A DNA stretch of 64,000 bases from Bolinopsis microptera (Eukaryota; Ctenophora; Tentaculata; Lobata; Bolinopsidae), in the NCBI RefSeq assembly GCF_026151205.1, contig NC_087084.1:4581538-4645537 (forward strand), in the 5' to 3' direction. Made by a program: the position numbers and the translations under genes. The notes beneath the pieces are model-generated. The model did no database searches. It was not told the origin of the DNA and was given only the letters and a program-made list of their open reading frames with translations. Positions 1-64,000 of this stretch are shown one piece after another (position 1 is the first letter of the stretch; each line of letters begins with the position of its first letter).

Positions 1-87
1 GGCAGTGTTTATGTCCGTAAAAATCATTTAAACACACTGCACCTATGCTATAAGATTATATCGATGCACAACTGGGCCGCTACAAGC

Positions 88-618
88 CAGTGATGCACGC
101 CGCCGCCGGACGCCGCCGCGCCGGCACATTTTCACGCGCCGCCACGCCGATACCTCTCAAGTCGGCGTGGCGTGAAAATTTAAAAAAATTTCAAAGCAAA
201 TTTTTTTGGACTTCTCCCAAGGAGAATCCTTCCCGACTCAAAAATCCTTCCACGCTCAAACAGAAGCTGGGCCTGGGGCCTAAGGAGAGACAATTTGAGG
301 CCAAGCGACAGAAGATTGACCTCATTAAACGATTTAATATGCCTGCAGCGAGCAAAGACGCTAAGTCTAAGTTACAGGCTGAGGTCGCCACCTACCAAAG
401 TGAACACGTAGACCTGAATGATATGGACAATGATATCTTTTTATACTGGAAGAAAAGGGCGTCTAATTTTCCCAATCTTAGTAAGATTTTTTGTGGGCCT
501 GGAAATTCAAACCTAAATTTTGACAAAATCATGTTCCACGCCGCCGAACGCCGCCACGCCGGGCCATTTTGGGCACGCCGCCGCCGGTTGGCGAAAAATG
601 AACCGGCGTGCATCACTG
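88..618 (+). mobile_element. hAT-family deletion derivative (non-autonomous), unit 1
   Basis: A 531 bp insertion absent from units 2, 3 and 5. It starts CAGTGATGCACGCCG and ends with the inverse CGGCGTGCATCACTG. It is flanked by 8 bp CTACAAGC (80-87) and CTACGAGC (619-626), a target duplication with one mismatch. CAGTG-type ends and an 8 bp duplication are typical of hAT elements. An open frame across it (from about 90) includes a stretch ending in FPNLSKI preceded by a Tyr-Trp-Lys-Lys segment, which resembles the hAT dimerisation region. The N-terminal and catalytic parts are missing, so this is an internally deleted copy that depends on a transposase supplied elsewhere. Confidence 0.85.
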
Positions 619-1282
619 CTACGAGCTGTGAGGTATTGACATCGTCAATCAAGCTATAAGAGGACTGTTTGAATATATACAACTAGCCTCGATTAAACTG
701 CAATGAACACATTTTAACACCCATAGTCCCATACCTAGTCATCAAATGAGTATAAAATATAATAATAAACTTCTTTCAATAATATTTTAATAAACAAACT
801 AAGTTGTAAATTCTATAACTCCCCCAAGTTTTAAACTAATCAATTGAAGCGGACCAGAGTGCAGAGTTGCTGACTATATCACCGCAGTATGATGCTACGT
901 TAGCTGTATACTTAGGCACACGGACACTTATAAACTATTGAAAGCTACGACGCGATAGAATAAATTGTTACATATGTTAAATACCATATACATATAGCGT
1001 ATATAATTATATCCATTTTGCACTTAATACTACAGCTTAATGACCAAGCTCAGAGTCCCATGATTACAAAGACAACAATTATAATATAGCCCCAATGGGT
1101 TAAGCCGTTGATTCATGAGTTTGCAATACAAAAGATGCCCAATCTTTCTGTTTCTGTTAAGAACTTCTTTTATCGTCTGTAAAGTGTAAGTTTCTTTCTC
1201 TTTCGATTTGCAAACTAAAACAATGAAGGCTACGAGGGGAATATATTCTTGTTAAATTTATTATTGTGGGTGATAACCAAAC

Positions 1283-1817
1283 TTTTAGGAAAGCTCCGCC
1301 GTACTGTCCCCTTTAAGGAAAGCTCCAACGTACTGTCCCTTTTAGGAAAGCTCCGCCGTACTGTCCCCTTTTAGGAAAGCTCCGCCGTACTGTCCCTTTC
1401 ACTTTCAGGAAAGCTCCGCCGTACTGTCCACCCTTTTAAAAAAGCTCCGCCGTACCGTCCCTTTTAAGAAAGCTCCGCCGTACTGTCCACACTTTTAGGA
1501 AAGCTCCTCCGTACTGTCCACTCTTTTAGGAAAGCTCCGCCGTACTGTCCCTTTTAAGAAAGCTCCGCCGTACTGTCCACACTTTTAGGAAAGCTCCGCC
1601 GTACTGTCCCTATCAGGAAAGCTCCGACGTACTGTCCACCCTTTTAGGAAAGCTCCGCCGTACTATCCCTTTCAGGAAAGCTCCGCCGTACTGTCCACCC
1701 TTTCAGGAAAGCTCCACCGTACTGTCCCTTTCAGGAAAGCTCCGCCGTACTGTCCCTTTTAGGAAAGCTCCGCCGTACTGTCCACCCTTTTAGGAAAGCT
1801 CCGCCGTACTGTCTTCC
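1283..1817. repeat. Minisatellite GGAAAGCTCCGCCGTACTGTCC, unit 1
   Basis: Head-to-tail monomers of roughly 25-33 bp. The conserved core reads GAAAGCTCCGCCGTACTGTC and the spacer varies between CCTTTTA, CACCCTTTTA and CTTTCA. A single extra monomer lies near 2540. The array is much more GC-rich than its surroundings. Confidence 0.95.
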
Positions 1818-2152
1818 ACTGTGATTCACGTACTTTAGTTCGACAATTAAAATTTTCCAGAAATCACCCCTGTCGAACTTCGGTACGCGCCAAACTAGAG
1901 TCAAGTTAGCGTACCTTACTCATATAGTTCGACAGTCGAACTTTTCATGTCGAACTTCAGTATAGTTCCTGTAGAGACCGTGAGCTGGCTGACTACAATC
2001 ACTCCATGAGCTGTATCCCATTGATTCCCGTAGGCACGGGTTACACTAGTTATAGTAATAAACGCATAATGTGTTTCGAATTGATTGTTATAGTTTGCGG
2101 TACAATAACAAAAGGTGCTCAATGTTTCTGTCGATAGCTTCTTTTGTTGCAG

Positions 2153-2330
2153 GTTAAGTGTAAGTTTTAGTAAAGTGTAAGTTTTAGTAAAGTGTAAGTT
2201 TTAGTAAAGTGTAAGTTTTAGTAAAGTGTAAGTGTAAAGTGTAAGTGTTAAGTGTAAGTGTAAAGTGTAAGTGTAAACTGTAAAGTGTAAAGTGTAAGTG
2301 TAAAGTGTAAGTGTAAAGTGTAAGTTTCTT
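2153..2330. repeat. GTAAAGTGTAAGT(TTTA) short tandem array, unit 1
   Basis: First a block of GTAAAGTGTAAGTTTTA repeats, then a block of alternating GTAAAGTGTAA and GTGTAA words. A single related word, before TTTCTTTCTCTTTCGA, occurs near 1180, so the array probably grew from that sequence. Confidence 0.95.
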
Positions 2331-3510
2331 TCTCTTTCGATATGCAAACAATAAAGGCTTCGAGGCCTCGCCTAGGGAATAGATTATTATTACATATTAA
2401 ATTTGATATTATTCGGAACAGACCGGCCGTGACTCGAGTCGTGACAACTCTCCGTGAGTCACGTAGTATGTTTAAAGGTCACGAAATCTTTCTCGTCAGT
2501 CATGAGATGTGTTTAGGGTCGTGTTTAGGGTATAATATGAAAGCTCCGCCGTACTGTCCACTCTTTTAGGAACGTTCCACCGTTTTGCCTTCCACTGTAC
2601 TGTCCAGTTCCCGTAAATACCGTGACCAGTGAGCCGGCGGTATAATCAATCCAACTAGCCGGGCTCATTAGATGTGTGTCCCACTTATCAATTTTAATCA
2701 GTTCACGAGCAAGTGAAATAAATTTGTCACCTTTTAAGCCGTGTCTCTAGCCTCTTTACACCGTGAGACTTTTATACCGTGACCATTTCTCCGTTTCCCC
2801 CTGAGAATCACGGTATAGAGAGTTTCCACTGTTCTAGAATTCAGTCGTATGAAAAAATACTGATATCCCAAATGTGCACCCCTTACAATAACGCACCCCC
2901 AGCTAGGGGACCACTATAACGTCCGAAAATGCATCCCTTAGCACTAAGGGGGAACCGGGTGCCGTGACCCACTTGCTTTCGTTTCTCTAGACTAACACAA
3001 TTAAGAATAAGATTATAGAGTATTTGTTTCATTAATCTGGGAATCTAATTTATGAGACGCCAGTGCTTATTTCACTAAACGATCTAGTAAGTAATCTTTA
3101 AAAGTATTAATCACTACAATGGCCGTGCAGTCACAGGGAGGCCGAAGGAAGCTAATATTATTCTAGAAGCTATTTTAAAGAATAGCTTTGAAAGTTTGAA
3201 AGTTAGTTTTAATCGTATCAAAAATATCCGTCACAATTAACTGAACTATAGCGGGTTTCTCAAAAAAGTCAAGAAAATTTCCCATTCAGAATGAGCGATG
3301 TGATTAAGTTTCTGTCGCTATTTAGAATGTAGTTAAAATTTGTTTAGAAGGTTTGCACTAATATTAATAATAATATAATTATACCCAATTGATATTATCA
3401 TCATGAGTGGTGCAAATCCTAATTTTTCAATTTTGTGGTATCAACAGTTAGTTTTTTTATGATTTTAAAATTAAAAGGTAAGGTGATGAAGACTGCCAAT
3501 CTGTTGTACA

Positions 3511-3572
3511 ATGTATGTACATGTCCATTTTGTCGAGCTACGAAGCAAAATGGACATGTAAAACATACATGT
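3511..3572. repeat. Conserved imperfect hairpin, unit 1
   Basis: Inverted arms built on ATGTATGTACATGTCCATTT and its complement, with a loop of about 13 nt (TCGAGCTACGAAG). Present unchanged at 12938, 23228, 24953 and 35043. No function can be read from it; it may be a small fold-back element. Confidence 0.7.
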
Positions 3573-3989
3573 AACAGAGTCGATATATTTTAATGTTGCC
3601 ATGGGGTGGCAAGTCTCCGTACATCGTGGTCCGGTAGTTTCATTGCGTCCTAATATAATAACGAAAAGATAATTTAAACGCGGAATAAAATATTCGCTTC
3701 CTCGATTTTAAGGTATTAACTTTAAGTTAAGGACAATAGACAAATAATTATATCTATAATATGGGGAGCATATTGTGAACGCGGCAAAGTTGAGCTCATA
3801 ATGGCAATATGGGCCCGAGTCAGAGGGCCAATGTTAATAATAATTGTTTAGGCCTCCTAATTTTAACCTGCTAGAACAGTACAGAGGGTACCCTTAGGCC
3901 TAGGGTAGCCACGCGTAAAAGATAATCGGAGCCACGCACAAATTATGGATATTGTGATAAACTTAAACCTAAACGAGCTGCGTGAACAA

Positions 3990-4138
3990 ACGAATATAAA
4001 GGTTACTGGGAGTCGCTCGGCCTGCCATGTAGCGGAATGGCAGGCCGAGCGACTCCCAGTAACCTTTATATTCGTACCAGCTCGATAGTAAATCTTAAAC
4101 ATAAACTGTTTATGTTTAAGATTTACTATCGAGCTGGT
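3990..4138. repeat. Double fold-back (two adjacent long palindromes), unit 1
   Basis: Palindrome 1 has perfect 39 nt arms (3990-4028 and 4037-4075) around an 8 nt loop. Palindrome 2 follows at once, with 31 nt arms (4076-4106 and 4108-4138) and a one-base loop. In unit 4 (35522-35672) the same place holds a non-palindromic sequence containing only the outer arm of each, with an ordinary MITE between them. Confidence 0.9.
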
Positions 4139-4163
4139 TTACAATATATGAACAATATTAATT

Positions 4164-4246
4164 TTACCGGGCGGCGCTCAGCCTGTCGCTCCAACACATC
4201 TTCATTGTCTTTATTAACACTCAAGCCTGGGGTCCGCATAAGGTAA
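4164..4246 (+). mobile_element. Short MITE, TTAC(C/T)GGGC...GGTAA ends, unit 1 copy a
   Basis: One copy of a small family seen several times. It starts TTAC(C/T)GGGCGGCGCTCAGC, has a middle near TTTATGAACATAATAGCC, and ends GGGGTCC(CC)AGGTAA. Other copies: 5531-5604 (inverted), 7634-7719, 35535-35623, 44038-44132 (inverted) and 44924-45014. The ends are weakly inverted. No coding capacity. Confidence 0.65.
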
Positions 4247-5530
4247 TAATAATTACAAAGAATATATTGAATTATGGTCATTAGTGCTCTGCTCTCGCAC
4301 AGAGAGAAAGTGAAAGTGATCTTATTATCTTGCGGTTTAATGGCGTGGAGCGGCAGAGTGAAACTGAAAGCGATCCACAGTATGAGTAAGGATGTTTTGT
4401 TAATCATGTTTCAATAGGCACGTTATGCTATGTGCACTATGTACAGTATTTTCATCCCCAAAGTTTGCTTCAACTAATAACTTAATAAGTGATGAAATAC
4501 TCTCATTATCGGCCAGCAAGCTGTTTCGTTTATGTTCACCTTGACCTAACAAGATATGAAAGATAAACAGTATTAAAATACAAAGATGTAAAGCCAAGTT
4601 CTTAGTAACCGTGAGAGAGTATGACGTCACATGAAGGAGTATGACGTCACGTGAACATTTACATAAAATACCTTAAACATAGCTGTCACCCCAAACCAGA
4701 TCACATGGTTCCTCATGAAGCCATGTGCATTGTGCAAAGTCCACCGGTCATTGGTACTGGTGGTGCTTATATTGGTAGTGGTACTACTACTATACTGGTA
4801 GTGCTTATAGTTGTGATATAGACTTATTTATCTTTTCATAATTTTTTCAAAGAAAGGGAATTCGTGGTTTGGCTTTGTGTTTGTTAGTGATTTAAATGAT
4901 AGTAAATTTGACGTTCATCCTGTGTACCTATGATAATTAACAGGGGACTGACGGATATTAGTGAGCAGGAGAACTGGTAATCATTCATTCACAATTTAGA
5001 TACCAAATCAACATTCGTGAGTGAAGCACGTCGATCTAATCATCCTCGTTGGCTTATCTGAATAATCATTATCATCAGGATCGCAGTGACGCTATTTCGT
5101 TTTTGTATCATTTGTATTTTCCCTGCTGCCATCCTTTTGGATGTTGGATAATGGATAACTACTATGGTACTTTACACTCGTAAGACGTAACCAACAAGAT
5201 GTTGATCTACGCTAAGTGCTTACAATTACACTAGAACCATGGTCCATGAGGGTGTTTGAGGTCATGTGAAGGATGCTGATCATCTACGCTTAACTCACAA
5301 TGACGCTTAGGAAACCCGCGATTAGCATAAAGATCGCAAGTTGTCGGAGAACAATCTAGAACAATACCAATAGCATTAGTCTGTTCTGTGGGAGGAATAA
5401 GGGTCTATAGTTTGCTTCACATGCTAGTCCTTTTTGGTGGTTACTTTTTTAGCAAGTTTAGGGAATGGTCCCGTTGCCGTGGATATTTTTGGCTGATTAT
5501 CTAGCGGTACCTGTGGCCACTGGTGGGTAT

Positions 5531-5604
5531 TTACCTGGGGACCTCAGGCTATCATGTTCATAATAGAGATTAGGCGGAATGACAGGCTGAGCGCGGCCCA
5601 GTAA
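5531..5604 (-). mobile_element. Short MITE, inverted copy b, unit 1
   Basis: Reads TTACCTGGGGACC at the left and GAGCGCGGCCCAGTAA at the right, which is the reverse complement of the family described at 4164. The same copy recurs in units 2-4. Confidence 0.65.
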
Positions 5605-6519
5605 GTGGGTATTCGTTACTGTAAACTATATCCTGCTGAGGAGGAAACAAGGGTCAACATACAGATCGTAGAACAATACAGTAATAACCTCGCCACTGTA
5701 AAATTAGCCTGCTGTTCACTCGTTTGAGAGTAGGTCGCCTTATTCGAGGACAATCTCTCCTCTATCATAGTAAGGAATATAGACAGGGTTTTGTACAGCC
5801 ACTGTTCGAACGATTGCTCAGTGTTCGCTATAATATAGTGTCAAACAAGTTCATTAGTATAAATCAAGGTGCAGATCGTTTGACCTTTTGAATAACCCAA
5901 ACGCGTTTAGTCTGTACTAAGGAGTTAGTTCCCAGACTACGATTTTAATATAGTCCCACCTACGATCCTTAGCTGCATGGGATTCAGATTTCAGCACCAG
6001 TCTTAATTTCACATATGAGTCCAATTCTGTCAGTGGACAGAACTATTTTGTGTGCTTTAATTGTTAAGTTTTAAAAAATATATGAGCTTATATTTAATAT
6101 TTTTAAGTCGATTCAAAAATATTTGACTCTCCGTAACAGTTTCCAAATCCAATTAACCGGTCTCCCTTCAAGGTTTGGAATAATGGGTCATACTTTTGTT
6201 CACATTTACACACTTTCTCGCATTACTCACAGTCAACCGCTCTGACATGGTTAACCACCTTCCTTGTGTTGTTGGTTAACCATTTGAGCGGGATATAAAC
6301 ACCTCATTTCATTTCAAATACTTATTATGTTGTATTACTATTTTAGATCTTAATTTAATGTCATTTGTATATTATATCCCCACAATCTTTTACTTTTTAT
6401 TGTTTGTGTTTATCATTGACATTATTATGCCATTCATATACGCTGGTTATGTGTAACTATAAATTAAATAAATGTTATTAATGAGAAAAGTAAATAATCC
6501 TTTACAAAGAGATTTCGGT

Positions 6520-6525
6520 TTTATT
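6520..6525 (-). terminator. Candidate poly(A) signal of the unit 1 LU-like gene
   Basis: TTTATT on the plus strand gives AATAAA on the minus strand, about 155 nt past the stop codon. The same hexamer context is retained in units 2-4. Assigned by position only. Confidence 0.4.
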
Positions 6526-6678
6526 AATAAGTAAACTTGATAAGTGCAGCAGCCGGAAGAAAATACATATAAACTTTGAAATTAACCAGAAAAATGTTTC
6601 ATGATCATTAAAAAAATTGAAATTATAGCACTAAAAGATGATGTCTATTCTAAATATTCTGTTCCTTTCTCGGTCTTC

Positions 6679-8705
6679 TTACATCATATGGAAGAAAACT
6701 GCCAAGAGGGGCGCCAAAACAAACGCTAGAGTTGACGCAGAATTGCATTTGTCGGTGGAGCAGTCGAAACAGGTTTTGTCTTTCTTCGCTGCTTCAGAAC
6801 ACGGTCCACAACCCTTGTTAGCCACGCTGTAGGTTTTTGCTACCGCTGCACTCCCGGGTCTGAAATATTGGGCGGTTAATTTTTTCAATTAATTCAATAC
6901 TTTCTAGATTAATACTTGATACTTAGTTACCTAAAAAGTGCCAAACTAGATAATAGCAAGGAAGGGGATTGTAATAATGAAACTTAAAGTTGATAAACTA
7001 CTGTTAATTTAGATAGTAAGTGATAACTGATAAGTAAGTGATAAGCAAACAAGTTGATTATTTGTATTTTGGTGTGAATCCTCATTTTCGTACTTGTTGC
7101 ATGCGATGGCAGTGGCTTTCTCAGCGTGACAAATTGTCGCTGTTTTGGATGCCACCAATGCTTCTTTTACCAAGCTGTAGTCGTAACACTCGAACTTTTT
7201 TGCTTCAGCTGAAGATTGATGGGTGTCAGTAATAATATTAACGGGTGATACTCGTAAAATATTTGTTCCAAAGGACCGTCGACGAGTCCAACTCGGCGCG
7301 CGTCCTGGTAGGTTATAAACCTACAAGTAATGTTATAGCTTAAGCTAATCTGGATTCTGGGGAGCACAGAATAATGGGTAGGCTAGGAGTTTTATGGATT
7401 ATTGCTGGCAAAACGTCAGCTGGAAAGAGGGGACAATGCCCACCACGCAAAGTGGAGGTGGAGTTAGGGCAAACAGTGACACTATCGTCAATCGTTGGCG
7501 GGGTGGAGGCAGATATGTGTGCCTTGCAAGAGGTGGGGATGGATTTTAACATTCGGTCAGCATAAGACACTTAGAGTCCAGGACTTGATAAATTATGATT
7601 ATAATGATTATAATGAACACTGCAAGGAATAAGTTACTGAGCGGCGATCAGCCTGTCATTCCACCGCATCTTTATTCTTCATATGTTTATGAACATTATA
7701 GCCTAGGGTCCCCAGGTAAGGAATAATACGAAAGGGAAGCGGGAATGGGGAACATTATTAGAGAGGCGCCAAATTATGTTCCAATTAGCAAGCAATGATT
7801 GACCTGTTCGTTATTTGTTTTTGTTCATTGACCCTCAACAAACAAATGTCAGATATGCAAAATTTGATATGTATTTTATGTATCAATGATCATATAGTTC
7901 AAAATTTGATTTATTATGTCTTTATTATATGTCTCCATTGCAAATTCAGATTTACCTGGAGCTGCTACTTTTACGTTACATCCGGTTTCTGCTTCGGCAA
8001 CGCATTGGGCACATGTCGCAGTACTGTCATCAGGGCATGGTCCACACCCGTACTCTTGAGCACTCAGACCTCCGTACTGCGACCACACGGGACTGAGGGA
8101 ATGATGGATTTTAAATTGGTGTATTAAAGTTAGTAATAGTATGCTGATAATTTTTTTATAAATAAATTGTTGTTGTTGTTGTTAATAGTATGCTGAATGT
8201 AAAACATGGAAGGAGTTGGGTTCGATATGGGTTAGACACCCGTTGAAAGTTACATCAAAGTAGTCAAAATATTGTAAGTTCATTTGTTAACTAGATGTGA
8301 GATGTAACCATTCATCAATGACTCGAGTGTATCTATTAATTAAAAATATCAAATTATATTAAAAAAAGGAAAAGTCAACTCACGATGTACATGCGACAAC
8401 TCCGTCGACGCAGGCCTCGGCAGTGACGCCATCAGCGCCATTACACTTCATGACTTCCGCCGCTGTGGGTGTTTACTGTTTACGTTGTTTATTCTCAAAT
8501 TTGTATTGTACTATTTATCCTTAAAATCTTCTAATCTTATTTAAACGTAACAACAGTCTGTTCGATTGCATAACAAAGCAGTTGTATTATCATACGGTGG
8601 CACTCGTTAACAGAAAGAAATTAGCCAAGCACACGATGTTCTAAAAAATAAACATTACTTACAGACAGCTGAGAAGACTCCTATCAGGATCACGAAAACC
8701 TTCAT
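6679..8705 (-). CDS. GPI-anchored two-domain LU-like cell-surface protein, copy 1
   Basis: Five exons: 8663-8705, 8384-8462, 7956-8092, 7094-7208 and 6679-6859. All introns are GT-AG and all phases fit, giving 184 residues. Residues 1-15 are a signal peptide (MKVFVILIGVFSAVS). Domain 1 spans Cys21-Asn80 (Cys 21, 32, 39, 57, 60, 68, 71, 79). Domain 2 spans Cys94-Asn164 (Cys 94, 113, 123, 142, 145, 155, 158, 163). Each domain ends in Cys-Asn and contains GCGPC, as in Ly6/uPAR (three-finger) domains. Residues 168-184 are a hydrophobic tail after small residues, the usual GPI-attachment signal. The product should be secreted, lipid-anchored and extracellular; the ligand is unknown. Copy 1 has Val27 where the others have Ala. 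The LU assignment rests on cysteine pattern and topology, not on a search. Confidence 0.82.
7634..7719 (+). mobile_element. Short MITE inside intron 3 of the LU-like gene, unit 1
   Basis: Starts TTACTGAGCGGCGATCAGCC and ends GGTCCCCAGGTAA. It belongs to the small family described at 4164 and lies in the intron between exons 7956-8092 and 7094-7208. Also present in units 2-4. Confidence 0.65.
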
Positions 8706-8784
8706 TTTTCTGCTTTGACGATACGCTAAAGTGGGATTGTTTTATCTTATTATTGCTTTGTTTTACGATATATTAACATATCAA

Positions 8785-8793
8785 TATATATAC
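8785..8793 (-). promoter_or_regulatory. Possible TATA element upstream of the LU-like gene, unit 1
   Basis: TATATATA about 80 nt upstream of the start codon, inside an AT-rich stretch with repeated ACATATCAATAT / ATATTGATATGT half-sites. The element is kept in all units and slightly expanded in units 3 and 4. Position is suggestive only. Confidence 0.3.
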
Positions 8794-10671
8794 AACATAA
8801 CATATTGATATTTTGACATATCAAAGTCATTAAAAACTGCCGCATGCTAACCGAAATGAATGACTGTAGTTTACAAATAAATTTGTACTAGTTCTAAACT
8901 TCAATATCCCATAATATAACAAAGCTTAATATAACAAAGCTTCAATGGCAAAATAAACAGTGTTGAATAGGACTTATTTCTTCAGACTGAATGGGACAAA
9001 CACCACTGAGGGGGCTGTTTCCTAAAACAAAACTTAACCGAAGCCATGCCTCGGCCTCTGCATATAAAATATTTTGAATTATGTATGCATAATATAGTCA
9101 CGTCGGTCGTATGGTAATCTCATTATATGCGGAGCCAGTCCACTTAATTGACGTAAGTTAATATCAAGAGAAACAACGTTCTTTACTTTGACCAAGTTCA
9201 CGAATCGAGACTATTCCGAAGAATTCCTTGGAGTCTAAGTTTAGCAGAAGATTTTTGCAATTTTTGCTATTTCAGCCTTTAATTATCGTAAACAGCGATG
9301 ATATCACGATTAGTATGCGACCGGATCGTTAATTTCTAATTTTTTAAATCCGGCAGCCCGTGTCCCGTTCAAGTGCGTACCTATCCTCGTAGCCGACAAA
9401 GTTAAGGGTGGCTAGTATGATCGATATACCAAAAGAGTGGAAGGGTGTAAGTATTTTCTCTTTCATTATTCTACTCTTACTTGTGTTACTGAGCATTCTG
9501 TTTCTGCATTGTGGAAAGCACAAAAACCTTGGACTCGATGTTAAGGATAGAGTAACTCTTATATTGAGTTTACATTATATGCAATCATTGCTGTTTTATT
9601 CGTGAAATATGAAAGTTTGTTGGAAATCAGTGATTTAATCTATAAGTCTCAATTTTGGTCATAAGCGATAAAATGAAGTTGCACTTATTCGATCATTGAA
9701 AATTTACCTAATTGTGGTAAACAAACTCACAAATACTCGTAATCTACGTATGGCACAACTAAATTATAAAAGCAGTTGAGCTGGTAAATACCGAATATTT
9801 ATAAAAATAAGCAAAGTCACTACGTCTATCTTTTAGTTTGACTGGCTGAAAAAGCTTTTCGAAACAAAATAAAGTATATCATATTTTTAAAATTAAAACA
9901 CTGCTTTTGAGATTCTCAAAGGCAGTGTTTATGTCCGTAAAAATCATTTAAACACACTGCACCTATGCTATAAGATTGTATCGATGCACAACTGGGCCGC
10001 TACGAGGCACGAGCTGTGAGGTATTGACATCGTCAATCAAGCTATAAGAGGACTGTTTGAATATATACAACTAGCCTCGATTAAACTGCAATGAACACAT
10101 TTTAACACCCATAGTCCCATACCTAGTCATCAAATGAGTATAAAATATAATAATAAACTTCTTTCAATAATATTTTAATAAACAAACTAAGTTGTAAATT
10201 CTATAACTCCCCCAAGTTTTAAACTAATCAATTGAAGCGGACCAGAGTGCAGAGTCGCTGACTATATCACCGCAGTATGATGCTACGTTAGCTGTATACT
10301 TAGGCACACGGACACTTATAAACTATTGAAAGCTACGACGCGATAGAATAAATTGTTACATATGTTAAATACCATATACATATAGCGTATATAATTATAT
10401 CCATTTTGCACTTAATACTACAGCTTAATGACCAAGCTCAGAGTCCCATGATTACAAAGACAACAATTATAATATAGCCCCAATGGGTTAAGCCGTTGAT
10501 TCATGAGTTTGCAATACAAAAGATGCCCAATCTTTCTGTTTCTGTTAAGAACTTCTTTTATCGTCTGTAAAGTGTAAGTTTCTTTCTCTTTCGATTTGCA
10601 AACTAAAACAATGAAGGCTACGAGGGGAATATATTCTTGTTAAATTTATTATTGTGGGTGATAACCAAACT

Positions 10672-11290
10672 TTTAGGAAAGCTCCGCCGTACTGTCCCCT
10701 TTAAGGAAAGCTCCAACGTACTGTCCCTTTTAGGAAAGCTCCGCCGTACTGTCCACCCTTTTAGGAAAGCTCCGCCGTACTGTCCACTCTTTTAAGAAAG
10801 CTCCGCCGTACTGTCCACCCTTTTAAAAAAGCTCCGCCGTACCGTCCCTTTTAAGAAAGCTCCGCCGTACTGTCCACACTTTTAGGAAAGCTCCTCCGTA
10901 CTGTCCACTCTTTTAGGAAAGCTCCGCCGTACTGTCCCTTTTAAGAAAGCTCCGCCGTACTGTCCACACTTTTAGGAAAGCTCCGCCGTACTGTCCCTAT
11001 CAGGAAAGCTCCGACGTACTGTCCACCCTTTTAGGAAAGCTCCGCCGTACTATCCCTTTCAGGAAAGCTCCGCCGTACTGTCCACCCTTTCAGGAAAGCT
11101 CCGCCGTACTGTCCCTTTCAGGAAAGCTCCGCCGTACTGTCCATCCTTTTAGGAAAGCTCCGCCGTACTGTCCCTTTCAGGAAAGCTCCACCGTACTGTC
11201 CCTTTCAGGAAAGCTCCGCCATACTGTCCCTTTTAGGAAAGCTCCGCCGTACTGTCCACCCTTTTAGGAAAGCTCCGCCGTACTGTCTTC
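10672..11290. repeat. Minisatellite GGAAAGCTCCGCCGTACTGTCC, unit 2
   Basis: Same monomer family as at 1283-1817, but with a different number and order of spacer variants. The array has therefore expanded or contracted since the units were duplicated. Confidence 0.95.
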
Positions 11291-13415
11291 CACTGTGATT
11301 CACGTACTTTAGTTCGACAATTAAAATTTTCCAGAAATCACCCCTGTCGAACTTCGGTACGCGCCAAACTAGAGTCAAGTTAGCGTACCTTACTCATATA
11401 GTTCGACAGTCGAACTTTTCATGTCGAACTTCAGTATAGTTCCTGTAGAGACCGTGAGCTGGCTGACTACAATCACTCCATGAGCTGTATCACATTGATT
11501 CCCGTAGGCACGGGTTACACTAGTTATAGTAATAAACGCATAATGTGTTTCGAATTGATTGTTATAGTTTGCGGTACAATAACAAAAGGTGCTCAATGTT
11601 TCTGTCGATAGCTTCTTTTGTTGCAGGTTAAGTGTAAGTTTTAGTAAAGTGTAAGTTTTAGTAAAGTGTAAGTTTTAGTAAAGTGTAAGTTTTAGTAAAG
11701 TGTAAGTGTAAAGTGTAAGTGTAAAGTGTAAGTGTAAAGTGTAAGTGTAAACTGTAAAGTGTAAAGTGTAAGTGTAAAGTGTAAGTGTAAAGTGTAAGTT
11801 TCTTTCTCTTTCGATATGCAAACAATAAAGGCTTCGAGGCCTCGCCTAGGGAATAGATTATTATTACATATTAAATTTGATATTATTCGGAACAGACCGG
11901 CCGTGACTCGAGTCGTGACAACTCTCCGTGAGTCACGTAGTATGTTTAGAGGTCACGAAATCTTTCTCGTCAGTCATGAGATGTGTTTAGGTTCGTGTTT
12001 AGGGTATAATATGAAAGCTCCGCCGTACTGTCCACTCTTTTAGGAACGTTCCACCGTTTTGCCGGTATAATCAATCCAACTAGCCGGGCTCATTAGATGT
12101 GTGTCCCACTTATCAATTTTAATCAGTTCACGAGCAAGTGAAATAAATTTGTCACCTTTTAAGCCGTGTCTCTAGCCTCTTTACACCGTGAGACTTTTAT
12201 ACCGTGACCATTTCTCCGTTTCCCCCTGAGAATCACGGTATAGAGAGTTTCCACTGTTCTAGAATTCAGTCGTATGAAAAAATACTGATATCCCAAATGT
12301 GCACCCCTTACAATAACGCACCCCCAGCTAGGGGACCACTATAACGTCCGAAAATGCATCCCTTAGCACTAAGGGGGAACCGGGTGCCGTGACCCACTTG
12401 CTTTCGTTTCTCTAGACTAACACAATTAAGAATAAGATTATAGAGTATTTGTTTCATTAATCTGGGAATCTAATTTATGAGACGCCAGTGCATATTTCAC
12501 TAAACGATCTAGTAAGTAATCTTTAAAAGTATTAATCACTACAATGGCCGTGCAGTCACAGGGAGGCCGAAGGAAGCTAATATTATTCTAGAAGCTATTT
12601 TAAAGAATAGCTTTGAAACTTTGAAAGTTAGTTTTAATCGTATCAAAAATATCCGTCACAATTAACTGAACTATAGCGGGTTTCTCGAAAAAGTCAAACA
12701 AAATTTCCCATTCAGAATGAGCGATTTGATTAAGTTTCTGTCGCTATTTAGAATGCAGTTAAAATTTGTTTAGAAGGTTTGCACTAATATTAATAATAAC
12801 ATAATTATACCCAATTGATATTATCATCATGAGTGGTGCAAATCCTAATTTTTCAATTTTGTGGTATCAACAGTTAGTTTTTTTATGATTTTAAAATTAA
12901 AAGGTAAGGTGATGAAGACTGCCAATCTGTTGTACAATGTATGTACATGTCCATTTTGTCGAGCTACGAAGCAAAATGGACATGTAAAACATACATGTAA
13001 CAGAGTCGATATATTTTAATGTTGCCATGGGGTGGCAAGTCCCCGTACATCGTGGTCCGGTAGTTTCATTGCGTCCTAATATAATAACGAAAAGATAATT
13101 TAAACGCGGAATAAAATATTCGCTTCCTCGATTTTAAGGTATTAACTTTAAGTTAAGGACAATAGACAAATAATTATATCTATAATATGGGGAGCATATT
13201 GTGAACGCAGCAAAGTTGAGCTCATAATGGCAATATGGGCCCGAGTCAGAGGGCCAATGTTAATAATAATTGTTTAGGCCTCCTAATTTTAACCTGCTAG
13301 AACAGTACAGAGGGTACCCTTAGGCCTAGGGTAGCCACGCGTAAAAGATAATCGGAGCCACGCACAAATTATGGATATTGTGATAAACTTAAACCTAAAC
13401 GAGCTGCGTGAACAA

Positions 13416-13564
13416 ACGAATATAAAGGTTACTGGGAGTCGCTCGGCCTGCCATGTAGCGGAATGGCAGGCCGAGCGACTCCCAGTAACCTTTATATTCG
13501 TACCAGCTCGATAGTAAATCTTAAACATAAACTGTTTATGTTTAAGATTTACTATCGAGCTGGT
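13416..13564. repeat. Double fold-back, unit 2
   Basis: The same two adjacent palindromes as at 3990-4138, with perfect arms. Confidence 0.9.
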
Positions 13565-16164
13565 TTACAATATAATATGAACAATATTAATTTTACCGGG
13601 CGGCGCTCAGCCTGTCGCTCCAACACATCTTCATTGTCTTTATTAACACTCAAGCCTGGGGTCCGCATAAGGTAATAATAATTACAAAGAATATGTGTAC
13701 AGATACACGAGTATTCCATAATACTTGCACTTATCTCCCACCCCAGTATAAACAAAGAATATGTTGAATTATGGTCATTAGTGCTCTGCTCTCGCACAGA
13801 GAGAAAGTGAAAGTGATCTTATTATCTTGCGGTTTAATGGCGTGGAGCGGCAGAGTGAAACTGAAAGCGATCCACAGTATAAGTAAGGATATTTTGTTAA
13901 TCATGTTTCAATAGGCACGTTATGCTATGTGCACAATGTACAGTATTTTCATCCCCAAAGTTTGCTTCAACTAATAAGTGATGAAATACTCTCATTATCG
14001 GCCAGCAAGCTGTTTCGTTTATGTTCACCTTGACCTAACAAGATATGAAAGATAAACAGTATTAAAATACAAAGATGTAAAGCCAAGTTCTTAGTAACCG
14101 TGAGAGAGTATGACGTCACATGAAGGAGTATGACGTCACGTGAACATTTACATAAAATACCTTAAACATAGCTGTCACCCCAAACCAGATCACATGGTTC
14201 CTCATGAAGCCATGTGCATTGTGCAAAGTCCACCGGTCATTGGTACTGGTGGTGCTTATATTGGTAGTGGTACTACTACTATACTGGTAGTGCTTATAGT
14301 TGTGATATAGACTTATTTATCTTTTCATAATTTTTTCAAAGAAAGGGAATTCGTGGTTTGGCTTTGTGTTTGTTAGTGATTTAAATGATAGTAAATTTGA
14401 CGTTCATCCTGTGTACCTATGATAATTAACAGGGGACTGACGGATATTAGTGAGCAGGAGAACTGGTAATCATTCATTCACAATTTAGATACCAAATCAA
14501 CATTCGTGAGTGAAGCACGTCGATCTAATCATCCTCGTTGGCTTATCTGAGTAATCATTATCATCAGGATCGCAGTGACGCTATTTCGTTTTTGTATCAT
14601 TTGTATTTTCCCTGCTGCCATCCTTTTGGATGTTGGATAATGGATAACTACTATGGTACTTTACACTCGTAAGACGTAACCAACAAGATGTTGATCTACG
14701 CTAAGTGCTTACAATTACACTAGAACCATGGTCCATGAGGGTGTTTGAGGTCATGTGAAGGATGCTGATCATCTACGCTTAACTCACAATGACGCTTAGG
14801 AAACCCGCGATTAGCATAAAGATCGCAAGTTGTCGGAGAACAATCTAGAACAATACCAATAACATTAGTCTGTTCTGTGGGAGGAATAAGGGTCTATATT
14901 TTGCTTCACATGCTAGTCCTTTTTGGTGGTTACTTTTTTAGCAAGTTTAGGGAATGGTCCCGTTGCCGTGGATATTTTTGGCTGATTATCTAGCGGTACC
15001 TGTCCACTGGTGGGTATTTACCTGGGGACCTCAGGCTATCATGTTCATAATAGAGATTAGGCGGAATGACAGGCTGAGCGCGGCCCAGTAAGTGGGTATT
15101 CGTTACTGTAAACTATATCCTGCTGAGGAGGAAACAAGGGTCAACATACAGATCGTAGAACAATACAGTAATAACCTCGCCACTGTAAAAGTAGCCTGCT
15201 GTTCACTCGTTTGAGAGTAGGTCGCCTTATTCGAGGACAATCTCTCCTCTATCATAGTAAGGAATATAGACAGGGTTTTATACAGCCACTGTTCGAACGA
15301 TTGCTCAGTGTTCGCTATAATATAGTGTCAAACAAGTTCATTAGTATAAATCAAGGTGCAGATCGTTTGACCTTTTGAATAACCCAAACGCGTTTAGTCT
15401 GTACTAAGGAGTTAGTTCCCAGACTACGATTTTAATATAGTCCCACCTACGATCCTTAGCTGCATGGGATTCAGATTTCAGCACCAGTCTTAATTTCACA
15501 TATGAGTCCAATTCTGTCAGTGGACAGAACTATTTTGTGTGCTTTAATTGTTAAGTTTTTAAAAATATATGAGCTTATATTTAATATTTTTAAGTCGATT
15601 CAAAAATATTTGACTCTCCGTAACAGTTTCCAGATCCAATTAACCGGTCTCCCTTCAAGGTTTGGAATAATGGGTCATACTTTTGTTCACATTTACACAC
15701 TTTCTCGCATTACTCACAGTCAACCGCTCTGACATGGTTAACCACCTTCCTTGTGTTGTTGGTTAACCATTTGAGCGGGATATAAACACCTCATTTCATT
15801 TCAAATACTTATTATGTTGTATTACTATTTTAGATCTTAATTTAATGTCATTTGTATATTATATCCCCACAATCTTTTACTTTTTATTGTTCGTGTTTAT
15901 CATTGACATTATTATGCCATTCATATACGCTGGTTATGTGTAACTATAAATTAAATAAATGTTATTAATGAGAAAAGTAAATAATCGTTTACAAAGAGAT
16001 TTCGGTTTTATTAATAAGTAAACTTGATAAGTGCAGCAGCCGGAAGAAAATACATATAAACTTTGAAATTAACCAGAAAAATGTTTCATGATCATTAAAA
16101 AATTGAAATTATAACACTAAAAGATGATGTCTATTCTAAATATTTTGTTCCTTTCTCGGTCTTC

Positions 16165-18220
16165 TTACATCATATGGAAGAAAACTGCCAAGAGGGGCGC
16201 CAAAACAAACGCTAGAGTTGACGCAGAATTGCATTTGTCGGTGGAGCAGTCGAAACAGGTTTTGTCTTTCTTCGCTGCTTCAGAACACGGTCCACAACCC
16301 TTGTTAGCCACGCTGTAGGTTTTTGCTACCGCTGCACTCCCGGGTCTGAAATATTGGGCGGTTAATTTTTTCAAATAATTCAATACTTTCTAGATTAATA
16401 CTTGATACTTAGTTACCTAAAAAGTGCCAAACTAGATAATAGCAAGGAAGGGGATTGTAATAATGAAACTTAAAGTTGATAAACTACTGTTAATTTACGT
16501 ATGTAAATATGTAATATATGTAGATAGTAAGTGATAACTGATAAGTAAGTGATAAGCAAACAAGTTGATTATTTGTATTTTGGTGTGAATCCTCATTTTC
16601 GTACTTGTTGCATGCGATGGCAGTGGCTTTCTCAGCGTGACAAATTGTCGCTGTTTTGGATGCCACCAATGCTTCTTTTACCAAGCTGTAGTCGTAACAC
16701 TCGAACTTTTTTGCTTCAGCTGAAGATTGATGGGTGTCAGTATTAATATTAACGGGTGATACTCGTAAAATATTTGTTCCAAAGGACCGTCGACGAGTCC
16801 AACTCGGCGCGCGTCCTGGTAGGTTATAAACCTACAAGTAATGTTATAGCTTAAGCTAATCTGGATTCTGGGGAGCACAGAATAATGGGTAGGCTAGGAG
16901 TTTTATGGATTATTGCTGGCAAAACGTCAGCTGGAAAGGGGGGACAATGCCCACCACGCAAAGTGGAGGTGGAGTTAGGGCAAACAGTGACACTATCGTC
17001 AATCGTTGGCGGGGTGGAGGCAGATATGTGTGCCTTGCAAGAGGTGGGGATGGATTTTAACATTCGGTCAGCATAAGACACTTAGAGTCCAGGACTTGAT
17101 AAATGATGATTATAATGATTATAATGAACACTGCAAGGAATAAGTTACTGAGCGGCGATCAGCCTGTCATTCCACCGCATCTTTATTCTTCATATGTTTA
17201 TGAACATTATAGCCTAGGGTCCCCAGGTAAGGAATAATACGAAAGGGAAGCGGGAATGGGGAACATTATTAGAGAGGCGCCAAATTATGTTCCAATTAGC
17301 AAGCAATGATTGACCTGTTCGTTATTTGTTTTTGTTCATTAGACCCTCAACAAACAAATGTCAGATATGCAAAATTTGATATGTATTTTATGTATCAATG
17401 ATCATATAGTTCAAAATTTGATTTATTATGTCTTTTATGTCTCCATTGCAAATTCAGATTTACCTGGAGCTGCTACTTTTACGTTACATCCGGTTTCTGC
17501 TTCGGCAACGCATTGGGCACATGTCGCAGTACTGTCATCAGGGCATGGTCCACACCCGTACTCTTGAGCACTCAGACCTCCGTACTGCGACCAAACGGGA
17601 CTGAGGGAATGATGGATTTTATATTGGTGTATTAAAGTTAGTAATAGTATGCTGATAATTTTTTTTAAATAAATTGCTGTTGTTGTTGTTAATAGTATGC
17701 TGAATGTAAAACATGGAAGGAGTTGGGTTCGATGTGGGTTAGACACCCGTTGAAAGTTACATCAAAGTAGTCAAAATATTGTAAGTTCATTTGTTAACTA
17801 GACATGTGAGATGTGACCATTCATCAATGACTCGAGTGTATCTATTAATTAAAAATATCAAATTATTTAAAAAAAGGAATAGTCAACTCACGATGTACAT
17901 GCGACAACTCCGTCGACGCAGGCCTCGGCAGTGGCGCCATCAGCGCCATTACACTTCATGACTTCCGCCGCTGTGGGTGTTTACTGTTTACGTTGTTTAT
18001 TCTCAAATTTGTATTGTACTATTTATCCTTAAAATCTTCTAATCTTATTTAAACGTAACAACAGTCTGTTCGATTGCATAACAAAGCAGTTGTATTATCA
18101 TACGGTGGCACTCGTTAACAGAAAGAAATTAGCCAAGCACACGATGTTCTATTCTCTAAAAAATAAACATTACTTACAGACAGCTGAGAAGACTCCTATC
18201 AGGATCACGAAAACCTTCAT
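16165..18220 (-). CDS. GPI-anchored two-domain LU-like cell-surface protein, copy 2
   Basis: Exons 18178-18220, 17892-17970, 17464-17600, 16605-16719 and 16165-16345. Splice sites and phases are identical to copy 1 and the product is 184 residues. The signal peptide, both 8-cysteine domains and the GPI tail are intact. Relative to copy 1 residue 27 is Ala, the state shared by copies 3 and 4. An extra stretch around 16495-16520 lengthens the last intron without touching exons. Promoter-proximal and poly(A) regions match copy 1, so it is probably transcribed in the same way. Identity as an LU-family protein is inferred from cysteine spacing, the Cys-Asn domain ends and topology. Confidence 0.82.
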
Positions 18221-20203
18221 TTTTCTGCTTTGACGATACGCTAAAGTGGATTGTTTTATCTTATTATTGCTTTGTTTTACGATATATTAACATATCAATA
18301 TATATACAACATAACATATTGATATATGAACATGTCAATATACAACTTAACATATTGATATTTTGACATATCAAAGTCATTAAAAACTGCTGCATGCTAA
18401 CCGAAATGAATGACTGTAGTTTACAAATAAATTTGTACTAGTTCTAAACTTCAATTACCCATAACAAAGCTTCAATGGCAAAATCAACAGTGTTGACGAG
18501 GACTTATTTCTTCAGACTGAATGGGACAAGCACCACTGAGGGGACTGTTTCCTAAAACAAAACTTAACTGAAGGCATGCCTCGGCCTCTGCATATAAAAT
18601 ATTTTGAATTATGTATGCATAATATAGTCACGTCGGTCGTATGATAATCTCATTATATGCGGAGCCAGTCCACTTAATTGACGTAAGTTAATATCAAGAG
18701 AAACAACGTTCTTTACTTTGACCAAGTTCACGAATCGAGACTATTCCGAAGAATTCCTTGAGTCTAAGTTAAGCAGCAGATTTTTGCAATTTTTGCTATT
18801 TCAGCCTTTAATTATCGTAAACAGCGATGATATCACGATTAGTATGCGACCGGATCGTTAATTTCTAATTTTTATAATCTGGCAGCCCGTGTCCCGTTCA
18901 AGTGCGTACCTATCCTCGTAGCCGACAAAGTTAAGGGTGGCTAGTATGATCGATATACCAAAAGAGTGGAAGGGTGTAAGTATTTTCTCTTTCATTATTC
19001 TACTCTTACTTGTGTTATACTGAGCATTCTGTTTCTGCATTGTGGAAAGCACAAAAACCTTGGACTCGATGTTAAGGATAGAGTAACTCTTATATTGAGT
19101 TTACATTATATGCAATCATTGCTGTTTTATTCGTGAAATATGAAAGTTTGTTGAAAATCAGTGATTTAATGTATAAGTCTCAATTTTGGTCATAAGCGAT
19201 AAAATGAAGTTGCACTTATTCGATCATTGAAAATTTACCTAATTGTGGTAAACAAACTCACAAATACTCGTAATCTACGTAAGGCACAACTAAATTATAA
19301 AAGCAGTTGAGCTGGTAAATACCGAATATTTATAAAAATAAGCAAAGTCACTACATCTATCTTTGAGTTTGACTGGCTGAAAAAGCTTTTCGAAACAAAA
19401 TAAAGTATATCATATTTTAAAAATTAAAACACTGCTTTTGAGATTCTCAAAGGCAGTGTTTATGTCCGTAAAAATCATTTAAACACACTGCACCTATGCT
19501 ATAAGATTGTATCGATGCACAACTGGGCCGCTACGAAGTACGAGCTGTGAGGTATTGACATCGTCAATCAAGCTATAAGAGGACTGTTTGAATATATACA
19601 ACTAGCCTCGATTAAACTGCAATGAACACATTTTAACACCCATAGTCCCATACCTAGTCATCAAATGAGTATAAAATATAATAATAAACTTCTTTCAATA
19701 ATATTTTAATAAACAAACTAAGTTGTAAATTCTATAACTCCCCCAAGTTTTAAACTAATCAATTGAAGCGGACCAGAGTGCAGAGTCGCTGACTATATCA
19801 CCGCAGTATGATGCTACGTTAGCTGTATACTTAGGCACACGGACACTTATAAACTATTGAAAGCTATACGACGCGATAGAATAAATTGTTATATATGTTA
19901 AATACCATATACATATAGCGTATATAATTATATCCATTTTGCACTTAATACTACAGCTTAATGACCAAGCTCAGAGTCCCATGATTACAAAGACAACAAT
20001 TATAATATAGCCCCAATGGGTTAAGCCGTTGATTCATGAGTTTGCAATACAAAAGATGCCCAATCTTTCTGTTTCTGTTAAGAACTTCTTTTATCGTCTG
20101 TAAAGTGTAAGTTTCTTTCTCTTTCGATTTGCAAACTAAAACAATGAAGGCTACGAGGGGAATATATTCTTGTTAAATTTATTATTGTGGGTGATAACCA
20201 AAC

Positions 20204-20885
20204 TTTTAGGAAAGCTCCGCCGTACTGTCCCCTTTAAGGAAAGCTCCAACGTACTGTCCCTTTTAGGAAAGCTCCGCCGTACTGTCCCCTTTTAGGAAAG
20301 CTCCGCCGTACTGTCCCTTTCACTTTCAGGAAAGCTCCGCCATACTGTCCACCCTTTTAGGAAAGCTCCGCCGTACTGTCAACTCTTTTAAGAAAGCTCC
20401 GCCGTACTGTCCACCCTTTTAAAAAAGCTCCGCCGTACCGTCCCTTTTAAGAAAGCTCCGCCGTACTGTCCACACTTTTAGGAAAGCTCCTCCGTACTGT
20501 CCACTCTTTTAGGAAAGCTCCGCCGTACTGTCCCTTTTAAGAAAGCTCCGCCGTACTGTCCACACTTTTAGGAAAGCTCCGCCGTACTGTCCCTATCAGG
20601 AAAGCTCCGACGTACTGTCCACCCTTTTAGGAAAGCTCCGCCGTACTATCCCTTTCAGGAAAGCTCTGCCGTACTGTCCACCCTTTCAGGAAAGCTCCGC
20701 CGTACTGTCCCTTTCAGGAAAGCTCCGCCGTACTGTCCATCCTTTTAGGAAAGCTCCGCCGTACTGTCCCTTTCAGGAAAGCTCCACCGTACTGTCCCTT
20801 TCAGGAAAGCTCCGCCGTACTGTCCCTTTTAGGAAAGCTCCGCCGTACTGTCCACCCTTTTAGGAAAGCTCCGCCGTACTGTCTT
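20204..20885. repeat. Minisatellite GGAAAGCTCCGCCGTACTGTCC, unit 3
   Basis: Same family as in units 1 and 2, with more monomers than unit 1. The following GTAAAGTGTAA array (21226-21432) is also the longest of the four. Confidence 0.95.
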
Positions 20886-21466
20886 CCACTGTGATTCACG
20901 TACTTTAGTTCGACAATTAAAATTTTCTAGAAATCACCCCTGTCGAACTTCGGTACGCGCCAAACTAGAGTCAAGTTAGCGTACCTTACTCATATAGTTC
21001 GACAGTCGAACTTTTCATGTCGAACTTCAGTATAGTTCCTGTAGAGACCGTGAGCTGGCTGACTACAATCACTCCATGAGCTGTATCCCATTGATTCCCG
21101 TAGGCACGGGTTACACTAGTTATAGTAATAAACGCATAATGTGTTTCGAATTGATTGTTATAGTTTGCGGTACAATAACAAAAGGTGCTCAATGTTTCTG
21201 TCGATAGCTTCTTTTGTTGCAGGTTAAGTGTAAGTTTTAGTAAAGTGTAAGTTTTAGTAAAGTGTAAGTTTTAGTAAAGTGTAAGTTTTAGTAAAGTGTA
21301 AGTTTTAGTAAAGTGTAAGTGTAAAGTGTAAGTGTAAAGTGTAAGTGTAAAGTGTAAGTGTAAAGTGTAAGTGTAAACTGTAAAGTGTAAAGTGTAAAGT
21401 GTAAGTGTAAAGTGTAAGTGTAAAGTGTAAGTTTCTTTCTCTTTCGATATGTAAACAATAAAGGCT

Positions 21467-24400
21467 TCGAGGCCTCGCCTAGGGAATAGATTATTATTAC
21501 ATATTAAATTTGATATTATTCGGAACAGACCGGCCGTGACTCGAGTCGTGACAACTCTCCGTGAGTCACGTAGTATGTTTAGAGGTCACGAAATCTTTCT
21601 CGTCAGTCATGAGATGTGTTTAGGGTCGTGTTTAGGGTATAATATGAAAGCTCCGCCGTACTGTCCACTCTTTTAGGAACGTTCCAACGTTTTGCCTTCC
21701 ACAGCTGTACTGTCCAGTTCCCGTAAATACCGTGACCAGTGAGCCGGCGGTATAATCAATCCAACTAGCCGGGCTCATTAGATGTGTGTCCCACTTATCA
21801 ATTTTAATCAGTTCACGAGCAAGTGAAATAAATTTGTCACCTTTTAAGCCGTGTCTCTAGCCTCTTTACACCGTGAGACTTTTATACCGTGACCATTTCT
21901 CCGTTTCCCCTGAGAATCACGGTATAGAGAGTTTCCACTGTTCTAGAATTCAGTCGTATGAAAAAATACTGATATCCCAAATGTGCACCCCTTACAATAA
22001 CGCACCCCCAGCTAGGGGACCACTATAACGTCCGAAAATGCATCCCTTAGCACTAAGGGGGAACCGGGTGCCGTGACCCACTTGCTTTCGTTTCTCTAGA
22101 CCTAAGATGGCAAGTACGTACGGTACGTACCTTTAAATTAGCTGTACGGTACGTACTTAATAAAGTACGCTGAAAGGTACAAAGCTTATTAATCCGTCAA
22201 TATACTGGAAATATTTTGGAGGAGAACTTTTTCTGCTTAAACAGTTGGCCCAAATAGTATTCAGTGTTTTAAGTTCTTCGTCAATTTGTGAGACCAATTT
22301 TAGAGATTACGAGTATATTATGGACAAGCGTAGATTAAGGTTGCGACCTGAGCTAGCTGAAAAGCTGGTGTTCGTATACTGCATTACTGCAACAAAAGGA
22401 TGAAGCTTTGAGTTTAACGATAATTACAAGTAGTAGTAGTGTAGTACCGGTTAAGAGCGATCCGGTACACAAATTTTCCTCTTAAATCTTTTATTGTTTT
22501 AACCACTGTGTTTATTTTCGACTTCTATCTCAAAAAATTATGATGATAATACTAATCAAAAGTTGCAAGTAATTCACTGAAGTTGATTCTAAAAATTTGA
22601 AAAAAATTGTACCTTACAGTGCCTGTACGGTACGTACCTTTAAAAGTAGCTGTACCGTACGTACTTAAAGCCCTGTACCGTACGTACTTGCCATCTTAGC
22701 TCTAGACTAACACAATTAAGAATAAGATTATAGAGTATTTGTTTCATTAATCTGGGAATCTAATTTATGAGACGCCAGTGCTTATTTCACTAAACGATCT
22801 AGTAAGTAATCTTTAAAAGTATTAATCACTACAATGGCCGTGCAGTCATAGGGAGGCCGAAGGAAGCTAATATTATTCTAGAAGCTATTTTAAAGAATAG
22901 CTTTGAAAGTTTGAAAGTTAGTTTTAATCGTATCAAAAATATTCGTCACAATTAACTGAACTATAGCGGGTTTCTCGAAAAAGTCAAAAAAAATTTCCCA
23001 TTCAGAATGAGCGATGTGATTAAGTTTCTGTCGCTATTTAGAATGCAGTTAAAATTTGTTTAGAAGGTTTGCACTAATATTAATAATAATATAATTATAC
23101 CCAATTGATATTATCATCATGAGTGGTGCAAATCCTAATTTTTCAATTTTGTGGTATCAACAGTTAGTTTTTTTATGATTTTAAAATTAAAAGGTAAGGT
23201 GATGAAGACTGCCAATCTGTTGTACAATGTATGTACATGTCCATTTTGTCGAGCTACGAAGCAAAATGGACATGTAAAACATACATGTAACAGAGTCGAT
23301 ATATTTTAATGTTGCCATGGGGTGGCAAGTCTCCGTACATCGTGGTCCGGTAGTTTCATTGCGTCCTAATATAATAACGAAAAGATAATTTAAACGCAGA
23401 ATAAAATATTCGCTTCCTCGATTTTAAGGTATTAACTTTAAGTTAAGGACAATAGACAAATAATTATATCTATAATATGGGGAGCATATTGTGAACGCAG
23501 CAAAGTTGAGCTCATAATGGCAATATGGGCCCGAGTCAGAGGGCCAATGTTAATAATAATTGTTTAGGCCTCCTAATTTTAACCTGCTAGAACAGTACAG
23601 AGGGTACCCTTAGGCCTAGGGTAGCCACGCGTAAAAGATAATCGGAGCCACGCACAAATTATGGATATTGTGATAAACTTAAACCTAAACGAGCTGCGTG
23701 AACAAACGAATATAAAGGTTACTGGGAGTCGCTCGGCCTGCCATGTAGCGGAATGGCAGGCCGAGCGACTACCAGTAACCTTTATATTCGTACCAGCTTC
23801 GAGGCCTCGCCTAGGGAATAGATTATTATTACATATTAAATTTGATATTATTCGGAACAGACCGGCCGTGACTCGAGTCGTGACAACTCTCCGTGAGTCA
23901 CGTAGTATGTTTAGAGGTCACGAAATCTTTCTCGTCAGTCATGAGATGTGTTTAGGGTCGTGTTTAGGGTATAATATGAAAGCTCCGCCGTACTGTCCAC
24001 TCTTTTAGGAACGTTCCAACGTTTTGCCTTCCACAGCTGTACTGTCCAGTTCCCGTAAATACCGTGACCAGTGAGCCGGCGGTATAATCAATCCAACTAG
24101 CCGGGCTCATTAGATGTGTGTCCCACTTATCAATTTTAATCAGTTCACGAGCAAGTGAAATAAATTTGTCACCTTTTAAGCCGTGTCTCTAGCCTCTTTA
24201 CACCGTGAGACTTTTATACCGTGACCATTTCTCCGTTTCCCCTGAGAATCACGGTATAGAGAGTTTCCACTGTTCTAGAATTCAGTCGTATGAAAAAATA
24301 CTGATATCCCAAATGTGCACCCCTTACAATAACGCACCCCCAGCTAGGGGACCACTATAACGTCCGAAAATGCATCCCTTAGCACTAAGGGGGAACCGGG

Positions 24401-25524
24401 TGCCGTGACCCACTTGCTTTCGTTTCTCTAGACTAACACAATTAAGAATAAGATTATAGAGTATTTGTTTCATTAATCTGGGAATCTAATTTATGAGACG
24501 CCAGTGCTTATTTCACTAAACGATCTAGTAAGTAATCTTTAAAAGTATTAATCACTACAATGGCCGTGCAGTCATAGGGAGGCCGAAGGAAGCTAATATT
24601 ATTCTAGAAGCTATTTTAAAGAATAGCTTTGAAAGTTTGAAAGTTAGTTTTAATCGTATCAAAAATATTCGTCACAATTAACTGAACTATAGCGGGTTTC
24701 TCGAAAAAGTCAAAAAAAATTTCCCATTCAGAATGAGCGATGTGATTAAGTTTCTGTCGCTATTTAGAATGCAGTTAAAATTTGTTTAGAAGGTTTGCAC
24801 TAATATTAATAATAATATAATTATACCCAATTGATATTATCATCATGAGTGGTGCAAATCCTAATTTTTCAATTTTGTGGTATCAACAGTTAGTTTTTTT
24901 ATGATTTTAAAATTAAAAGGTAAGGTGATGAAGACTGCCAATCTGTTGTACAATGTATGTACATGTCCATTTTGTCGAGCTACGAAGCAAAATGGACATG
25001 TAAAACATACATGTAACAGAGTCGATATATTTTAATGTTGCCATGGGGTGGCAAGTCTCCGTACATCGTGGTCCGGTAGTTTCATTGCGTCCTAATATAA
25101 TAACGAAAAGATAATTTAAACGCAGAATAAAATATTCGCTTCCTCGATTTTAAGGTATTAACTTTAAGTTAAGGACAATAGACAAATAATTATATCTATA
25201 ATATGGGGAGCATATTGTGAACGCAGCAAAGTTGAGCTCATAATGGCAATATGGGCCCGAGTCAGAGGGCCAATGTTAATAATAATTGTTTAGGCCTCCT
25301 AATTTTAACCTGCTAGAACAGTACAGAGGGTACCCTTAGGCCTAGGGTAGCCACGCGTAAAAGATAATCGGAGCCACGCACAAATTATGGATATTGTGAT
25401 AAACTTAAACCTAAACGAGCTGCGTGAACAAACGAATATAAAGGTTACTGGGAGTCGCTCGGCCTGCCATGTAGCGGAATGGCAGGCCGAGCGACTACCA
25501 GTAACCTTTATATTCGTACCAGCT
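21467..25524. repeat. Internal tandem duplication within unit 3
   Basis: The segment from TCGAGGCCTCGCCTAGGG to the ACCAGCT at the start of palindrome 2 occurs twice in direct order: 21467-23798 and 23799-25524. The copies differ by 606 bp, exactly the MITE plus one 8 bp target copy. The junction shares GCT with both parental ends. Both copies carry a base change in palindrome 1 (GACTACCAG instead of GACTCCCAG) that the other units lack. Confidence 0.92.
22102..22699. mobile_element. 598 bp MITE with CTAAGATGGCAAGTACGTAC ends
   Basis: Terminal inverted repeats begin CTAAGATGGCAAGTACGTAC and end with its complement. Both subterminal regions repeat GTACGGTACGTAC-type words. It is flanked by an 8 bp duplication CTCTAGAC (22094-22101 and 22700-22707). 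Units 1, 2 and 4 and the second copy at 24421 have the empty site with one CTCTAGAC. No coding frame. The 8 bp duplication suggests a hAT- or P-like source, but the termini are not diagnostic. Confidence 0.88.
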
Positions 25525-25580
25525 CGATAGTAAATCTTAAACATAAACTGTTTATGTTTAAGATTTACTATCGAGCTGGT
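25432..25580. repeat. Double fold-back, unit 3 second copy
   Basis: Same two palindromes as at 3990-4138, with one mismatch in palindrome 1. The first internal copy (23706-23791) keeps only palindrome 1, because the duplication junction falls in the arm of palindrome 2. Confidence 0.88.
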
Positions 25581-28110
25581 TTACAATATATGAACAATAT
25601 TAATTTTACCGGGCGGCGCTCAGCCTGTCGCTCCAACACATCTTCATTGTCTTTATTAACACTCAAGCCTGGGGTCCGCATAAGGTAATAATAATTACAA
25701 AGAATATGTTGAATTATGGTCATTAGTGCTCTGCTCTCGCACAGAGAGAAAGTGAAAGTGATCTTATTATCTTGCGGTTTAATGGCGTGGAGCGGCAGAG
25801 TGAAACTGAAAGCGATCCACAGTATGAGTAAGGATGTTTTGTTAATCATGTTTCAATAGGCACGTTATGCTATGTGCACAATGTACAGTATTTTCATCCC
25901 CAAAGTTTGCTTCAACTAATAAGTGATGAAATACTCTCATTATCGGCCAGCAAGCTGTTTCGTTTATGTTCACCTTGACCTAACAAGATATGAAAGATAA
26001 ACAGTATTAAAATACAAAGATGTAAAGCCAAGTTCTTAGTAACCGTGAGAGAGTATGACGTCACATGAAGGAGTATGACATCACGTGAACATTTACATAA
26101 AATACCTTAAACATAGCTGTCACCCCAAACCAGATCACATGGTTCCTCATGAAGCCATGTGCATTGTGCAAAGTCCACCGGTCATTGGTACTGGTGGTGC
26201 TTATATTGGTAGTGGTACTACTACTATACTGGTAGTGCTTATAGTTGTGATATAGACTTATTTATCTTTTCATAATTTTTTCAAAGAAAGGGAATTCGTG
26301 GTTTGGCTTTGTGTTTGTTAGTGATTTAAATGATAGTAAATTTGACGTTCATCCTGTGTACCTATGATAATTAACAGGGGACTGACGGATATTAGTGAGC
26401 AGGAGAACTGGTAATCATTCATTCACAATTTAGATACCAAATCAACATTCGTGAGTGAAGCACGTCGATCTAATCATCCTCGTTGGCTTATCTGAATAAT
26501 CATTATCATCAGGATCGCAGTGACGCTATTTCGTTTTTGTATCATTTGTATTTTCCCTGCTGCCATCCTTTTGGATGTTGGATAATGGATAACTACTATG
26601 GTACTTTACACTCGTAAGACGTAACCAACAAGATGTTGATCTACGCTAAGTGCTTACAATTACACTAGAACCATGGTCCATGAGGGTGTTTGAGGTCATG
26701 TGAAGGATGCTGATCATCTACGCTTAACTCACAATGACGCTTAGGAAACCCGCGATTAGCATAAAGATCGCAAGTTGTCGGAGAACAATCTAGAACAATA
26801 CCAATAGCAGTAGTCTGTTCTGTGGGAGGAATAAGGGTCTATATTTTGCTTCACATGCTAGTCCTTTTTGGTGGTTACTTTTTTAGCAAGTTTAGGGAAT
26901 GGTCCCGTTACCGTGGATATTTTTGGCTGATTATCTAGCGGTACCTGTCCACTGGTGGGTATTTACCTGGGGACCTCAGGCTATCATGTTCATAATAGAG
27001 ATTAGGCGGAATGACAGGCTGAGCGCGGCCCAGTAAGTGGGTATTCGTTACTGTAAACTATATCCTGCTGAGGAGGAAACAAGGGTCAACATACAGATCG
27101 TAGAACAATACAGTAATAACCTCGCCACTGTAAAATTAGCCTGCTGTTCACTCGTTTGAGAGTAGGTCGCCTTATTCGAGGACAATCTCTCCTCTATCAT
27201 AGTAAGGAATATAGACAGGGTTTTGTACAGCCACTGTTCGAACGATTGCTCAGTGTTCGCTATAATATAGTGTCAAACAAGTTCATTAGTATAAATCAAG
27301 GTGCAGATCGTTTGACCTTTTGAATAACCCAAACGCGTTTAGTCTGTACTAAGGAGTTAGTTCCCAGACTACGATTTTAATATAGTCCCACCTACGATCC
27401 TTAGCTGCATGGGATTCAGATTTCAGCACCAGTCTTAATTTCACATATGAGTCCAATTCTGTCAGTGGACAGAACTATTTTGTGTGCTTTAATTGTTAAG
27501 TTTTAAAAAATATATGAGCTTATATTTAATATTTTTAAGTCGATTCAAAAATATTTGACTCTCCGTAACAGTTTCCAAATCCAATTAACCGGTCTCCCTT
27601 CAAGGTTTGGAATAATGGGTCATACTTTTGTTCACATTTACACACTTTCTCGCATTACTCACAGTCAACCGCTCTGACATGGTTAACCACCTTCCTTGTG
27701 TTGTTGGTTAACCATTTGAGCGGGATATAAACACCTCATTTCATTTCAAATACTTATTATGTTGTATTACTATTTTAGATCTTAATTTAATGTCATTTGT
27801 ATATTATATCCCCACAATCTTTTACTTTTTATTGTTCGTGTTTATCATTGACATTATTATGCCATTCATATACGCTGGTTATGTGTAACTATAAATTAAA
27901 TAAATGTTATTAATGAGAAAAGTAAATAATCGTTTACAAAGAGATTTCGGTTTTATTAATAAGTAAACTTGATAAGTGCAGCAGCCGGAAGAAAATACAT
28001 ATAAACTTTGAAATTAACCAGAAAAATGTTTCATGATCATTAAAAAAATTGAAATTATAACACTAAAAGATGATGTCTATTCTAAATATTTTGTTCCTTT
28101 CTCGGTCTTC

Positions 28111-30172
28111 TTACATCATATGGAAGAAAACTGCCAAGAGGGGCGCCAAAACAAACGCTAGAGTTGACGCAGAATTGCATTTGTCGGTGGAGCAGTCGAA
28201 ACAGGTTTTGTCTTTCTTCGCTGCTTCAGAACACGGTCCACAACCCTTGTTAGCCACGCTGTAGGTTTTTGCTACCGCTGCACTCCCGGGTCTGAAATAT
28301 TGGGCGGTTAATTTTTTCAATTAATTCAATACTTTCTAGATTAATACTTGATAGGTACTTAGTTACCTAAAAAGTGCCAAACTAGATAATAGCTAGGAAG
28401 GGGATTGTAATAATGAAACTTAAAGTTGATAAACTACCGTTAATTTCGCTAAATATTACTAGCTAGTAACTACTGTTAATTTGGATAGTAAGTGATAAGT
28501 AAGTGATAAGCAAACAAGTTGATTATTTGTATTTTGGTGTGAATCCTCATTTTCGTACTTGTTGCATGCGATGGCAGTGGCTTTCTCAGCGTGACAAATT
28601 GTCGCTGTTTTGGATGCCACCAATGCTTCTTTTACCAAGCTGTAGTCGTAACACTCGAACTTTTTTGCTTCAGCTGAAGATTGATGGGTGTCAGTAATAA
28701 TATTAACGGGTGATACTCGTAAAATATTTGTTCCAAAGGACCGTCGACGAGTCCAACTCGGCGCGCGTCCTGGTAGGTTATAAACCTACAAGTAATGTTA
28801 TAGCTTAAGCTAATCTGGATTCTGGGGAGCACAGAATAATGGGTAGGCTAGGAGTTTTATGGATTATTGCTGGCAAAACGTCAGCTGGAAAGGGGGGACA
28901 ATGCCCACCACGCAAAGTGGAGGTGGAGTTAGGGCAAACAGTGACACTATCGTCAATCGTTGGCGGGGTGGAGGCAGATATGTGTGCCTTGCAAGAGGTG
29001 GGGATGGATTTTAACATTCGGTCAGCATAAGACACTTAGAGTCCAGGACTTGATAAATGATGATTATAATGATTATAATGAACACTGCAAGGAATAAGTT
29101 ACTGAGCGGCGATCAGCCTGTCATTCCACCGCATCTTTATTCTTCATATGTTTATGAACATTATAGCCTAGGGTCCCCAGGTAAGGAATAATACGAAAGG
29201 GAAGCGGGAATGGGGAACATTATTAGAGAGGCGCCAAATTATGTTCCAATTAGCAAGCAATGATTGACCTGTTCGTTATTTGTTTTTGTTCATTGACCCT
29301 CAACAAACAAATGTCAGATATGCAAAATTTGATATGTATTTTATGTATCAATGATCATATAGTTCAAAATTTGATTTATTATGTCTTTATGTCTCCATTG
29401 CAAATTCAGATTTACCTGGAGCTGCTACTTTTACGTTACATCCGGTTTCTGCTTCGGCAACGCATTGGGTACATGTCGCAGTACTGTCATCAGGGCATGG
29501 TCCACACCCGTACTCTTGAGCACTCAGACCTCCGTACTCCGACCACACGGGACTGAGGGAATGATGGATTTTATATTGGTGTATTAAAGTTAGTAATAGT
29601 ATGCTGATAATTTATTTTAAATAAATTGCTGTTGTTGTTGTTAATAGTATGCTGAATGTAAAACATGGTAGGAGTTGGGTTCGATGTGGGTTAGACACCC
29701 GTTGAAAGTTACATCAAAGTAGTCAAAATATTGTAAGTTCATTTGTTAACTAGACATGTGAGATTTGACCATTCATCAATGACTCGAGTGTATCTATTAA
29801 TTAAAAATATCAAATTATTTAAAAAAAGGAAAAGTCAACTCACGATGTACATGCGACAACTCCGTCGACGCAGGCCTCGGCAGTGGCGCCATCAGCGCCA
29901 TTACACTTCATGACTTCCGCCGCTGTGGGTGTTTACTGTTTACGTTGTTTATTCTCAAATTTGTATTGTACTATTTATCCTTAAAATCTTCTAATCTTAT
30001 TTAAACGTAACAACAGTCTGTTCGATTGCATAACAAAGCAGTTGTATTATCATACGGTGGCACTCGTTAACAGAAAGAAATTAGCCAAGCACACGATGTT
30101 CTATTCTCTAAAAAATAAACATTACTTACAGACAGCTGAGAAGACTCCTATCAGGATCACGAAAACCTTCAT
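28111..30172 (-). CDS. GPI-anchored two-domain LU-like cell-surface protein, copy 3
   Basis: Exons 30130-30172, 29844-29922, 29416-29552, 28559-28673 and 28111-28291, with the same lengths and phases as copy 1 and 184 residues. All 16 domain cysteines, the signal peptide and the GPI tail are kept. It has two changes of its own in domain 1: Gln46 to Glu and Ala69 to Thr, the latter between the cysteines of a C-x2-C pair. An insertion with AATATTACTAGCTAGTAAC lies in the last intron and is shared with copy 4. Probably a functional paralogue with slightly altered surface. Confidence 0.82.
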
Positions 30173-31488
30173 TTTTCTGCTTTGACGATACGCTAAAGTG
30201 GAATTGTTTTATCTTATTATTGCTTTGTTTTACGATATATTAACATATCAATATATATATACAACATAACATATTGATATATGAACATGTCAATATACAA
30301 CTTAACATATTGATATTTTAACATATCAAAGTCATTAAAAACTGCTGCATGCTAACCGAAATGAATGACTGTAGTTTACAAATAAATTTTTACTAGTTCT
30401 AAACTTCAATTACCCATAACAAAGCTTCAATGGCAAAATCAACAGTGTTGACGAGAACTTATTTTTTCAGACTGAATGGGACAAGCACCACTGAGGGGAC
30501 TGTTTCCTAAACAAAACTTAACTGAAGGCATGCCTCGGCCTCTGCATATAAAATATTTTGAATTATGTATGCATAATATAGTCACATCGGTAATCTCATT
30601 ATATGCGGAGCCAGTCCACTTAATTGACGTAAGTTAATATCAAGAGAAACAACGTTCTTTACTTTGACCAAGTTCACGAATCGAGACTATTCCGAAGAAT
30701 ACCTTGAAGTCTAAGTTAAGCAGCAGATTTTTAAAATTTTTGCTATTTCAGCCTTTAATTATCGTAAACAGCGATAAGATCACGATTAGTATGCGACCGG
30801 ATCGTTAATTTCTAATTTTTATAATCTGGCAGCCCGTGTCCCGTTCAAGTGCGTACCTATCCTCGTAGCCGACAAAGTTAAGGGTGGCTAGTATGATCGA
30901 TATACCAAAAGAGTGGAAGGGTGTAAGTATTTTCTCTTTCATTATTCTACTCTTACTTGTGTTACTGAGCATTCTGTTTCTGCATTGTGGAAAGCACAAA
31001 AACCTTGGACTCGATGTTAAGGATAGAGTAATTCTTGTAATGAGTTTACATTATATGCAATCATTGCTGTTTTATTCGTGAAATATGAAAGTTTGTTGGA
31101 AATCGAATCAGTGATTTAATCTATAAGTTGCAATTTTGGTAATAAGCGATTAAATGAAGTTGCACTTATTCGATCATTGAAAATTTACCTAATTGTGGTA
31201 AACAAACTCACAAATACTCGTAATCTACGTATGGCACAACTAAATTATAAAAGCAGTTGAGCTGGTAAATACCGAATATTTATAAAAATAAGCAAAGTCA
31301 CTACGTCTATCTTTGAGTTTGACTGGCTGAAAAAGCTTTTCGAAACAAAATAAAGTATATCATATTTTAAAAGTTAAAACACTGCTTTTGAGATTCTCAA
31401 AGGCAGTGTTTATGTCCGTAAAAATCATTTTAACACACTGCACCTATGCTATAAGATTGTATCGATGCACAACTGGGCCGCTACGAGC

Positions 31489-32019
31489 CAGTGATGCACG
31501 CCGCCGCCGGACGCCGCCGCGCCGGCACATTTTCACACGCCGCCACGCCGATACCTCTCAAGTCGGCGTGGCGTGAAAATTTAAAAAAATTTCAAAGCAA
31601 ATTTTTTTGGACTTCTCCCAAAGAGAATCCTTCCCGACTCAAAAATCCTTCCACGCTCAAACAGAAGCTGGGCCTGGGGCCTAAGGAGAGACAATTTGAG
31701 GCCAAGCGACAGAAGATTGACCTCATTAAACGATTTAGTATGCCTGCAGCGAGCAAAGACGCTAAGTCTAAGTTACAGGCTGAGGTCGCCACCTACCAAA
31801 GTGAACACGTAGACCTGAATGATATGGACAATGATATCATTTTATACTGGAAAAAAAGGGCGTCTAATTTTCCCAATCTTAGTAAGATTTTTTGTGGGCC
31901 TGGAAATTCAAACCTAAATTTTGACAAAATCATGTTCCACGCCGCCGAACGCCGCCACGCCGGGCCATTTTGGGCACGCCGCCGCCGGTTGGCGAAAAAT
32001 GAACCGGCGTGCATCACTG
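31489..32019 (+). mobile_element. hAT-family deletion derivative, unit 4
   Basis: Nearly identical to 88-618 and of equal length (531 bp). The inverted ends are CAGTGATGCACGCCG. The target duplication is perfect here, CTACGAGC at 31481-31488 and 32020-32027. The same reading frame with the hAT dimerisation-like segment is open. Confidence 0.88.
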
Positions 32020-32685
32020 CTACGAGCTGTGAGGTATTGACATCGTCAATCAAGCTATAAGAGGACTGTTTGAATATATACAACTAGCCTCGATTAAACT
32101 GCAATGAACACATTTTAACACCCATAGTCCCATACCTAGTCATCAAATGAGTATAAAATATAATAATAAACTTCTTTCAATAATATTTTAATAAACAAAC
32201 TAAGTTGTAAATTCTATAACTCCCCCAAGTTTTAAACTAATCAATTGAAGCGGACCAGAGTGCAGAGTCGCTGACTATATCACCGCAGTATGATGCTACG
32301 TTAGCTGTATACTAAGGCACACGGACACTTATAAACTATTGAAAGCTACGACGCGATAGAATAAATTGTTACATATGTTAAATACCATATACATATAGCG
32401 TATATAATTATATCCATTTTGCACTTAATACTACAGCTTAATGATCAAGCTCAGAGTCCCATGATTACAAAGACAACAATTATAATATAGCCCCAATGGG
32501 TTAAGCCGTTGATTCATGAGTTTGCAATACAAAAGATGCCCAATCTTTCTGTTTCTGTTAAGAACTTCTTTTATCGTCTGTAAAGTGTAAGTTTCTTTCT
32601 CTTTCGATTTGCAAACTAAAACAATGAAGGCTACGAGGGGAATATATTCTTGTTAAATTTATTATTGTGCGTGATAACCAAACTT

Positions 32686-33362
32686 TAGGAAAGCTCCGCC
32701 GTACTGTCCCCTTTAAGGAAAGCTCCAACGTACTGTCCCTTTTAGGAAAGCTCCGCCGTACTGTCCCCTTTTAAGAAAGCTCCGCCGTACTGTCCACACT
32801 TTCAGGAAAGCTCCGCCGTACTGTCCACCCTTTTAGGAAAGCTCCGCCGTACTGTCCACTCTTTTAAGAAAGCTCCGCCGTACTGTCCACCCTTTTAAAA
32901 AAGCTCCGCCGTACCGTCCCTTTTAAGAAAGCTCCGCCGTACTGTCCACACTTTTAGGAAAGCTCCTCCGTACTGTCCACTCTTTTAGGAAAGCTCCGCC
33001 GTACTGTCCCTTTTAAGAAAGCTCCGCCGTACTGTCCACACTTTTAGGAAAGCTCCGCCGTACTGTCCCTATCAGGAAAGCTCCGACGTACTGTCCACCC
33101 TTTTAGGAAAGCTCCGCCGTACTATCCCTTTCAGGAAAGCTCCGCCGTACTGTCCACCCTTTCAGGAAAGCTCCGCCGTACTGTCCCTTTCAGGAAAGCT
33201 CCGCCGTACTGTCCATCCTTTTAGGAAAGCTCCGCCGTACTGTCCCTTTCAGGAAAGCTCCACCGTACTGTCCCTTTCAGGAAAGCTCTGCCGTACTGTC
33301 CCTTTTAGGAAAGCTCCGCCGTACTGTCCACCCTTTTAGGAAAGCTCCGCCGTACTGTCTTC
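32686..33362. repeat. Minisatellite GGAAAGCTCCGCCGTACTGTCC, unit 4
   Basis: Same monomer family as in the other units. The right-hand end of the array is nearly identical to that of unit 3; copy number has changed mainly at the left. Confidence 0.95.
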
Positions 33363-35534
33363 CACTGTGATTCACGTACTTTAGTTCGACAATTAAAATT
33401 TTCCAGAAATCACCCCTGTCGAACTTCGGTACGCGCCAAACTAGAGTCAAGTTAGCGTACCTTACTCATATAGTTCGACAGTCGAACTTTTCATGTCGAA
33501 CTTCAGTATAGTTCCTGTAGAGACCGTGAGCTGGCTGACTACAATCACTCCATGAGCTGTATCCCATTGATTCCCGTAGGCACGGGTTACACTAGTTATA
33601 GTAATAAACGCATAATGTATTTCGAATTGATTGTTATAGTTTGCGGTACAATAACAAAAGGTGCTCAATGTTTCTGTCGATAGCTTCTTTTGTTGCAGGT
33701 TAAGTGTAAGTTTTAGTAAAGTGTAAGTTTTAGTAAAGTGTAAGTTTTAGTAAAGTGTAAGTTTTAGTAAAGTGTAAGTGTAAAGTGTAAGTGTAAAGTG
33801 TAAGTGTAAAGTGTAAGTGTAAACTGTAAAGTGTAAAGTGTAAGTGTAAAGTGTAAGTGTAAAGTGTAAGTTTCTTTCTCTTTCGATATGCAAACAATAA
33901 AGGCTTCGAGGCCTCGCCTAGGGAATAGATTATTATTACATATTAAATTTGATATTATTCGGAACAGACCGGCCGTGACTCGAGTCGTGACAACTCTCCG
34001 TGAGTCACGTAGTATGTTTAGAGGTCACGAAATCTTTCTCGTCAGTCATGAGATGTGTTTAGGGTCGTGTTTAGGGTATAATATGAAAGCTCCGCCGTAC
34101 TGTCCACTCTTTTAGGAACGTTCCACCGTTTTGCCTTCCACTGTACTGTCCAGTTCCCGTAAATACCGTGACCAGTGAGCCGGCGGTATAATCAATCCAA
34201 CTAGCCGGGCTTATTAGATGTGTGTCCCACTTATCAATTTTAATCAGTTCACGAGCAAGTGAAATAAATTTGTCACCTTTTAAGCCGTGTCTCTAGCCTC
34301 TTTACACCGTGAGACTTTTATACCGTGACCATTTCTCCGTTTACCCCTGAGAATCACGGTATAGAGAGTTTCCACTGTTCTAGAATTCAGTCGTATGAAA
34401 AAATACTGATATCCCAAATGTGCACCCCTTACAATAACGCACCCCCAGCTAGGGGACCACTATAACGTCCGAAAATGCATCCCTTAGCACTAAGGGGGAA
34501 CCGGGTGCCGTGACCCACTTGCGTTCGTTTCTCTAGACTAACAAAATTAAGAATAAGATTATAGAGTTTTTGCTTCATTAATCTGGGAATCTAATTTATG
34601 AGACGCCAGTGCTTATTTCACTAAACGATCTAGTAAGTAATCTTTAGAAGTATTAATAACTACAATGGCCGTGCAGTCACAGGGAGGAAGCTAATATTAT
34701 TCTAGAAGCTATTTTTAAAAATAGCTTTGAAAGTTAGTATTTATCGTATCAAAAATATTCGTCACAACTCACAATTAACTGAACTAGCGGGTTTCTCGAA
34801 AAAGTCAAGAAAATTTTCCCATTCAGAATGAGCGATGTGATTAAGTTTCTGTCGCTATTTAGAATGCAGTTAAAATTTGTTTAGAAGTTTTGCACTAATA
34901 GTAATATAATTATACCCAATTGATATTATCATCATGAGTGGTGCAAATCCTAATTTTTCAATTTTGTGGTATCAACAGTTAGTTTTTGCTATGATTTTAA
35001 AATTAAAAGGTAAGGTGATGAAGACTGCCAATCTGTTGTACAATGTATGTACATGTCCATTTTGTCGAGCTACGAAGCAAAATGGACATGTAAAACATAC
35101 ATGTAACAGAGTCGATATATTTTAATGTTGCCATGGGGTGGCAAGTCCCCGTACATCGTGGTCCGGTAGTTTCAATGCGTCCTAATATAATAACGAAAAG
35201 ATAATTTAAACGCGGAATAAAATATTCGCTTCCTCGATTTAAAGGTATTAACTTTAAGTTAAGGACAATAGACAAATTATTATATCTATAATATGGGGAG
35301 CATATTGTGAACGCGGCAAAGTTGAGCTCATAATGGCAATATGGGCCCGAGTCAGAGGGCCAATGTTAATAATAATTGTTTAGGCCTCCTAATTTTAACC
35401 TGCTAGAACAGTACAGAGGGTAACCTTAGGCCTAGGGTAGCCACGCGTAAAAGATAATCGGAGCCACGCACAAATTATGGATATTGTGATAAACTTAAAC
35501 CTAAACGAGCTGCGTGAACAAACGAATATAAAGG

Positions 35535-35623
35535 TTACTGGGAGTCGCTCGGCCTGCCATATATTCCGCTAAATCTTCGATCGTTTGTAATTATAAACAG
35601 AAAAGCTTGAGGTCCCCAAGTAA
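35535..35623 (+). mobile_element. Short MITE in original (non-folded) form, unit 4
   Basis: Starts TTACTGGGAGTCGCTCGGCC and ends GGTCCCCAAGTAA. It belongs to the family at 4164. In units 1-3 the same MITE is interrupted after GGCCTGCCAT and replaced by the double fold-back, so unit 4 shows the uninterrupted state. Confidence 0.7.
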
Positions 35624-37403
35624 ATAAATGCTAATCATTGAGTTTATGTTTAAGATTTACTATCGAGCTGGTTTACAATATATGAACAATATTAATTTTA
35701 CCGGGCGGCGCTCAGCCTGTCGCTCCAACACATCTTCATTGTCTTTATTAACACTAATTCTAAAGCCTGGGGTCCGCATAAGGTAATAATAATTACAAAG
35801 AATATGTTGAATTATGGTCATGAGTCATAGTGCTCTGCTCTCGCACAGAGAGAAAGTGAAAGTGATCTTATTATCTTGCGGTTTAATGGCGTGGAGCGGC
35901 AGAGTGAAACTGAAAGCGATCCACAGTATAAGTAAGGATATTTTGTTAATCATGTTTCAATAGGCACGTTATGCTATGTGCACAATGTACAGTATTTTCA
36001 TCCCCAAAGTTTGCTTCAACTAATAAGTGATGAAATACTCTCATTATCGGCCAGCAAGCTGTTTCGTTTATGTTCACCTTGACCTAACAAGATATGAAAG
36101 ATAAACAGTATTAAAATACAAAGATGTAAAGCCAAGTTCTTAGTAACCGTGAGAGAGTATGACGTCACATGAAGGAGTATGACGTCACGTGAACATTTAC
36201 ATAAAATACCTTAAACATAGCTGTCACCCCAAACCAGATCACATGGTTCCTCATGAAGCCATGTGCATTGTGCAAAGTCCACCGGTCATTGGTACTGGTG
36301 GTGCTTATATTGGTAGTGGTACTACTACTATACTGGTAGTGCTTATAGTTGTGATATAGACTTATTTATCTTTTCATAATTTTTTCAAAGAAAGGGAATT
36401 CGTGGTTTGGCTTTGTGTTTGTTAGTGATTTAAATGATAGTAAATTTGACGTTCATCCTGTGTACCTATGATAATTAACAGGGGACTGACGGATATTAGT
36501 GAGCAGGAGAACTGGTAATCATTCATTCACAATTTAGATACCAAATCAACATTCGTGAGTGAAGCACGTCGATCTAATCATCCTCGTTGGCTTATCTGAG
36601 TAATCATTATCATCAGGATCGCAGTGACGCTATTTCGTTTTTGTATCATTTGTATTTTCCCTGCTGCCATCCTTTTGGATGTTGGATAATGGATAACTAC
36701 TATGGTACTTTACACTCGTAAGACGTAACCAACAAGATGTTGATCTACGCTAAGTGCTTACAATTACACTAGAACCATAGTCCATGAGGGACGAGGGTGT
36801 ATGAGGTCACGTGAATGCTGATCATTAAATCATTTACGCTTAACTCACAATGACGCTTAGGAAACCCGCGATTAGCATAAAGATCGCAAGTTGTCGGAGA
36901 ACAATCTAGAACAATACCAATAGCATTAGTCTACTCTGTGGGAGGGATAAGGGTCTATATTTTGCTTCACATGCTAGTCCTTTTTGGTGGTTACTTTTTT
37001 AGCAAGTTTAGGGAATGGTCCTGTTGCCGTGGATATTTTTGGCTGATTATCTAGCGGTACCTGTCCACTGGTGGGTATTTACCTGGGGACCTCAGGCTAT
37101 CATGTTTATAATAGAGATTAGGCGGAATGACAGGCAGAGCGCGGCCCAGTAAGTGGGTATTCGTTACTGTAAACTATATCCTACAGAGGGGGAAACAAGG
37201 GTTAACATACAGATCGTAGAACAATACAGTAATAACCTCGCCACTGTAAAAGTAGCCTGCTGTTCACTCGTGTGAGCTAGTAGGTCGCCTTATTCGAGGA
37301 CAATCTCTCCTCTATCATAGTAAGGAATATAGACATGGTTTTGTACAGCCACTGTTCGAACGATTGCTCAGTGTTCGCTATAATAAAGTGTCAAACAAGT
37401 TCA

Positions 37404-37715
37404 TCTTACTATATATAAAGCGAGACGATATATATGGAGGGTTCCGTACCATTTTACTGACACCACGGCATCAACTTTAACGCGACTTTCCGCAAAAACT
37501 GTAAAAGATATACAATTTAAACGTTTTTGACTGGGTCAAATGCTTTAATGGCCTCCAATCAGCATGAAAAAATAAAAAATTGGCCAAGAAATAGGAGTTT
37601 TAGACCCCAAAATTTGGACCCCCAAGTGGTGTCAAAAACGCGAATTAAATAGGTAATAATTATTTTAGTCTCTTGAGTCTTGACACCATTTTAGGGTTAT
37701 ACGGGTTCCTGCTAG
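37404..37715. mobile_element. Helitron-like non-autonomous insertion, unit 4
   Basis: A 312 bp insertion found only in unit 4, placed exactly between A and T of the sequence GTTCATTAGTATAAATC seen in the other units, with no target duplication. It starts TCTTACTATATATAAAGCGA and ends GGGTTCCTGCTAG. A TC 5' end, a CTAG 3' end and A/T insertion are the Helitron signature. No coding capacity, so it would need a Rep/helicase from elsewhere. Confidence 0.88.
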
Positions 37716-38538
37716 TTAGTATAAATCAAGGTGCAGATCGTTTGACCTTTTGAATAACCCAAACGCGTTTAGTCTGTACTAAGGAGTTAGTTCCCAGACT
37801 ACGATTTTAATATAGTCCCACCTACGATCCTTAGCTGCCTGGGATTCAGTACCAGTCTAAGTTTCACAAATGAGTCCAATTCTGTCAGTGGACAGAACTA
37901 TTTTGTGTGCTTTAATTGTTAAGTTTTTTAAAATATATGAGCTTATATTTAAAATTTTTAAGTCGATTCAAAAATATTTGACTCTCCGTAACAGTTTCCA
38001 AATCCAATTAACCGGTCTCCCTTCAAGGTTTGGAATAATGGGTCATACTTTTGTTCACATTTACACACTTTCTCGCATTACTCACAGTCAACCGCTCTGA
38101 CATGGTTAACCACCTTCCTTGTGTTGTTGGTTAACCATTTGAGCGGGATATAAACACCTCATTTCATTTCAAATACTTATTATGTTGTAATACTATTTTA
38201 TTTTTAGATCTTAATTTGATGTCATTTGTATATTGTATCCCCACAATCTTTTACTTTTTATTGTTTGTGTTTATCATTGACATTATTATGCCATTCATAT
38301 ACGCTGGTTATGTGTAACTATAAATTAAATAAATGTTATTAATGAGAAAAGTAAATAATCGTTTACAAAGAGATTTCGGTTTTATTAATAAGTAAACTTG
38401 AAAAATGCAGCAGCCGGAAGAAAATACATATAAACTTTGAAATTAACCAGAAAAATGTTTCATGATCATTTAAAAATTGAAAATATAACACTAAAAGGTA
38501 ATGTCTATTCTAAATATTCTGTTCCTATCTCGGTCTTC

Positions 38539-40568
38539 TTACATCATATGGAAGAAAACTGCCAAGAGGGGCGCCAAAACAAACGCTAGAGTTGACGCAG
38601 AATTGCATTTGTCGGTGGAGCAGTCGGAACAGGTTTTGTCTTTCTTCGCTGCTTCAGAACACGGTCCACAACCCTTGTTAGCCACGCTGTAGGTTTTTGC
38701 TACCGCTGCACTCCCGGGTCTGAAATATTGGGCGGTTAAGTTTTTCAATTAATTCAATACTTTTTAGATTAATACTTGATACTTAGTTACCTAAAAAGTG
38801 CCAAACTAGATAATAGCTAGGAAGGCCTTGCTTTAATGAAACTCAAAGAACTACCGTTAATTTCGCTAATTATTACTAGCTAGTAACTACTGTTAATTTG
38901 GATAGTAAGTGATAAGTAAGTGATAAGCAAACAAGTTGATTATTGGTATTTTGGTGTGAATCCTCATTTCCGTACTTGTTGCATGCGATGGCAGTGGCTT
39001 TCTCAGCGTGACAAATTGTCGCTGTTTTGGATGCCACCAATGCTTCTTTTACCAAGCTGTAGTCGTAACACTCGAACTTTTTTGCTTCAGCTGAAGATTG
39101 ATGGGTGTCAGTAATGTTATTAACGGGTGATACTCGTAAAACATTTGTTCCAAATCCAAAGGACCGTCGACGAGTCCAACTCGGCGCGCGTCCTGGTAGG
39201 TTATAAACCTACAAGTAATGTTATAGCTAATCTGGATTCTAAGGAGCACAGAATAATGGGCAGGCTAGGAGGTTAATGGATTATTGCTGGAAAAACGTCA
39301 GCTGGAAAGAGGGGACAATGCCCACCACGCAAAGTGGAGGTGGAGTTAGGGCAAACAGTGACACTATCGTTGGCGGGGTGGAGGCAGATATGTGTGCCTT
39401 GCAAGAGGTGCCGAGGTGGGGATGGATTTTAACATTCGTTCAGCATTAGACACTTTTTTATAGTGTGATTATAATAAACACTGCAAGGAATAAGTTACTG
39501 AGCGGCGCTCAGCCTGTCATTCCACCGCATCTTTATTCTTCATATGTTTATAAACATTATAGCCTAGGGTCCCCAGGTAAGGAATAATACGAAAGGGAAG
39601 CGGGAATGGGGAACATCATTAGAGAGGCGCCAAATTATGTTCCAATTAGCAAGCAATGATTGACCTGTTCGTTATTTGTTTTTGTTCATTGACCCTCAAC
39701 AAACAAATGTCAGATATGCAAAATTTGATATGTATTTTATGTATCAATGATCATATAGTTCAAAATTTGATTTATTATGTCTTTATGTCTCCATTGCAAA
39801 TTCAGATTTACCTGGAGCTGCTACTTTTACGTTACATCCGGTTTCTGCTTCGGCAACGCATTGGGCACATGTCGCAGTACTGTCATCAGGGCATGGTCCA
39901 CACCCGTACTCTTGAGCACTCAGACCTCCGTACTGCGACCACACGGGACTGAGGGAATGATGGATTTTATATTGGTGTATTAAAGTTAGTAATAGTATGC
40001 TGATATTTTTTTTTAAATAAATTGCTGTTGTTGTTGTTAATAGTATGCTGAATGTAAAACATGGTAGGAGTTGGGTTCGATATGGGTTAGACACCCGTTG
40101 AAAGTTACATCAAAGTAGTCAAAATATTGTAAGTTCATTTGTTAACTAGACATGTGAGATGTGACCATTCATCAATGACTCGAGTGTATCTATTAATTAA
40201 AAATATCAAATTATTTAAAAAAAGGAAAAGTCAACTCACGATGTACATGCGACAACTCCGTCGACGCAGGCCTCGGCAGTGGCGCCATCAGCGCCATTAC
40301 ACTTCATGACTTCCGCCGCTGTGGGTGTTTACTGTTTACGTTGTTTATTCTCAAATTTGTATTGTACTATTTATCCTTAAAATCTTCTAATCTTATTTAA
40401 ACGTAACAACAGTCTGTTCGATTGCATAACAAAGCAGTTGTATTATCATACGGTGGTACTCGTTAACAGAAATAAATTAGCCAAGCACACGATGTTCTAT
40501 TCTCTAAAAAATAAACATTACTTACAGACAGCTGAGAAGACTCCTATCAGGATCACGAAAACCTTCAT
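38539..40568 (-). CDS. GPI-anchored two-domain LU-like cell-surface protein, copy 4
   Basis: Exons 40526-40568, 40240-40318, 39812-39948, 38976-39090 and 38539-38719. Lengths and phases match copy 1, giving 184 residues. Signal peptide, 16 cysteines and GPI tail are intact. Phe156 is Ser here, between the Cys155 and Cys158 pair of domain 2. The donor of exon 4 reads GTACGG instead of GTACGA. Introns have diverged more than exons: the stretch near 39261-39460 has several indels that would break any reading frame, while no exon carries an indel. That argues for purifying selection on the gene. Confidence 0.82.
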
Positions 40569-41789
40569 TTTTCTGCTTTGACGATACGCTAAAGTGGAAT
40601 TGTTTTATCTTATTATTGCTTTGTTTTACGATATATTAACATATCAATATATATATACAACATAACATATTGATATATGAACATGTCAATATACAACTTA
40701 ACATATTGATATTTTAACATATCAAAGTCATCAAAAACTGCTGCATGCTAACCGAAATGAATGACTGTAGTTTACAAATAAATTTGTACTAGTTCTAAAC
40801 TTCAATTACCCATAACAAAGCTTCGCAATGGCAAAATCAACAGTGTTGACGAGGACTTATTTTTTCAGACTGAATGGGACAAGCACCACTGAGGGGACTG
40901 TTTCCTAAAACAAAACTTAACTGAAGGCATGCCTCGGCCTCTGCATATAAAATATTTTGAATTATGTATGCATAATATAGTCACATCGGTAATCTCATTA
41001 TATGCGGAGCCAGTCCACTTAATTGACGTAAGTTAATATCAAGAGAAACAACGTTCTTTACTTTGACCAAGTTCACGAATCGAGACTATTCCGAAGAATA
41101 CCTTGAAGTCTAAGTTAAGCAGCAGATTTTTAAAATTTTTGCTATTTCAGCCTTTAATTATCGTAAACAGCGATAAGATCACGATTAGTATGCGACCGGA
41201 TCGTTAATTTCTAATTTTTATAATCTGGCAGCCCGTGTCCCGTTCAAGTGCGTACCTATCCTCGTAGCCGACAAAGTTAATTAAGGGTGGCTAGTATGAT
41301 CGATATACCAAAAGAGTGGAAGGGTGTAAGTATTTTCTCTTTCATTATTCTACTCTTACTTGTGTTACTGAGCATTCTGTTTCTGCATTGTGGAAAGCAC
41401 AAAAACCTTGGACTCGATGTTAAGGATAGAGTAATTCTTGTAATGAGTTTACATTATATGCAATCATTGCTGTTTTATTCGTGAAATATGAAAGTTTGTT
41501 GGAAATCGAATCAGTGATTTAATCTATAAGTTGCAATTTTGGTAATAAGCGATAAAATGAAGTTGCACTTATTCGATCATTGAAAATTGACCTAATTGTG
41601 GTAAACAAACTGACAAATACTCGTAATCTATAACGTATGGCACAACTAAATTATAAAAGCAGTTGAACTGGTAAATACCGAATAATTATAAAAATAAGCA
41701 AAGTCACTACATCTATCTTTGAGTTTGACTGGCTGAAAAAGCTTTTCGGAACAAAATAAAGCTTATCATATTTTATGGAGATTCTCAAA

Positions 41790-42786
41790 GGCAGTGTTTA
41801 TGTCCGTTAAAATCATTAAAACACACTGCACCTATGTTATAAGATTGCAGCGATGCACAACTGGGCCGCCTACGAGCTGTGAAGGATTGACATCGTCAAT
41901 CAAGCTATAAGAGAACTGTTTGAATATAAACAACTATCCTCAATAAACTGAAATGAATACGTTATTTTAACACCCATACCTAGTCATCAAATGAGTATAA
42001 AATATAATAATAAACTTCTTTCAATAATATTTTAATAAACAAACTACGTTGTAAATTCTATAACTCCCCCAAGTTTCAAACTATAAATCGATTGAAGCGG
42101 ACCAGAGTGCAGAGTTGCTGACTGTATTACCGCAATATGATGCTACGTTAGCTGTATACTTAGGCACACGGACACTTAGAAACTATTGAAAGCTGCGATG
42201 CGATAGAATAAATTGTTACATATGTTAAATACCATATTATATACATATAGCGTATATAATTATATCCATTTTGCACTTAATAATACAGCTTAATGACCAA
42301 GCTCAGAGTCCTAAGACAACAATTATAATATAGCCCCAATGGGTTAAGCCGTTGATTCATGAGTTTGCAATACAAAAGATGCTCAATCTTTCTGTTTCTG
42401 TTAAGAACTTCTTTTATCGTCTGTAAAGTGTAAGTTTCTTTCTCTTTCGATTTGCAAACTAAAACAATGAAGGTTACAAGGGAATATATTTTTGTTAAAC
42501 TTAGTATTGTGGGTGATAACCAACCACCCATTTAGGAAAGCTCCACCGTACTGTCCCCTTTAGGAAAGCTCCACCGTACTGTCCACACTTTTAGGAACGT
42601 TCCACTGTTCTGTCTTCCACTGTACTGTCCAGTTCCCGTAAATACCGTGATCAGTGAGCCGGCAGTACAATCAGTCCAACTAGCCGGGCTAGTAGCCCAT
42701 TCGCTGTACTCACTAGATGTGTGTCCCAATTTTAATCAGTTCACGAGCAAGTAAAATAAATTGGTCACCTTTTAAGCCGTGCCTCT
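41790..42786. repeat. Truncated, diverged fifth array unit
   Basis: Follows the first part of the unit (GGCAGTGTTTATGTCC onward) with many substitutions. It has only two minisatellite monomers (42535-42600), no GTAAAGTGTAA array, and ends after CCTTTTAAGCCGTGCCTCT. The hAT target is a single CTACGAGC (41870-41877), the state before insertion. It contains no LU-like exon. Confidence 0.88.
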
Positions 42787-43353
42787 CATAGTTGTTAAGT
42801 TCGTCGAAGAAATGCGAAAAGTTCGTCCAGTTCGGCACCTTTTAAAAATTCGTGAAAATTCGTGAAAATTCGTTGCGTAAATTTTCTTGGCATATGTTTT
42901 GATTTTATAATGAATGGCTTAGGTGCGATCACTATTACACTTGTAAACAAATGATATAGTTAGATAGTTATACATACTTGTATTGAAAAAATATATAAAC
43001 AGAGCTGGTTCACAGATTACAATTAAGCATCAATTATAGCAACAGCTCTCAAATTATCATTGTTATCTAAATAATCTATAGCATATGTGATCTTAGTGAT
43101 CTTAGTGCCAGCACTAGTGCTCTCTGTCCAGATTGCTGATTCGCTAGCTATGTCGTTCAGAAGCTTTAAGTTGGAGTGAACGTAAACCAGCTTTCTGGCC
43201 TTTTTTGTTCTTAGTTTATTTCTCCTTTTCGAGTACACATATTTAAACTGGCTCCAATTTGTAAAGTTCGGTTAAAGTTCGTCTATTTCGTTAAAAAATT
43301 CGTCCAGTTCGGCACCTTTTTAAAGTTCGTCCAGGACGTCCGTAACAACTATG
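42787..43353 (-). mobile_element. hAT-like remnant with CATAGTTGTTA inverted ends
   Basis: Ends are CATAGTTGTTAAG and its inverse CGTAACAACTATG. Subterminal TTCGTCCAGTTCGGCACC words occur at both ends. A minus-strand frame (43023-43238) contains LRTKKARKLVYVHSNLKLL, which resembles the conserved C-terminal end of hAT transposases, followed by an acidic segment. No 8 bp target duplication is visible. Similar GTTCGGCACC-type words recur near 43880 and 44710, probably broken relatives. Confidence 0.6.
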
Positions 43354-43408
43354 CTGATAATACTACTAGCTTAATAGCTATGTATGGAACTGATTACTAA
43401 CAATGAGG

Positions 43409-43542
43409 GGTCGTTCACATACCCCGTAATCAGTTTTACCATAGCTATTATATTTATGTCAATATTACACTAGCGTAATCAATAATCATTTGAAAACCCC
43501 AACCTCCTCAGCTGATTACGTAATACTAATATGTAAACGACC
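43409..43542. mobile_element. Small MITE with GGTCGTTCACATA ends
   Basis: Left end GGTCGTTCACATA and right end TATGTAAACGACC are inverse with one mismatch. Inner CCGTAATCAG and CTGATTACG are also inverted. An independent hairpin (AATAGCTATG / CATAGCTATT) overlaps its left part. No target duplication is clear. Confidence 0.5.
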
Positions 43543-45480
43543 GTCGACCCTTAACATTTCGGGATCGGAAGAAAGCGGCACGTACTATTTCGACGAAATT
43601 TATACACGTTACTAACATCGTTGATTCATGATGCCAATCTTTCACAGCTCAGTGGTGTATTTCGCCGAAAAGCATTATTGGATACCGAGAAGCATTTTTG
43701 GATGCGCGGCGCGACACACTCACAGTAACGCATCGCGCGCGTTGATTCACGCGCGATGTCAATCCTTCACTGTTCATGTTCACAGCTCGGCGAGGCCCAG
43801 TCATGGTGCATATCGCCAATTTAGTAACATAGTTGGTCAGTTCGTACAAAAGTCGTAAAAAATTCGTACAGTTCGGCACGTTTTTTCAGTTCGGGATTAG
43901 TTTGGGAAAAATTCGCCTCATAAATTTTCGAAATATATAATGAAAAGCTAATTGCAACAAGAAATGCGGCCGCTTTTCTTTTGTGGATGGCCGCTCAATT
44001 TCCCGATCCGTGATGGCGTATTTATCATATTCCATACAACCTGGGGACGGCTCAGTCTTTACTGTTTATATAAACATGCAAATATGGCGAAGTGACATGC
44101 CGACTGCCGATCGCCGAGCGCCGCCCAGTTAATATAATTCTATATTGAATTTGAAAATCGTGTATACTTCTATGTAACCTTAATATGTTTATTGTTTATG
44201 CAACCTGACACGGATCTGTGCAAAATAGTAATACTAACTCAAAATAATAATAATATGCTATTAATTAGTGCCTAGTGGGATACGTACATGATGAAATTAA
44301 TAATGTACTTGGTTGGTTCAGCGCCGCGCGCCAACAATTATATAATTCAGATTGTCACGCAAAATAACTTTGCGCAGGTAGTCACGTGGGCGATAACAGT
44401 GCTCGCAGGCACGTACGGTCGCACACTCGCACACTCGCAAAGCTACCATATAAAAAAAACCTCGATCGCTAACCCTTGTCTTTGACTCTTTTGTGCCTTT
44501 GGCACTTTGAGTCATGGATCGGGAAAAAATTTGTGTTTGGCGGGAAACGATGACGTGCGGATGCATGTTAATATTTTAAATCTGAAATTCAACCTCCCGG
44601 ACAAAAATAACAAATTTTTCGGACTGAAGTGATTACATTTACTGATTAAAAAACAAAATTTTTTTAAAAAATTCGGTAAAAATTCCTCGACAGCTATTTA
44701 AAATTTGTACAGTTCGACACCTTTTAAAAGTTCGTACATACAGTAACGTAAAGACCAAGTATGTTTAGTAAAGCACTAGTGGTTGCAAGAAGCATTATAT
44801 TATTGGCTGCGCGGCGCGGCCCAGTAGTGCATCGCGCTACAACAAACATCGTCAAATAGATTACTCGAAGCTCAAAGCTGTAAAGAAAGTATTTATCCAA
44901 AATAATTCCGATCCCGAGGATTGTTACTGGGCCGCGCTCAGCCTGTCATTCCGCCAAATCTTTATTCGCCAAATCTTAATGTTTATGAACATAATAGCCT
45001 GGGTCCCAAGGTAAGAGGATTGACATAACTTATAAATTTATAATATATTAATTCTAAATACTGAATGCATCGCATTTTAAGGGTTTTGGTATTTTCGTAG
45101 CTAAATTGCACTAAAGCTTTCGCGCTTGCACTTCACACTTGCGCGTAGTTCGTAAACTGAAAACTCGTGGGTACGATATATGTGATTACTGAACAATAAA
45201 TTCGGCTCGACTCTCATTACATTCTTTTAATAACTTGCTGTGCGAGATTTCAATACTATTAATTTGCAAATGCTAATTTAACATTTAGATCTTTACATCA
45301 TCTTCTTTCACATAGCCATGTGTCTAAGCGTACGTGCTACTAGCGAGAGGGCTATGGTTAGAGCATAAACAGGTATTATACTGGACGAATCTCACTCGTT
45401 AACGGGTGATACTCGTAATTTACTATCACGCGCCGCTTTTTCTCAAAATATTAGTCTAAGCCTATACCAGCCGGCAAAGT
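43543..45480. other. Gene-free region with MITE fragments
   Basis: No supported gene. It contains CG-rich words (GCGCGGCGCG near 43710 and 44810), GTTCGGCACC-type fragments, and two copies of the short MITE family: 44038-44132 inverted and 44924-45014 direct. A fragment near 45400 (TTAACGGGTGATACTCGTAA) also occurs in each array unit, for example near 7238. Confidence 0.6.
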
Positions 45481-45484
45481 TTTT

Positions 45485-45798
45485 ATATGTAACCTACATA
45501 CAACGTTAAAATTTAGTTGAGTTTTGAACGTTGCTTATAGTTGATAAGGTAACCTTGATCTAACGTAAAATAATAAACGTTTTGCAACGTTAAAAATAAA
45601 ACCTATAACCAACGTTAGATATTTAACGTTTAACAACGTTTTATATGAAACCTACATACAACTTTAAAATATAGTTGAATTTTAAACCCTGCTTATAGTT
45701 AATAAGGTAACCTTGATCTGACGTCAAATAATAAACGTTTTGCAACGTTAAAAATAAAACCTATAACCAACGTTAGATATTTAACGTTTAACAACTAT
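45485..45798. repeat. Two tandem copies of a ~158 bp AACGTT-rich repeat
   Basis: The copies begin near TATATGTAACCTACATACAA and TATATGAAACCTACATACAA. Both contain AATAATAAACGTTTTGCAAC and TAACCAACGTTAGATATTTA, and many AACGTT palindromes. The second copy breaks off at TTTAACAAC, where the palindromic array of the large transposon starts. Confidence 0.85.
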
Positions 45799-46334
45799 AG
45801 CCAAAGCTATAGCTGTCGCCGCGATATCTAGCGCTAGATAGCGCTATCTAGCGCTATCTAGCGTAAACTGTCACAAACCGACATTCTCCGCTAGATAGCG
45901 CTATCTAGCGCTAACAAGCGTTATCTAGCGGAGAATGTCGGTTTGTGACAGTTTACGCTAGATAGCGCTATCTACCGCTAGCTGTCGCCGCGATATCTAG
46001 CGTAAACTGTCACAAACCGACATTCTCCGCTAGATAGCGCCAGATAGCGCTAGATAGCGCTAGATAGCGTTGCGTCAGATGTCGTTGCGACATATAGCGT
46101 TAGATAGCGCTAGATACCGCTAGATGTCGCAAAAAAAAGGGCGGAAATTTTATGAAAATAGCGCTATCTGTCGCCTGGCGTCAGTGCTGCGTGCTTAGCG
46201 TCATCTAGCGTCATCTAGCGTCATCTAGCGTCATCTAGCGTCATATAAGCATATAGCGTCATATAGCGCTAGATAGCGCTAGATAGCGCTAGATAACGCT
46301 AGATAGCGACATTCGAAAGGTGCCGTGCACTTAG
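45799..46334. repeat. Palindromic TAGCGC-TATC array at the left terminus of the large transposon
   Basis: Dense repeats of CTAGATAGCG / CGCTATCTAG and CTAGCGTCAT. They include a hairpin with arms AGCGTAAACTGTCACAAACC and onward (about 45861-45895) and their complement (about 45921-45958), then another partial direct copy of the arm (about 45998-46035). The same TAGCGTCATC words flank the other end of the element (53384-53512), so the array belongs to the transposon termini. Confidence 0.85.
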
Positions 46335-46730
46335 TACTCCAGTAGCAGGGAGGTGTTGAGTGTGCACTTCGCTGCATAGAGTTTTTTGCTACTGAATCGG
46401 GTTAAATAGGCCATTGGTAACTCAAATCACCGAGGGGGGAATTTTGTGTCGCTAGTCCCAACCCTGTGGAGCCACGCCCATATTTCATATAAGACGCGTA
46501 TGTGGAAAATTCGTATCTCAGCTTCTGAAGGGCTTAGAGACTTAAACTTGAGCTTAAAATGACCGCAATATGCATATTTATATTAGCACTATGAAGGTAC
46601 TGAAGCCTTTAGGGACTCAGTTTTTGAGAAAAATGAAAAAAACTAATTTTCACCGAGGCGCGATGGCAATGACAGGCTTCAAGCTACTAAAATTCAAAAA
46701 GTTGAGTGTATAATATTGTGAAAAGTAAAA
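46335..46730. repeat. Left terminal inverted repeat of the large transposon
   Basis: Inverse of 52988-53383. The match runs from TACTCCAGTAGCAGGGAGG through GGGCGTGGCTCC-type sequence to AATATTGTGAAAAGTAAAA, with small differences. Confidence 0.9.
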
Positions 46731-46888
46731 ATGTGCTGGCTTAATCTGACAGAAGAGTTACAATATAAACAAAAGCTTACAAATGATCAAAATAACTGAT
46801 TTGTACTGACAAACAATTCGTCTTATATAAACTTTTACAATTACCAAACAATGTCTACTCATGTAACTAAAAATAAATTAAATCTCTG

Positions 46889-49800
46889 CTAATTCGCATT
46901 ATTGATCGGATTTTTGCACATTTCACGACATTTGCAATAGTGAGAGCATGCATATTGTTTCTGTCTGCATGGGCAGGTGATCCTGACACAGGATTTACAT
47001 TTACATGGTTCAGGTATATCAAGGGGTCTTTGTGGAGGCACAAACCAAGTGGGAGATAAGTTGCTGTCGTATCCATATTCCGTAACATCAAGGATCTGAG
47101 ATGCATCCCCTGTTGCAGCTTCGAGCCACAACCTCGCTTGGAAATATGCCCTTCTAATATGCTGCCTTATTTCATTAGATGAGCATGGAAGATCCACAAA
47201 TCTTACGTTTCTTACTTGCTGCCGCATCCTTAGTCTAAGTTCATCAAAAGTTGCACAGTTCACGAAGGCCTTGCTAGCTACAACTTTCACCAAAAATTGT
47301 TCTGCTTTTTCGAGCATATCCTCGTTAAGCACATCCAATCCAAAATCTTCGATAAAATGACTGAACTGCTTTAAAGCTTTTAACAAAGCCAACTTTGTGC
47401 CAACTTTTGAAACAGTGTCACAACCTGTTAATGCGTGAGCTGCTGGCAGGCTTCTCACTAGACTAGACTCGACCTTGCCCAGTAGCAAGTGTAGAGGAAG
47501 CAATTCTTTTTGGCGTATTGTCTTTACTTTAAAATCACCCTTCCTGAGCAAGTAAAGATTAAGACCATGCCATGCACTTTGGAGATAGTAAAGAAGGTTT
47601 ACGAAAATGTCTGTGTCAGGTGACACAACAGAGACACAGCAACTTTCTGTTGATAAAGCATGAATCTTACTGATCGAAAACATAATACGATCATCAGCCT
47701 CCTCATGAGATGCCCTAAATTCTATCGCTTCAGTTATTAAACCATCTGAAATCACTGTGCATTTATCTGGGTCCGATTTTAAGCCTCCTGCCAAATAAAG
47801 TGGCTTTGCTGATTTGTAGTGAGAAGAACAATATTTTACAAAAAAGTTCTGATAACTGATTTTGTTAGACTGTCTGTCGAAGAAATCATTCAAAGGAGAT
47901 GGCAAGGACTGTTCCTCAGACACCACCTCACAAACCGCACCTAGATTCAAATTGCCGTCTTTGGTTGCTCTAGTTGCTCGTGTTGCTCCTTTGATGGACA
48001 TATCTTTGTAATTTTCTAGAATGAGATGTATCTGCTCACTTTGCTGCCCATATGAAATCACGTTATTCAGAATTTTCTCACAGAACGAGCCGAAGGTTTT
48101 GACATCTGTTAACTTGACTGATGTCCATTTCCTGATAATCGCCATAAAATCAATTACAACTGCTGTCGTTTTTACATGAGGTATCTGGTTTGTGTTGTTA
48201 ATCACAATCGATTCCTTGTCAAGTAATTGCAGCAATTGTTTAGAAAGATCTGATTTGGGGGCTTTCTTTTGCTTCAGGGAATCTTTCTCTAGAAGATAAA
48301 CTGGACGTGAAGTTAAAGGATACATGATCACTTCCTCCAAACCCCATCCCCTGGACGCTGCATACTCGATAAAGTTTACTGCAGATGTATTTAGTTGGTC
48401 GTCTGTGGGCACCTTTACCTTCTTCTGTTTGGCCATTACAGTGGATTCAATGGACATATAAGGAGACTGATATTTAAAGCTTATGGAGGCGTGTAAGCTC
48501 TTGCTTTTGTCAGTTAAACGTTCTTGGACAAATTCGGCATAGTTTGCTTGTCCAAATTCGACACAGTTCAACAGGTACTCTGTGTTTTCAACGACTTCAC
48601 GACTTGTTAGATTGATCAGCTTAGCAGAGCTATCAACTTCAAACGGATTGCCTACTGTTTTAATGTAGTTGACCAGTTTTTCTGCTCGAGACTTGCCCTT
48701 CCCTGCAGATTTAAGATTGAACTCGTGGTGAAGATGGTTCAGCTCTCCTTGGTGTTCACCAATATCTGCTGTTTCTTTTACGAAAGAGACAAACAAATCT
48801 TTGTGGTGCTTTATGATGTTCCACAGAGCCACTGCTTCTTTCTGGCGAGTTGACCCAATAATACCACCTGCTGCCTTAGCCGTGAAGTTGTATGCCTTTT
48901 CCAGGGCCTGGTCAAATCCTATTGCACTTCCTTTGCGCTCTGATAAGTAACAGACAAAGTTCCCATCTTTGAAGTGCTTGTGTAGGGCAGGGAACTTTCT
49001 CTGTACATCCAAACAATCTTGATAAAAGAGCGCTCCATATCTACTGTAATTGGGCTTCCCTGTGCCAAAGAAGATTCCTAAACTCCTTTCCACTGCAGAA
49101 AGAAACAGTTCCCAGTTTCCAGTTCGGACGGATACCTCAAAGTCTCTCGCACACGGGAACATGTCTCTCAGAAAAATCTCCCAGTAGAGAAAGTTTTCGT
49201 TTCCGTGATTAGATCCTTTGAACTCAAGAAACGCTTTGTGTAACCTGTCTAATGAAACCTTGTAACTCTCCCAACAGCTCTCAAAGTCGTTTCCGTCAGA
49301 GTTATCATAGACTTTTGTTAATACTTGTTCAATGTCAAATTCTATGCCATCAAGATCGATTTCCTCCTTGCATAGAATGAATTCATCGCTTTCGAGAAAA
49401 GCTTCATATTGTAGACGTAATATAGACTCAGCAATCATATTAATGCCGTCTTTTGCTTTCATATAATCACCTCCTTTCAGAACACTTGACAGTGCGACAT
49501 CAGCTGCAAAGACTCCGGACTTTTTCAGGGCTTCTCCAATTCCTGAGGGATTTAGCCACTTTCCGATTGCCCCCATGATTATCTTACTCCAATGGAACGG
49601 GCCAAGACCTAAAAATATTGACCCGAACAATTCCGGTTTCAATAGTTGTATGTCTTTAGCCAGACAGTACACCCCTTCATCACACCATAGTGCTCCAGAA
49701 CTTTCGCCTCTCTGATGCAGCACATCTTTGAAGTTCATCATAGAAGTGTAGATGCTGTCCATCAAGGTGGCAGGATACGGCAGTATCGGGATAAATGATC

Positions 49801-52526
49801 TCGCTGTCATCATCCTAACTTCCCTAGATGTTAATTTACTGAGCAAAGCAGTAAAATTGGGAATATCGTTTGCACATTTGAGTCTGGACACAAACCATGC
49901 AAAGAAATCGTCGTTCACTTCAGTCAAAATTGAGTTCTTGTGTATGTGATGAGTGATCGGAGAGAACTCCTCGTTTATTTCTCCTGAATTTTTAGCAAGC
50001 TGCGACGTCATTAGCTGCTGGCAAGGTAATGTATGCTGTAGACTCCGCTTTCTGTCCACAGCGTATTTGGTCGTGTCACGCTTACTCATAGTCCTAGGTT
50101 CGATGTCATCTTCTTTTCCGTTCTGCCATATGACAAGAACGGTGTCGTTGCTGACATCTCCCCCACTATCAGTTCTTTCCTTGTGATTGAAATTATCCAC
50201 AGCTCCTTGGATCGGAATCCCAGGTTTAATAGAATTATTCACTGGGCATCGATCCTTTCCCGCAGTATCGATATCTGTCTGAGCCATTTCAATGTCGTCT
50301 CTTTTCATTGAATCGTAGCCTATTCCAAAGCCGAACCTGTTGATGATGTCAATAAGTTCTCGTGACTTTGTCAGACAGTGAACAGCTTGTGTTATGCCAC
50401 AATGCATCGGTGTCTTAAGACCAGAGATCCAACAAGAAAAGAACTGAAATGATGCATCAAATTTCAGAAACCACGAATCCCCCTGCACAACTTTTCTGCC
50501 CGAGAACAGTTTCGAGATAAACTTCAACCATTGAGGCGGCCTTTCATCTTTGAATCGCTCTAGAGATAGAGCCAAATCACTGGGCAAGCACAGACTGTCC
50601 TCCAATTCAAACTTATATGAACTGATTTCAGCTGACAAGATTTTTGCACATTCCGTAATTGCATCACGATCTCTAAGGTTATGTTCAATAATTCCAGATA
50701 CTGGAACTGATGACTTGAACACTATCTGGGTCACAGATCTGTCTTTAGGGTAAGAAAATGATATATCCTCTCCGAATAATTTGATGAGATTGAATTTTGT
50801 CGCTCGATTATTGAAATTAAGATCTAAATCATTGTTTATACACTCTGTGATATCGGTCAGCTTGTAAGCTTGTGTTTGAAAATCAAGCTTTTCGAATACC
50901 TCCTTCAATCCGTCTTCGTGAATATTCTCTTCACTTTCTCTATGAAAATTGTTCATAAGTTTTTCAACCTGTCTCTCATAAGAACGTAGGTATGAGCTCA
51001 TGCATGCATTGTGATAGTAAATGTCAGCTGCAAAGATGTCACCTACGGATTGGCAGTAGATGTATTGCCTGCGGAGATCATCTTCGTTGAAAGCCATTGC
51101 ACTCAGAAATTTTGAAGCCCGTGAGGTTCCCATTTTCATCTCAGAGACTCTGAATAGCTGTGAGGTTTGATTTGGCCATGATCCTGCTTGGTGCTTTTGA
51201 CAGATGGAGCATTTTGTAGCTTTAGATTTCTTACTCGGTTGGTCAGGTATCTCTCCGCTTGCTGATCTAGACCTGGTGCTTTCACGTTTTCTTTTTGTAG
51301 TTTCACTGGACGTTCCTTGTGCTTCTTGAGATAGATCTTTTAATGTTGATTTGGGTTTAAATTCTTTGAATTTTCTCATATAATTTTTAAAGCACTGTTT
51401 TGGACTTTTCATTTTATTGGACTTAGACTGGTTGTGGAAGCGAAAAGTGTCAGGACATTTAGCTATGTTGTCTAGAACTTCACTATCTCCCATTTTAATG
51501 GCAGCTTCGCACACCATCTTTCGTTTATCGTCATCTCCTGTAGAATTAAGCTTCGTCACGTTTTAAAACAGTAAAGCTCGAAATGACTATGTTAGAAATA
51601 AATCTATCAATTAAAAGTGATTCAAATTGTATTTAACTAAAATGTTACTAGCTTTATTATAGTTTTATTTTACCTTTTAAATCACGCTCTGGATATTTTT
51701 CTTCTTTTTTGCATAAAACACATACTCGGTTCGCATTCGTGTTTTTTGCAAGTTTTGCTCCGTCTTGTAAGAGACTAATTCCTTTGATCTTGGATTCAGG
51801 ACCCGTTTTATTACTCTAAAAATAATGACATTGTAGGATACATTTCTCGTTACAAAATACAAAATCCGAGTCTACTTGAAGCTTCATAACAATTAAATTA
51901 ATGTTAGTATACAAAATATTGTTAACCTGCACAACTGATATACTAATTAATGAAAAATTAATTAATGAAAAATGTTTTAACCTACATTTATTCCTGATGG
52001 TCCTGGAATTTCATCGTCAATAGGAGGTGGTGAAGACACTCTGGGAACAGCATCTTCTGATATACTAATCTCTAGGTCCTAAATTTATTAGACCCATCAT
52101 CACGAAGTAATTTAATACAAAAATATCATATTCACGAAAGAGCTATTCATAGTACAATACTGAACTTTTTAATATTTAAGAAAATTCGAAATAGTTGAGT
52201 CGACCATCAAACTTACACCATCTAAAGCATTGATTGAAACACGATGATATGTCACCCTCCTAGCACTCTGCCTTCTCAAAAGCCACTGTTTGCGTGACCA
52301 CAATATCAACACAAAACAACCTGAAAGTCGATGCTCTTAGCTCTTCGATATTGCTTTATTATACAAACTGCGTAGATAGCAATAACTTATCAATAAATAC
52401 ACTGATGATTATAGGAACTAACTTCAAGCAACAATATAATCGCTAAAGTAACGTCTGAAACTTACCAAGTATCACACAAAGACCCCAAAGAGTAACAACT
52501 GGAATGACAACAAACCAAGCATTCAT
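46889..52526 (-). CDS. Transposon protein: N-terminal membrane segment, zinc-binding-like clusters, FEN/PIN-like motifs, CXC-like C-terminus
   Basis: Five exons: 52466-52526, 52217-52320, 51986-52078, 51674-51815 and 46889-51537. All introns are GT-AG (136-170 bp) and phases agree at every junction, giving about 1682 residues. Residues 1-28 form a hydrophobic signal-anchor followed by basic SRKQWLLRR. Then come a Ser/Pro/acidic linker, C118-x2-C121, a basic nuclear-signal-like stretch near 215-240, and C243-x2-C246 with H309-x2-C312. Near 1413-1507, the order EADDR, VVSPDTD and HALTGCDT with VGTK matches the acidic motifs of FEN/XPG-type PIN nucleases. Residues 1645-1672 are a CXC-like cysteine cluster (CKCKSC...CPC...CKC). 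The main exon alone also starts with an in-frame ATG at 51559, but that codon lies in the intron of the spliced model. It is probably the element's transposase or nuclease; no DDE triad was recognised. Confidence 0.75.
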
Positions 52527-52987
52527 ATTCACGACAAGGTTTCACTGCTGAACCAAGAAGTAGGCGAAATTGGTACACGTTTCAAAATAACTGTCGAGTA
52601 CTGTTGAGAATTCCAGAGGCAGGGTATCCAGTTACGTAGGTTAATCTCAAAGGTTGTGAAAGATAACTCAAAAATTGTAATTTAGTAGTAAGCACGGTAC
52701 AATCAAGAAACAATGTTTCACAGTGGAATATAATACGACAGCAACAAAGTAGGTATTTCTACTTTGTATTACAAAAGCGCTAATTATACCTGTTTCAAAA
52801 GCATCCTGTCTGGAAGTTCCCTGACTGCCGTGTGAATCTTTGGATCTATTTTTTGATCTATTTTTATATTGATATGATTTGTATATACCTATATATTCAT
52901 CGCATAATTTCCATGTACGCCTGAACAAACCTGGCACCATCAAATCTTACATGGAAACCCCAGAACTATTTAAAATATAAATAAATA
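52527..52987 (-). promoter_or_regulatory. 5' region of the transposon gene
   Basis: About 460 bp between the start codon and the right inverted repeat. It should hold the promoter and 5' UTR. No clear core element or second gene is visible; a minus-strand frame at 52668-52943 shows no recognisable features. Confidence 0.35.
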
Positions 52988-53383
52988 TTTAACTTTCACA
53001 ATATTATATACTCAACTTCGTGAATTTAGTAGTACTTAAAGCCTGGCATTGCCATCGCGCCTTGGTCAAAATTAGTTTTTTTCATTTTTCTCAAAAACTA
53101 AGTCCCTAAAGGCTTTGATACCTTCATAGTGCTAATATAAATATGCATATTGCAGTCATTTTAAGCCCAAATATAAGTCTCTAAGCCCTTCAGAGGCTGA
53201 GATACGAATTTTCCACATACGCGTCTTATATGAAATATGGGCGTGGCTCCACAGGGTTGGGACTAGCGACACAAAATTCCCCCCTCGGTGATTTGAGTTA
53301 CCAATGGCCTATTTAACCCGATTCAGTAGCAAAAAACTCTATGCAGCAAAGTGCACACTCAACACCTCCCTGCTACTGGAGTA
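52988..53383. repeat. Right terminal inverted repeat of the large transposon
   Basis: Inverse of 46335-46730. The sequence beyond it (53384-53512) carries TAGCGTCATC repeats followed by their complement GCTAGATGACG, an inverted pair able to fold. Confidence 0.9.
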
Positions 53384-53512
53384 TAGCGACAATGTCGCTA
53401 ATTGGCGTCATCTAGCGTCATCTAGCGTCATCTAGCGTCATCTATCATCATCTGGCGATATTTCACGCTAGATGACGCTAGATGACGCTAGATGACGTCA
53501 TATGTCGAATTT
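53384..53512. repeat. Palindromic TAGCGTCATC array at the right terminus
   Basis: Four to five copies of CTAGCGTCAT, a spacer CTGGCGATATTTCA, then copies of CGCTAGATGA in inverse orientation. Shorter than the left array but built from the same word. 53520-53699 beyond it shows nothing recognisable. Confidence 0.85.
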
Positions 53513-53699
53513 CAACTATCAGTAAAGGTCCGGAATGTGGAGTGAATTAACAAGAATCCCTGAATACAAAGGATAATTTTCTGAAAAAGTAATATCATAG
53601 TGAAATTTACAAACCATTATAAAATCGATTTATGTAATATGTAAATAACATTGTGACAACAGCCAATTTGCTTTATCTTTGCGATCTAAATGGACTCAC

Positions 53700-56600
53700 G
53701 TAAGAAAATTCTCCAGGCAGGCCAGGTTGACCATCATATCCGGGAACTCCAGGCTCTCCTCTGCCTCCACGTCGTCCAGGCATTCCAGCGAGTCCATCCA
53801 GACCAGGCCTTCCCCCAGATCCCAGCAAACCATCGTCACCTGGTCATTGGTCAAGACTCAGTCAGTAAAATTTTACACTCGTAACTTGTTGAAGCTTTGA
53901 AGCTTGTATATTACCGCCCATAAGGTTAGCAAGTGTCAGGTACTAACCATGTATAAATAAATAATTTCAACATCTTGATCTTTTCTCGCTCTGAACGCGT
54001 CAATTTGGAGGTGATAAGCGTACTGTCACTCAGATGACAGATTTAAACGATTTATTACCTATTTTTTATTTATTTTGTTATTTTTTCAATTACCTGGTGC
54101 TCCCCGAGCTCCGTCAGCACCGGGGTCTCCCCTTTCTCCCTTTTGAGCGTAACGTACTTTACCGTCCCGTCCATCTTCTCCTGGACTACCTAAAAGAAGT
54201 TAAAAGGTAACATATAATGCCTTCGACTGCACAACTATTCAAAAAAAATACATTTCACTCCAGTTTAATTGAGTTTATCAATATTTTGAACCTAAAACTC
54301 TCTACCTTTTCGTCCATTTAAGCCAGTAGTGCCATCAAGTCCCCTTTCACCAGGAGTACCATCAGTTCCAGCAGTACCAGGTGCTCCTGGAGCTCCTCTC
54401 AAACCAGGGGTTCCTCCCATTCCTCTCAAACCTGGTCTTCCGGGCATACCGTTCACTCCTACACGGACATTCGATTAGGTCGGTAGTCTAATAATAATCT
54501 AGTCGATAGTCTAATAATAATCTAATAACATAATGACTCATTGTCTTCATAGTTTAATGACTCATTGACTCATTGTCTTTATAGTTTCGTGTAGTTTTTA
54601 CTCATAATTGTCTACAGAGAGTAACCTAACAATTAAAAATATTAATTAACTAATTAACTAATTAACTAACTAAATAACTAACCTGATGTACCCTTCTGAC
54701 CGTTCACTCCGTTAAACCCATCTCTACCAGGTGAACCAGGTGCTCCTCCTAACCCAGGCTCTCCACCCTGGCCTGGGGTACCAGGGACACCAGCTCGTCC
54801 CGGGGAACCGGGCAGTCCTCCGTCCCCCATGAGACCGTCAATACCCTGGCAAAGGGAGGGGGTTGTTATTCTTAGTGACAAGATAGGGGTAAACATTGAT
54901 CAGACTGTTAAAATGATGAATTGAACCCCAAAACCGAGGCAAATTGACGAAGTTTTGCTTTGTTTTAGAAGCTTACGTTAATTCCTGGTGCTCCAGAGGT
55001 ACCTGCCTCTCCTCGCTCTCCGTTTTCTCCATCAGCACCATCTTCTCCTCTCATTCCTGGGAAATTCAATATGGTTAAAACGTATCACTTTTTTAAAAAT
55101 GTTCCTTTTTCTGATGTTAGACCGGATTCAGTTTTTATTTACTGATTGACAACGTTTTCCGGACGGTCCCGTTTCCTTTATCTTATAGTGCTCGATTTGA
55201 AAGTACGGTTCATATGTTCTAAACAGAAAAAATAAAATATTATATAAGTTCAGGACAACATTGACCTGGTAATCCTCGCATGTCCAGACCGGGTGCACCG
55301 TCCAAACCTGGATCTCCCATAGCACCGGGTAAACCGGGGGTTCCTGATAAGAAATATTGTTAGGTTAATTTGAAACTTAAATAATTTAATTTTGAACGAA
55401 TATTTACTGAAATAAACTCTTGAATCAGAAGTAGCGATACTGTAGCAGCACAGTTGTAGTAGTACTGTAGTAGTACTGTAGCAGTACTGTTATAGTACTG
55501 TATTACTGTATTATGTATTAGTAACGAAGTAATATCAGTACTTGACTCTCTTGCCAAAAAAGGCTCTGATAACTTGGACTCCACTCAAGTGCTACTATAC
55601 CAATACCAAAAGTATTATGGAAGGGAGCGCTGCGGCAGCGGAGCATAAGTCATCAAAAAATGAGGGAAAGATGGAGAACGTTGCCCAACACTCACTTCAA
55701 ACGAGTATGGAGACACAAGTTCGCCAGATCAATCCCGAAACTTGGCAAAGAGAGCACAAGAAAAGCGACACAATTCCTTACTGGACATTGTGAACTAAAC
55801 TACCATACTAATAAGTTCAAGCCGACAACGGTCCCTAAAATTTGTCCACACTGTCTCATGGAAGAGGAGATAATGAACCACTTTATTGGTCAGTGCCCAA
55901 AGTGGTCTTACCAACGAGGAGGATACTTTTACTCCTTCTATCTTAGTGTGACAGAAATAGTGGACAAGTTCTCACTACCAAGGATCATCGGCTTCATACA
56001 AGCAACAAAACGATTCACCAAATGCGGAGAAAACAAAGTTTAACTTTTTTCTCCACTTATTAATATTTTACCGGGGTAAGCACAGGGCTCCAATGCTCTA
56101 TTTTACAGTGGTCATGATCTATCTTATAGTGATAATGACCACAGCCCCCTACGAAGAAGAAATAATATCAGTACTGTATCAGAATACTATATTATAATCA
56201 CCTCTCATTCCTATTTCAAAATATATATAATATATATAATCTAATTTTAACCGAATATTAACTGAAATAAACTCATAAAATGGGGTAAGCAGTACAGTTG
56301 TAGGATTGATGTATTAATAAAGTAACAGTAGAATTGTAGAAGAACAACATACAACTATATAATCACCTCTCATTCCTAATTCACCAGGGTTACCCCGGGC
56401 ACCAGGGAGTCCTGGTTGTCCGGATAGCCCATCATTTCCAGGTTCTCCTGGTCGACCAGGTAAAGCGAATCCCTGCAGGTTCAAAAGTTAAACTTTCATT
56501 AAACTAATTTATTTAATCACGGAAGTTAACTGATTAGGTATAAAATCGGATTTATATTATGCACGTTCAGAGACCTGATTCTCATTCAGTTTGTGTTGCT

Positions 56601-58492
56601 TTACAGTAAGATGCATGTTTGCATATTAATAAGACTTCTCCATATTGATAAGACTCACAGTGGTTCCAGGGCGGCCAGGTTCCCCTGGTGCTCCACCTCT
56701 TCCAGGTGAGCCAGGTAGTCCAGCTCCTCCGGGACCTCCCATAATTCCTAGATCTCCGGGAGCTCCTCTGTTTCCTGTGAGATGTTAGTTTTTTGAAAAC
56801 CAGAACACCAGTTAAAAAGTATGATAGGGACATGAAAGTTTGTGTTAAATTAAAAATCTAGTGCGGGTTCATATTTGTTTCAGAAACAGAACCTCCTAAA
56901 ATCCTACGGATACCAAACAAATAGACGTAATTTATTCCCACCTGGGATTCCGAGTCTTCCATTGCTTCCTCTCTTCCCGGGTGCTCCTCTTAGTCCTGGG
57001 GTACCCTGAAATATATCCGGGATCAGGGACGAGTTAGATACTACCAGCAACTTTACAAAGGGGTCATGTGTCATCTGTTATAGGTTAGCAAGAGTTGTTT
57101 TGTCCAGATGGAAATAGTCAAGGCTAATACATTAGTAGCAAAGAGTTTGGGAAGGACGATACTTACAGGGAAGCCAGCAATACCATCAATACCAGGGCCT
57201 CCTGGCGTTCCTAATCTTCCGGGCTCTCCGTTTAATCCGGGGGTTCCGTCATCTCCCTGTTGGTGCATTGCATAAGATAACAATTTATTAACAAAGCATT
57301 TTGCGTCTTCTTACAAGACTTTTGTTAAATTATTAATAAAATTTTGCTAGCTATCACCGGAACACTTCTTTTCTAGTAGCTCACACACCTTAAAATTGTA
57401 CCAAACCCCATAGTAACATTACACAGCAACATGTCAAATAACTCACCGGAAGTCCACCTCGTCCCCTAAGAGGAGGTAGTTTAGGAGTGGTTCCCGGTTC
57501 TCCAGGTGCTCCTCGCAGACTCTTACCAGGTTCACCTGTCTCACCAGGTAACCCTCTTTGTCCGGTTCCGCCTCTGGATCCTCCTCTACCTGGGGACCCC
57601 TGTAATAGTTTTACAGGTTAACATGTTGTATGGTTGTGTATAATATCAAGTGTTTTATCTATCAGTGAGAAACATCTTTTTACCACTACTTAGACTTTTG
57701 TCGATTGCCTTTAGTAGTCTGTTTCATGACAATGGAATTATGCCAGAACATGAATTCAAATAACCAACTCACATTTCTGCCAGGTCTGCCATCTTTACCC
57801 CGGTCTCCAGGTTCACCAAGTCCACCAGGTGTGCTTGGAATACCGTCCCTCCCAGGCTCTCCTCGGTCACCAGGTCTTCCGGGTCTACCCTGAACACGGC
57901 AATTTGTTAGTCAGATGAAATACGAGCAGTTTCGTCATATATTTTGGTGCTGTGGTTGTCTACGGTATTTTGGTGATGAGAACTAGACTCACCATGTCTC
58001 CCATTGAACCAGGTCTGCCCCTGTTTCCGTCCCTTCCTCCTTCACCGCCATCACCCGGGAGACCAATTGTACCTGGGCTACCAGGGGTTCCTGACTGTCC
58101 GGCTTCTCCTCTACCTCCTAGATGGAAATTTCGTCACAATAATGTTATTTATTCTTTAAAGGGTCCGATGAGAAAATTTGAATGGAAAGAAAACTACAGA
58201 AATGAACAAAGACATCAGAGAAAAATATCCAGGAGACAAACATTATCAGAGAAAATCGTTTTTAGTGGGTATTGGTTTGTTTTGATAAAAATTATATTAC
58301 GATAAACTGACCTGGTCGTCCAGCAGTGCCAGGAAATCCTGCTCTGCCAGGAGCTCCATCAGCACCAGGTTCACCAGGTTCTCCTCTTTCTGTGTTCTGA
58401 CCGGGCTCACCAGCTCGTCCCTGGTCTCCGGGCTCTCCTCTCTTTCCGGGGGAGCCTGGTGATCCATCTCTTCCTAGACGACCTGGGTCTCC
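53700..58492 (-). CDS. Non-fibrillar (type IV-like) collagen alpha chain, 14 internal exons, partial
   Basis: Exons: 58312-58492, 57993-58117, 57773-57889, 57447-57599, 57167-57256, 56942-57005, 56659-56774, 56367-56472, 55266-55343, 54977-55056, 54683-54845, 54306-54458, 54094-54189 and 53700-53839. All are GT-AG and in phase, giving 554 residues of Gly-X-Y. The repeat is broken by short interruptions, e.g. GQNTERGEP, GIPSTP, GTTPKLPPLRG, GFALPG, GLDMRG and GKVRYAQKG. Such imperfections are typical of basement-membrane and other non-fibrillar collagens, and exon lengths are not the 54 bp series of fibrillar genes. No NC1 or other C-terminal domain is visible: the last exon ends GEFSY at a good donor, and the large transposon begins about 190 bp further on. 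The N-terminus is not secured either (see candidates at 60084 and 60427). The product would be a secreted triple-helical matrix protein. Confidence 0.85.
55440..55510. repeat. TACTGTAGTAG simple repeat
   Basis: Degenerate runs of GTAGTACTGTA words directly before the retrotransposon remnant, in the same collagen intron. Confidence 0.7.
55542..56043 (+). pseudogene. 3' remnant of a non-LTR retrotransposon (RNase H end and zinc-knuckle tail) in a collagen intron
   Basis: Opposite strand to the collagen, inside its intron between exons 56367-56472 and 55266-55343. A first frame reads LDSLAKKGSDNLDSTQ, like the last RNase H motif. After a frameshift near 55595 a second frame has TQFLTGHCELNYH and a Cys-x2-Cys...His...Cys knuckle (CPHCLMEEEIMNHFIGQC), the usual C-terminus of the ORF2 of non-LTR elements with RNase H. 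The reverse transcriptase part is gone, as expected from 5' truncation. The tail to about 56160 may be its 3' UTR. Confidence 0.75.
56195..56215 (-). pseudogene. Duplicated fragment of a collagen exon end
   Basis: AATCACCTCTCATTCCTA here repeats the 3' end and donor of the collagen exon 56367-56472. Without the rest of the exon it cannot code. It implies a local duplication of exon end plus intron. Confidence 0.5.
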
Positions 58493-60083
58493 CTGTCATA
58501 AGAGATTTGTGAGAAAATATAAAGTTGTGTAATTTAGGTTACGGTGAATTATTGTAATCGGCCCAAAACAAATCAGTTAAGTTTCAAAATATTTGTTTGG
58601 GATTTTAAACTTAGGCACCAAAATCCTATCTAGTTCGGCTGCCAGACTTTGGGGCCGGAGTGATATGATCCACCATATACGTCATCAAGTAATTAACATG
58701 CAAGCTTGAAGCTTGTGGCGTATAATTAGTGATGTGATCCATGGATTGAATATAATTGACCTAGAAATGGGCTAGATCTGGGGTAGAGTTCATATGAGTT
58801 GGGTATGTCGTGTAGAAAGAACAAAGGTCGTACAGAATACTGCTGGAAGGAGTAGTCTCCCAGTGCCTTTCTCCACTTGAATATATACACATAGTTTTTA
58901 TAAATGAGGATCGAACGATATAACATCGTTTGATCTTTATCTTTCGTGGTAAAAGTTTCCGGTGGATTAGAATAATATTGACATAATCAGAAAAGGGGTG
59001 AGGGTTCTGTCGACGTTTATTAACTTAGAAAGTTCAAATAATCACAATTATTTGAATTATTTAATTATAATTTTTCGTGATCCAAAGGTAACTGGTAAAG
59101 TAATAATTGGTAGTGGTATAAAACCTGATACACGAGCCGTTGACGGACAACTAAGAACCTTTCAATTTTACCTAGTTAACTAATTAACATGCAAGCTTGG
59201 GAAATCCAATCAGCTCCGTCAACTAAGAACCAATCAATACATATCCCCGACAACTAAGAACCTCTGGAGATATACTTAAAGCATTCAGATTTCCACTGAT
59301 TTCACAGCTGTGCTATATATATTTCTGCATTAATTAAGATTAGGAGAAGCTTTTTTAAGATTATGATAGTTCAAACTCACTATAATAATTGCATACAAAA
59401 TAAATTACTCAATCTCATGGCCACTGCAGTATTTGAGTATTTGGCAATCTCAATCGCCCAGCAGAGTAGATGGCTGTATCTTTAGGATTCTAGAGGGAGT
59501 AGATATTAACATGTACCCGTCCGTGTCCAAACACTTCTTCGTATACTTCATAATACACAGCTACTTACTAAACTGTCATTTGAACCTTACCCAGGTTCTT
59601 GCTTGTCCGGCTGGTAGGATGGTTATAATATGGATCACATCAAAATTGATACGTCACTGATTGGGCCATGTGATGGATTACACAGGATTTACACAGGATT
59701 TTACACAGGATTAAATTAAATTATAGATTCATTATCATGGACCGTCATACCCAGGTTCTTGCTTGTCCGGCTGGTAGGATGGTTATAATATGGATCACAT
59801 CAAAATTGATACGTCACTGATTGGGCCATGTGATGGATTACACAGGATTTACACAGGATTTTACACAGGATTAAATTAAATTATAGATTCATTATCATGG
59901 ACCGTCATAATTGTTTACAGAAATTAATGAAAACAATCTACGTCACTGATTGGGCCATGTGATGGATTACACAGGATTTACACAGGATTTTACACAGGAT
60001 TAAATTAAATTATAGATTCATTATCATGGACCGTCATAATTGTTTACAGAAATTAATGAAAACAATCATCTTTCATGTGATAC
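58493..60083. other. Long collagen intron or intergenic DNA with local tandem duplications
   Basis: No supported exon. 59589-59748 and 59749-59908 are direct copies with a 160 bp period. The part starting TACGTCACTGATTGGGCC is copied once more (59939 on, 130 bp period). Each copy holds three ACACAGGATTT words. Fragments of ACAACTAAGAACC occur near 59145, 59218 and 59248. Confidence 0.75.
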
Positions 60084-60138
60084 CTGTGGGAGCCCGGAAT
60101 GAGAGGTTCCTAGTTGTCGGTCACCAGCGTGTACTTTA
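60084..60138 (-). CDS. Candidate N-terminal exon of the collagen gene
   Basis: Open between acceptor CGTTTTAG and donor GTATCA. It would code KVHAGDRQLGTSHSGLPQ and has the phase needed to connect exon 60427-60512 to the Gly-X-Y exon at 58492. Part of it (CGACAACTAGGAACCTCT) resembles inverted repeats nearby, which lowers confidence. Confidence 0.3.
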
Positions 60139-60426
60139 CTAAAACGTTTTACACGTGATTTTATTTGAGATGTATCTATAGTTCAATTAATAATTTGTCT
60201 TTCAAAACAATTAGTGCGTTTTTGTTAATAATTAGCGCGTTCTTCTAGTCCACAGTTTTCCAAAACAATTAGCGTGTTCTAAAGTTCTAATACTCTAATA
60301 GTCTACCTCAGTTTTCCATGCAATAATACTCATGTGCTTCGTGTTATTCATGTACTGCATGTACTTCATTACTTCACTGTAATCTACTTTTCTTGTTGCC
60401 ACAATCTGTATTTACTATTTACTTAC

Positions 60427-60512
60427 CTCGTCGTTTCTCGCTTGGAAATACCACCCTCAAGTCGTGTCTTCAACGTTTGTATGAGTTGGTCTCCGACAAG
60501 GACAACTCTCTG
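60427..60512 (-). CDS. Candidate upstream exon of the collagen gene
   Basis: Open from acceptor TATTATAG to a strong donor GTAAGT. It codes QRVVLVGDQLIQTLK and continues to RETT, a plausible non-collagenous N-terminal segment. It fits the collagen frame only through exon 60084-60138. No signal-peptide exon was found upstream, so it could belong to another transcript. Confidence 0.35.
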
Positions 60513-60816
60513 CTATAATACCATCTTATAACCATCCTATAAACAGCTTAAAAAGCGTGTAATTCACCAGAAAGGACACTATAACCGCACCAAAGAAGTG
60601 CAGGTTATATCTTAATTATTAAATTATAGGACAATGTGAGATAGAGTTACGTGGATACAGCTGTACGGAAAAGAGCTGTAAGTAATAGTTTAGTGAGGTT
60701 CAACACTACCAACAGTACAACTTACACCCTTGTTTATTTTAATCGTTATATTTCTCACGTTGCGCGTAGTCAATTTTAATTTTTAGAAGTGAAGAGGAAA
60801 ACACGTGGTTGTTAAA
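60513..60816. promoter_or_regulatory. Divergent intergenic or 5' leader region
   Basis: Lies between the candidate minus-strand exon and the plus-strand GalNAc-transferase start. It contains TCAATTTTAATTTTTAG at about 60770, which looks like a splice acceptor in the 5' leader of the plus-strand gene, 30 nt before the start codon. No core promoter motif is clear. Confidence 0.3.
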
Positions 60817-62469
60817 ATGAAGAACGGGAATGTTTTGTCGGTTTCGCCACCTCGACGAATCAATGTGGTTGCATACTCCAAGCATTGGAGAGTGTGTAGT
60901 GGTATACAGAAGATCTTCTTCTTTCTTTTAATTTGTTGTGTCCTTTTGCTTTGCTACATCGGTAGCAATTGGACGACTTCAACTTCAACGATTGAAAAAA
61001 GGCAGTTTTCAGATAACAATTTCAAAAAAGCCATGTCAATTAAAACTTTCAAAGCACTTAAACTTGCTGAACATGAAAACAAAATAACACTGAAAACAAG
61101 TGAAGACAACGAAATCAGAAGACTAGAATCACTTTATCAGCGGAACATAACCTTCAACTGGGACAACAAACACGGCTTTATACCACCTAGTAAACCAGTG
61201 TTCTACAAACATTGCTTGAGATACCTTGAGGGAGAATATTCTAGTAAAGTTAGTGTCGTCATCTCCTTTAAAGATGAACTACTGTCTATACTGTTGAGGA
61301 CTTTGACCACTTTAGTGTTCCGAACTCCAGTCCATCTCCTCCACGAGATCATCCTGGTGGACGACGGAAGCTTCCAGAACCACCGGCAGGATGTGCTCAA
61401 ACACTTTCAGTTGCTGGATGTAGTGATGGTGTGGTACAGGAGAAACAGCAGTGTTGGTATCGCTAATGCTAGACATTTTGGGATCAAGCAGGCTGCAGGA
61501 GACGTGGTGGCCATTCTTGACAGCCACATGGTTGTATCAGAAATGTGGCTACAACCTTTGCTTGCAACTCTGTCTCAGAAACCGAGAGGAATAGCGGTGC
61601 CTCTTGTTCAGATGATTATGGATGATGAATATGACAAGTACCACCTCTGTAAGATAAACCCTTATTCTTGGAAGATGATCAGAGGATATCAAGGGTTAGA
61701 CTTCACTGACTTTTATCTCAATAAAACTGACGAAACACAACCTTATCCTACCCCTGTGATAGGCGGAGGTGCTATGGTTGCCAAGACAACAACATTATTA
61801 GAACTGTGGCCCCGCCAAATCTATAAAGGTTCGTGGGGTGTGGAGAATTTACGTCTATCTTTGCGGGCCTGGACGTGTGCTGGGGGATTATGGGTCAGTG
61901 TTTGTGGGCAAATAACCCATCCGAACGGGTTGGATCCTAACTTGAGTAGGTACAATGTTAATAATCCGGAGATAAAAAAGTTTAGACTTTCAGAGACAGC
62001 TGGGGAGATTGTAAATGTTATGAAAAACCGTAAAGATAGCGAGAGGTTGATACAGTCGACCTACTTCTCTGAGCTGAGAGGTGATATATTCAAAACAGCT
62101 GAACTAATTTCAAAGTCCTTCAATTACACTAAATGTGAGAGGGATTATGATTGGTATTTGAATTACGTCCACGGTACTTATCATTTCAAACTGTTTGATC
62201 ACCCAAGATTCGAACATGTGGGTGTTTTCCAATCAGCTGCAGAACCCAACAGGTGCCTTGTTAATATTATCTCAAAGAACCAAGTTGGGACCGACACAGA
62301 GTGCGGCTCGATCACTGCCTCCTCAAACCCTGGTGTGGCTAAGAATATTGACATTGCGGACCCACATCTCATGGGTATATCTGCTACCCCTCGGGGTGTT
62401 ACGATCTCTACTGATGTATATTATAGTCCTACTTGCTGGGATGCTCACCACAGGTTGTTGTTACTTTAA
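60817..62469 (+). CDS. Polypeptide N-acetylgalactosaminyltransferase-like enzyme (GT27), single exon
   Basis: About 550 residues from the ATG at 60817; the frame is also open from a GTG at 60805. Residues 30-49 form a type II membrane anchor (FFFLLICCVLLLC), followed by a stem. The GT-A domain starts near 146 (VSVVISFKDE). It has VDDGS (181-185), the metal-binding DSH (235-237), VIGGGAMVAKTT near 315, and WGVENLRLSLRAWTCAGG (340-357), followed by ITH. The family usually has WGGEN, so Gly is Val here, and Ala precedes the usual Gly. After a KCERDYDWYLNYVHG segment the lectin region is short: about 75 residues starting near the Cys of NRCLVN, where a full ricin-type lectin domain has about 130. 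It should act in the Golgi on mucin-type O-glycosylation. The lack of coding introns suggests a retrocopy or a naturally intron-poor gene. Activity is plausible but unproven. Confidence 0.85.
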   Translation: MKNGNVLSVSPPRRINVVAYSKHWRVCSGIQKIFFFLLICCVLLLCYIGSNWTTSTSTIEKRQFSDNNFKKAMSIKTFKALKLAEHENKITLKTSEDNEIRRLESLYQRNITFNWDNKHGFIPPSKPVFYKHCLRYLEGEYSSKVSVVISFKDELLSILLRTLTTLVFRTPVHLLHEIILVDDGSFQNHRQDVLKHFQLLDVVMVWYRRNSSVGIANARHFGIKQAAGDVVAILDSHMVVSEMWLQPLLATLSQKPRGIAVPLVQMIMDDEYDKYHLCKINPYSWKMIRGYQGLDFTDFYLNKTDETQPYPTPVIGGGAMVAKTTTLLELWPRQIYKGSWGVENLRLSLRAWTCAGGLWVSVCGQITHPNGLDPNLSRYNVNNPEIKKFRLSETAGEIVNVMKNRKDSERLIQSTYFSELRGDIFKTAELISKSFNYTKCERDYDWYLNYVHGTYHFKLFDHPRFEHVGVFQSAAEPNRCLVNIISKNQVGTDTECGSITASSNPGVAKNIDIADPHLMGISATPRGVTISTDVYYSPTCWDAHHRLLLL

Positions 62470-63445
62470 CTTATTTATTGGTTACCTATTATCTAGTTAC
62501 TTATCTATTAATTGCTTACGTATTATAATTCTGGAGCAGAAATTCAATAGCAATATTTGAGTGAACTACATTAGTGCGTTTCGTGCATTAGATTCTCTAG
62601 GTCTCTGAACAAGCACTAAAATGCGACCAATGCTTCATAAATTTAGCAGCTCGAATCAGTTACCACTTACCAAAATATTTAACACATCGGGCTAATTATT
62701 TAGCTTAATAAGCATCTTTCTTAACAACTTAATTAATTTCTTTTTAATAACTTAATAAACACTCTAGGGCCTGTCGTGATATCATGGATCGCTTAGGTTC
62801 CACCAGGATCTGGTAGTCCTCATAATTCTGCGGCCTCTATGTTTCGTCATCTCGCACAACTCTTTAAGAATCTTGTGGATTTGGCATGTGAAAATTTGCA
62901 GCCTTCCAGACATTGATTGGGTTAACGAGGTGTCGTACGTCACCTCAAGATCGGGTGACAGGGGGCTGACCAGGCCAGAACCCAATTGATTGGGTCTTAG
63001 GTCACGTGATTATGAGCCTGAGGTCACGTGACTATGACGTCACCAGACCTTCCTCTCCGTTTCCCGCTCATTGGACCAGGTGAGCTTGCATGCATGTGAA
63101 TGTGGGTGTAAGTATAGCTGTACTGTAGTTTATACCTAATTAAACCCCTATAGAAACCGAAAATTTATTTTCTGGCAGAAAGCTAGAAATTTACCAAAAT
63201 ATCGTCATTGTTTTAAATTTATTTTGATGACCATTCCTGACCTAAAATCGCACGAGAAATCGATTAAACTTGGTTTCAGAATTCAACAATGCTTCCTTAT
63301 GCCTTAAAATCCATGTTTTATCAATACAATCAACATCTCGATCATGTAGTTAAACTTATTACTTAACGGATTCAAGTATAGTTACGCGGTAGACAAACGA
63401 GAGCACGTTTCCTTGATTTTTGTAGTGGATTTGTAGTGCTTTTCA
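62470..63445. other. Downstream intergenic region
   Basis: No supported gene. AT-rich to about 62770. A stretch near 62995-63060 repeats GGTCACGTGA-type E-box palindromes (GTCTTAGGTCACGTGATTAT, GAGGTCACGTGACTATGACG). A short minus-strand frame at 62782-62985 lacks recognisable domains. Confidence 0.5.
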
Positions 63446-64000
63446 CCCCTGTAGTGCTTTTATGTTCCGGGGTAGGTGGGACATGTTTTAGTTTAAAAAT
63501 GGGTTCTGCCTGTCCCAAACCATCATAAAAATCAAGTTTCGACCTCTCAACCCACTCGGGCCACTCCCAGGGGCCACGCCCATCCCAAAATGACCGAAAT
63601 CCAGCTAAATCCAGACTTTAAAATCTTTACCCCTGTAGTGCTTTTATGTTCCGGGGTAGGTGGGACATGTTTTAGTTTAAAAATGGGTTCTGCCTGTCCC
63701 AAACCATCATAAAAATCAAGTTTCGACCTCTCAACCCACTCGGGCCACTCCCAGGGGCCACGCCCATCCCAAAATGACCGAAATCCAGCTAAATCCAGAC
63801 TTTAAAATCTTTACCCCTGTAGTGCTTTTATGTTCCGGGGTAGGTGGGACATGTTTTAGTTTTAAAATGGGTTCTGCCTAACCCAAACCATCATAAAAAT
63901 CAAGTTTCGACCTCTCAACCCACTCGGGCCACTCCCAGGGGCCACGCCCATCCCAAAATGACCGAAATCCAGCTAAAATCCAGACTTTAAAATCTTGACC
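63446..64000. repeat. 184 bp tandem satellite, at least three copies, running off the window
   Basis: Starts at CCCCTGTAGTGCTTTTATG at 63446, 63630 and 63814, a period of 184 bp. Each monomer has CGGGGTAGGTGGGACATG and CCACTCCCAGGGGCCACGCC. Copies are almost identical. The third is complete to the window edge except for small changes. Confidence 0.93.

Follow-up and report, generated by a model that had tools for sequence, protein, structure and literature searches.

The window, that is, the whole stretch of 64,000 nucleotides of Bolinopsis microptera DNA that was analysed, contains a DNA transposon with long terminal inverted repeats and a single large open frame on its minus strand (Table 1). 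The element begins with TACTCC at 46335 and ends with GGAGTA at 53383, and a TAG lies directly outside each terminus. The inverted repeats of ~396 bp that the initial annotation had described around the gene are borne out: a 349-nt stretch of the two arms is 96% complementary and the whole arm 94%, far above chance expectation. The extent proposed at that time (45799 to 53512) was too wide, because it included outer arrays of a short palindromic word that belong to a separate repeat. Elsewhere in the window, positions 1-44000 contain large repeated blocks about 9-12 kb apart, most of them with a 29/59-bp array CTTTTAGGAAAGCTCCGCCGTACTGTCCC, and positions 53690-54470 resemble, by eye, a collagen-type gene on the minus strand.

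Table 1. Features of the transposon and its surroundings in the window, and further gene-bearing loci of the same family.
Feature	Position	Strand	Evidence
Whole transposon, 7,049 bp	46335..53383	- (gene strand)	shared ends, 3-bp duplication, empty site
Target-site duplication TAG, left	46332..46334	+	
Target-site duplication TAG, right	53384..53386	+	
Left terminal inverted repeat, ~398 bp	46335..46732	+	
Right terminal inverted repeat, ~399 bp	52985..53383	-	
Main open frame, 1,556 codons + stop; start and 5' exon(s) provisional	46889..51559	-	unbroken in L002-L004
Possible C2HC zinc finger (C117, C120, H183, C186)	51002..51211	-	conserved Cys in alignment
Central DUF6589-like region (residues 383-961), putative DDE core	48676..50413	-	DUF6589 matches, D455/D627/E887, H656
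FEN/XRN-type PIN nuclease region (modelled), residues 1137 to about 1385	47405..48151	-	model, fold matches, conservation
C-terminal CXC-like cysteine cluster	46892..47005	-	TCR/CXC Pfam, LIN54 chain
Not transposon: left piece of separate high-copy CTAGCG-array repeat	45796..46331	+	
Not transposon: right piece of same CTAGCG-array repeat	53387..53520	+	
Window-family loci besides the window	C2:16072181, C9:7438798, C6:10588505		
Window-family loci in two pieces	C2:15205121-15209754, C7:19621201-19625834, C8:4815965-4821701		

The arrays on either side of the element have a history of their own. When the best 40 of 202 candidates from a genome search were scored, at least 39 further places matched the left array (537 bases), with 85-97% identity over 343-537 bases or slightly more, gaps included. 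Joining the window flanks by a single TAG reproduces an empty site seen in 9/9 loaded copies of the array repeat (L040-L048); the joined flanks align to these copies over all or all but one of 673 bases at 93-97% identity, and the junction is uninterrupted in the five copies displayed base by base. Since all nine copies run through the insertion point, the transposon landed in a pre-existing repeat. CTAGCG/CGCTAG words number 21 and 6 in the 500 bp adjacent to the two ends of the window element, compared with 0 or 1 at the other 28 of 30 transposon ends examined. A reading of 45799-53512 as one element with palindromic terminal arrays is favoured by the similar words on both sides, but it is refuted by the array-repeat copies that continue through the insertion point, where no transposon is present, and by the 28 ends that are nearly or wholly free of such words; its probability is practically nil. 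A preference for palindromic targets was likewise rejected, as only the window's two ends of the 30 sit in an array. At its right end the array repeat reads ...CAACTATCAGTAAAGGTCC and then passes into differing DNA.

The assembly searched comprises 264,652,675 bases in 232 contigs; the contigs C1-C9 and C11-C13, at 15-26 Mb each, suggest about 13 chromosomes. The protein search returned at least 34 matches (best 30 of 179 candidates scored) and the left-repeat search at least 67 (best 40 of 609 candidates scored, 30 ends loaded), so that the counts given here are lower bounds. This search for further copies, proposed in the initial annotation, recovered gene-bearing and gene-less copies alike. 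The window family has at least seven gene-bearing loci, the other six being 91-96% identical in the protein search. The frame is unbroken in four of the seven (the window copy and L002-L004), and the remaining three match in two pieces, with a stop in both pieces of the C8 locus. Repeats lie on both sides of six of these loci; at the seventh, on C8, the left repeat was partly seen in L008. Alignment of the copies, also proposed earlier, fixed their ends and target duplications: TACTCC or TACTCT begins 28 of the 30 loaded ends (the two exceptions are TATTCC and GTATAT), and a comparison of lengths 1-12 gave a 3-bp target duplication at nine of ten end pairs (TAG, TTC, CCT, GCA, TAC, TAA, TAC, TGT and TAC). 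No duplication was found at the tenth pair (C2:15203245), whose right end is degraded.

Other facing repeats enclose 2.3-4.3 kb without a protein match among the matches listed. Widespread occurrence of the repeats without the gene had been named beforehand as an observation that would speak against a transposon coding for this protein, and literally it is true; the four gene-less facing pairs tested, however, all have the same ends as the transposon and 3-bp duplications, as expected of gene-less derivatives. In the gene-less pair at C3:8011507-8014186 (L024, L026; 2,680 bp), open stretches do not exceed 83 codons, and tblastn with the transposon protein gave no match. The genome also holds internal pieces of the terminal repeat (about positions 121-321).

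Three more distant families were present in the genome among the matches listed. The second family has 54-59% identity to the window protein and the distant copies 24-28%; the distant copies examined fall into two groups that are 55% identical (L049, L053, L055, L056 and L057 versus L050). A distant-family copy on C1 carries 416-bp repeats that are 96% identical, and placing its end one base inside the aligned arm gives a TCA duplication. The copy at C2:22479804 has a partial right arm only, and in the 54-59% family and the L050 family no more than a partial arm of the terminal repeats was seen. Downstream of the distant copy in L050, at 6220-7933, open frames resemble by eye a retroelement polyprotein. 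Pattern searches matched nine stretches in a viral contig collection and 25 in a genome contig collection, with no relative among either set.

The gene had initially been described as single and spliced. One large open frame is indeed present, and splicing is plausible only, given the GTG start of the listed frame and a possible acceptor AG at 51538, read by eye. The motifs EADDR, SPDTD and TGCDT...VGTK and the cysteine cluster noted at the outset are all found in this frame. Values of dN/dS (Nei-Gojobori method, own script) for the window copy are 0.131 against L002, 0.144 against L003 and 0.146 against L004; other pairs gave 0.131 (L002 vs L003) and 0.157 (L049 vs L053), and the value of 0.232 for L003 vs L004 comes from a very small number of changes (dS 0.008). 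Several open-frame copies are thus under purifying selection. L003 and L004 are nearly identical but have unlike flanks and different duplications (CCT and GCA), and therefore represent separate recent insertions.

The acidic residues of the C-terminal nuclease region are D1137, E1286, E1287, D1289, D1315, D1317 and D1381, which we take to correspond to residues of FEN1. Six of them are conserved in 10/10 rows of the alignment and D1137 in 9/10 (V in L054), the rows coming from four families and not being independent. Structure prediction for this part of the protein gave a model of middling confidence (pLDDT 53.8, below 50 around D1381), and its fold is that of a FEN/XRN-type nuclease in 50/50 listed VIA rows; sequence identity across the 50 structural alignments shown is 8-16%. 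Foldseek with the same model gave 0/346 matches at E<=1e-3, with unrelated folds from rank 8 on, and the C-terminal sequence profile retrieved no FEN/XPG chain from among the PDB chains. On the model, the region combines the fold and the conserved acidic residues of FEN/XPG-type PIN nucleases, and the early suggestion of a FEN/PIN-type nuclease in a DNA transposon appears to have been right. These two traits are shared with FEN1/EXO1/XRN1-type 5' nucleases, whereas the embedding of the nuclease in a 1,556-residue transposon protein is not, and the region is predicted to be active as a nuclease.

Both ends of the protein carry candidate metal- or DNA-binding elements. C117, C120 and C186 occur in all seven rows of alignment A1 that reach them and H183 was read from the alignment; together, these residues may bind zinc. 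At the other end, TCR/CXC Pfam matches were obtained in 7/10 rows of alignment A2 at E<=10 (best E 0.0012), the two TCR scores of the window protein (10.9 and 12.3 bits) lie under the curated cut-off of 23.5 for CXC (Tesmin/TSO1), and the best PDB match of the C-terminal profile is the CXC chain of LIN54 (E 0.12). Weak as they are, the Pfam matches support the CXC-like tail recognised in the initial annotation.

The central region is the candidate for a second catalytic core. Pfam matches of the whole window protein are all weak (DUF6589, E 0.11; integrase SAM-like, E 0.13; TCR/CXC, E 0.59), and none of these three listed models is named as a transposase or is a helicase, HMMER filters dropping weak matches. 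Among the frames of relatives, DUF6589 was matched in 3/6 at 3.3e-4 to 6.2e-4, below cut-off (L050, L051 and the first L052 piece), and L049 and L053 as whole proteins gave no DUF6589 match. With the central region alone, DUF6589 was matched in 9/9 rows of alignment A3 (best E 5.5e-5). The DUF6589 and TCR (CXC) matches fall at consistent positions, but their bits, where displayed, are under the Pfam curated cut-offs. D455 is conserved in all seven rows that reach it and D627, H656 and E887 in all eight. The fold model of this region is poor (pLDDT 40.6), its profile matched no solved structure in the PDB, and phmmer with the whole protein against the PDB returned only four capsid VP1 chains (E 0.43-0.54), taken as chance. 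No RNase H-like DDE triad had been recognised by eye, and profiles likewise gave no clear DDE match, only the weak ones to DUF6589. A literature search on DUF6589, alone or with transposition, found nothing.

Taken together, we consider this element most likely (probability roughly 0.78) to be an autonomous cut-and-paste DNA transposon of a new Academ family, in the AcademX lineage, that combines a DDE core with a nuclease. In this view the ~398-bp inverted repeats would be bound by the zinc-finger and CXC-like ends of the single protein. Strand cleavage and joining with a 3-bp stagger would fall to the DUF6589-like core, putatively of RNase H/DDE type with D455, D627 and E887 as candidate catalytic residues, and the FEN/XPG-type domain might trim or cut branched intermediates. 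The DNA binding, the DDE chemistry, the nuclease activity and this division of labour are inferred.

Several superfamilies can be set aside by their ends and targets. hAT and KDZ/Zisupton elements produce 8-bp target-site duplications, Kolobok targets TTAA, PIF/Harbinger has a 3-bp TWA target, and CMC/CACTA ends are CACTA or CACTG. The duplications found here are 3 bp long in 9/10 pairs, the nine vary from TAG to TGT, eight of them are not TWA, and the window family ends in TACTCC. The nuclease of AcademX is of XPG type. In the passages of the literature that deal with Academ, the superfamily is listed among those with DDD/E transposases (PMC9587614) and given a DDE/D profile (PMC10294476), and AcademX and AcademH are distinguished by duplications of 3 or 4 bp and of 9 or 10 bp, seemingly related to a nuclease and a helicase, respectively (PMC10045372); AcademH helicases occur in fungi (PMC10799480). 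The window element resembles AcademX, as described there, in being a DNA transposon with 3-bp duplications and an encoded nuclease, the last on the strength of the modelled fold and conserved acids, and its long inverted repeats fit the same lineage. It would share its superfamily with AcademH, by literature, but differs from it in its 3-bp duplications and in that the three Pfam models listed include no helicase, and at 7.0 kb it is longer than the bivalve Academ elements, for which a mean of 5,565 bp (5.6 kb) is stated (PMC10294476). It is therefore probably a new AcademX-like family of an already known superfamily, and the view of it as an undescribed kind of transposon is probably wrong. 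Academ membership is inferred here from the published descriptions of the lineages. A literature search found nothing on Academ with a flap endonuclease, nor on Academ in ctenophores.

Two other explanations have to be weighed against an AcademX-like family. An undescribed superfamily that lacks a DDE core and relies for its movement solely on the FEN/PIN nuclease, with host ligation finishing the reaction, would agree with the lack of a clear DDE profile in the Pfam and PDB profile searches and with the near-complete retention of the seven FEN-type acids across four families. Uniform 3-bp duplications are, however, the mark of staggered DDE strand transfer, the conserved D455/D627/E887 and H656 together with the weak DUF6589 matches suggest a second catalytic core, and strand joining is not, to our knowledge, an activity of the hydrolytic FEN enzymes; we regard this mode of movement as very improbable. 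Somewhat less remote, though still unlikely, is the capture of a module with FEN/PIN and CXC parts by a DDE transposon from a different superfamily that makes short duplications, such as CMC or a Zator-like one. Several superfamilies, and not Academ alone, have duplications of about 3 bp, and Kolobok lineages are described, in the part of the source concerned with them, as having varied accessory nucleases (PMC9587614). Against such a capture stand the TACTCC ends, which are not CACTA, the three listed Pfam models, none of them named as a transposase, and the prior publication of a nuclease with 3-4 bp duplications as the AcademX combination (PMC10045372, in its account of that lineage).

A bolder and rather doubtful reading is a two-nuclease transposase, in which the DDE-like core would cut and join the 3' ends and the fused FEN/XPG domain would cut the 5' strand or resolve flaps, as a eukaryotic counterpart of TnsA/TnsB, the choice of nuclease or helicase setting the duplication length in Academ. 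As this element illustrates, arrays that flank a transposon can belong to a separate repeat into which it inserted. With four full-length copies that have unbroken frames, two of them nearly identical at different sites, the family is a practical candidate for probing the role of a flap-endonuclease domain in a transposon protein.
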